Shown here in pieces: positions 1-43,274 of a stretch of 43,274 nt of DNA. The DNA lies in assembly GCA_029780855.1 (NCBI GenBank), contig JAKOXV010000024.1, positions 1-43,274 on the forward strand, given 5' to 3'. Origin of the DNA: a bacterium (GTDB lineage: Bacteria; Patescibacteriota; Saccharimonadia; Saccharimonadales; JAUPVS01). A program made the translations under genes and the position numbers. The notes under the pieces were generated by a model. The model was not told the DNA's origin. It saw only the letters and a list, made by a program, of their open reading frames with translations, and ran no database searches. Each line of letters starts with the position of its first letter. Within the stretch, counting starts at the first letter, position 1.

Positions 1-471
1 CCGACTGTATGCCAGGAGGGGAACTACCGGAACTAACGTAAAGAACAAAATAGCCGCATTCGTTACTGCGCGGCCCACACCCATTCGTAGCAGCAACTTT
101 CTAAACAGTACTATGCCGAGCACAAACAAGGCGACGTTTATAAGCCGCATGGCGATAATCTGATACATTTCATTGGTAGTAAACTGACCTACTAACCGAT
201 ACGGAAAGCTCATAAGATAGTGGTGAATGTACGATGGGTCTCGGGTAAGCGTGCTATACATACCGGAATTTGGTGGTTGAGAAAGAAACAAGGGCCCCCA
301 CTGCTTGGCATACAGTCGGATAATACCCACATGATAAGCTTCGTCAAATGCCATCGGAAAGCGAGCAGACACTGCAATCCACACAGACTGAGCAGTGAAC
401 AATAGGATAGTTAGTAGATAGAAAAGGCGACTTTTTATGATTCTATAGGTTTTTGTATATAAGGAGCTCAT
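1..471 (-). CDS. Partial multi-pass membrane protein, ArnT/PMT-like glycosyltransferase family (3' end runs off window)
   Basis: Open minus frame from ATG at 471 to the window edge: MSSLYTKTYRIIKSRLFYLLTILLFTAQSVWIAVSARFPMAFDEAYHVGIIRLYAKQWGP...; N-terminal TM followed by a DEAYH-type motif typical of GT-C glycosyltransferases. Not in the ORF track because no stop lies in the window. Confidence 0.65.
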   Translation of the reverse strand, partial: MSSLYTKTYRIIKSRLFYLLTILLFTAQSVWIAVSARFPMAFDEAYHVGIIRLYAKQWGPLFLSQPPNSGMYSTLTRDPSYIHHYLMSFPYRLVGQFTTNEMYQIIAMRLINVALFVLGIVLFRKLLLRMGVGRAVTNAAILFFTLVPVVPLLAYSR

Positions 472-588
472 GCGTTTGCTCTTATGGTTTCACGTTTAAG
501 TATAGACTAGCCTTAAGTTAAAACAAAAAAAATATTTGAAATGCTTCGCTTCAAGGACTATGCTTATGGTAATAAGCAGAAACGTTTT

Positions 589-1269
589 ATGCCTAACATA
601 TTAGAACTCCGCGATCTTTCCAGAACATACAAATTAGGTGATGAAGTATTGAATGCCCTGGATCATGTTAGTCTTACGGTTGAAAAGGGACAATTCATTG
701 CGATCATTGGACCATCCGGTTCAGGCAAATCTACACTTGCGAACATCATTGGCGGCTTGGATAAGCCCAATAACGGTACGGTGCAGATAGATGGCCAGGA
801 TCTTTCCAAAGTACGCGATAACAAGCTATCTACCTACCGCAATCAACACATTGGCTTTGTATTCCAATCATTCAACCTCCAACCACATAACACCGCTTTA
901 GAGAACGTTATGCTGCCTCTAGTTTTTTCAAAACTTAAACGTTCAGAACGTAAAAAACGGGCAAAGGAATGCCTGGAAGCAGTAGGGCTTGGCGAACGAC
1001 TCAACCACAAACCTGATCAACTTTCTGGTGGTCAACGCCAACGCGTAGCCATTGCCCGAGCACTCGCAAATAATCCCTCAATTATTATTGCGGATGAGCC
1101 GACTGGGAATCTCGATTCAGCCAAAGGTGCCGAAATCATGGACTTACTAAAATCTTTAAGTAAACAGGGAATTACACTAATAGTCATTACGCATGACATG
1201 AACGTAGCTAAACAAGCTCAAAGAGTACTAGAAATGCGTGATGGTAAATTGACGGAACGGCGAGGGTAA
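589..1269 (+). CDS. ABC transporter ATP-binding protein (MacB/LolD-like)
   Basis: Walker A GPSGSGKST, signature LSGGQRQRVAIARAL, Walker B IIIADEPTGNLDS; start chosen at MPNILELRDLSRTY. Confidence 0.95.
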   Translation: MPNILELRDLSRTYKLGDEVLNALDHVSLTVEKGQFIAIIGPSGSGKSTLANIIGGLDKPNNGTVQIDGQDLSKVRDNKLSTYRNQHIGFVFQSFNLQPHNTALENVMLPLVFSKLKRSERKKRAKECLEAVGLGERLNHKPDQLSGGQRQRVAIARALANNPSIIIADEPTGNLDSAKGAEIMDLLKSLSKQGITLIVITHDMNVAKQAQRVLEMRDGKLTERRG

Positions 1270-1276
1270 CTACTTT

Positions 1277-2698
1277 ATGAGGTTCTCAGATTACATTCTA
1301 ATTTCGTTACAAAATATATGGCGTCAAAAACTACGTTCCGCCCTCACCATATTCGCTGTTGTGATCGGCGCAACTTCAGTAACCATAATGCTAGCACTCG
1401 TAACCGGAGCAAAGGGCTTTTTCACGTCTCAATTTGAAGCAAATGGCGTTCTCCAACAGGTTGTTGTTTCGCCAAAAGCAGACATCACGAATTATGACGA
1501 AGCGCAGCACGGTGGCGGTGGAAACTGCGATAGTTGTGTAAAGTTAACCGATATCGTAGCCAACAAGATAGAGGCGTTGCCGCATGCGACCGGCTTGGCC
1601 AGAGTTTTAACATCTGGCTCAGTTGAAGCCATAAAACTTGGAGATAAGAAACTTACCGTTAACCAAGTTAAGGGCTATGATACAAACGGTGTTATAACCA
1701 GAACTATGGTTGCGGGCCGTGATTTGGATGGAAATGATAAAACCGGTGTCATAACAGTCTCTTCAGACTATGCGGACAAACTCGGGTTTAAATCTAATTA
1801 CGGCAGCCTAGTAGGTAAAAAGGTAGACCTCATCACACGCAATTGGTACACCGGCATCGGGGCAGATATACCAAAGCCACAGATGCAGCCAGGAGCTAAT
1901 AATGAGCCAAATAATAAGTCTACCGTTCTCAGCGCTACGGTTGTTGGTGTATCAGATTCTAATTCCGATTCACAGGTTGTACGTGCACCGCTGGACTGGG
2001 TGCATGGTATGAATATGAATCAAATGTGGCAGCCTGATGAAGCGTACAATCAAGCTGCGCAAGAAAAATGCCAACGACGAACACCAGGACCGTGTAATGT
2101 TGAACAAAAGTTGGTACTGGTTTCTCAAGATATGGTTGAACGAAATGGCTATGATAGTTTTGTAGTAAAAGCTGATGCCACTAGCAATACCGCCGGCTTG
2201 GTAACCGAGATCAAAAAGCTAGGCGTAGGGGCCGCTGATGCACAAAGCTACATTCAAAGTCAGATTCAGATATTTAACATAGTCGGTCTAGTACTAGGCG
2301 GTATAGGCGGTATCGCACTTCTTGTAGCAGCGATTGGCGTTATAAACACTATGGTAATGGCAATACTTGAACGTACCCGCGAAATCGGAGTTATGCGAGC
2401 CTGTGGCGCAAAAAGGAGCACGGTTCGCGCACTTTTTACCTTTGAAGCGTCCTTACTAGGATTTTTGGGTGGCATAGTTGGTATTGCAGTAGGATATGGT
2501 TTAACTCGAATTGCAAATGTCTTCATAAATAAACAACTGGCTAGCAATAGCTTCCAGGTTCACAATATCATTGCCCTACCGTTATGGCTGATTGTTACCG
2601 TGATAGCTGCGACCACCGTTATCGGTTTCTTTGCAGGTTTGTATCCAGCTAGTAGAGCCGCTAGGCTGAACCCGGTAGATGCATTGAGATACGAATAA
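1277..2698 (+). CDS. ABC transporter permease (MacB/FtsX family)
   Basis: N-terminal TM, periplasmic-core-like region, C-terminal FtsX-like TMs with ERTREIGVMRACGAKRSTV and PASRAARLNPVDALRYE. Confidence 0.93.
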   Translation: MRFSDYILISLQNIWRQKLRSALTIFAVVIGATSVTIMLALVTGAKGFFTSQFEANGVLQQVVVSPKADITNYDEAQHGGGGNCDSCVKLTDIVANKIEALPHATGLARVLTSGSVEAIKLGDKKLTVNQVKGYDTNGVITRTMVAGRDLDGNDKTGVITVSSDYADKLGFKSNYGSLVGKKVDLITRNWYTGIGADIPKPQMQPGANNEPNNKSTVLSATVVGVSDSNSDSQVVRAPLDWVHGMNMNQMWQPDEAYNQAAQEKCQRRTPGPCNVEQKLVLVSQDMVERNGYDSFVVKADATSNTAGLVTEIKKLGVGAADAQSYIQSQIQIFNIVGLVLGGIGGIALLVAAIGVINTMVMAILERTREIGVMRACGAKRSTVRALFTFEASLLGFLGGIVGIAVGYGLTRIANVFINKQLASNSFQVHNIIALPLWLIVTVIAATTVIGFFAGLYPASRAARLNPVDALRYE

Positions 2699-2700
2699 CA

Positions 2701-3924
2701 CTACTCCCGGCGGAGCGCATCTATTGGATTGATGTGTGCAGCTCGTCGGGAAGGGAAGAATACTACTAGTAGACCGACGATAACCATAAACCCTATCATC
2801 AACGCCACTAACCAAAGTGGCGTAGCGAAAAGCGTAAAGTTTTGGGATACGCCGCGATGGTGGGCATAGTTGTTAAGAATTACATTTAGGACCTTTCCAA
2901 CAATAACTGCACCGATGATTCCAATGATTGCTCCGGCGATGGAGAGTAGTACTGCTTCAAAAATAAATAGCTTACGCATATCACGGTTTCTACCCCCCAA
3001 TGCCATCATCAGACCAATCTCTCGCGTTCGCTCAAGTAGAGATATGGTCAGGGTATTAAACATACCCAGCACAGCAACAATCATGCCAATAGCACCAAAC
3101 CCAACGAGGATAAAGTTAAAGAACTTAAATATTTGGTTTACTTGATCCACCGTGTCAATTGGTGAACTGGTAGCAAAACCAAGGCTCTCAATCTGTCTCC
3201 GCAGCGGGTTAACGTTTTCACTTTTATCTGCCTCTATCTTGATCTGGTTATACACTTTGACACCAGCCACCTGAAACTCAGCGTTAGGCATGAACACTTC
3301 ACTACCAGATCCGGAATCAATTACGCCTATTACCGTGTAGGTATCACTCATCTCTGTTTTGTCTGCACTTCCACTTCTTAGGGGGATCCTAATTTCCAAC
3401 TTTTTATTGATCGCATTTTTGGCGTCTTTAATTCCTATGGATTCAAGCAAACTGTTATTTACTAGCACTGATTTTGTATCGGTTTTCTTCAAAAGTCGCC
3501 CCTTTGAAACACTCAGATTGGACATAACCTGGTAGTTTTCATCCACACCGTACACGATCGTATCTACTTCGCTACCTTGTAACTTTAAACTACCAGGGAA
3601 GGAGTAAGATGCACCGATGGTACCCACGTGCGGTAGGTTCTTTACTTTGTTGAAACTATCTTGATCCAGCTTCAGGATTCTCGAATTGGGAGTAGAGATA
3701 TCAATGGATTTTATTGATTGATTACCAATAATCTGGCTCGTCACTAGGTTTTGCAAACCTAACCCAAAGGATAGAAGAAAGAAAATTGCACCGATTCCAA
3801 TGACTACTCCAAAAATCGTTAAGAACGTTCTGAGCTTCTTATTGACCAGATTTCTAAATGCAATATGGGTCAGCACTCGGAATGAGATGCTTCCTTTTTT
3901 CGCTTTTTTTTCTTGCTCAGCCAT
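2701..3924 (-). CDS. ABC transporter permease (FtsX family)
   Basis: ERTREIGLMMALGGRNRDMRKLFIFEA and C-terminal PSRRAAHINPIDALRRE. Confidence 0.92.
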   Translation of the reverse strand: MAEQEKKAKKGSISFRVLTHIAFRNLVNKKLRTFLTIFGVVIGIGAIFFLLSFGLGLQNLVTSQIIGNQSIKSIDISTPNSRILKLDQDSFNKVKNLPHVGTIGASYSFPGSLKLQGSEVDTIVYGVDENYQVMSNLSVSKGRLLKKTDTKSVLVNNSLLESIGIKDAKNAINKKLEIRIPLRSGSADKTEMSDTYTVIGVIDSGSGSEVFMPNAEFQVAGVKVYNQIKIEADKSENVNPLRRQIESLGFATSSPIDTVDQVNQIFKFFNFILVGFGAIGMIVAVLGMFNTLTISLLERTREIGLMMALGGRNRDMRKLFIFEAVLLSIAGAIIGIIGAVIVGKVLNVILNNYAHHRGVSQNFTLFATPLWLVALMIGFMVIVGLLVVFFPSRRAAHINPIDALRRE

Positions 3925-4717
3925 CTACCTTAACTCCCGTACTCTTCTTTTGTTTAGTTACTGAAAGGCGATCAATTCGGTCCTTCATATCCTGCATTAA
4001 TGCAGCGGTTGTTGACTGTATAGAATCGTGTTTCAGTTCCTCTACCTGTCCGTCAGAAATATGCAGCAGGTGATCGGCGAGCGGGAGGTACTCCATGTTA
4101 TGCGTCACTAGGATAATAGTACGACGGTACTCAGACTGGTATCGTTGCAACAAATCCATAATCATATCGCCGTTCTTACTATCCAAGCTTCCGGTAGGTT
4201 CATCAGCGATCAGAATCATCGGATCGTTAACCACTGCCCGAGCCATAGCAATTCTTTGTTGCTCACCTCCGGATAGTAGAATCGGATATTTTTTCGCATA
4301 ATTCTCCATACCGATGCGTTCCAGTGCAAGTTTAGCGAGGTCATTAGCCTCGGATCGTTTATAGCCAAGAAAATAGAGTGGCATAGAAACATTCTCGATA
4401 ACATTCAAACTATTGACCCAGAAGTTTTGTTGGTACACGATACCGATCCGGTGAGCCCTAAAGCGCGCCAGTTTATCTGGTTTAAACTGGTATACATCTT
4501 CGTCATTAAAGAGGATATTACCTTCTGATGGCCGCTGTAGACCAGTTAGGATGTTTAGGAGTGTCGACTTACCAGAGCCAGAAGGGCCGTATACTATATT
4601 GAAGGTATTGTTCGTAATCGCAAAGTTTACATCTTTTAGAACATGTATGGTTTCATCGCCAACGTGAAACGATTGAAAGATGTTTGTAGCTTTAATGAGG
4701 GTTTTGTTTAAATCCAT
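3917..4717 (-). CDS. ABC transporter ATP-binding protein
   Basis: Start at MDLNKTLIKATNIF; GPSGSGKST, LLSGGEQQRIAMARAV, LIADEPTGSLDS. Confidence 0.93.
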   Translation of the reverse strand: MDLNKTLIKATNIFQSFHVGDETIHVLKDVNFAITNNTFNIVYGPSGSGKSTLLNILTGLQRPSEGNILFNDEDVYQFKPDKLARFRAHRIGIVYQQNFWVNSLNVIENVSMPLYFLGYKRSEANDLAKLALERIGMENYAKKYPILLSGGEQQRIAMARAVVNDPMILIADEPTGSLDSKNGDMIMDLLQRYQSEYRRTIILVTHNMEYLPLADHLLHISDGQVEELKHDSIQSTTAALMQDMKDRIDRLSVTKQKKSTGVKVDG

Positions 4718-4718
4718 A

Positions 4719-7700
4719 CTACAGCCCAAACACCTTTCTGAGCGTATTGATAACAATAGTAAGCACACTATCAGATGCTCGGCCAATAATTGCCGACTGC
4801 GGATCACCGGTGCCGGCGTTACCGGATTTATCTCTTGAAATTGGCTGCACGCTATACACCTTGGACGTCGGTAGGTCAGATACGATAACGATATGCTCAA
4901 AGGACAGCCCAGAGTCTTCGGCAGTTTTGCTGTTAAACACTGTCGCCCCGGAACCCTCAGCATACGCTACTTGGCTTGTTGAAAGTTCATCAGTATGCCA
5001 GGAAACAACAATCTGTCCACGCGCCTCCGCTCCGGTTCCGCGGATTGATGTTTCTACCGAAACATTACTGATCTTTGGCGGGCGAGTATCAAGTGCTGTA
5101 TGGAACGTTTGGCGATCAGACACAGCCAGGTTGCCATCTTTATCTCTAGATTGCGCCAAAACAAAATACTCACTATCGTCTTCAAGGTCCCTAATGACGA
5201 TTTCATGATTGGTAGTCAAATCAGAAGAGAGGGAATCCGTGCCGTTTGTTCCCACCTTACCGTAGGTGATAGTACTGGTGGATGGTACGTTTGTTACCCA
5301 TGACACCTTCTGAGTGCTGGTGGGCTCTCCCGCAACGGGTTGGAAGGTAAAGTTACTTATTTTAGGTCGCGGCGGGGTAGTAAAGGTGTACACATTGCCC
5401 GTATAGGCATTACCCTCGCTATCGTATGACGTCAAGGTATAGAAGTATTTAGCGCCATCGTCCAGTCCCGAGAGGTCCACATTATACGTTGATTCGGATT
5501 TTGATGTGTTCACCGTTTGTATACCACCGTAAGCTTCGCTTTTTCCGAATAGTACGCTCACCTTGTATGCATCACTAGACGTAAACTGAATGGTGACATT
5601 GGATAGACCTACTTTTGGTGTAGTTACCTCTTTAATTGATGGTGCGGGAGAAGTTTTGAACGTGTACTCTTGGCTAGTGCCGATGTTGCCGTCTTCATCG
5701 GTCCATTTAGCAACAAAATAGTAGGTGGTTCCAGCACTGAGGTTATCGAGCTGCACGGTATGGGCACTTACTTGGTCAGATACCGCTACTTCAGCGGAAC
5801 TATACTTACCGCTCGCTGTTCCAAAGGCGATTTTAGAATCACTTCCACGATCAGTACTCCAAGTAATCGTCGCCTTACGAGTCGTAATGCCACCAACCGC
5901 CGGTTCCGATACCAGATTCGCTGGCGAAGTAAACTTACCGGTAGGCAATAAGTGTACAGTTGTACTATCGGCACCACAATTATTGGTACTATCACATGCT
6001 TTTACTTTGTAGTAGTAGGTTTGTTGAGACAATCTGGCGTCTATATACGTGGTGCTGGAACTACTACCAACCAAACTAAAGTTAGTGTTATCGGTAGAAC
6101 GGTAAATCTTGTAAGACGCTATGCCCGCACCAGTATCCGTTGGCTCATCCCACGTTATTGCGAGACGCCAGTTACTGGTTGCTTTTATGGACACGTCGAC
6201 TATGTCGGCATTTCCTGGAATGCCCGGAGCAGGTGTATTGGCAGAGAAATTAATCTGTCCATAGCTTGAGTAATTTATATTTCCCGACTCGTCTTTAGCT
6301 GCGATATAAAACGTATTTGTGCCCGGTTGGGTGGCGTACGGTCCAGCTCCCAAACTCGTAACGCCAGGACTCGTATACGTACAGTTTGTGCTTGATGGCA
6401 CAACATTAACCGTATAGCAGTAGGTAATTGCGTTCACGTTGCCAACGTAGCTAGAAGGAGCCGACCAGCTAAACGCAAAGGCATTGGTCGTGTTAGATGA
6501 AGGCGTGGCGACCACATTTTGCGGCTCACTTGGGGCTCCCGTGGTGTTTATTTTTAGTGTTGCGGTCGTATAGGTAGTTGTAACGTTTCCGGCTTGATCC
6601 CAAGTTCTGAAATAGACCGTATTAACACCTTCAGCGATGTTATTGTAATCCGGCGGATCTACTGTTATGTAGCTTCCATCATTTGTAAGAAGGTCTCCTG
6701 AATCGCCGGTGCCGGTATGACTATCACCGTACCAAGGCGAACCTTCAATCCTATATTGCAAACCTGCTAAACCGGAATTAGGATCGCTTGGTGCTCCCGT
6801 ACCAACCGTTGGCCATGAAAGAGTTATTTGCTTGTCGTTCACAAAGCCCGATGGACCGGAAATGTAGCCCGGGTTAGTTGGTGGCGTGTTATCAAACTTG
6901 AAATCAAACTGGGCAGTTGTAGCGCTCAGATTACCAGCATTGTCAATTGCTTTGATACGTAGGTAATATGAAGAATTGGAAGTGGTTAGCGGTGTTGCAA
7001 TATACCCAGCAGAAGACATATCTACATTCGTTCCCGAAACAATGAACTGACAGTTGCCACCTGTCGCAACCGGACTGTTTCCTAAGAGACCCTTAGTCGT
7101 AGCCGGATCAGCAGTATTATCTGTTCCTAGGTACAAACAATAGCCCTTCACACCGGAATCGGCATCACTGCCAGCTGTCCAGCTAAAGTACGGAGAGCTG
7201 CCGTTAGTCCACGAACTAGCACTAAGCGTCGTACCGCCGGCAGCTTTTAGTGCGGTAATGGAACTTGCATTAGTACTTGGAGCGGTAGTGTCTGAAGTTG
7301 CGGTTGCGTTCACGGAATTCAGAGTGACTCGCTGGTTACCATCACTTTGAAGTATCGCCTGCCACTTCAGCCCGCTAAACGTGACAGGGAAGGTAGCCAT
7401 GTTTGCATTAATAACCGCAGCTGAATTAGCCTCACTAGTATTGTTTGAGGTTACCCACGCTGTACCATTCCAATACTTCCATGTTGTTCCATTGTCATCC
7501 GAAAGTCGGTATATGATTGTGCCGCCATTTGTCGATTCATTAGTAGTAAACCCGTCCCAGTGCCAGACACCGCTCGTCCTTACCGAGCTGGAAGGGGTAA
7601 TGGTCTGTGAAGTCATAGTGTATGGTTTAGTTGTGAATGAGGATCGGGCAGTGTCACTTACTCGGATCTCGTCTAGTGTACCATCAAAGCTGGCTACTGG

Positions 7701-10700
7701 CTTACCATACTCACGACCCCCGTAACCCGAACCGATAATTAATGATTTTGTTGAATCAGGGATAAGTACGTTGGTAGTTGTGGATGCATCTTGAACCCCA
7801 TCAATAAACAGTTTCATAGTAGTCCCATCGTAGGTAGCAGCAACGTGATGCCAGTTTGTATCAAATGAAGCTGTGGAGGATTCAAGATAGGCGTTATTTC
7901 CCCAGCTATAGACCAGACCATCGACATTCGTTGAATAGCCTAATCCAACATATAGTTTGCCTTTGTATGGACTAAAAGATTCTACCTCTTCGATTGTTGA
8001 GGCCCAACCATTATTCAGACCGTTACCACCTATTTTAGTCCAACTACCATCTGCATATTTCCAGACTTCACCGTCGCCTGTACTATTTCCCAAACCAGCG
8101 TAAAGATCACCGTTATATACAGCGAGCGTCTTGACCTTTTCATACGTTCCTGTTGTCCAGCTTGCATTCACATCGTCACCACCGATTTGGGTCCAGTTAG
8201 TTCCGTCGTATTCCCATAGGGTTGCGTCACCTGTCGACGAACCTAGTCCAGCATAAAGCTTGCCGTTAAAGGGCATTAAGCTCTCAATGTCTTCAATCGT
8301 TGCGGTCGCCCCCCAGCTGGTATTTACGGCATCGCCGCCAACTTTTGTCCATATAGTGCCGTCCCATTTCCAGACTTCACCATCTCCCGCACTCCGCCCC
8401 AGACCAGCGTAAAGTTCACCGTTATAAACCGCCATTGCATAGACGTTTTCTGCGTAAGTTGTCCAGCCACTGTTTAAACTATCACCACCGATTTGCGTCC
8501 AGTTAGTACCATCATATCGCCACACTTCTCCATCAGTACTGCTCGCTCCTAAGCCTGCGTAGAGATACCCTCCATAGGCCGCTAATGAATCGACTTCGCC
8601 GTGACGGCTTGCCTGGTTCCAACTGGTATTGAGTCCGTCACCACCCACCTGAGTCCACGTACTTCCATCCCACATCCAAACATCACCATCTTGGTCAGTG
8701 CTAGAGGCAGTGGTTCCAAGCCCCACATAAAGCTTTCCCCCGTAACTAGCCATACTGATAACTTGCTCGTACGTATTAGGAGCCCAGCTATTATTAAGTC
8801 CCTGACCACCGACAATCTGCCAAGAAGTACCATTAAACCGAAATACAAGGGCCGCCCCAGTAGTGTTTCCGGTGCCTGCATAGAGATACCCTCCCTGTGA
8901 TTGCATTACCTGCATGGCACTAATGCCATAAAAGCCCCAGCTATTATTTACATAGTCGCCACCAATTTGCGTCCAGGCTGTACCGTTCCATGTGTACGCC
9001 AATCCGGCACCGGCAGAATCATATGTACCGGCATACAGTGTTCCGCTGTCGTAAAGCAGGGTATTAACTAGGTCTCCTTGATTGGTCGACCAGCCGCCAT
9101 TTAGTCCATCGCCACCAATTTGCGTCCAGGCTGTACCGTTCCACTTCCAGACCTCTCCGTCTCCGTTTCCTGTACCGAGTCCTGCGTAAAGATTGGTGCC
9201 ATCATACGCAAACGCCCCGACTTGTTCATAGGTTGTGTTTGCCCAGCTGCTGTTTACCGCGTCACCGCCGATCCTAGTCCAGGCTGTGCCGTTCCATTCC
9301 CATACTTCTGCATCTCCAGATGAATCGCCGAGCCCAGCGTACAATTTAGTACCAAAATATCTAAGCGACCGGACTGTTTCAAACGTACTATTTGCCCAGC
9401 TGCTGTTTACCGCGTCACCGCCGATCCTCGTCCACGCACTACCGTTCCACTTCCATACTTCCGCGTCGCCGGCACTCGCGCCCAAACTAGCGTACAGGTT
9501 CGTTCCGTCATTAGTTAACGCTGCAACGTCTTCAAAGCTGGTGGTCCAACCACTATTAATACTATCACCGCCTATCTTGCTCCACGCCGTGCCGTTCCAT
9601 TCCCATACCTCCGCGTCGTTGGCGGACGATCCTAGCCCGGCATACAGTTTGCCGCCAAAGTAATCTAAGGACCACACCTCTTCAAAGGTGCTGATGGCCC
9701 ATCCACTATTGATACCATCACCACCTATTTTGCTCCAGTTGCTACCGTTCCACTTCCATACTTCCGCGTCGCCGGCACTAAGTCCTAGCCCGGCGTATAA
9801 GTTTGTTCCATCGGTTGAAAGCGAATAGACCCCCTCAAACGTCTGAGATGCCCAGCTGCTGTTTACCGAAGACGGCCCTCCGCCGATCAAGGTCCAGGTT
9901 GTTCCATCCCACTTCCATACTTCCGCGTCGCCCGTGTCCACACCAATACCGGCATACACATTCGATCCCATTTTGATATATGCATTGACTGACCTTTTTC
10001 CGTTTTGGTCCCAGCCTCCGTTAACATCATTTCCACCCTCTAACGTCCAAGAATTGGCATTTTTATCAGCCAGCTCATAGGTAACTTTTCCCGTTTCATT
10101 GTCATAATACAGCTGATAGTCACCTTTATCGAGTATGCCTTCGCGATGAGACTTGGTCCCTGCAGAAAAATTGTTATTAAATTTCGTCCATGCCTCTAAG
10201 CTATTCTGTTGAGACAACGAGAGAGAAGGGGAGTCAAGAACAGTAACGGAAGACGTTGAGCCATTAAATGCCAGTCCATTATTTAGGTTTGCTGCACCAA
10301 ACGTTCCGTTTGCTACCGTACCGTTATTATTGTTGCCTGAACTATCTGCAGCCGCGGTACCACTAGTTTCATCAAAATGGTACAGCGCCTTTGTATTCGC
10401 ATCGGTAGAGTAGTTTTGTGCTTTCATCCGAGCAGTCGTACCGCTTGTCTCCAGACCCGAATCCAGGCTGTAATTTGCAGGTGTAGTAAAGTCCCAACTA
10501 TTGGTTAGGTCAGAAAGAGCCTGGGTTATTTTGTAGGCGTTTAGCATCATAAAGCCTACCCCTAGTACATAAGCGGCAAGCACTGCGTAATGTACCTTTT
10601 TGTGCCGCTCCCATTCGTGCCACGCCTTATACCAGGCAACCCGACTCATCAGGAAATAATGTGGACGGCTTGCTACATGATGATGAGATAAACGAGCAGT

Positions 10701-10862
10701 TCTTATGCCGGAACGGAAAACCGACTGACTAGTCCGCTTAGAATGTTTAGCTAGTGGACGAGCACCAGAATGGTAAAGGTATTTTAAGGGACGCCTAGAC
10801 AACGCAAGCAACGGTGCTACGAGCTGAAGCCGGCAAAATTGAAAAAACTTCCTTACCCTCAT
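4719..10862 (-). CDS. Giant surface protein: N-terminal TM, split LamG domain with inserted propeller-like repeats, Big/FN3-like repeats
   Basis: 2047 aa; TM VHYAVLAAYVLGVGFMMLNAYKI; LamG halves (KALYHFDETSGTAAADSSG... and WHHVAATYDGTTMKLFIDG); about 14 repeats of GGKLYAGLGxSxGDAEVWKWNGTxWTxIGGDxxNSxW; C-terminal FN3-like units (TTYYFVAKWTDEDGN, AKYFYTLTSYDSEGN). Confidence 0.9.
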   Translation of the reverse strand: MRVRKFFQFCRLQLVAPLLALSRRPLKYLYHSGARPLAKHSKRTSQSVFRSGIRTARLSHHHVASRPHYFLMSRVAWYKAWHEWERHKKVHYAVLAAYVLGVGFMMLNAYKITQALSDLTNSWDFTTPANYSLDSGLETSGTTARMKAQNYSTDANTKALYHFDETSGTAAADSSGNNNNGTVANGTFGAANLNNGLAFNGSTSSVTVLDSPSLSLSQQNSLEAWTKFNNNFSAGTKSHREGILDKGDYQLYYDNETGKVTYELADKNANSWTLEGGNDVNGGWDQNGKRSVNAYIKMGSNVYAGIGVDTGDAEVWKWDGTTWTLIGGGPSSVNSSWASQTFEGVYSLSTDGTNLYAGLGLSAGDAEVWKWNGSNWSKIGGDGINSGWAISTFEEVWSLDYFGGKLYAGLGSSANDAEVWEWNGTAWSKIGGDSINSGWTTSFEDVAALTNDGTNLYASLGASAGDAEVWKWNGSAWTRIGGDAVNSSWANSTFETVRSLRYFGTKLYAGLGDSSGDAEVWEWNGTAWTRIGGDAVNSSWANTTYEQVGAFAYDGTNLYAGLGTGNGDGEVWKWNGTAWTQIGGDGLNGGWSTNQGDLVNTLLYDSGTLYAGTYDSAGAGLAYTWNGTAWTQIGGDYVNNSWGFYGISAMQVMQSQGGYLYAGTGNTTGAALVFRFNGTSWQIVGGQGLNNSWAPNTYEQVISMASYGGKLYVGLGTTASSTDQDGDVWMWDGSTWTQVGGDGLNTSWNQASRHGEVDSLAAYGGYLYAGLGASSTDGEVWRYDGTNWTQIGGDSLNSGWTTYAENVYAMAVYNGELYAGLGRSAGDGEVWKWDGTIWTKVGGDAVNTSWGATATIEDIESLMPFNGKLYAGLGSSTGDATLWEYDGTNWTQIGGDDVNASWTTGTYEKVKTLAVYNGDLYAGLGNSTGDGEVWKYADGSWTKIGGNGLNNGWASTIEEVESFSPYKGKLYVGLGYSTNVDGLVYSWGNNAYLESSTASFDTNWHHVAATYDGTTMKLFIDGVQDASTTTNVLIPDSTKSLIIGSGYGGREYGKPVASFDGTLDEIRVSDTARSSFTTKPYTMTSQTITPSSSVRTSGVWHWDGFTTNESTNGGTIIYRLSDDNGTTWKYWNGTAWVTSNNTSEANSAAVINANMATFPVTFSGLKWQAILQSDGNQRVTLNSVNATATSDTTAPSTNASSITALKAAGGTTLSASSWTNGSSPYFSWTAGSDADSGVKGYCLYLGTDNTADPATTKGLLGNSPVATGGNCQFIVSGTNVDMSSAGYIATPLTTSNSSYYLRIKAIDNAGNLSATTAQFDFKFDNTPPTNPGYISGPSGFVNDKQITLSWPTVGTGAPSDPNSGLAGLQYRIEGSPWYGDSHTGTGDSGDLLTNDGSYITVDPPDYNNIAEGVNTVYFRTWDQAGNVTTTYTTATLKINTTGAPSEPQNVVATPSSNTTNAFAFSWSAPSSYVGNVNAITYCYTVNVVPSSTNCTYTSPGVTSLGAGPYATQPGTNTFYIAAKDESGNINYSSYGQINFSANTPAPGIPGNADIVDVSIKATSNWRLAITWDEPTDTGAGIASYKIYRSTDNTNFSLVGSSSSTTYIDARLSQQTYYYKVKACDSTNNCGADSTTVHLLPTGKFTSPANLVSEPAVGGITTRKATITWSTDRGSDSKIAFGTASGKYSSAEVAVSDQVSAHTVQLDNLSAGTTYYFVAKWTDEDGNIGTSQEYTFKTSPAPSIKEVTTPKVGLSNVTIQFTSSDAYKVSVLFGKSEAYGGIQTVNTSKSESTYNVDLSGLDDGAKYFYTLTSYDSEGNAYTGNVYTFTTPPRPKISNFTFQPVAGEPTSTQKVSWVTNVPSTSTITYGKVGTNGTDSLSSDLTTNHEIVIRDLEDDSEYFVLAQSRDKDGNLAVSDRQTFHTALDTRPPKISNVSVETSIRGTGAEARGQIVVSWHTDELSTSQVAYAEGSGATVFNSKTAEDSGLSFEHIVIVSDLPTSKVYSVQPISRDKSGNAGTGDPQSAIIGRASDSVLTIVINTLRKVFGL
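7890..10050 (-). repeat. About 14 tandem ~50-60 aa-coding repeats (LYAGLG...EVWKWNGTxWTxIGGD)
   Basis: Repeats counted by LYAGLG-type motifs in the translated protein; boundaries approximate. Confidence 0.85.
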
Positions 10863-11063
10863 AGTAAATAAATGTTGGTGTTTTCCTTTTATTTTCCTCT
10901 CTCAATTACACTGAAGTATAGCATAAGTTTTATAGGGTAATTGTAATTATGCACAACATTTTATTGTTTTACTGACATCAGATTCTCAGCTAATAGCAAA
11001 ATAGCTTCGATTTGCTATAGTGAAAGCAAAAGTAAGACTATGTATGCCATATAAGGAGGGTTC

Positions 11064-13211
11064 ATGTTAAAAAAAATTGCGAGGTTTTCGTACCGGTATC
11101 GCTGGATGGTGGTTGCATTTTGGCTAGGAATACTGGTAAGTATTTCGTTTTTGGCCAACAAATACGGCGATGCTTTTGCAACTGAGGTGCGTACCAAAAA
11201 CTCCGAATCACAAAATGCCGCCGATTTGCTCCAAAATAGATTTACAGCCCGCTCCGGAAGCACCGGGAACATTGTAATAAAGAGCAGCAAACCAATAACA
11301 GACCCAGAGGTGCGCGCTTCATTAGAAAAGCTTTTTGCTGAAGTGTCCCAGATACCTCATGTCAAAGAAGTCCGCGGGCCTTATGCTGCCCTTGGCAAAA
11401 ACCAGGTAGCGCCTAGTGGCAAGATCGCCTATGCGGAAATACAGTTTGATAGAGGGTTTCAAACGCTTCCAAGCTCATCAACAGACGAGGTTTCCGCCGA
11501 CGTAAACAAGGCAAACATTTCAGGAGTGCAGCTAGAATTAGGGGGTGATGTGTTTGGGAACAAAGTAGCCCCAGGCAGCACCGAAGCTATCGGCATTGTA
11601 GCTGCAATTATTATCCTGCTCATTAGTTTTGGTTCGCTGCTGGCAGCAGGTTTGCCGATTGCGATGGCTCTGTTCGGAATTGGCATAGGTATTGCATTCG
11701 TCAAACTACTATCTCATGTCTACAGCTTGCCTGATATTACCATCCAACTAGCCAGTATGATCGGTATTGGTGTTGGCATAGATTATGCATTGTTTATCGT
11801 CACCAGATACCGCCAAGAACTGCGGCGTGGTAAAAATCCGGAAAATGCGACTATCACCGCGATCAATACGGCGGGGAGATCGGTTCTTTTTGCCGGCACG
11901 ACCGTAGTGGTATCACTACTTGGCATGATACTTATTGGCATCAGTTTTATCAGCGGGATGGGAATCGGGGCAGCTTCCGTGGTGGCTATCACTATGGCAG
12001 CTTCGGTGACGCTATTACCTGCCATCCTGGGTTTTGCCGGCAAAAATATCGATAAGCTAAAGCTACCGTTCGTGGGCAAAGAAAAGCCCAAAAACAAAAG
12101 TTTCTGGTATCAGTGGAGCATGGGGCTACAACGTCGGCCATGGGTAGGATTCATTGGTGGACTGAGCATACTGGTGCTACTAGCACTCCCGTTTTTCTCA
12201 ATGAGACTCGGCTCGTCGGATGCGAGCAGCCGGCCAACTTCGGACACGACCCGTAGAGCATACGATATTATGGCAGAGGGGTTTGGTCCTGGTTCTAACG
12301 GTCCACTCATTTTAGTATCTGAAATAAGTAGCAGAAAAGATCTATACACCCTGCAAACACTCACAAAGAAACTGAACGAAACACCAGGAGTAGCCTATGC
12401 TTCTGTCGCCATTCCAAACCAGCAGTTAAACGCTGCAGTGCTGCAAGTAATACCAACCACTGCACCGCAGGATGAAGCAACAAGCCAGCTCATTAGCAAA
12501 ATCCGAAGTTCCATTATTCCAGAAGTCACCAAAGACACTGACATAAAAATATATGTTGGCGGCCTGACCGCTGCTTTTGACGATCTCGCAGACACCCTAA
12601 ACGCCCGCCTACCGCTTTTTATTGGCATCGTACTTGCGCTTAGCTTTTTGCTGCTCTTGTTTGTATTTAGATCCATACTTGTGCCCGTAAAAGCAGTGAT
12701 CATGAATCTACTGTCAATCGGCGCTGCCTATGGCGTGCTAGTAGCAATTTTTCAATGGGGGTACGGTAAACACCTCCTAGGCCTGGGGGGGACGGGTCCG
12801 ATAGAGAGCTTCGTGCCCATGATCATGTTCGCCATTCTCTTTGGCCTTTCTATGGACTATGAGGTGTTCTTACTGTCCAGAATCAAGGAGGAGTACGACC
12901 AAACAGGCGATAACGGCAAGTCAGTAGCAGAAGGACTGAATCACACAGCGCGAGTAATAACCGCAGCCGCTCTCATCATGGTAACGGTATTTGCAACCTT
13001 TATCCTCGACAGTAACCGGGTGATTAAGGAATTTGGTCTTGGCTTGGCTGCCGCCATACTTATCGATGCCACAATCGTGCGTATGATACTCGTTCCCTCA
13101 ACAATGGAACTTCTCGGTAAAGCAAACTGGTGGTTCCCAAAGTGGTTAAACTGGCTGCCTCAGGCCCATCTTGAGCCAGAAGAAGCACCTAAAACTACCA
13201 AGAAGAAGTAG
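11064..13211 (+). CDS. MMPL/RND-family transporter
   Basis: Two six-TM bundles each preceded by an extracytoplasmic domain; GIGVGIDYALFIVTRYRQEL and FGLSMDYEVFLLSRIKEEY motifs; GGAGG-type SD upstream. Confidence 0.93.
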   Translation: MLKKIARFSYRYRWMVVAFWLGILVSISFLANKYGDAFATEVRTKNSESQNAADLLQNRFTARSGSTGNIVIKSSKPITDPEVRASLEKLFAEVSQIPHVKEVRGPYAALGKNQVAPSGKIAYAEIQFDRGFQTLPSSSTDEVSADVNKANISGVQLELGGDVFGNKVAPGSTEAIGIVAAIIILLISFGSLLAAGLPIAMALFGIGIGIAFVKLLSHVYSLPDITIQLASMIGIGVGIDYALFIVTRYRQELRRGKNPENATITAINTAGRSVLFAGTTVVVSLLGMILIGISFISGMGIGAASVVAITMAASVTLLPAILGFAGKNIDKLKLPFVGKEKPKNKSFWYQWSMGLQRRPWVGFIGGLSILVLLALPFFSMRLGSSDASSRPTSDTTRRAYDIMAEGFGPGSNGPLILVSEISSRKDLYTLQTLTKKLNETPGVAYASVAIPNQQLNAAVLQVIPTTAPQDEATSQLISKIRSSIIPEVTKDTDIKIYVGGLTAAFDDLADTLNARLPLFIGIVLALSFLLLLFVFRSILVPVKAVIMNLLSIGAAYGVLVAIFQWGYGKHLLGLGGTGPIESFVPMIMFAILFGLSMDYEVFLLSRIKEEYDQTGDNGKSVAEGLNHTARVITAAALIMVTVFATFILDSNRVIKEFGLGLAAAILIDATIVRMILVPSTMELLGKANWWFPKWLNWLPQAHLEPEEAPKTTKKK

Positions 13212-13212
13212 T

Positions 13213-15591
13213 CTACTTACTGATCGTTAAACCGGTTTTTGTGTCCACTACGGTTTTTTTTGTTTCAGCAATTGCAGCAGATGTTTGAGCTATCTGTTCC
13301 TTGGTTGCTAATGGCAGGGTAAAACTAAATACCGAACCTCTTCCAGGAGCAGAAGACTCTAGTTTTATTTCGCCACCCATATTTTCGGTAAGCATCCGTG
13401 AAATATATAATCCCAGACCCGTACCCCTTGTAGTATCCCTCGTGAGCAGACTTTCGCCAGCCTGCTGGAATTTATGGAATAGTAGCTGCTTGCTTTCCGG
13501 CGTCAAGCCCCTCCCGGTATCGGCTACCGTCACATATAGATACTTGTTATCCTTGACTTCAGCGGAGACCGAGATACCGCCTTGGTCTGTAAACTTCGCT
13601 GCGTTACCGATTAAGTTATACAGTATTTGTTTTGTGCGCTCTTGGTCAGCATATACCTGAGGTAGACTCGCAATTGTCTTAGTATCAGTTTTCAGGTATA
13701 GTTTCTTTTCTTTTATCACCGCGTGCATTTCGTAGATTACGTGTTCAATTACTTTTTCTATTTCGAAGGCCATTTTGTTATAGGCCACTTTTCCTTGTTC
13801 AATTCTAGATACATCCAGAAAGTCAGTGACAATCTCAATTAGTTGGATGCTAGAATTCTGTATATCCCTTATCATTTGTTTCAAATCAGGCTCTTTTTCC
13901 ATAGTTTTTTTGTAGAAATCAAGCATCATACCCGCGTTTCCTCTGATCGCGGTAAGGGGCGTTCGTAACTCATGTGAAGCAATCGAGAAGAATTCATCCT
14001 TGCTCCGCTGAAGTATTCGCTCTTCTGTTACGTCGTTAAGCAGTATCACGTTTCCTATAATTTCTTCATTTTGGATAATCGGTGAAATGAATACACTTAG
14101 AATCCGATCTCCGTGGGTGGCTTCATTGAAAACCATAGACTCCCGATGCTTAAAGCTCTGTTTGATTTGTTCGGGCAAGCGTTTATGGTGTGCTACCGGC
14201 ATATCAAGATCTTCGATGTCGAGCGTTCGCTTGTTGCCTTGGTTCAGTATTTTGCGAGCCGCGGCGTTTGTAGTCAAAACCTTAAACTGCTTGTCAGTCA
14301 TTATGAACCCTTGCTGCAAGCTACCGATAGAGGCCAGCAGACGGGCCTGTGTACTGGCCAGTTGTTGGGTGCGCTCGCGAACCTTGCGGTCAACATTAGC
14401 TTTTTCGTCCTGAAGCTCAAGGTATGAAAGTTTAAGCGGGGTTACGTCTGTGATGGCTAACACATATCCTAGCAGCCCCCCTTCTGAAGAGGTCCGGGAA
14501 ATAGAGATGCGCAAGTACCTCGTTTTACCGGCATGGTGAAAATTTACTTCATTTACAACTTTTGTTTTCACCGAGTCTTTGGCGGCCTGGAAGCCCTTAC
14601 GTAATGCCTCTTGCTGGTCATCGCCAAAAGAGGCGAACAGTGATTGGTGGGATAGCTGTGAAAACGATTTTCCAAGTAGCTGTTCGGCACTATCGTTCAT
14701 AAGTTCAATTTCATATTTTTCGTTTAACACTAACACCGATTCACTCATGGTGTTGAGTATTTCTTGGGAGATAGAAGCTGGAGTCACCTTAAAAAACTGG
14801 TACCGCTTCATACCATAGAGAATCATGAAAGCCATGATGGTGCTCAAAAAACTATGAGATGGTGGTAATTTTAGGCCAATCGCAGGACCGATACCATCAG
14901 TTATGAACCCCCCTATAATTGGCACGCTTATTGCTAGTAAAAAAATGGTTGCTTGTTTTTTTAATACTGGGCTAGTCACTTTGCGTCGGTAAAAAAACAT
15001 GATAAAAATCGCAACGACGCCAAAGAGCGAATACCAGGCGAGGTTAAAGAAATATGCTGGTCCTACTTCATTGTTATAGCCCCACGGCATCAAAAAGGTA
15101 TGCGATAGCTCATTGTAAAAAATTAACGGTCCATTTGCGTTAAAGAAAGTAATGACGCTGGCCCCTATCAGTAAGCTAGCCAACATAACAGCATTTCGTT
15201 TAGACGGGTTTACCAGTGTGAGGATAAACATCAATATGAGTAGCGGTTCAAGTGCCAAACCGATAGTGCTAAATTGTGCCCAAAAAACCGCCGCTTGTGG
15301 CGTGGCGGACAAACGCATCATACATTCTGTAAAAGAGAACAGAGTAATAGACGTTAAGAATACCAAGTACCACGATGTTTCCTCATTAGATAGCTTGCTA
15401 CGCCACAAGTAGAAAAAGAAAATAATATTGGCCAGACCTCCAATAAACGACATAACTGCATATCCGTTGAACCGCAGATTAAAAATATCGATCGGACCAA
15501 ACTTCTGTTGGGATAGAAGCAAACCGGCAATCATAAAAATCATCCATGCCACCGCTATTCTGACGACCCATTTCGTATTAATAGTGTTCAC
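13213..15591 (-). CDS. 7TM-PAS sensor histidine kinase
   Basis: N-terminal multi-TM, PAS domains, H-box FFSIASHELRTPLTAIRG, N-box QILYNLIGNAAKFTDQGG, G-boxes VADTGRGL and GTGLGLYI. Confidence 0.93.
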   Translation of the reverse strand: MNTINTKWVVRIAVAWMIFMIAGLLLSQQKFGPIDIFNLRFNGYAVMSFIGGLANIIFFFYLWRSKLSNEETSWYLVFLTSITLFSFTECMMRLSATPQAAVFWAQFSTIGLALEPLLILMFILTLVNPSKRNAVMLASLLIGASVITFFNANGPLIFYNELSHTFLMPWGYNNEVGPAYFFNLAWYSLFGVVAIFIMFFYRRKVTSPVLKKQATIFLLAISVPIIGGFITDGIGPAIGLKLPPSHSFLSTIMAFMILYGMKRYQFFKVTPASISQEILNTMSESVLVLNEKYEIELMNDSAEQLLGKSFSQLSHQSLFASFGDDQQEALRKGFQAAKDSVKTKVVNEVNFHHAGKTRYLRISISRTSSEGGLLGYVLAITDVTPLKLSYLELQDEKANVDRKVRERTQQLASTQARLLASIGSLQQGFIMTDKQFKVLTTNAAARKILNQGNKRTLDIEDLDMPVAHHKRLPEQIKQSFKHRESMVFNEATHGDRILSVFISPIIQNEEIIGNVILLNDVTEERILQRSKDEFFSIASHELRTPLTAIRGNAGMMLDFYKKTMEKEPDLKQMIRDIQNSSIQLIEIVTDFLDVSRIEQGKVAYNKMAFEIEKVIEHVIYEMHAVIKEKKLYLKTDTKTIASLPQVYADQERTKQILYNLIGNAAKFTDQGGISVSAEVKDNKYLYVTVADTGRGLTPESKQLLFHKFQQAGESLLTRDTTRGTGLGLYISRMLTENMGGEIKLESSAPGRGSVFSFTLPLATKEQIAQTSAAIAETKKTVVDTKTGLTISK

Positions 15592-15603
15592 TAAAGCCCT
15601 GAC

Positions 15604-16545
15604 TTATCGTTTGCCTTTAGCAGAGATAAAATATAACCGAGTGAAAAGGAAAAAACCGAGGGCAATTATGGGAAAGATTGCCGCTAAACCGATTATTGCC
15701 GCTGCTCCATATGCTTCGGCGCCATATGAAGGTTGTATCTGAAGATTGGGGAAAGCCAAGTATGGAACATTTGAAAAAGCTAACAGCACTGGGGTGACAA
15801 GTGTTAGTAGCGCAAAATACATCCACAACATTTGCAGTTTTTTATAAAGCACTGTGAGCGCTATGGTTATGAACGATAGAATGACTAAACCACTCCAAAA
15901 CAGAAACGGCCAACTGATGAGCCGGTCGTCTACACTGTGTGTCGATATCTGAATTGTAACAGCAGCAAGTATGCTATACATAAGCGCAACGAACATACAT
16001 ATTTGGTACAGGAAAATGTGCTGGTCTTTTCTGTGTATGTAGAGAGCAAAGCTGGTTGCAAGTGTGAGTAAGCCAGCAACGGAAGTTAAAATCAGCGACC
16101 AGCCCATGTTGTTGCAATAGAACTGCTTACCGGTAAGCAGTGTTATGCCTGCTGCAGTGAACGACAACGGCACCGTTATGCTGCTTAGTACGAACAGAAT
16201 ATTAGCGGTGGTAATGCCCTGGGAATTTTTATAGTAGTAACCATAGAGAACAACTGCAGCACGAATAAGTAGGGCGGTGAGTCCTACTCCCAAAACTGTC
16301 AGAACGAGCTCACTGATTGGTACAACAGCTCGGTTAAAGAAAACCACAAAACTGGTAAATCCGAACACCAGAAAGACGTTGGTTATTTCCCATATAGGCG
16401 TGAAGTATTGTTTGTTTTTGTCAGCTAGTTTGGCGTTTCCGGGGAGTAACTTTAGCAGTGCAATACTTAATTCAAACGCACTAAGGGATGCATAGCAGCC
16501 GAACAACAGCATGACTAAAAATAGCGCAATATTAATGACTGGCAT
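15604..16545 (-). CDS. cydB: Cytochrome bd ubiquinol oxidase subunit II
   Basis: 313 aa multi-TM protein overlapping the downstream end of cydA; divergent CydB-like N-terminus. Confidence 0.75.
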   Translation of the reverse strand: MPVINIALFLVMLLFGCYASLSAFELSIALLKLLPGNAKLADKNKQYFTPIWEITNVFLVFGFTSFVVFFNRAVVPISELVLTVLGVGLTALLIRAAVVLYGYYYKNSQGITTANILFVLSSITVPLSFTAAGITLLTGKQFYCNNMGWSLILTSVAGLLTLATSFALYIHRKDQHIFLYQICMFVALMYSILAAVTIQISTHSVDDRLISWPFLFWSGLVILSFITIALTVLYKKLQMLWMYFALLTLVTPVLLAFSNVPYLAFPNLQIQPSYGAEAYGAAAIIGLAAIFPIIALGFFLFTRLYFISAKGKR

Positions 16546-17845
16546 TTGTTACCCCATTGTGATTCATCGTTCTTCTAAGGATAGCTACCCCCAAGGTTAT
16601 GAGAGCTAGGTACATCAGGGGAAAGATAAAACCATAACGGATTACCGCATCATTGTTGGTGAGAGCTTCTGCTGTAGTTAGGTAGCCATATACGACATAC
16701 GGTTGTCGGCCTAGTTCCGTGAGGAGCCATCCAAACTCAGTAGCCAATACACCAAGAAGTCCGCAGGCCACCAGAGCATACAACATCGGTTTTGAAAAAG
16801 CCCATTTCTTTCTCCAAAAATACAGCCCCAAAAAGATCAGGGGAAATCCGACGATTAGCATGCCGGCTGCAACCATTCCATCAAAAAAGTAATGTACCAC
16901 CAGTGAAGGGCGGGTGTACTTGGGGTACTCGTTCAAGCCTTTTACTTCAGCGCCAAAATCGTTCGCTGCCAAAAAACTCAGTAAGCTAGGGATCTTAATG
17001 CCATACTTAATTTGATCACCTTGGACAATTCCACCTACTACCAAAGGTGCGTTTTTCTGTGTTTCCATCAATCCTTCAGCTGCTGCGAGCTTGTATGGTT
17101 CATGCGTAGCCAGATACTTTCCAGAGCGATCACCCAACCCGGCAACCGCAATACCACTCAGCAAACCGACGATAGCAAGCCCAACAATAACGTTGCCCAT
17201 CCACGAGCGATCCTGAACATGTTGCTTCTTCATATATAGCCAGGCGTATACAGCCATGAATACCAACGCACATGCACAAATATAAGCCATAATAGAGTGG
17301 CTCAGCTGTGTAGCAGTAGCCGGATTGATGAGCGCCTTCCAAACATTAATATTGGTTGGCTGGCCGTCAGCTCCAATCGTAAAACCTTGCGGCTGATTCA
17401 TGAATGTATTAACGGAAGTGATAAAGATTGCCGAACCAATAGATCCTACCCAGATAGGGATACTACAGAGCCAGTGATATATGGGTTTGAACCTATCCCA
17501 AGAAAGCATGTAAACACTCAGGAAAACCGCCTCAATCATAAACATGGTACCTTCTAGGGCAAAGGCGATCCCAACCGGTTTGGTCACAAACTCCATAAAC
17601 CGGGGCCAGAACAGATTGAATTGCATGCTAATAATTGTTCCCGAAACAGCACCGACGATAAATAAGATGACCAAAGCTTTAGACCAGGTTCTCGCTAGAG
17701 CTCGGGCCCGTGGACGGTGCGTTACAATCCCGTACAGTTCCAGTCCAGAAATGAGCAGAGGCAAGGCCACTCCAAAAATGATAAAAATTAGGTGAAAGCC
17801 AAGGCTATCCCCCATAAGTGCTCGGCCTGCTGGTATTCTTTCCAT
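16532..17845 (-). CDS. cydA: Cytochrome bd ubiquinol oxidase subunit I
   Basis: GRALMGDSLGFHLIFIIFGVALPLL, AVSGTIISMQFNLFWPRFM, GIAFALEGTMFMIEAVFLSVYM, FGWLLTELGRQPYVVYGYLTTAEA. Confidence 0.93.
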   Translation of the reverse strand: MERIPAGRALMGDSLGFHLIFIIFGVALPLLISGLELYGIVTHRPRARALARTWSKALVILFIVGAVSGTIISMQFNLFWPRFMEFVTKPVGIAFALEGTMFMIEAVFLSVYMLSWDRFKPIYHWLCSIPIWVGSIGSAIFITSVNTFMNQPQGFTIGADGQPTNINVWKALINPATATQLSHSIMAYICACALVFMAVYAWLYMKKQHVQDRSWMGNVIVGLAIVGLLSGIAVAGLGDRSGKYLATHEPYKLAAAEGLMETQKNAPLVVGGIVQGDQIKYGIKIPSLLSFLAANDFGAEVKGLNEYPKYTRPSLVVHYFFDGMVAAGMLIVGFPLIFLGLYFWRKKWAFSKPMLYALVACGLLGVLATEFGWLLTELGRQPYVVYGYLTTAEALTNNDAVIRYGFIFPLMYLALITLGVAILRRTMNHNGVTNASH

Positions 17846-17916
17846 GATCTTATTGCTGTTTCTCTTATGTTTATTAGCAGTATAGCGTAGCTATTAGGAA
17901 TTTACTACGAGTCCAC

Positions 17917-19644
17917 CTAGAAAGAGTTGCGGATATGGGAAAAGCTATAGTCCCAATCGGCATTGGCTTTTTTATGGGGATTGAATATATCCTCCGGATC
18001 AAATATTGCTTTGGTCTCGCGGAAGAGCTTGACGATGTGCTTTCCGTACATCTGTTCTAACCATGGCCCGCGGACTAATCCATCGTTATGCTCACCAGAA
18101 AGGGAACCGTGGTATTTCAGAACCAGATCATTTACTTCTTTCATAGCTGGTGTAAGTTTTGCCCGTTCTTTGGGGTCTTCCAGCTTCATGAGCGGTATAA
18201 CATGAAAGTTCCCGTCACCCATATGACCGGCAACGGTGGCCATAAGCTTATACTTATTGATAACTGTGCGTAGTTTGGGCAAGAACTCCGGAAGATACCG
18301 AAGAGGTACTACCAGATCATCAATAAACGGAGCAGTGTGCTTATCTTTGACTTTTTTCCGTAACAAGTTAAAACTTTCACGGCGCATGATTCGGAACTTC
18401 CAGGCTTTTTCTTCCGTATTATCACCCTCAAGTGCTTCCAGGTGAAAATGTTTGAGATCATTCTGCATCGCATCTATCTTTCGGTCTACTTCCTCCTGAC
18501 TTGCACCGGTAAACTCTATCAACAGAATGAGTTTGGGTACGCCCCTAAATAACACCAGTGCATCAGGAATAAGCTGAAGACCAAGCTTGATAAGTTTTTT
18601 CCAGCCCAAAGTCTTGTGAAAGTAAAAGAAGAACTTAATCGATAAATTGAGGGTATAGTTATCAAACGATTCAAAGGTAGCCGGCTTATGCTCCATCACG
18701 GTGTTAATAACGTCACCAAGTCCATCAATAGATTTCATGAAAGCTACCAGCACGCCTGAATATTTCTTGTCCGCAACTAATTTGAAATCTATATCCGTTA
18801 CCAACCCTAGCGTACCTTGCGACCCGACGATCAATTGCGTAAGGTCAAAGATGCCGGTTTCCCGGTCCCAAACGTTCCACAGATTGTATCCTGTTGAATT
18901 CTTACTGACGTCTGGCTTAGCTTTCTTAATCTCATCATAATTATCTTCAATCAAGGTAAAGATCTTTTTATAGAGCTTGCCCTCATAATCCTTCTGGGCC
19001 ATTTTCTTAATTAGTTCCCGACGATTGAGTGGTTTGACGACATACTCGTGACCATCGGCAAAAACAACTTTCAACTGATTAATGAACTTCTCGGTTTTCC
19101 CGTATTCTAATGATTTCTCTCCACCGGAATTGTTCGCGACCATTCCACCAACCGTACATAGCTCCCGGCTGGCAGGAAAACTTGGTAACAACGCATGATG
19201 CTTCAGGGTCTGAGGTTCAAAATCCCGATAATACACCCCTGGCTGAACCCGAGCACGGTGGGCATTCACATAAGAAATAGTTTTGAAATGTTTGGTAAAA
19301 TCAACGATTAGCGAATCATTAATCGCTCCCCCAGACATATCGGTACCAGCACTGCGAGCGGTGAGCGACAGCTGGCGCTCCTTTTTCTTGGCTTGTGCGG
19401 TCATAGAAACGAGTAGCTGGACATCAGTAGAATCTTTTGGCGCCACAATAGCCTGTGGCTTAAGTTCAAACATTGAAGCATCGTGGCTATAAAAATCTAA
19501 GCTTGCCTCATCGGTGTCAATTTCACCCTTAAACCCATTTTGTTTTAGTTTTAGTAGCAATTCATCCATTCCCATAAGCTTAACCAATAACGCATTTTGT
19601 ATCAATATTTTGTATACTAGGCCCATATGCATAAGAACAAACAT
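17917..19644 (-). CDS. FAD-linked oxidase (GlcD/D-lactate dehydrogenase-like); true start may be internal (MGMDELLLKL)
   Basis: ARSAGTDMSGGAINDSLIVDFTK PCMH FAD-binding motif; GTVGGMVANNSGGEKSLEYG; C-terminal AGHMGDGNFHVIPL and SGEHNDGLVRGPWL. Confidence 0.9.
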   Translation of the reverse strand: MFVLMHMGLVYKILIQNALLVKLMGMDELLLKLKQNGFKGEIDTDEASLDFYSHDASMFELKPQAIVAPKDSTDVQLLVSMTAQAKKKERQLSLTARSAGTDMSGGAINDSLIVDFTKHFKTISYVNAHRARVQPGVYYRDFEPQTLKHHALLPSFPASRELCTVGGMVANNSGGEKSLEYGKTEKFINQLKVVFADGHEYVVKPLNRRELIKKMAQKDYEGKLYKKIFTLIEDNYDEIKKAKPDVSKNSTGYNLWNVWDRETGIFDLTQLIVGSQGTLGLVTDIDFKLVADKKYSGVLVAFMKSIDGLGDVINTVMEHKPATFESFDNYTLNLSIKFFFYFHKTLGWKKLIKLGLQLIPDALVLFRGVPKLILLIEFTGASQEEVDRKIDAMQNDLKHFHLEALEGDNTEEKAWKFRIMRRESFNLLRKKVKDKHTAPFIDDLVVPLRYLPEFLPKLRTVINKYKLMATVAGHMGDGNFHVIPLMKLEDPKERAKLTPAMKEVNDLVLKYHGSLSGEHNDGLVRGPWLEQMYGKHIVKLFRETKAIFDPEDIFNPHKKANADWDYSFSHIRNSF

Positions 19645-19656
19645 GGATGCTAAGGA

Positions 19657-20841
19657 GTGCCGATGAGAAAACGGAAAGTTCTAATTCTCGGTGGCGGGTT
19701 TGCCGGTATTAAAGCGGCTCAAGACCTCAGTACGGATAGGCGTTTTGATATCACACTCGTTAGCGAAGAGGATCATTTTAGATTTTATCCGGCCCTATAC
19801 CATACGGCCACGGGGGGTGCTAGAAAACTTTCCCAAATTTCGCTGAGCGAACTTTTTAGTAAAACATCAGTACGAGTGTTGAGGGCTAGGGCAGAGACAG
19901 TCCACCGAACAACCAAAACAGTACACACAAAAGGAGCGGGCACTATTTCGTACGATACGCTCCTCATTGCCCTCGGCATGACGACAAACTATTTTGGAAT
20001 CCCGGGATTAGAGCAGTATTCATATGGCATTAAGTCCGTAGATGAAGCCGAACGATTTAAGAAACATCTGCATGACCAAATACTCAGAGATAAAAAACCC
20101 GATCTGCATTATGTCATTGTTGGTGGAGGTCCTACGGGGGTAGAACTCGCCGGCATGCTCCCGAGCTACCTCTCGCAGATTATGAAACACCATGGAATAA
20201 AACATAAGCGAGCACATGTAGAGCTAATCGAAGCAGCACCACGCATTCTTCCGCGATTACCAAAAGATGTATCCAAGGCAACTGCCAGGCAGCTCCGAAA
20301 ACTCGGAGTTGCGGTACGCACTAATCAAAAAGTTGAAGCCGAGACAGCTGATGCCCTGATGATAAACGGCAAGCCCCTAAAGAGTCATACCGTGGTCTGG
20401 ACAGCTGGAGTAGCCTGCAATTCTTTCTTTTTACAGAATAATTTCACCATGAGTGAACATCATAAGGTTGTAGTTAATAATTATCTGCAGGTGGAAGGAA
20501 ACATATATGTCATGGGGGATAATGCCGATACCCCCTATAGTGGAGTCGCCCAAACTGCACTGTATGATGCCCGGTTTGTGGCACGCAACCTAAAGCTTAT
20601 AGCAAGCGGTCGCCCACCTAAACAGTACAAACCCAAACTTCCGTTGTACGTAACACCCACCGGTCCAGGCTGGGCTACGCTCGTTTGGGGCAAACTTCAC
20701 CTACATGGCTGGCTTGCCGGCGCAGTACGCAAACTTGCTGATTTAATTGCCTACCACGATTACCAACCATGGTGGTCCGCTTCAAAACGCTGGTTAGCCG
20801 AAGAAGCTCACGAAGAACCGTGTTTCATGTGCAATGACTAG
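19657..20841 (+). CDS. ndh: Type II NADH:quinone oxidoreductase (NDH-2-like)
   Basis: KVLILGGGFAGIKAAQDL dinucleotide-binding motif, YVIVGGGPTGVELAGML, VYVMGDNAD. Confidence 0.88.
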   Translation: MPMRKRKVLILGGGFAGIKAAQDLSTDRRFDITLVSEEDHFRFYPALYHTATGGARKLSQISLSELFSKTSVRVLRARAETVHRTTKTVHTKGAGTISYDTLLIALGMTTNYFGIPGLEQYSYGIKSVDEAERFKKHLHDQILRDKKPDLHYVIVGGGPTGVELAGMLPSYLSQIMKHHGIKHKRAHVELIEAAPRILPRLPKDVSKATARQLRKLGVAVRTNQKVEAETADALMINGKPLKSHTVVWTAGVACNSFFLQNNFTMSEHHKVVVNNYLQVEGNIYVMGDNADTPYSGVAQTALYDARFVARNLKLIASGRPPKQYKPKLPLYVTPTGPGWATLVWGKLHLHGWLAGAVRKLADLIAYHDYQPWWSASKRWLAEEAHEEPCFMCND

Positions 20842-20879
20842 TTCAGCGGCCCCTAAGTACTTCATGACATAATGTACGT

Positions 20880-21476
20880 ATGGCCAAACATTTTAGTACC
20901 GAACTTGAATACTGGGTAAACAACACCAAGCACAAAACCATCGCCTCACTCAACGAGTTAGCTGATGAAAAAGGTTTTGCTATTCTTTTTTTACTCTTAA
21001 TGTCGATTCCGGCATTGCCGCTTCCTACCGGCGGCGTAACACATTTGTTTGAACTCATAGTTATGATTATCTGTTTGGAGCTTATCATCGGGAGACGATC
21101 ATTATGGTTACCTAAGAAATGGCAAAAACGGAAACTACCGAAAACCATAGAGACCAAGACTATTCCTTTTTTAATAAAAATTATCCGTTGGTTTGAACGC
21201 TATTCGCGACCTCGACTTGCCGGCTTGCTCAAACATCGCTTATTCTCTCCCATTATTGGCCTGATTGTATTCGGATTTACGCTTGGAGCTTTCTTGGCTC
21301 CACCTTTCTCAGGCTTGGACACGCTGCCTTCTTTAGGCGTCGTTTTCCTTTCTATAGGTCTGATACTGGAAGATACGGCAATTTTGCTCTTTGGGATCTT
21401 GGTCGGTTTATTAGGAGTACTTTTAGAAATCGGGCTCAGTAGCATTATCGTGCATCAGTTATCTCGTTTGTTTTAA
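20880..21476 (+). CDS. ExoD family membrane protein
   Basis: 198 aa; ELADEKGFAILFLLLMSIPALPLPTGGVTHLFE motif plus repeated TM motif typical of ExoD. Confidence 0.8.
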   Translation: MAKHFSTELEYWVNNTKHKTIASLNELADEKGFAILFLLLMSIPALPLPTGGVTHLFELIVMIICLELIIGRRSLWLPKKWQKRKLPKTIETKTIPFLIKIIRWFERYSRPRLAGLLKHRLFSPIIGLIVFGFTLGAFLAPPFSGLDTLPSLGVVFLSIGLILEDTAILLFGILVGLLGVLLEIGLSSIIVHQLSRLF

Positions 21477-21514
21477 TTTTTCTGATATACTTCGTATTAA
21501 GCTAACGTATATAC

Positions 21515-22933
21515 ATGGCAGAAAATACACAAACACCTAACGGTACCGATCCGATCCTGCCGCAGAAACCGCGGAAGGATTTGATTACGCGTACATCTGA
21601 AGCACCTGCTCAGATGCTTGAAAAGACGATCGAAGAAGCTCAAAAAGTAGCTAATAAAGTTCCTGCCACAAAAGCACTTAAAAAGGGTAAAGATTACTGG
21701 CACATGCTAGGACCAGGCTTAACTACCGGAGCGTCTGACGATGATCCATCTGGTATTGCAACTTACTCTCAAACGGGCGCTCAGTTTGGGTTCCAGTTTC
21801 TGTGGCTGTCGGTCGTAACATTCCCACTTATGTCAATCGTACAGGAAATGTGTGCGCGCATCGGCTTAGTAACCGGAAGGGGACTGGCCGGTAATATCCG
21901 TTTACATTTTCCTAAGCGAGTACTTTACTGGAGTGCGCTCCTTCTATTTGCCGCGAATACTTTTAATATTGGGGCTGATTTAGGAGCGATGGCCAAGGGA
22001 GTTCAGCTACTTCTACCAGGATGGAACTTTGCCGTTTTAGTCATCGGTTTTACTCTTTTGAGTTTATTTTTACAGATTTTTACTCCTTACGCCCGGTATG
22101 CTAAATATCTTAAGTGGCTCGCTTTAGTACTTTTTTCATATGTTTTATCGGCATTGCTCGCAAACTTAAATTGGGGTCAGATATTGAAAGAAGGCTTAGT
22201 CCCTAGCATGCAGTTTAATAAAGAACAGCTACTGTTACTTGCCGCAATCCTTGGTACCACCATTTCGCCCTACCTTTTTTTCTGGCAGACCTCTCAAGAA
22301 GTGGAAGAGCAAATCGTACAGGGAAAAACTTCAATTGCACTACGCCGCGAAACATCTCCGGACGATATGAAAAATATGCGTGTAGATGTATGGTCGGGCA
22401 TGCTTCTTTCTAATGTTGTTATGTTCTTCATTATTGCTGCGTGTGGAGCATTACTATTCAAAAACGGAATTACCAATATCACCACCGCGTCACAAGCAGC
22501 AGAAGCACTACGACCTTTTGCCGGCGATTCAGCGTACCTGCTTTTTGCCATCGGAATAATAGGAACCGGCCTACTCGCCATACCAGTACTTGCAGGATCT
22601 AGTTCGTATGCGCTAGCAGAAAGTTTTCGCTGGAGAGGTGGCCTAAACAGCAACCTCAAGCAAGCCCATGCATTTTACGGTGTGATTATTATTTCCATGC
22701 TGGTGGGAATGGGATTGAACTTTGTGGGTCTAGATCCCATCAAAGCGCTAATCTACTCCGCCGTCTCAAACGCGATCGTGGCACCGCTGGTACTTATGCT
22801 AATAGTTCTCCTCAGTAGCAACAAACGGGTAATGGGCGAGTGGGTCAACAAACCATTTGTCACCTTTATGGGATGGACAGTTACTGTAGTAATGCTGCTT
22901 GCTGGCCTCGGTGCCATCTGGTCGCTATTCTAG
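21515..22933 (+). CDS. Nramp-family divalent metal transporter
   Basis: GPGLTTGASDDDPSGIATYSQTGAQFGF (DPSG motif), about 11 TMs. Confidence 0.9.
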   Translation: MAENTQTPNGTDPILPQKPRKDLITRTSEAPAQMLEKTIEEAQKVANKVPATKALKKGKDYWHMLGPGLTTGASDDDPSGIATYSQTGAQFGFQFLWLSVVTFPLMSIVQEMCARIGLVTGRGLAGNIRLHFPKRVLYWSALLLFAANTFNIGADLGAMAKGVQLLLPGWNFAVLVIGFTLLSLFLQIFTPYARYAKYLKWLALVLFSYVLSALLANLNWGQILKEGLVPSMQFNKEQLLLLAAILGTTISPYLFFWQTSQEVEEQIVQGKTSIALRRETSPDDMKNMRVDVWSGMLLSNVVMFFIIAACGALLFKNGITNITTASQAAEALRPFAGDSAYLLFAIGIIGTGLLAIPVLAGSSSYALAESFRWRGGLNSNLKQAHAFYGVIIISMLVGMGLNFVGLDPIKALIYSAVSNAIVAPLVLMLIVLLSSNKRVMGEWVNKPFVTFMGWTVTVVMLLAGLGAIWSLF

Positions 22934-23734
22934 AAATTCAGCTCTGTCATAATGGTATTCTACAAGATGATCAAGAGAGTCGAGCTCTGAATCAGTCAGG
23001 TTGAACATTTGGGCATCCCAGTTTTCCTGAAGGTGTTCAGCACTGGTAGCTTTCGGAATAGGTATAGCTCCGGTGGCTATAGACCAGCGCAATAACACCT
23101 GAGCCGTAGATTTATGATGATTTTCAGCGATCCTTTCTAGCAACGGATAGGAAAGATCGTGCGCTCGAGTAAGTGGGGAATAAGCCATTACTGCTATGTT
23201 GCGTCGCAGGCAGTAGCGAAATAACTGGTTTTGATTCACAAAGGGATTAAACTCAATCTGATTTACCGCCGGACGAACCGTGCCTTCTTCCAACATTTCG
23301 TCCAGGTACTCTATGTCGTAATTACTAACTCCAATACTGCGACAGAGCCCCTGTTTTTGTGCACCCTCCAATCCTTGCCACATATCTATACGATTACCGT
23401 CCATAGGGGGCCAGTGAATGAGTAGCAGATCAACATACTCGAGCTGTAGCTCTTTCAGGTGATCTTGAAGCCGTTCGGTTACACCATGAGGTATCTGAGA
23501 GGGCATCAGTTTGGTGACAATGAAGAGTTCGTTTCGATTTACATCACTGGACTTGATCGCCTCACCAATCTGCCTTGCGTTGTTATACATGACCGCCGTA
23601 TCAATCAAACGGTAGCCAATTTTAAGCGCCCTAGCCACCACCTCTTTTGCCTGGGTGCCTTTGAGCTGGCTTGTCCCCAATCCAATGACCGGCATAGTAT
23701 TACCATCATTTAACGTGACGGTTTCTTTTTTCAT
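22925..23734 (-). CDS. Aldo/keto reductase
   Basis: MPVIGLGTSQL, GYRLIDTAVMYNNARQIGEAI, LLLIHWPP, SIGVSNYDIEYL, IPIPKATSAEHLQEN. Confidence 0.95.
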   Translation of the reverse strand: MKKETVTLNDGNTMPVIGLGTSQLKGTQAKEVVARALKIGYRLIDTAVMYNNARQIGEAIKSSDVNRNELFIVTKLMPSQIPHGVTERLQDHLKELQLEYVDLLLIHWPPMDGNRIDMWQGLEGAQKQGLCRSIGVSNYDIEYLDEMLEEGTVRPAVNQIEFNPFVNQNQLFRYCLRRNIAVMAYSPLTRAHDLSYPLLERIAENHHKSTAQVLLRWSIATGAIPIPKATSAEHLQENWDAQMFNLTDSELDSLDHLVEYHYDRAEFLE

Positions 23735-23910
23735 AAAACCTCCCTGAATCTTTCCATGATACCGCCAACCACTATACGTCCGCTGTAACCCCGTTACTAT
23801 TAGAAAACCCGCACACTACAATACTGTGGATATTTTTGATGTGAAATATTTCGTAGTAAGCATTTCAGGAACGGAGTATGCTGAGGGCGTAACTAATAGG
23901 TAAGGAGGAA

Positions 23911-24252
23911 GTGGTAATGAATGACAAAGCTAAACTAGTCCTGTTTTCTCTCGCCGGAGCAGCGGCAGGCGTTGCAGCAGGTGTGCTTCTTGCTCCTCAG
24001 AGTGGCAAAAAAACTAGACAGCAAATAGCCAGTACCGCGGAAGAAGCGAGTAGCAGGGCCAAAGATAAAATGCACGAAGGCATGGAAGAAGCAAAAGGAA
24101 AGTTAGACGATAGCCTCAAGCATGCCCAAGAACTACGAAACCAGCTGGCAGAAACTATCCGGCTCAGCAAAGATGAAGCTCAGCAAAAGAAGGAAGATGC
24201 AAAAAACCAGTTTAAAAATCGACTGCGCGAAGCGACCGATGAGGAGGACTAA
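23911..24252 (+). CDS. YtxH-domain protein
   Basis: SLAGAAAGVAAGVLLAPQSGKKTRQQI followed by a charged helical tail; AAGGAGGAAG SD. Confidence 0.85.
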   Translation: MVMNDKAKLVLFSLAGAAAGVAAGVLLAPQSGKKTRQQIASTAEEASSRAKDKMHEGMEEAKGKLDDSLKHAQELRNQLAETIRLSKDEAQQKKEDAKNQFKNRLREATDEED

Positions 24253-24255
24253 GCT

Positions 24256-24522
24256 ATGAGTATTATTTTATGGATTATATTTGGTGCATTGGTAGGCTGG
24301 ATTGCCTCATTAATCATGAAGACTGATGAAGAACAGGGAATGATAGGCAATATAGTCGTGGGAATTGTCGGTGCGTTTCTTGGTGGATTTATTTCTGGAC
24401 TATTTGGAGGACCATCAGTAACGGGATTCAATCTGGTAAGTATTTTAGTCGCCATTGTGGGCGCCGTAGTATTGCTATTCATTGTTAAGCTTTTCACGGG
24501 GAGAAGTTCATCTTCAATCTAA
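24256..24522 (+). CDS. GlsB/YeaQ/YmgE family membrane protein
   Basis: Small Gly-rich membrane protein: IIFGALVGWIASLIMKTDEEQGMIGNIVVGIVGAFLGG. Confidence 0.9.
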   Translation: MSIILWIIFGALVGWIASLIMKTDEEQGMIGNIVVGIVGAFLGGFISGLFGGPSVTGFNLVSILVAIVGAVVLLFIVKLFTGRSSSSI

Positions 24523-24931
24523 AATTGTGCTGATTATCACACGATTGCTGTGAGATATTTCCTAGCAGCCTGCTGCCAACCTATATTAAGCTATAAGCGT
24601 TAATGAGGAGAGGGTAGAATATGAGAAGATCCGGGGTAAAAACACGAAAGTTATCCAAAGGTGAACTACAATATTTAGCAAGCAATAAACCATAGCGATG
24701 GTCGACGCTTGTGGTCATGGAGGGGAGGCTACATGCATACAAATGAAGATAGCGTAGTGGGACCGCCACCATTCGATCCGGCAATGCCGATAAAGTAGCG
24801 GTACCACGCACAGGAGAAGTTTCTTATCCACAAATGCCGAATCCTTACGAGGATGGGACTTACCCAACCGCCAGAGAGGCGGGTACATAGAGCAGGGTAT
24901 AGCAGACCAAAATCGTAGGGATTTTTCTATT

Positions 24932-26152
24932 TTATTCGTACCGTAGCGCTTCGATAGGGTCTTTGCGTGCAGCAATTGCGGCCGGCATAACTCCAAAAAT
25001 TATACCGATACACCACGCCGCTCCCGTTGCACCCACAATAACCGGAACGGTAATAACAGGGTGTAGGTTCGTACCGATTCTAATCCCAAAGTTAACGAGC
25101 AGCGCAACTGAAACGCCAACTAGTCCGCCAAAGAAACTGAGTACCGCCGCCTCTACTAAAAATTGATTGAGAATCTGCCGATTCGTCGCGCCGATCGCTT
25201 TTCTGATTCCGATTTCTCGGGTTCGCTCTGTAACCGAAACCAACATTATATTCATAATTCCAATTCCTCCCACGAGTAGAGCGATACCTGCAACCGCCGT
25301 AACTAACTGGGTTATGAGATCGACACTTTGCTGGGCGCTCGCTAAGTTTTGGGCTTGGGTAAGTACCGTAAAATCTTGTTGACCGGCATGTGATACAAAC
25401 AGACGATGATTAATATCCTGAGCAAAGGCATCGGCCTGTTTACTATCCTCCAGCTTCACAATAATGTCGGAAATTGGCACCGGTGCGTCAGCAAGCTGTT
25501 TGCTAACGTTATAGGGAATAAATATAGCTTTGTTGAGGTCTGCACCCGGAAGTAACGTATCGCTCCCAAAATCTTCAAATACTCCCCGTACAATAAAATC
25601 CTGACCACGTAGTTGGAGCGTCCTACCAATAGGTACGTTTTCCTTAAATAATTGTTCGGCAACCGATTTTCCTATAACCACAACCTCACGGTTATTCTCG
25701 CCGGTGCTAAAAAATACCCCGAACTCAACCTTATGCCCGATTGCAGTGGCAAATTCGTCAGTAGTGGCAATAACCGTACTCCCGGGTAATGTTTTGCCGT
25801 CTACCTCAGGAGTTCCACTACCTGCACCAACCGGCACGGCAGCCGAAACTCCTGGAGTTTGTGATACGACTGAAAGATCTTTTTCTGAAAGTGAAGCATT
25901 TCCCTTTGAAAAAACATTATTTGTAGCGAGACTTGGAAGTGGCTGCTCTGCAGGGGCCCCACTTTTAACAATAACCAGATCTTTTCCAAAAGAATTGATC
26001 TGCTTAGATACTTCATTTTTGACACCCTCACCTAAGCTCACCGTAGTAACTACTGATACAATTCCAATAATTATCCCTAGCATTGTCAGAAAACTGCGCC
26101 ACTTGGAGGTACGCAATGAAGCGATGGCAATTTTTACGTCACCTTGCATCAT
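24932..26152 (-). CDS. ABC transporter permease (MacB-like)
   Basis: SLRTSKWRSFLTMLGIIIGIVSVV; ERTREIGIRKAIGATNRQILNQFLVEA; AARKDPIEALRYE. Confidence 0.94.
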   Translation of the reverse strand: MMQGDVKIAIASLRTSKWRSFLTMLGIIIGIVSVVTTVSLGEGVKNEVSKQINSFGKDLVIVKSGAPAEQPLPSLATNNVFSKGNASLSEKDLSVVSQTPGVSAAVPVGAGSGTPEVDGKTLPGSTVIATTDEFATAIGHKVEFGVFFSTGENNREVVVIGKSVAEQLFKENVPIGRTLQLRGQDFIVRGVFEDFGSDTLLPGADLNKAIFIPYNVSKQLADAPVPISDIIVKLEDSKQADAFAQDINHRLFVSHAGQQDFTVLTQAQNLASAQQSVDLITQLVTAVAGIALLVGGIGIMNIMLVSVTERTREIGIRKAIGATNRQILNQFLVEAAVLSFFGGLVGVSVALLVNFGIRIGTNLHPVITVPVIVGATGAAWCIGIIFGVMPAAIAARKDPIEALRYE

Positions 26153-27012
26153 AGCTTTCTGTTCCTTTGCTTTGCCGAGGAGCGCTTTTTGGTAGTTTTA
26201 CGTTTGCGAGTTTTAGGTTGCTTACCAGGCAGAGCGTTCATGAGCGCTGAAACGCCCGCCAGATCATCTTCTTCTGTCTTTTTCTGAACGCTAAAAATAA
26301 ATCGTTTTGCTCGCGCAGGCACTTTGCCGACATCAGTCTGTTCGTCATGCATAATCATGCCATCTTGCATATAGATAACTCGACTAGCGTAGCGAGTGAG
26401 GTTCGGGTTGTGTGTTACAAGTAAAATAGTGTTGCCGCTCTTATGGATATCACTCAGCAGTTCCATAACTAGCAAGCTTGCGGCGGTATCGAGGTTGCCG
26501 GTTGGTTCATCGGCGATAATGACATCCGGATTATTGACGAGCGCTCGGGCAATGGCTACCCGTTGCATCTGTCCACCACTCAGTTGTCGAGGAAAATAGT
26601 ACTCTCGATCTTCCAGTCCGACACGCTCCATAACAACGCTTGCTTGCTTCAATCTCCGACCATGCAGCATGCCTTTGTACGCAAGCGGTAGAGCGACATT
26701 TTCTAACGCCGTGAGCTTAGGCAAAAGATTAAAGGACTGGAATACAAAACCGATTTTATCTCGACGTATTTTGGCCTGGCGTGAAGCGCGCAAACGGGCG
26801 ACTGAGCGGCTGTTAAAGTTGTACTGCCCATGCGTCGGTCGATCTAGCATGCCGATTATATTCATCAGCGTAGATTTACCGGAACCGCTTGGTCCCATAA
26901 TTGCCACAAACTCTCCTTTTTCTATAGAAATGGAAATTTCATCCAAAGCTACGGTTGTGGCATCGCCGAAGCCGTACAGTTTACTGACGTCTTTCAATTC
27001 AATAATTGGCAT
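26149..27012 (-). CDS. ABC transporter ATP-binding protein (MacB/LolD-like) with basic C-terminal tail
   Basis: Start MPIIELKDVSKLYG; GPSGSGKST, LSGGQMQRVAIARAL, VIIADEPTGNLD; KRKTTKKRSSAKQRNRKL tail. Confidence 0.93.
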   Translation of the reverse strand: MPIIELKDVSKLYGFGDATTVALDEISISIEKGEFVAIMGPSGSGKSTLMNIIGMLDRPTHGQYNFNSRSVARLRASRQAKIRRDKIGFVFQSFNLLPKLTALENVALPLAYKGMLHGRRLKQASVVMERVGLEDREYYFPRQLSGGQMQRVAIARALVNNPDVIIADEPTGNLDTAASLLVMELLSDIHKSGNTILLVTHNPNLTRYASRVIYMQDGMIMHDEQTDVGKVPARAKRFIFSVQKKTEEDDLAGVSALMNALPGKQPKTRKRKTTKKRSSAKQRNRKL

Positions 27013-27098
27013 ACTTTGTCTAGTGTACCTCTGATCCAACAGATTGCACAAGGTGTTTTTGTAGTAAAATTTCAGTTATAATGGTCGGGTTACACTGA

Positions 27099-27188
27099 GG
27101 AGAGGTGTCCGAGTGGCTGAAGGAGCACGCTTGGAAAGCGTGTGTGCGGGCAACCGTACCGCGGGTTCGAATCCCGCTCTCTCCGCCA
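27099..27188 (+). tRNA. tRNA-Ser(GGA), CCA encoded
   Basis: GGAGAGGTGTCCGAGTGGCTGAAGGAGCACGCTTGGAAAGCG...GGGTTCGAATCCCGCTCTCTCCGCCA; class II with long variable arm; anticodon GGA. Confidence 0.96.
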
Positions 27189-27229
27189 TTAGGAATATAT
27201 ACTATAATGTTGTGTGATATAGTTAAGCT

Positions 27230-27553
27230 ATGACTGAATATGCTGAACGCTTTTATGCGATAGCTCAAGAACAACAGCACACTCCTAGACGCGCACATCC
27301 AGGTGTACCGGCATTTATTGCTCGGCTTTTTAGGTCCCAGCGACAGTGCGAGCTTGATGCCGTCCACCAATCACTTAATACTAAGAAAAATGAACTGTGG
27401 CAAAACCTATCGTCAGAGGAAAAGGATTACTATGACCCGTTAGCCGTGCTCATTGGCCCGCATGGTCCTGGCATTCCATCCGAAGGCTGGTCCGACACCT
27501 TCGATGAAGAAACGGCACGCAAGATACTCGAATTTCTTCCTGAAGAAGATTAG
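27230..27553 (+). CDS. Hypothetical protein
   Basis: 107 aa ORF with coding-like composition; no family recognised. Confidence 0.7.
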
Positions 27554-27567
27554 CAACAGAACGAAGT

Positions 27568-27720
27568 GACGCAGTTTCGTCGTTTACGACTCGTCAGCAT
27601 GATTCATGTACTCATGGACTGCGTAGGTGAGAAGAGGTAATGGGATCGCGTGAGCGATCAACCAATAGAGTTCTCCTCACAGGAGATTAGCGTTCTCCCG
27701 AACGGGTTGTTTTGTTATAG
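27568..27720 (+). ncRNA. Candidate structured intergenic RNA ending in terminator-like hairpin
   Basis: ACGCAGT...ACTGCGT long-range stem enclosing GTCGT-TT-ACGAC; GTGAGAAGAG...TTCTCCTCAC stem enclosing GATCGC-GTGA-GCGATC; then CCCG-AA-CGGG followed by TTGTTTTG. Strand assignment tentative. Confidence 0.4.
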
Positions 27721-27809
27721 GCACTACGACGCCCAAACACGTACACCGAACCACCGGCGGCTCAAGTTTACTTGTTTTATTAGCCTTGAGTAGCTAGCAC
27801 ATCATCCGA

Positions 27810-28505
27810 TCAGTCCGACGTCTCTCCGTCATCGATGACGGCAGTCGCCTGACCGTTGGAGCCATGGCCGTTCATGGAGCCGTTGCCGAGGCTCTTCATG
27901 AGCATGGCTCCGAGTCCACCGACGATGTCCTGGTTGCCCTGTGGGGTGATGTGCATCACCTTGAGCTCCATCGGGTCGACTTGTTGCATCGCCGTCTCCG
28001 TGCCGTGGGAGATGATCTCTCCGAACGTCTCGGTGGGGGTGATGACAACGAAGCCGATGGGATGGATGGGGGCAGTCGTGCCTGGCGGCAGAACGGGACG
28101 CTGGACACCTCGCATGCCGCCGTTGTACAGGAAGTGGCGGACGTCCTCGAAGTTGCCGAACTCCGCCTTGTAGGTGGCGGACTTGGCGCCCGTCGGAAGC
28201 GGCACCCCGACCTGCGAGATGACCAACCCGATGTGATCAGGGGGGACCTGAACCCACGGGTAGCGCTTGACCGAGTAGAACGGCCAGACCTTGATGCGCA
28301 TGCCGGGCATGAGCAGGTCGGCCTGGTAGCCGGCCTCACCGTTGAGGGCGATCAGGCTGTTGCTCTTCTTGCCGAAGCGCTTGGTGACGAGACCGACCTG
28401 GCTCGGGTCGATCGCGTGGAATGAATTCTTGAGCACCAGCAACACGAGGAGTGCCACCAGTACTACGGGGATGATGATTTGGAAAGGAACGCTGTCCAGG
28501 TTCAT
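27810..28505 (-). CDS. Short SPFH/band-7-like membrane protein (N-terminal part of the large SPFH family)
   Basis: Start MNLDSVPFQII with AAAGAGG SD; one N-terminal TM; VPPDHIGLVISQVGVPLPTGAKSATYKAEFGNFEDVRHFL...GVQRPVLPPGTTAPIHPIGFVVIT resembles the conserved N-terminal segment of long SPFH proteins; GC-rich third positions. Confidence 0.75.
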   Translation of the reverse strand: MNLDSVPFQIIIPVVLVALLVLLVLKNSFHAIDPSQVGLVTKRFGKKSNSLIALNGEAGYQADLLMPGMRIKVWPFYSVKRYPWVQVPPDHIGLVISQVGVPLPTGAKSATYKAEFGNFEDVRHFLYNGGMRGVQRPVLPPGTTAPIHPIGFVVITPTETFGEIISHGTETAMQQVDPMELKVMHITPQGNQDIVGGLGAMLMKSLGNGSMNGHGSNGQATAVIDDGETSD

Positions 28506-28547
28506 TGAACCTCTTTCTCTGTTGGTGAATGGAGGACAAGCTAAAAA

Positions 28548-28576
28548 ATTATAGTATCTTTTTGTAATATAGTCAA
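28548..28576 (-). promoter_or_regulatory. Sigma-70-like promoter for the SPFH gene
   Basis: Minus strand TTGACT-N17-TATAAT. Confidence 0.75.
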
Positions 28577-28649
28577 TATAATGTGCCTCATACAATACAG
28601 CTTCCGCTTCCTTAGCAGCACAGCCTGAAGCTGCTATACTTTTGCATAT

Positions 28650-29447
28650 ATGAAGATTTATAGTTGGAATGTAAACGGCATACGTGCCGTAGTGCGCAAA
28701 GAAGCACTCGAACCGTTTATCAAGAAGCACCAGCCAGACATCCTATGTCTCCAAGAAACAAAGGCAGAGCAGGGTCAGGCGGTAATTGATCTGCCCGAGT
28801 ACGAGGAATACTGGAACTCATCTAAGACCAAGAAAGGTTACTCCGGAACGGCGATATTCACAAAAATCAAGCCGATTTCCGTCCACAACGATATTCCAGA
28901 AAAGTTTGTAAAGTCAGCCGGACTGCTTGCCGATAGTTATGGTCATAGCAATGACGAAGGACGGGTGATGACAGCAGAGTTTAAAGACTTTTTTCTCGTT
29001 ACTGCATATACACCAAATGCCAAGGATGACCTAACCCGCATCCCGTTACGAGAAAAATGGGATCAGGCGATGATAGCGTACTGTGCAGACCTGCAAAAAA
29101 AGAAACCTGTCGTGTACTGTGGAGATATGAATGTGGCGCATACGGAAGACGACCTAGCTAACCCAAAGCCAAATATTGGCAAAAAAGGGTTTACCGCAGA
29201 AGAACGTTCAGGTTTTGACGACTGGCTGGCAGCTGGGTTTGTTGACACGTTCCGTATGTTTAAACAAGGAAATGGCTACTACACCTGGTGGAGCCATTTT
29301 GCCAATGCTCGCGCTCGTAACGTTGGCTGGCGGATAGACTACTTCCTCGTTTCCGATGCGCTCAAAAGCAACGTAAAGACCGCTGATATTCACCCCGACA
29401 TTACCGGCTCGGACCACTGTCCGGTCAGTATAGAATTGGAGATATGA
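28650..29447 (+). CDS. xth: Exodeoxyribonuclease III
   Basis: MKIYSWNVNGIRAVVRK, ILCLQETKAEQ, YCGDMNVAHTEDDL, WRIDYFLVSDAL, GSDHCPVSIEL. Confidence 0.96.
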   Translation: MKIYSWNVNGIRAVVRKEALEPFIKKHQPDILCLQETKAEQGQAVIDLPEYEEYWNSSKTKKGYSGTAIFTKIKPISVHNDIPEKFVKSAGLLADSYGHSNDEGRVMTAEFKDFFLVTAYTPNAKDDLTRIPLREKWDQAMIAYCADLQKKKPVVYCGDMNVAHTEDDLANPKPNIGKKGFTAEERSGFDDWLAAGFVDTFRMFKQGNGYYTWWSHFANARARNVGWRIDYFLVSDALKSNVKTADIHPDITGSDHCPVSIELEI

Positions 29448-29929
29448 TGGACACCAAGGAATGTTCGTTAGTATTCTTGCGTCGAGACGACGAAATACTC
29501 TTAGCCATGAAAAAACGTGGTTTTGGAGCAGGTCGCTACAACGGCGTTGGAGGCAAGCTTGACCCTGGCGAATCGGTTGAGCAGACCATGATCCGAGAAT
29601 GCGAGGAGGAAATCGTCGTAACACCTACCGAATACGAAAAGGTAGCCTATCATGATTTTGTCGGTGAAGATGAGGAGGGTAACAAATGGCGGATGTTAGT
29701 ACATGCTTTTGTCGCCACAGCCTGGCAAGGTGATCCTGTTGAAACAGAAGAAATGGCACCTGAATGGTTTAAGCTCAGCAATATACCATACGACAGTATG
29801 TGGTCAGATGATCGCTACTGGCTACCACAAGTTTTGGCGGGAAAATACGTAATGGGAAGATTCACGTTCAACAAAGACGATGAGATGCTCGATAAACAGG
29901 TGGAAGTAGTCGAACACTTAGAGAGCTAG
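29444..29929 (+). CDS. NUDIX hydrolase (8-oxo-dGTP diphosphatase-like)
   Basis: NUDIX box GGKLDPGESVEQTMIRECEEEI. Confidence 0.93.
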   Translation: MMDTKECSLVFLRRDDEILLAMKKRGFGAGRYNGVGGKLDPGESVEQTMIRECEEEIVVTPTEYEKVAYHDFVGEDEEGNKWRMLVHAFVATAWQGDPVETEEMAPEWFKLSNIPYDSMWSDDRYWLPQVLAGKYVMGRFTFNKDDEMLDKQVEVVEHLES

Positions 29930-29961
29930 CGCAATCCGCGGCGAGTGCTACACTGGTACGT

Positions 29962-30630
29962 ATGAGAGAAAATGTCGCCGCAGGACAATGGAATACGACC
30001 TGTGAAGAAGTAGAATCGGAGATTGCACCACCGGTTACCTTTGTGGAATCGATTCTTTTTCATCTTTCCAAACACGCCAATGCGCGAGGACTGCACATCG
30101 GGTGCGACGACGGTAGAAATTTCTTCCCACTGCTGGATGCGGGGATAGATATCTCAGGCGTTGACGTTTCAGATTCGGCCGTGCAGCAGTTGCGCCAAAG
30201 TCGTCCTGACCTTGCAGATAAAATCAGTTGTATCAATGTTCTCGAAATTAGCTCCGAACAATACGATTTTTTGGTCTCCATAGAGGCGTTCCAGCACGGC
30301 AGTTGGGAAGTCGTCGAACAGTATTTTGAAAAGTGCGACGAGCTGCTGAAGGCGGGAGGATTACTGTTCTTACGCGTTAACGCATGTAATACAGAATTGA
30401 ATCGTCAGCACACCGTTACGCAGATGAGCCCGAGCGGCAGCTTCACGGTACGTTGCTTAGAAGGCGAAGAATCGGGTCAAGAAATCCACTTTTTTTCCCA
30501 ACAAGAGCTGGGTTTTCTAGCCGAAGATTTTGGGTTTGATATTCTCTCGCCACCGCAGGAGATACAGAGCGTCAGAGGGGATGGAACGACTAGCAGTCAA
30601 TGGGAGACCGTATGGCAAAAGTGCATATGA
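29962..30630 (+). CDS. Class I SAM-dependent methyltransferase
   Basis: ARGLHIGCDDGRNFFPLLDAGIDISGVDVSDSAV motif I-like; FLVSIEAFQHG. Confidence 0.8.
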   Translation: MRENVAAGQWNTTCEEVESEIAPPVTFVESILFHLSKHANARGLHIGCDDGRNFFPLLDAGIDISGVDVSDSAVQQLRQSRPDLADKISCINVLEISSEQYDFLVSIEAFQHGSWEVVEQYFEKCDELLKAGGLLFLRVNACNTELNRQHTVTQMSPSGSFTVRCLEGEESGQEIHFFSQQELGFLAEDFGFDILSPPQEIQSVRGDGTTSSQWETVWQKCI

Positions 30631-31337
30631 AGAAATTCGCCGTATTTGATATCGATGGCACGCTTATCAGGTGGCAGCTGTACCATGCCGTAGTCGATCG
30701 ACTCGCAAAACGCGAATTGCTTGGTAGCGGCGCTAGTGAATCACTTCGTGAAGCTCGGATGAAATGGAAGCGCCGTGAGCATAGCGAAGCGTTTAAAGAG
30801 TACGAAAAGGCTCTGATAACTATCTATGAATCTGCGTTAAAGCAGCTACCAGTCTCTGAGTTTGACGAAGCGGTACACGACATCGCTAAGGAGTACAAAG
30901 AACAAACATACACCTATACTCGCGATCTTATTGCTGAGCTTAAATCAAAAGATTATTTTTTGCTGGCTATTTCCGGTTCTCAAACGGAAATCGTTGAGCA
31001 GATTGCCCAAATGTACGGATTTGATGATTTCGTCGGCACTATCTATGAAAGATCCAGCGGTGCATTCACCGGCAAGAGCTTTATTGCGAGCCTGAACAAA
31101 CGGCAGGTTCTAGAAGCGCTTATAAAAAAACATGGCTTACGCACAGAAGGCAGTATTGCGGTAGGCGATAGCTTAAGCGACGTAGCAATGCTCGAAATGG
31201 TGGAGCGCCCAATTGCCTTTAATCCAGATACGCAGCTGTTCAGTGAGGCAAAAGTGCGACACTGGCCAATCATCATTGAGCGAAAAAATGTAATCTACCA
31301 TTTGGAGTACCGAAATGGAAGCTACGTATTGGCATAG
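30627..31337 (+). CDS. HAD-superfamily hydrolase (SerB-like)
   Basis: MKKFAVFDIDGTLIRW, LLAISGSQTEIVEQIA, AVGDSLSDVAMLEMVERPIAFNPD. Confidence 0.9.
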   Translation: MKKFAVFDIDGTLIRWQLYHAVVDRLAKRELLGSGASESLREARMKWKRREHSEAFKEYEKALITIYESALKQLPVSEFDEAVHDIAKEYKEQTYTYTRDLIAELKSKDYFLLAISGSQTEIVEQIAQMYGFDDFVGTIYERSSGAFTGKSFIASLNKRQVLEALIKKHGLRTEGSIAVGDSLSDVAMLEMVERPIAFNPDTQLFSEAKVRHWPIIIERKNVIYHLEYRNGSYVLA

Positions 31338-32112
31338 ACAAACACTGGAAACACCGCTATTTGACGACATGCTCTGGAGCCGTCCTGAAAACAAACGGCA
31401 TGCTGGTAAATTACTGATTATCGGCGGTAACTTGCACGGTTTTTCCGCTCCGGCACAGGCATACTCGGATTGCGTAAAAGCCGGTGCCGGTACGGCAAAA
31501 GTTCTACTTCCCAACGCTCTCCAAAAAACGGTTAGTTCTATCCTAGAAAACGGCGACTACGCACCGAGTACTCCGAGCGGCAGCTTTTCTCGTCAAGCTA
31601 TGGCCACATGGATCGATGCTGCAGCTTGGGCCGATGGTACATTACTCGCAGGGGATCTTGGAAGAAACAGTGAAACTGCCATAACGATCGAGCAATTCTG
31701 CACAAAATATACGGGACCACTGACTATAACCAAGGATGCCATAGACTACTTTTATACGAACCCCTCCGTAATACTAGACCGCCCAAATACGGCTCTGGTA
31801 CTTTCACTGGCGCAACTGCAGAAGCTCTGTCAGACGGCTAAGTGGCCGGATCCGGTTACCTTTGGCATGGATCTGCTGCAACTAGTCGATCTACTGCATG
31901 CCCTCACCAGCCAGAAATCACTGACTATAGTTGTATATCATCTGGAATCAATACTGGTTGCCAGCAGGGGAATGGTAAGTTCTACCCGGGTAGGTAGCCG
32001 TGATAGCTGGCGGAGTATTACCGCCTCTTATGCAACAGTATGGTGGATCCAAAACCAGCAAAAACCGTTTGAGGCCATAACTACAAGCATTTTTGACGCG
32101 TTTGGTCCATAA
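31315..32112 (+). CDS. NAD(P)H-hydrate dehydratase/carbohydrate kinase-like protein
   Basis: RHAGKLLIIGGNLHGFSAPAQAYSDCVKAGAGTAKVLLP resembles the N-terminal region of NnrD-type enzymes. Confidence 0.65.
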   Translation: MEATYWHRQTLETPLFDDMLWSRPENKRHAGKLLIIGGNLHGFSAPAQAYSDCVKAGAGTAKVLLPNALQKTVSSILENGDYAPSTPSGSFSRQAMATWIDAAAWADGTLLAGDLGRNSETAITIEQFCTKYTGPLTITKDAIDYFYTNPSVILDRPNTALVLSLAQLQKLCQTAKWPDPVTFGMDLLQLVDLLHALTSQKSLTIVVYHLESILVASRGMVSSTRVGSRDSWRSITASYATVWWIQNQQKPFEAITTSIFDAFGP

Positions 32113-32154
32113 TGAATGCTGGTAATTTTTATAAAAATATTGTATAAATAAGGT

Positions 32155-33171
32155 ATGTCTTCGCAAGAATACAGTCCGTCATTTTTTGGCGCAGACCGCA
32201 ACCGGGAAGATCTATCTCCTGAGCAACAGTTCGCACACTACTATCTCCAATGTGGAGATCTTAGTTTACGGGCTGATTTGTTGCGCCATGTTGGTGATGT
32301 GCTCGTTAACTCAAAAGACCATGACCTACGCTATTTAGGTGCTTGGGCGTACTTGGAGGCTGCCCAGCCTGGTCTGTTTAGTATGGAAGAACCTGCCCAG
32401 ACTAACCAATCAGATACCAGTACCGCAGAACTAAATACCCGAGCATTTGACGTATTTTCTGCACTGCAACGCCGAACTCCTTACGTTGTAGAACCAGAGG
32501 ATATGGCACGGAGAAGTATTAATAACTATTTTTTCGGCATTAGAGCACAGCTTACAGGAAACCTAAAGCCTAGCTTTAGCACACCAGACAGGTACCGAAA
32601 CGGTCAAATAACCCAAAAAGTGGCTGAAAACTATGCCCAAACGGCCGTAGAACTGCGCCGCCAGGATGAGCGCTTGACAGCTATCCGAAGAAATTTATCG
32701 GCAAATGATGGTGAAATATTCGAAAAAACTGCTGAATTACAGGGAAGAACCCGCGGTCTGGAAGTCGAAAACATGCTGCTTGGGCTCAGTTGGACGGATC
32801 TTTCTAACGGCGGCGATTTATTGCTTTTGCCAGCATCACCTCGCCTAGATTTTGCGTTCAAAGAGGGGAGTGAACCGGTCGACATCATAGCGATCGATCG
32901 CCAGACAGAAGAACACCTTGGAATATCCACCAAACGAGATGCCTACTATTCACGCAAAAATGGCTATCAGGCCCCCGAAGATCGGAGAATTTTGGAACTC
33001 TACGGAGATAGGGACTTAGGTTTAGAGCCAATGATTAGCCGATTCCTCTATGAACCGGGTGAATTTACCGGTTTTGACCCTAGACTCGCCCGAAGGGTTA
33101 TGACGATCTTAGAACGCCGGTTTGAAGAAATCAGAGCCGAAACACCAGCTACCACAGCTTCTACCACGTAA
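32155..33171 (+). CDS. Hypothetical protein
   Basis: 338 aa ORF, no family recognised. Confidence 0.7.
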   Translation: MSSQEYSPSFFGADRNREDLSPEQQFAHYYLQCGDLSLRADLLRHVGDVLVNSKDHDLRYLGAWAYLEAAQPGLFSMEEPAQTNQSDTSTAELNTRAFDVFSALQRRTPYVVEPEDMARRSINNYFFGIRAQLTGNLKPSFSTPDRYRNGQITQKVAENYAQTAVELRRQDERLTAIRRNLSANDGEIFEKTAELQGRTRGLEVENMLLGLSWTDLSNGGDLLLLPASPRLDFAFKEGSEPVDIIAIDRQTEEHLGISTKRDAYYSRKNGYQAPEDRRILELYGDRDLGLEPMISRFLYEPGEFTGFDPRLARRVMTILERRFEEIRAETPATTASTT

Positions 33172-33200
33172 AACACCCCAGCGATGCTAGGGTGTTTTAC
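33168..33200. terminator. Bidirectional intrinsic terminator
   Basis: GTAAAACACCC-cagcgatgcta-GGGTGTTTTAC. Confidence 0.85.
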
Positions 33201-33202
33201 TT

Positions 33203-33287
33203 TGGTGGGCAAGGAGGGAATCGAACCCTCACTCCTTGCGGAACACGATTTTGAGTCGTGCGCGTATACCAGTTCCGCCACTTGCCC
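33203..33287 (-). tRNA. tRNA-Leu(CAA), CCA encoded
   Basis: Minus strand GGGCAAGTGGCGGAACTGGTATACGCGCACGACTCAAAATCGTG...GGGTTCGATTCCCTCCTTGCCCACCA. Confidence 0.95.
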
Positions 33288-33362
33288 AGGGTAGATACGG
33301 GTGGGATATCGGGGAGTATTGTACTATACTTTAATCTGTTAAGGCTAGTATAAGCACTATCA

Positions 33363-34553
33363 ATGGATCCTAGAGATAACCCAATAACCAGCGACAATCA
33401 AACTGAACCACAATCATCTGATGGTCAGTTAGCTGCTGATGTAATACGGCACAAGATTGATTCACTGTATGATTCTGAACCGAATGCTGCAGAAGAACAG
33501 CAGGAGGTCAAACTAGTTACCCCACGCTCCAAGCATCAACAGTTCATGTACGAGCTCACCAACTCTGGTAAATCTCTTGCAGAAATCCAAACCGACTGGC
33601 ATAACTACTATGAAAACCTACCGGATAACGAAAAGCATGAGGTCTGGCAGGAGTTCTACGCAAATCACGCCAAAGCGAAGGAAGCTGTCAAAACCGCTTC
33701 TTTAAAACAAACAGCCGAACCCGTTTCAGTTCTTGAACAACCTCCCTCTACTCCAGACACGCGGAGAACCGACAAACGGAGCGTAGAATCCATAAAGGAG
33801 CAGATTCTTGGAACCGTCAATGCCCGCGGTAAATTGAGCGCCAAACACCACCTACAGTCGCTGCTTTTCGGCCTGGGAGTAGGCACAATCGTGGTTCTTA
33901 TATTTCTGTTTGGATTTTTCAACGAACGGTTTATCGCGCCATTCATCACCCCAAGCCGTACGGTAAGCAATACGCCGATTATTATTGATCCTAACAATAC
34001 TGCTGTCAGTAATAAGCCAGAAGTTATCATTCCAAAAATTAACGTTGAGATTCCGGTGATCTATGAACAAAAGAGCGTCGATGAAGAGTCAATCCAAAAA
34101 GCTCTCGAAGACGGCGTGGTCCACTATTCCACAACCTCAAGTCCCGGTGAAGTAGGAAATACAGTAATTTTTGGCCACTCTAGCAACAATATACTAAACA
34201 AGGGCAAGTATAAGTTTGCATTTGTGCTACTGCATAAACTCGAAATAGGCGATACGTTCATGCTTACCAAAGACGGAAAGCGGTATGTGTATAAGGTATA
34301 CGAGAAAAAGGTAATCCCCCCAACCGACGTATCGGTACTGGGGCCAACCGATAAAACTGCCACCGCAACCCTCATCACCTGTGATCCACCCGGCACGTCA
34401 ATAAACCGATTGGTGGTAATCGGCGAACAAATCACTCCTGATCCGAGCACCAACACGGCGAGCACCGCCATACACTCCAACAAAACACCGACAATCGTCC
34501 CAAGTAACGCACCAAGCTTATGGCAGCGGATACTTGACTGGTTCCGTCGGTAG
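33363..34553 (+). CDS. Membrane-anchored sortase family protein
   Basis: TM LLFGLGVGTIVVLIFLFGFF; GHSSNN and TLITCDPPGTSINRLVVIGE (TLxTC and Arg) sortase motifs. Confidence 0.92.
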   Translation: MDPRDNPITSDNQTEPQSSDGQLAADVIRHKIDSLYDSEPNAAEEQQEVKLVTPRSKHQQFMYELTNSGKSLAEIQTDWHNYYENLPDNEKHEVWQEFYANHAKAKEAVKTASLKQTAEPVSVLEQPPSTPDTRRTDKRSVESIKEQILGTVNARGKLSAKHHLQSLLFGLGVGTIVVLIFLFGFFNERFIAPFITPSRTVSNTPIIIDPNNTAVSNKPEVIIPKINVEIPVIYEQKSVDEESIQKALEDGVVHYSTTSSPGEVGNTVIFGHSSNNILNKGKYKFAFVLLHKLEIGDTFMLTKDGKRYVYKVYEKKVIPPTDVSVLGPTDKTATATLITCDPPGTSINRLVVIGEQITPDPSTNTASTAIHSNKTPTIVPSNAPSLWQRILDWFRR

Positions 34554-34556
34554 CAG

Positions 34557-36035
34557 CTACTTAACCAGAGACAAATCTAGATCGGTTTTTGTAAGCGCAA
34601 ACTGCCCCGGAGTGCTCACCGAAGGACTCACGGTATACAACCTACGGTAATCACGATCAAAGAAGACCTTAAAGCCTGGATTGTTGGCGGTTAGGGTCTG
34701 GACATTTATTCCATCGTAATCAAACACTACGAGCTTACCTCCGCTCGTAATATACATACGGTGACCATCCATCCAATAGGCATGCATTCCGCCATCTAGG
34801 GGCAGGGCAAGTTCATAGCGGAAGTTTCGCTTACTTTCAGCATCATACACTGCAAACTTGCTTCCGCCCTCCGCCACCATAAACCGAGCGTTCTCCGAAA
34901 ACGCGGCATATGTCGGTTGTTCAGCCCTCAACACTGCCACAATCCGGAGCGGATTTGAAGTCTGGTGCTTAAGGGCGTCCCAGGCATTGAGATAGACATA
35001 CACCTTATTTTCGGCTTTGGAACCGGCCATCATATACCAGTCACCATCAAACTTAGCTACATCCAGAAGGTACACGTCGCTTGCTGCTACCTCTCTAAGT
35101 AAATAGTTACCGCTACCATCTTTTACCATTACGCGCGTCATACCCGGAGCAGCTTTTTGGGTAGTGGCGAACAGCAGCACATCATTACCATATGATTTGA
35201 AATCTAAAACGCTTTCAACTATCGGCGTTACCAGCTTGTCCTTCAGTTCGGCAGTCGAAAGTTTTTGCGTGGTAGCATCGTAGAAATAGTAGCGGTCATA
35301 ACTTTTATCCCGGAGCGATACTTTGGTTGGATTCACCAAAAAAGTCTTGTTTATGTTGAATGAATTCGCCGGTGTATCACGATCAATTAGCAGAAATTCA
35401 GAACCACCGCTAAAATCATGTCGCAAAAGGACGTGTTTGTTATCGGTAGACCATTCGACCGCCGTAAGGCTGCCCGTAGACGGAGCAGTTTCGATATCTG
35501 CTGGGATAGTAATGGCAGTCGGTGCCTTTTTTGGATCGTTGGCATCATAGACATCAAATATCGTGGTTTGCCCCGGCTTTTGGACGAGAATCCAGTGCCG
35601 GTCTGGGCTTTGGGTAGCCAACTGCGGAGTCGTGGGATATACCTGTTCGTCCGCAGTATTTAGGTTAACCGGGAACAAGAACGGGTACACAAACCGTTCA
35701 ATTGTTCCGCCAACCAAACTGAACGTTCGTTGCCACGGGCGGTAGCCGTCCCTTTTTAGTTCTAGTTTATAAATATCAGACGGCAGGACCAGACGTGCTC
35801 CAGAATTTGTTTTATAAAGCTTGTTGTTCAGGTAAATACTAGCTTGCTGTGGTTGTGCAGAAACAAACACTAACCCGTTCTGAATGATATCGCCAGTTTT
35901 TCGGTTGAGGTCATAGCCACGCGATTGAAAAATCAGAATAAGACTGCCTAAACCGATCATTACGGCTATCAGGAAATAACCGACGAATAATCGTATCTTA
36001 TGAGCTCGTTTTTTGGCGGGGTCTAAAAAATCCAT
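34557..36035 (-). CDS. PEGA-domain membrane protein
   Basis: N-terminal TM; ASIYLNNKLYKTNSGARLVLPSDIYKLELKRDGYRPWQRTF PEGA-like segment; start MDFLDPAKKRAHK. Confidence 0.8.
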   Translation of the reverse strand: MDFLDPAKKRAHKIRLFVGYFLIAVMIGLGSLILIFQSRGYDLNRKTGDIIQNGLVFVSAQPQQASIYLNNKLYKTNSGARLVLPSDIYKLELKRDGYRPWQRTFSLVGGTIERFVYPFLFPVNLNTADEQVYPTTPQLATQSPDRHWILVQKPGQTTIFDVYDANDPKKAPTAITIPADIETAPSTGSLTAVEWSTDNKHVLLRHDFSGGSEFLLIDRDTPANSFNINKTFLVNPTKVSLRDKSYDRYYFYDATTQKLSTAELKDKLVTPIVESVLDFKSYGNDVLLFATTQKAAPGMTRVMVKDGSGNYLLREVAASDVYLLDVAKFDGDWYMMAGSKAENKVYVYLNAWDALKHQTSNPLRIVAVLRAEQPTYAAFSENARFMVAEGGSKFAVYDAESKRNFRYELALPLDGGMHAYWMDGHRMYITSGGKLVVFDYDGINVQTLTANNPGFKVFFDRDYRRLYTVSPSVSTPGQFALTKTDLDLSLVK

Positions 36036-36206
36036 ATATATTTTTGATGTAGCACTTCCAGTTATACCACGGATACGCCACACCGTCACGTAAGTATACG
36101 CTTTTTAGCTGAGAAATATCCCTTGCAATAACAGGGGAGTTAGGGGTACTATTAAACAAGTAGGTACCATAAGCGATATTCGGTACAACATGTAAGAGGG
36201 TAGAAC

Positions 36207-37280
36207 GTGCGAAAAACCAACACAATCATTGAGCTTAACGGCAAGCATTACGATGCACATACCGGCCGGCTGCTCCATAGCAAAGACTCTGGTGAAACAA
36301 AGCCAGCGGCATCGCACACTCCCAAAAAAGGCACGAATATGGATGGCTTCGTACGCGCCAAGCCACGAACCAGCTCAACCGCGCGGCGGCAGCCCACTGT
36401 CGCTCAGCGCAAAAGAGAGCACTCAAAAACACTAATGCGCCATGTTGTCCAAAAACCAAAAGCCGCACAAAAAACCCCAACCGCCGCACATTCCGCCACA
36501 AAAACCACCGCTCTACCCGCTATAACAACCCCGGCGGACCTGTTTGCGCTCCGTGATAAACGAGCATTTAGTATCAAAAAAAGCCCACTCATCAGCCGTT
36601 TTGGCGAACCGGCGCATGCTGCACCAGTTAATAAAAAATACGCTCCGCTTGCCGTCACACCAGCACCAGAACACAAAAAAGTTGCAACACACAAGCACCC
36701 GGCACGAACCCACACTTCTCATTCAGACCACATTGCGAAGGCGTTAACCAACGCTTCTAGCCACAAAGCCAACAAAATCCGGAAAAAGCGGATTCATCAT
36801 CGCGTCGCTAAAAAGCTAGGAATCAGCGCCACGGCAGTTAGTGTTTCAGCCGCCGCTTTGGCATTTGTCATGCTTGGTGGGTTTTATGCCTACCAAAATG
36901 TCCCGAACATAGCCATGCGCGTAGCCGCTAGTAAGGCGGGCTTTAACGCTTCAATGCCGGGGTACGTTCCATCTGGTTTTGCAATGAACGGTAAGATCCA
37001 AGCAGCTTCTGGGCGCATTACGGTTAGTTTCTCGTCGCGTACTGATAACCGAAACTTTCAGCTGATCCAAGAGCCATCAGACTGGAACAGTAAATCACTA
37101 CTTGATAACTACGTGGCCAGTGCGAGCAAAAACTATCAGTCCGTAGAATCAAAAGGGAATACCATCTACATTTACGATGGATCAAATGCCACCTGGGTAA
37201 ATCAGGGCATATGGTATCAAATACACGGCAGCTCCGATCTCAATAGCCAGCAGCTACTCAATATCGCTTCAAGCATGTAG
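36207..37280 (+). CDS. Hypothetical membrane protein with basic N-terminal half
   Basis: 357 aa; Lys/Ala/Pro/Thr-rich N-terminus, one TM (AVSVSAAALAFVMLGGFYAYQ), C-terminal globular region. Confidence 0.75.
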   Translation: MRKTNTIIELNGKHYDAHTGRLLHSKDSGETKPAASHTPKKGTNMDGFVRAKPRTSSTARRQPTVAQRKREHSKTLMRHVVQKPKAAQKTPTAAHSATKTTALPAITTPADLFALRDKRAFSIKKSPLISRFGEPAHAAPVNKKYAPLAVTPAPEHKKVATHKHPARTHTSHSDHIAKALTNASSHKANKIRKKRIHHRVAKKLGISATAVSVSAAALAFVMLGGFYAYQNVPNIAMRVAASKAGFNASMPGYVPSGFAMNGKIQAASGRITVSFSSRTDNRNFQLIQEPSDWNSKSLLDNYVASASKNYQSVESKGNTIYIYDGSNATWVNQGIWYQIHGSSDLNSQQLLNIASSM

Positions 37281-37312
37281 ATATTTGTGCGATTTTATGA
37301 TTTAATATATCT

Positions 37313-37483
37313 ATGAGCTTTTTTGAAGAAAGCAATGCTCTAACCAACGAACTGATAGTCGCCACCGAACAAATGGGTGTATTCCTGGGAGCCGTAGCGC
37401 TCGCCGGGTACGGTGCATATAAAGCGATAAAAGCGGTACACGACTCCGCTCAAACACCACCGGATAATTACCCCGAAAATTAA
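37313..37483 (+). CDS. Small membrane-associated protein (56 aa)
   Basis: Missed by ORF track length cutoff: MSFFEESNALTNELIVATEQMGVFLGAVALAGYGAYKAIKAVHDSAQTPPDNYPEN*. Confidence 0.6.
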   Translation: MSFFEESNALTNELIVATEQMGVFLGAVALAGYGAYKAIKAVHDSAQTPPDNYPEN

Positions 37484-37503
37484 ATATCAGATACAATACA
37501 GCT

Positions 37504-38931
37504 ATGTCCAAAACCCGTACCAGATTCGCTCCAAGCCCGACCGGTTATTTACACGTCGGTGGAATTCGTACCGCACTATTTGCGTTTCTTTTGGCTCGTC
37601 AAAACAAAGGTCAGTTTATACTGCGATTAGAGGATACTGACCAGAAACGAGAGGTTAAAGGTGCAGACCAGCACATTATTGATAGTCTGCATGCGTTATG
37701 GATCGAGTACGACGAAGGACCAGACAGCGGTGGGCCACACGCCCCGTACCGCCAAAGCGAACGGCTGGAAATATATAAGAAATGGGCCCAAAAACTTATC
37801 CAATCTGGTAGGGCATATGCCGATCCTTATACACCACAAGAAGTTCAGGCCTTCAGGGAACAAGCGCAAAAGGACAAGAAGCCTTTTCTGTATCGGAATC
37901 ATCGGCCGAAAAATCCTCCGGCATGGGACGGGAGTCAACCATTACGATTTAAATCAGAGCCAAAGCCGTACCAATGGAACGATGCGGTAATGGGAGAACT
38001 GTCTACCGGACCAGAAGTGATTGATGATTTTATACTAGTAAAAAGCGATGGTTTTCCTACCTATAACTTCGCCCACATTGTGGATGATGCGGACATGCAG
38101 GTAAGCCACGTAATCCGCGGGCAGGAATTCTTGGCAAGCGTGCCAAACTACCTCAACCTCTACGAAGCGCTCGATATTACACCGCCCGTTCTTGCTACCA
38201 TGCCGCACATTTTAGGCACGGACGGAAATAAAAAACTTTCCAAACGTGACGGTGCCAAAGACGTGCTGGATTATATAAGAGAAGGGTACTTACCCGAAGC
38301 GCTTATAAGCTTCATTGCCACATTAGGGTGGAATGATGGAACTACCCAAGAAGTGTTTACGCTGGAAGAGCTTATCAAAAAATTCAGCTTAGAGCGGGTT
38401 GGACGGTCTGGTGCACATTTTGACGAGCGACGCCTGCAATGGGTTAACGGCCACTTTATCAGAACTATTGACAGCGGTGCTTTATACACCCTGTGTCAAG
38501 AGTTCTGGCCAAAAGAGGCTACCGACTACGATGACGAATACAAAAAGTCAGTGCTTGAACTAATAAAAGAGCGGATGAAGTTTTTGGCTGAACTTCCAGA
38601 GCTTTCGCGCTTCTTTTTTGTAGATCTACCAGTAGACGAAACGTTGATTAGCTCACACAAGCAGCTAAAAAAGATGGACTCCGACGAACTCAAAACGCTT
38701 CTTAACGCTGCTAAGGCAGAGCTTGCAGAAAGCGATTTCAGTGCCACAGATCTCACGAACCGGCTCAATGGGCTACTTACCATCACACATACCAAACCAG
38801 CCGTCCTCTTCAGCCTCATTCGTATCGCTACGACCCAAGCAGCAGCTAGTCCCGGCCTCGCCGAAACTCTCCACGTACTGGGGAAAGAACGATCGCTAGA
38901 CCGCATTGACACACAGCTTGAAGCGCTCTAA
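37504..38931 (+). CDS. gltX: Glutamyl-tRNA synthetase
   Basis: TRFAPSPTGYLHVGGIRTALFAFLLAR (HIGH-type), LRLEDTDQKR, KLSKRDGAKD (KMSKS-type). Confidence 0.97.
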   Translation: MSKTRTRFAPSPTGYLHVGGIRTALFAFLLARQNKGQFILRLEDTDQKREVKGADQHIIDSLHALWIEYDEGPDSGGPHAPYRQSERLEIYKKWAQKLIQSGRAYADPYTPQEVQAFREQAQKDKKPFLYRNHRPKNPPAWDGSQPLRFKSEPKPYQWNDAVMGELSTGPEVIDDFILVKSDGFPTYNFAHIVDDADMQVSHVIRGQEFLASVPNYLNLYEALDITPPVLATMPHILGTDGNKKLSKRDGAKDVLDYIREGYLPEALISFIATLGWNDGTTQEVFTLEELIKKFSLERVGRSGAHFDERRLQWVNGHFIRTIDSGALYTLCQEFWPKEATDYDDEYKKSVLELIKERMKFLAELPELSRFFFVDLPVDETLISSHKQLKKMDSDELKTLLNAAKAELAESDFSATDLTNRLNGLLTITHTKPAVLFSLIRIATTQAAASPGLAETLHVLGKERSLDRIDTQLEAL

Positions 38932-38964
38932 AACAAAAAAACTCCACGCAACGATACCGTAGAG
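38931..38964 (-). terminator. Intrinsic terminator for the minus-strand 39096-39440 transcript
   Basis: Minus strand CTCTACG-GTATCGTTG-CGTGGAG-TTTTTTTGTTTT. Confidence 0.8.
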
Positions 38965-39020
38965 CATACTGTTTGTCATGTAAGTAAAAATGGCAGATGA
39001 GTTTGGAGAGCGATACGCAA

Positions 39021-39084
39021 GTGGTGGCAGGGAAGCCGATTGTTTGTCGCGACTGCAACGAAAACTTTGGCTCCCTGCCACCAC
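39021..39084. repeat. Inverted repeat, 13-bp perfect arms
   Basis: GTGGTGGCAGGGA (39021-39033) / TCCCTGCCACCAC (39072-39084). Confidence 0.9.
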
Positions 39085-39095
39085 CATGGATCTGC

Positions 39096-39440
39096 TCAGA
39101 CCACGAGCGGCGGATCGAGCACGAAGCCCTTCACGCGCAGGATCTCGTGCGCCTCGCGGATGAAGAGCATCAGCTGACGGACGGACCGGCTGGTCTTGAT
39201 GGCCAGGTTGCCGGGCTCGGCTCCCTTCAGGGTGAGGGAGAACTCCGTGACGTCTCCGAGATCGAAGATCTCCCGGATGGCCTCGCGGATCGGGCCGGGC
39301 ATGCGCTCGCCGCTCTCGTTGGGACGATCGAGCGAGGTGAAGTGGCCGTGTCCGGTCACGTAGTTGCCGTCGAGGGGGATATGAACCCATCCTCCACGCC
39401 AGAGTCTCACCCGTGGTTTCACTGCGGTGCTTCCTGACAT
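39096..39440 (-). CDS. GC-rich hypothetical protein
   Basis: MSGSTAVKPRVRLWRGGWVHIPLDGNYVTGHGHFTSLDRPNESGERMPGPIREAIREIF...; strong GC third-position bias; own promoter and terminator. Confidence 0.75.
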   Translation of the reverse strand: MSGSTAVKPRVRLWRGGWVHIPLDGNYVTGHGHFTSLDRPNESGERMPGPIREAIREIFDLGDVTEFSLTLKGAEPGNLAIKTSRSVRQLMLFIREAHEILRVKGFVLDPPLVV

Positions 39441-39469
39441 AGTCGGGGTACCTTTCTCTCGCATTGTAT

Positions 39470-39518
39470 GGCTACAGCTACCACCGGTAAGGGAACAGTA
39501 CCAGTAATAGCTATAGCC
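39470..39518 (-). promoter_or_regulatory. 5' leader hairpin (20 bp including G-U pairs, 9-nt loop)
   Basis: Minus strand GGCTATAGCTATTACTGGTA-CTGTTCCCT-TACCGGTGGTAGCTGTAGCC. Confidence 0.8.
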
Positions 39519-39577
39519 AACACACTCATCTGCCAAGGTGCGTTTGAGAGCTTAAAACTCAATCAAACTTGAACTTT

Positions 39578-39606
39578 ATTATACTTTATTTTTTAGTATT
39601 AGTCAA
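39578..39606 (-). promoter_or_regulatory. Sigma-70-like promoter for the 39096-39440 gene
   Basis: Minus strand TTGACT-N17-TATAAT. Confidence 0.8.
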
Positions 39607-39626
39607 GCAATTCATAAGCGGTATAG

Positions 39627-39854
39627 CTACGCTTGAGCCTCAAAACGCTGGACTGCATCGGTGACATCTTTAGCTAATCGGTCTATCTTTTGTTCTAGCA
39701 GTTCAATCTCATCTTCTACATGGGCTAGCTTGGCGAGCGACGTCGCGGTCATACTCTTCAGCTTCTCGGCTTGGGCATTGGCGTCGTTAAGCCGAGCTTC
39801 GCTTTCATAAGGATCCCAAAAACTAAATTGTTCTTCATCAAAATTATCTGTCAT
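39627..39854 (-). CDS. Small coiled-coil protein (75 aa)
   Basis: MTDNFDEEQFSFWDPYESEARLNDANAQAEKLKSMTATSLAKLAHVEDEIELLEQKIDRLAKDVTDAVQRFEAQA; AAAGG SD just upstream. Confidence 0.75.
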   Translation of the reverse strand: MTDNFDEEQFSFWDPYESEARLNDANAQAEKLKSMTATSLAKLAHVEDEIELLEQKIDRLAKDVTDAVQRFEAQA

Positions 39855-39857
39855 TTT

Positions 39858-39915
39858 TGCTACCTTTCGTCCTTTTGGACTCATCAGCGTAAGCACACAC
39901 TTACGGAGGATAGCA
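39858..39915 (-). ncRNA. Type III hammerhead ribozyme
   Basis: Minus strand UGCUAUCCUC|CGUAAG-UGUGUG-CUUACG-CUGAUGA-GUCC-AAAA-GGAC-GAAA-GGUAGCA: complete CUGAUGA/GAAA core, stem I 6 bp, stem II 4 bp, stem III 8 bp with one bulged U, NUH site CUC. Confidence 0.87.
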
Positions 39916-40022
39916 CGGAGTGGTTGATTCAGAAGAGGGAAGAGTCTTACGCTGGAGGCGTAATGCTCGATTCCATTCTGAACCAACACACTCACGTGAC
40001 CTGAAATTCAGGATTTGTGAAC
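39913..40022 (-). repeat. Direct repeat/structured element, copy 1 (93 bp identical core 39913-40005)
   Basis: Core identical to 43158-43250; folds as a long hairpin on the minus strand; flank AAATCCTG/CAGG conserved. Confidence 0.95.
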
Positions 40023-40046
40023 GGATGTTCCGTTCAGGAGGGAAGG

Positions 40047-40295
40047 TCAGCCGTTGGCGACCTTCCCGGCGACGACGACGACGGCACCCGGCTCGAGCTG
40101 GTCGTCGGGCTCGATCTGGCGGCCGTTGGCCGTGATGGCCTTGCCGCCGGAGATGTCCACCCCCGCCTTGTCCAGGTACCCACCGGCGGTGAGCCCCGGC
40201 TCGTAGTCGAGGGTCTGGCTGTCACCGCCGAACTCGGCGATCCGAACCGTCCCGGCCGGGACGACCTCGTCCGGCGTCAACACGTCTGCTGCCAT
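40047..40295 (-). CDS. Beta-grasp ubiquitin-like/ThiS-MoaD-like protein ending in Gly
   Basis: 82 aa; VRIAEFGGDSQTLDYEPGLTAGGYLDKAGVDISGGKAITANGRQIEPDDQLEPGAVVVVAGKVANG*; AGAAGGAG SD; next to E1 and JAMM genes. Confidence 0.82.
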   Translation of the reverse strand: MAADVLTPDEVVPAGTVRIAEFGGDSQTLDYEPGLTAGGYLDKAGVDISGGKAITANGRQIEPDDQLEPGAVVVVAGKVANG

Positions 40296-40308
40296 GATGC
40301 ACTCCTTC

Positions 40309-40965
40309 TCACGTTGTTGAGAACTGCATGGTCTTGAGGTCCGACATGATGTTGCTTCGGTACGACTCCTTTCTAATGAAGAGGGTGAGCTGCGCCACCA
40401 TCAGTCCCGCGAGGGTGGTGGGTGGATGAATCACCGTCCGGGCTGCACAAGGCAGCTCGGCCGCTTCCTCATCCGGGAAGAGCCACTGCTCGTACTCCGC
40501 CTGGGCATCGAAGTCCGACGGATTGAGTGACAGTAGCTGGAACTGCTCGCCACCGATGCGACCGTCCATGAAGAACGGCACCAGTGGGTTGAACTTCACC
40601 GCCTGCCAGATGCCCATACGGCTGGCCATGGAATCCACACCGGCGATCACCACACCACTGAGTTCTGACGTCGAGGTGACGTGCTCCTCGTGGATGGTGA
40701 CCTCACAGGTGGAACCCTGGCGCTCGACAAAATCCATGGCCGCTTTGGCCTTGGACATGCCGATGTCGTCGGGACGGTAGATGAGCTGGGCCGGGATGTT
40801 GTGCGGCTCCACCTCATCACTGTCCCAGAGCACCAGATCCTTGATGCCGAGCTTCATCAGCGGCAGCAGTACGGCAGAGCCGATACCGCCCAGGCCGACG
40901 AGGTGCACCGGCCAAGCGAAGGCCTCGGGATCGAAGATCTTCAACTGATCACCGTAGTCGATCAT
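40309..40965 (-). CDS. Short E1/ThiF-like adenylating enzyme
   Basis: VHLVGLGGIGSAVLLPLMKLGIKDLVLWDSDEVEPHNIPAQLIYRPDDIGMSKA (GxGGxGS, E..N..Q); ELPCAARTVIHPP candidate catalytic Cys. Confidence 0.92.
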   Translation of the reverse strand: MIDYGDQLKIFDPEAFAWPVHLVGLGGIGSAVLLPLMKLGIKDLVLWDSDEVEPHNIPAQLIYRPDDIGMSKAKAAMDFVERQGSTCEVTIHEEHVTSTSELSGVVIAGVDSMASRMGIWQAVKFNPLVPFFMDGRIGGEQFQLLSLNPSDFDAQAEYEQWLFPDEEAAELPCAARTVIHPPTTLAGLMVAQLTLFIRKESYRSNIMSDLKTMQFSTT

Positions 40966-41585
40966 CAGTCATCACCGACCCTCAGAGCAAGCGGCTCCAG
41001 GGAACCGGCGAACAGCAGCACATCATCCTGCCTCACCGAACGGTTGGGCAGGAGCGGACGGTGCTGCTTGACCTTCCGGGCGATCTCCCGCCGGCACTCG
41101 TCCTGGATGAGGACATCCGAGGGAACCCGCACCCGCAGCTGGAGCGGCGTCCAAGCCCTGTAGGGCCTGAACATGTCCAGACGCAGATCGAACTCCCCGC
41201 GCTTGTTCAGCACCAAGCTGACCATCCAGTCCGCCTGGTAGTCCTCGATGTTCCGAAGATCCACCGAGGAGAAGTAGGCCTCCATGTTGACGTGCGAGTG
41301 CCACTGCAGGCGCAGACGACCGCTGTTGCCGCCATCCCGCTCCATCTCGAAGAGATGGCGGTGCAAGGTCTCTTCCGAGACCTCCACCGAACCGGGTCCT
41401 GCCACCTGCTCGAGGATGTAGACATCGTCGACCATGAGGTCGCCGTTGCACAGATCGAGCAGACCGAACCCGCTGATCTCCACCGGACATGCCTGCACGT
41501 AGGCCATCAACTTCTGCCACACGTGCATCGGCATGAACAGTTTCGGGGGTCTGATGAACCCCGGATCACCTGGTTGCATTGCCAT
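40965..41585 (-). CDS. JAB/JAMM (Mov34/MPN) metalloprotease
   Basis: ISGFG plus WHSHVNMEAYFSSVDL = HxHx(7)SxxD motif with upstream Glu. Confidence 0.93.
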   Translation of the reverse strand: MAMQPGDPGFIRPPKLFMPMHVWQKLMAYVQACPVEISGFGLLDLCNGDLMVDDVYILEQVAGPGSVEVSEETLHRHLFEMERDGGNSGRLRLQWHSHVNMEAYFSSVDLRNIEDYQADWMVSLVLNKRGEFDLRLDMFRPYRAWTPLQLRVRVPSDVLIQDECRREIARKVKQHRPLLPNRSVRQDDVLLFAGSLEPLALRVGDD

Positions 41586-42886
41586 TACTTGGCCTCCTTG
41601 AAGGCTAGGGGAACCCTTTCTAGGTCATCGTCGTTAACTGACTGCATGCAGTTGACCGCCACCTCAACACCTTCGAGGATTTGACCCTTCTTGATGTGCT
41701 CATCGATGATGTTGGCTCGTCTGCCGAAACAGAACGAATTACCCATGCGGTACACCGGGTAGCTGCCGCGCCAGGACGATTTGGTACCGTCCCGGAGTTC
41801 ATCAGCATGCCAGTGACCACTGGGAAGAATCCGGAGGTCGAAATCTCCAAGATCGTACGTCTTCCCCTTGTAGGGCAACCGCGGCTTCACCAAGATGCTC
41901 AGACCGTCATTGACGACCCGTACTCCTGCCACCCCCTCCAAAGTGAGGAGTCGATCAAACTCCGATACCAGTTCTTCCTGAGACGGCAAAGCCTCCTCAA
42001 TATCGATACCTTCCCGTTGTTTGATCTCGGCAGAAACTTCGTTCAGCTCGTGCTGCGCCTGGGTGAGTAGTTGCCCGTAGTGGCGGAGCTGTTGCTGGAC
42101 ATGCTCACGGCGTACGTTGAGATGGTTCAGCATATTCTGACGCGCTTCCTTCGTTACCGAGGTGCGCAACGCCAGAAAGGCATGCAGGGCAGCAACGGGA
42201 GCTTCGACAAAGCGATAGCTCCCGGCTGTTTGAGCCTGAACCGTGCCACCGTTATGTGGAGTGTCTTCTGCCGCGACTTGTCGCCGCTTGGCTCGCACCC
42301 GTACGATGCTTACCAGGTAGAACGGCCATCCAATTGGTGTTAGCAGCACAAACAGGATTGGCCAGATTCGATGCCACTCGAAGTCCATGAGGTACTCATC
42401 TTCTTCGTAAGCACAGAAGACGTACACGCCAAACACGGTAGACATGATGGCCACAATAGAACCCCACACCAGCCAGCGATATACTGACCAGAACATGGAA
42501 AATCCATCATATCCGGCCGTATCCAGCTCCACCGGTTGCCCCGTATCGCTGATTGATTTGGCCGCATCAATGATGGCACTGTCGTTGGTAGTCAGCAGCT
42601 CGTTATCATGCATGGTGAGCATTTGCCGGGCAAATGCTTTACGAGCTTCGACCTGTGCTTCTGGAGCAAGGTCTTGGCCTACGGTCGTAACCGCATCCAT
42701 GAAGTGTTGGCGATCACTGGTGGTGACATCTCGGCTGGTAGTCGCACTACTGGCCCAGAGCATGATAACCAAGGCTCCAAGAAACAGGACGAAGCCTGCC
42801 AGAGCCAACATGAACCTGATTCCTTCACCATCGTTCAAGCTGTACAGACTGAAATGTCTCCAGTCATGTCGGTTTCTGAGACGCAT
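41585..42886 (-). CDS. Membrane-anchored E2/RWD-like (UBC-fold-like) protein
   Basis: About 4 predicted TMs in two pairs, coiled coil, C-terminal YDLGDFDLRILPSGHWH...SYPVYRMGNSFCFGRRANIIDEHIKKGQILEGVEVAVNCMQSVNDDDL resembling prokaryotic E2-like patterns; TAATG overlap with JAMM gene; start at MRLRNRHDW with GAGGT SD. Confidence 0.6.
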   Translation of the reverse strand: MRLRNRHDWRHFSLYSLNDGEGIRFMLALAGFVLFLGALVIMLWASSATTSRDVTTSDRQHFMDAVTTVGQDLAPEAQVEARKAFARQMLTMHDNELLTTNDSAIIDAAKSISDTGQPVELDTAGYDGFSMFWSVYRWLVWGSIVAIMSTVFGVYVFCAYEEDEYLMDFEWHRIWPILFVLLTPIGWPFYLVSIVRVRAKRRQVAAEDTPHNGGTVQAQTAGSYRFVEAPVAALHAFLALRTSVTKEARQNMLNHLNVRREHVQQQLRHYGQLLTQAQHELNEVSAEIKQREGIDIEEALPSQEELVSEFDRLLTLEGVAGVRVVNDGLSILVKPRLPYKGKTYDLGDFDLRILPSGHWHADELRDGTKSSWRGSYPVYRMGNSFCFGRRANIIDEHIKKGQILEGVEVAVNCMQSVNDDDLERVPLAFKEAK

Positions 42887-42917
42887 GAATTGTAACCTCA
42901 CGTGTAGATGAACAGTA

Positions 42918-42971
42918 CTTTTTCTAGCGGTAAACGGGTACCGCTCGCTATCCGCTAACCGCTAGAAAAAG
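42918..42971. promoter_or_regulatory. Leader inverted repeat with alternative pairing
   Basis: CTTTTTCTAGCGGT (42918-42931)/ACCGCTAGAAAAAG (42958-42971) perfect 14-bp arms; internal TACCGCT at 42939-42945 can alternatively pair with AGCGGTA. Confidence 0.85.
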
Positions 42972-43021
42972 AGTATCCACACAACAAACAGGTTACGTCG
43001 TCGCCATATTCTTAAATTACA

Positions 43022-43041
43022 AAAGGCCATCCCTGGCCTTT
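43022..43041 (-). promoter_or_regulatory. Hairpin at predicted 5' end of the cassette transcript (attenuator or 5' stabiliser)
   Basis: Minus strand AAAGGCCA-GGGA-TGGCCTTT followed by T. Confidence 0.7.
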
Positions 43042-43049
43042 ATAACAGT

Positions 43050-43078
43050 ATTATACAATTTTAGTATGTTTTTTTCAA
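43050..43078 (-). promoter_or_regulatory. Sigma-70-like promoter for the UBL cassette
   Basis: Minus strand TTGAAA-N17-TATAAT. Confidence 0.78.
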
Positions 43079-43099
43079 TCAGTTTTTGAGCCTTCTGCC

Positions 43100-43156
43100 C
43101 ACCCGTATAGGTAACGATTCAATGCGTTTGCATTGAACGGTTGCATATAGGGGTGT
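43100..43156 (-). other. Structured hairpin between repeat copy 2 and the promoter
   Basis: Minus strand CACCC...GGGTG outer stem, TATA/TATA, inner TTCAATGC-AAAC-GCATTGAA. Confidence 0.6.
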
Positions 43157-43157
43157 T

Positions 43158-43274
43158 GCACGGAGTGGTTGATTCAGAAGAGGGAAGAGTCTTACGCTGG
43201 AGGCGTAATGCTCGATTCCATTCTGAACCAACACACTCACGTGACCTGAAGGCTAGAAGCCCAGGATTTGGAAC
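43158..43274 (-). repeat. Direct repeat/structured element, copy 2 (93 bp identical core 43158-43250), truncated by window end
   Basis: Identical to 39913-40005; similarity resumes in CAGGATTTG(T)GAAC after a variable loop. Confidence 0.95.

Follow-up and report, generated by a model that had tools for sequence, protein, structure and literature searches.

The stretch of DNA analysed here, called the window below (43,274 nucleotides in all), carries on its minus strand a hammerhead-like sequence lodged between an operon for a ubiquitin-like (UBL) protein and a small open reading frame (ORF) of 75 codons. The question raised by this locus is which of its two neighbours the ribozyme serves, and how. 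An earlier note had read it as a hammerhead ribozyme (HHR) in the 5' leader of the small gene. In the present analysis the ribozyme stands and its assignment changes sides: it is very probably a module of the 3' untranslated region (3'UTR) of the UBL operon. The explanation that best accounts for the observations as a whole, in which we place somewhat better than even confidence, is that the mRNA 3' end of this operon is made by a ribozyme and capped by a hairpin. Table 1 collects the features concerned.

The sequence, coordinates and strand that the earlier note had given for the HHR proved exact. The core segments CUGAUGA and GAAA are complete, as it had said, and the core CUGANGA ... GAAA is invariant in the family alignment. 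Stem II is GUCC/GGAC as described, and stem I, noted as CGUAAG/CUUACG, is extended by a U-G pair that closes a GUGU tetraloop. Stem III, UGCUA(U)CCU/AGGUAGCA, is confirmed as 3 bp at the core, one bulged U and then 5 bp. The assignment to type III, with an open stem III and a CUC triplet, was borne out by the anatomy, by a lineage covariance model and by covariation in the family, where the U16.1-A15.1 pair of the NUH triplet (here CUC) is invariant in 36 sequences. Cleavage would leave a 2',3'-cyclic phosphate on 39906 and a 5'-OH on 39905. The native fold reaches -17.8 kcal/mol against a minimum free energy (MFE) of -18.2, and 0 of 200 shuffled sequences fold as well; within its native 210-nt context the computed MFE is 4.2 kcal/mol lower than the HHR fold, another fold being slightly favoured. 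A scan of the window with the 23-nt core pattern, at up to 3 mismatches, returned 2 sites against 0.01 expected from shuffles, and a chance origin of the pattern is excluded.

The earlier note had proposed a run of the Rfam covariance models; with a lineage model added, the answer is divided. The Rfam match (RF00008) is local (39907-39865) and its 29.2 bits fall under the curated cut-off of 48.5 (the E value is 2.2e-4 when 361 nt are searched and 0.026 over the whole window); Rfam alone is weak support. The lineage model, R1, was built from 33 relatives; neither the target nor the UBL-linked HHRs from two other genomes (G009 and G181) were among them, and the model scores the target at 66.0 bits (E 8e-20). 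The low Rfam score is due to the short loops and the bulged U in stem III. A match to mir-3202 near the target was rejected, as it is merely the 3'UTR hairpin. That the element is a genuine hammerhead we regard as nearly certain, and every structural feature examined places it in the type III class; self-cleavage itself we infer.

Table 1. Features of the UBL locus and of the second hammerhead in the window (nt positions in the window)
Feature	Position	Strand	Evidence and remarks
Gene with the second HHR in its 3'UTR	27810..28730	-	Stop about 185 nt upstream of the HHR
Second type III HHR	27569..27624	-	5-bp stem I class with longer loop; Rfam 48.9 bits, above cut-off; R1 50.1 bits
75-aa ORF	39627..39854	-	Neighbour outside the unit; starts about 3-4 nt past the HHR; orphan; GC 46%
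Type III HHR (target)	39858..39915	-	Sequence, Rfam, lineage covariance model, folding, pattern scan
HHR stem III	39915-39907 with 39865-39858	-	Sequence
HHR stem I	39905-39899 with 39894-39888	-	Sequence
HHR stem II	39880-39877 with 39872-39869	-	Sequence
Predicted cleavage site	39906 / 39905	-	3' of C17 (C39906 = H17); core position, family alignment
Long imperfect hairpin of the UBL 3'UTR	39917..39996	-	Folding; its 3' arm adjoins stem III of the HHR; corresponds to the hairpin upstream of most family members
Two small hairpins (40036-40018, 40012-40000)	40000..40036	-	Folding; just past the UBL stop
Ubiquitin-like protein, 82 aa	40047..40295	-	Last operon gene; ends in NG; GC 71%
ThiF/E1-like adenylyltransferase, 218 aa	40309..40965	-	Pfam ThiF, E 5.8e-23
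JAB-like protein, 206 aa	40965..41585	-	Weak Prok-JAB match, Pfam E 0.0012, below cut-off
Conserved cassette partner, 408 aa	41585..42811	-	Hydrophobic N-terminal half; tblastn to the UBL cassettes of other genomes; synteny

The earlier note, right about the target itself, had overlooked both the hairpin of its 3'UTR and the second, stronger HHR of the window. The gene in front of this second HHR encodes a product with no Pfam match, which by eye would resemble SPFH/flotillin proteins; a plus-strand ORF at 27864-28424 is probably a spurious antisense frame. R1 finds two more HHRs on the same contig, at 67366-67418 and 68079-68131 on the plus strand. These two (HHR3 and HHR4; contig C15 67366-68131, L371 7366-8131) are near-identical tandem copies 713 nt apart; between them lies a probable 107-aa ORF with a 5' leader able to pair with the sequence immediately ahead of HHR4 (fold z -6.2).

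A search of the order with RF00008 at E<=0.01 detected HHRs in 69 of 393 genomes, with up to ten per genome. Just 3 of these 69 pass the curated cut-off, and 137 distinct HHRs were extracted from the 69 as the family set. The class of the target has a 7-bp stem I with a UGUGUA-like loop and a NAAA loop on stem II. Positions in loops I and II are strongly conserved in the family alignment, as would be expected if the two loops touch. In an alignment of 36 sequences, 96% of the base-pair cells hold a pair, both partners vary in 14 of 17 pairs, and covariation scores 0.85 (0.25 when shuffled), figures that share the bias of a motif finder that picks stems towards pairing. Because of that selection, sites chosen by their core and the held-out model are the fair tests. 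Among exact matches to the core and stem II only, taken from GTDB genome contigs and viral contigs, stems I and III are in place in 90% of 119 listed GTDB sites and 85% of 74 viral-contig sites, against 0.3% with shuffled flanks.

Of the genomes searched with R1, 84 of 295 in the class and 43 of 333 in the phylum carry a match. An exact pattern scan of GTDB genomes gave at least 116 stretches, and among the 80 matches listed, 64 have a stated lineage, which for 62 is Patescibacteria (Saccharibacteria, Parcubacteria, Microgenomates groups and others), besides one Phycisphaerales and one Polynucleobacter bin; as the pattern was built from this lineage, these counts describe breadth within Patescibacteria and make no statement of absence elsewhere. 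The exact pattern also matches 80 viral contigs, their HHRs lying between genes, about 30 nt past a stop and about 22 nt ahead of a start. In the phage contigs from IMG/VR (L291-L370), up to several type III HHRs stand between genes, and their stem III sequences are strikingly alike (CCTCCGT/CGGAAACC).

The gene nearest upstream of the target is the last of the operon, and its stop codon lies 131 nt before the HHR. An AlphaFold model of its product (pLDDT 72) has ubiquitins as top Foldseek matches (probability 1.00, E 0.0015), so that the protein is predicted to fold like ubiquitin. Homologues of the JAB-like protein stand beside ThiF in order-mates. Two further operon genes lie upstream, past the window (contig C15 43333-45164 on the minus strand, L131 59-1890); in two other genomes, G009 (L048) and G141 (L075), the first two operon genes form a separate HHR-ended unit. 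The pair ahead of the UBL operon looks like an HTH-like gene and a DGQR/ParB-like gene. The GC content of the operon is 54-71%, against a background of 46%, and the source genome (G000) amounts to 872,261 bases in 24 contigs. A Pfam scan of the target's neighbours returned no phage gene; the locus is an island of UBL genes.

This island sits between gltX and a conserved 855-aa gene. The two are only 566 nt apart in another genome, G010, where the same spot holds a different small gene with a hairpin and an HHR. Relatives of the UBL operon in two genomes of other families (G009 and G181) also end in an HHR, and one in G150 in a weaker variant; in G009 the operon is on a different contig from gltX. 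Across these three genomes the downstream neighbour changes while the HHR stays with the UBL operon. Within the order, the HHR adjoins the ThiF relative in just 4 of the 17 genomes that have one, so that the UBL system does not depend on it.

The family as a whole has a clear position relative to genes. A same-strand gene lies upstream of 118 of 134 HHRs, against 37% for a null of intergenic gaps without a hammerhead (p=6e-34), and the downstream gene is on the same strand in 92 of 134 (null 63%, p=0.15). In a second set of 20 HHRs from the R1 search, mostly outside the order, the upstream gene is on the same strand in 20 of 20 and the downstream gene on the opposite strand in 11 of 19. The HHR thus follows a same-strand gene and is indifferent to the strand of the next, which makes it a 3'UTR element. 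The distance from stop to HHR is mostly 50-140 nt, with a median of about 95-97. Stop positions come from an in-house codon-usage gene caller, which got the gene ahead of the window's second HHR wrong; a few of the negative upstream calls are therefore probably errors. Given this family-wide 3' position, the target HHR very probably ends a horizontally acquired UBL/JAB/ThiF operon.

A long imperfect hairpin almost always separates the stop from the HHR, its 3' arm ending 0-14 nt (median 2) short of HHR stem III. Hairpins above threshold occur in 78% of HHR 3'UTRs, against 39% of those without an HHR (p=1e-7), and they also exceed shuffled sequences. In the stems, G-U outnumber A-C mismatches by 230 to 127 (p=5e-8), an excess indicating that the hairpin is kept as RNA, with selection on the transcribed strand, that of the ribozyme. 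The UBL unit of G009 has a comparable extra hairpin past its stop. Classical intrinsic terminators were considered and rejected: a terminator-like hairpin with a T-run stands between stop and HHR in 8 of 135 cases, whereas 65 of 321 control 3'UTRs have one (p=7e-5), so that they are rarer before HHRs than after other genes.

From these features the following mechanism can be proposed. The transcription unit of the UBL operon would consist, past the stop codon, of a long RNA hairpin and, as its last element, a constitutively folding type III HHR. RNA polymerase would read through operon, hairpin and ribozyme; the HHR would then cut 3' of C39906, so that the operon mRNA would end in the hairpin and, behind it, a tail of some 10 nt carrying a 2',3'-cyclic phosphate, while the downstream RNA would begin with a 5'-OH at stem I. 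Together, the hairpin and the ribozyme would act as a hairpin plus U-tract does, defining and protecting the mRNA 3' end. Cleavage would also detach the operon mRNA from whatever follows the insertion point, which would suit units transferred into arbitrary places. The computed features beneath this proposal are the fold and its covariation, the 3'UTR place, the RNA-level hairpin, the scarcity of terminators, the GC-rich units and a homology that ends at the HHR. Self-cleavage, protection of the 3' end and the benefit to transferred units we infer, and for 3'-end formation as the function of the HHR our confidence is about evenly balanced. RtcB is absent from all 16 of the 16 genomes examined, so cleaved ends would not be rejoined by the RtcB route.

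The alternative that survives best is the processing of a polycistronic transcript, in which the HHR would separate the UBL mRNA from co-transcribed downstream RNA and the resulting 5'-OH message may be what matters. Such processing has been proposed for prophages (Perreault et al. 2011, PMC3088659), the phage contigs described above carry the same HHR type between closely spaced genes, and the 75-aa ORF follows the target at 4 nt. The downstream genes, however, show no same-strand preference, those of the second set being convergent in the majority. Promoter-like sequence past the HHR is common, but equally so on both strands (90 sense, 88 antisense), so that no promoter is claimed there. We consider processing unlikely as the main function.

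3'-end formation by ribozyme cleavage also has to be set against readings in which the HHR is incidental, and here the genes attached to the family are informative. The genes ahead of HHRs have a mean GC content 8.5 points higher than that of their locus, and 85 of 113 exceed it by more than 5 points; they have few Pfam matches, are mostly unrelated to one another and are mostly unannotated accessory genes. Two of them match the Thoeris inhibitor Tad4. These homologues of the Type I Thoeris inhibitor (L038 8834-8502 and L092 3556-3152, both on the minus strand) stand directly before a hairpin and HHR. Three units are common to distant genomes (L038/L050, L071/L375 and L054/L058, with identities of 85%, 69% and 73%); their homology starts before or within the gene and is lost at most 3 nt from the 3' end of the HHR, whereas at vertically inherited loci similarity continues through it. 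In one genus, only 4 nt lie between hinT and rlmH in one genome (G296), and in sister species the two genes are split by a gene with hairpin and HHR (G208) or by hairpin and HHR alone (G164); in G093 an unrelated gene with hairpin and HHR precedes rlmH, hinT not being adjacent.

The loss of homology at the HHR, together with the differing cassettes held by the hinT-rlmH and gltX sites, would also fit a DNA-level cassette site, in which hairpin and HHR act like an integron attC site or a transposon end and the ribozyme is incidental. This is improbable, as the G-U bias reflects selection on the RNA strand, and conservation of the core with compensatory stem changes demands catalysis and not DNA recognition. 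Similarly improbable is a neutral passenger with no current role, acquired along with phage-derived genes: the occurrence of the same HHR type in phage contigs and its patchy presence in the class are in its favour, but intact cores and extensive compensatory change across many genera imply selection, and the position after the stop codon is fixed.

Two arrays deserve description. In one genome (L036, G353:C13:2951-10889) four consecutive, short and unrelated-looking ORFs form a cassette-like array, each preceded by similar promoter/leader-like sequences and followed by a hairpin and HHR. In a Parcubacteria contig (L191 2475-6528 on the plus strand, JANLIU010000041.1), 9-10 HHRs, with neighbours often 135-440 nt apart, form a satellite-like ribozyme array, several of them in a stretch without called genes. 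Such arrays, the near-identical HHR3 and HHR4, and the ability of stem III arms of tandem copies to pair could be taken to suggest RNA-based mobility, in which HHR-ended monomers from tandem units circularise and re-insert as in plant retrozymes. This is very improbable here: besides the missing RtcB, reverse transcriptase is present in only 5 of the 16 genomes and in neither this genome (no RVT_1) nor G009, transferred units end at the complete HHR and not at the cleavage site, and the target is a single copy.

The weakest reading is the one from which the earlier note started, that cleavage or folding of a 5' leader would control translation of the 75-aa gene: a GAAAGG about 8 nt ahead of its AUG could be a ribosome site overlapping the core and stem III, and the AUG is 3 nt from the HHR end, but the ORF is an orphan (no credible homologue in 385 order-mates, the best hit spanning 58 aa of a 402-aa frame at E 7e-4) with the GC content of the background and not of the operon, while the HHR is kept with the upstream UBL gene across varying neighbours and the whole family sits in 3'UTRs, so that this reading is strongly disfavoured. 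As the ORF starts 4 nt past the HHR, a second role acting on it is conceivable.

Tails made of a hairpin and a ribozyme, of which the target is one, are widespread on genes acquired horizontally by Saccharibacteria and other Patescibacteria. Tentatively, Patescibacteria may use HHRs in general to make the 3' ends of transcripts of horizontally moving genes, in a portable and self-contained unit of promoter, gene(s), hairpin and ribozyme, bounded on its 3' side by catalytic RNA, with the HHR perhaps taking part in mobility too. A rule that holds across a lineage, with a fixed place after the stop, an adjoining RNA hairpin and horizontally transferred units, makes the role of a bacterial HHR directly testable. 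If true, it would mean that host-dependent bacteria with small genomes form mRNA 3' ends by means of a natural ribozyme, and HHR tails would be a marker for their mobile cargo, among it a ubiquitin-like conjugation operon and proteins related to an anti-defence protein. A chromosomal hairpin-plus-HHR 3'UTR rule for Patescibacteria was not found in the open-licence literature, which is no proof that it is unpublished.

Several known systems resemble parts of this locus. Bacterial ubiquitin-like operons (BilABCD, E1-E2/JAB) likewise combine UBL, ThiF/E1-like and JAB-like genes, and BilD/E1 models weakly match the ThiF of the target operon, its other genes having no PADLOC match; unlike them, the target operon is hammerhead-terminated and has extra genes that do not match known functions. 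With the RF00008/sTRSV type, the target shares the core, three stems, an open stem III and a NUH site, and the conserved loop I and loop II sequences of its family could make a tertiary contact. It differs in the tight 4-nt loops of its class (consensus UGUGUA on stem I, NAAA on stem II), in the low Rfam score of many family members and in a chromosomal 3'UTR location beside a long hairpin. Retrozymes, plant retroelements with type III hammerheads (reviewed in PMC6155905), have tandem copies, as does the family in some genomes; by contrast, the units here are protein-coding, the target is single-copy, this genome has no reverse transcriptase and the boundary is not at the cleavage site. Finally, HHRs are known to flank prophage genes, where the processing mentioned above was proposed (PMC3088659), and a 2023 paper found them enriched near Mu-like phage genes, calling the reason for the gene association unknown (PMC10085705). 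Like the present family, phage and prophage HHRs are placed after genes, often several per region, with variable gene content. However, they lie between the genes of a polycistron, whereas the family is found mostly on chromosomal accessory units, about 95 nt past the stop and behind a long hairpin, and its next gene is often convergent or separately transcribed.
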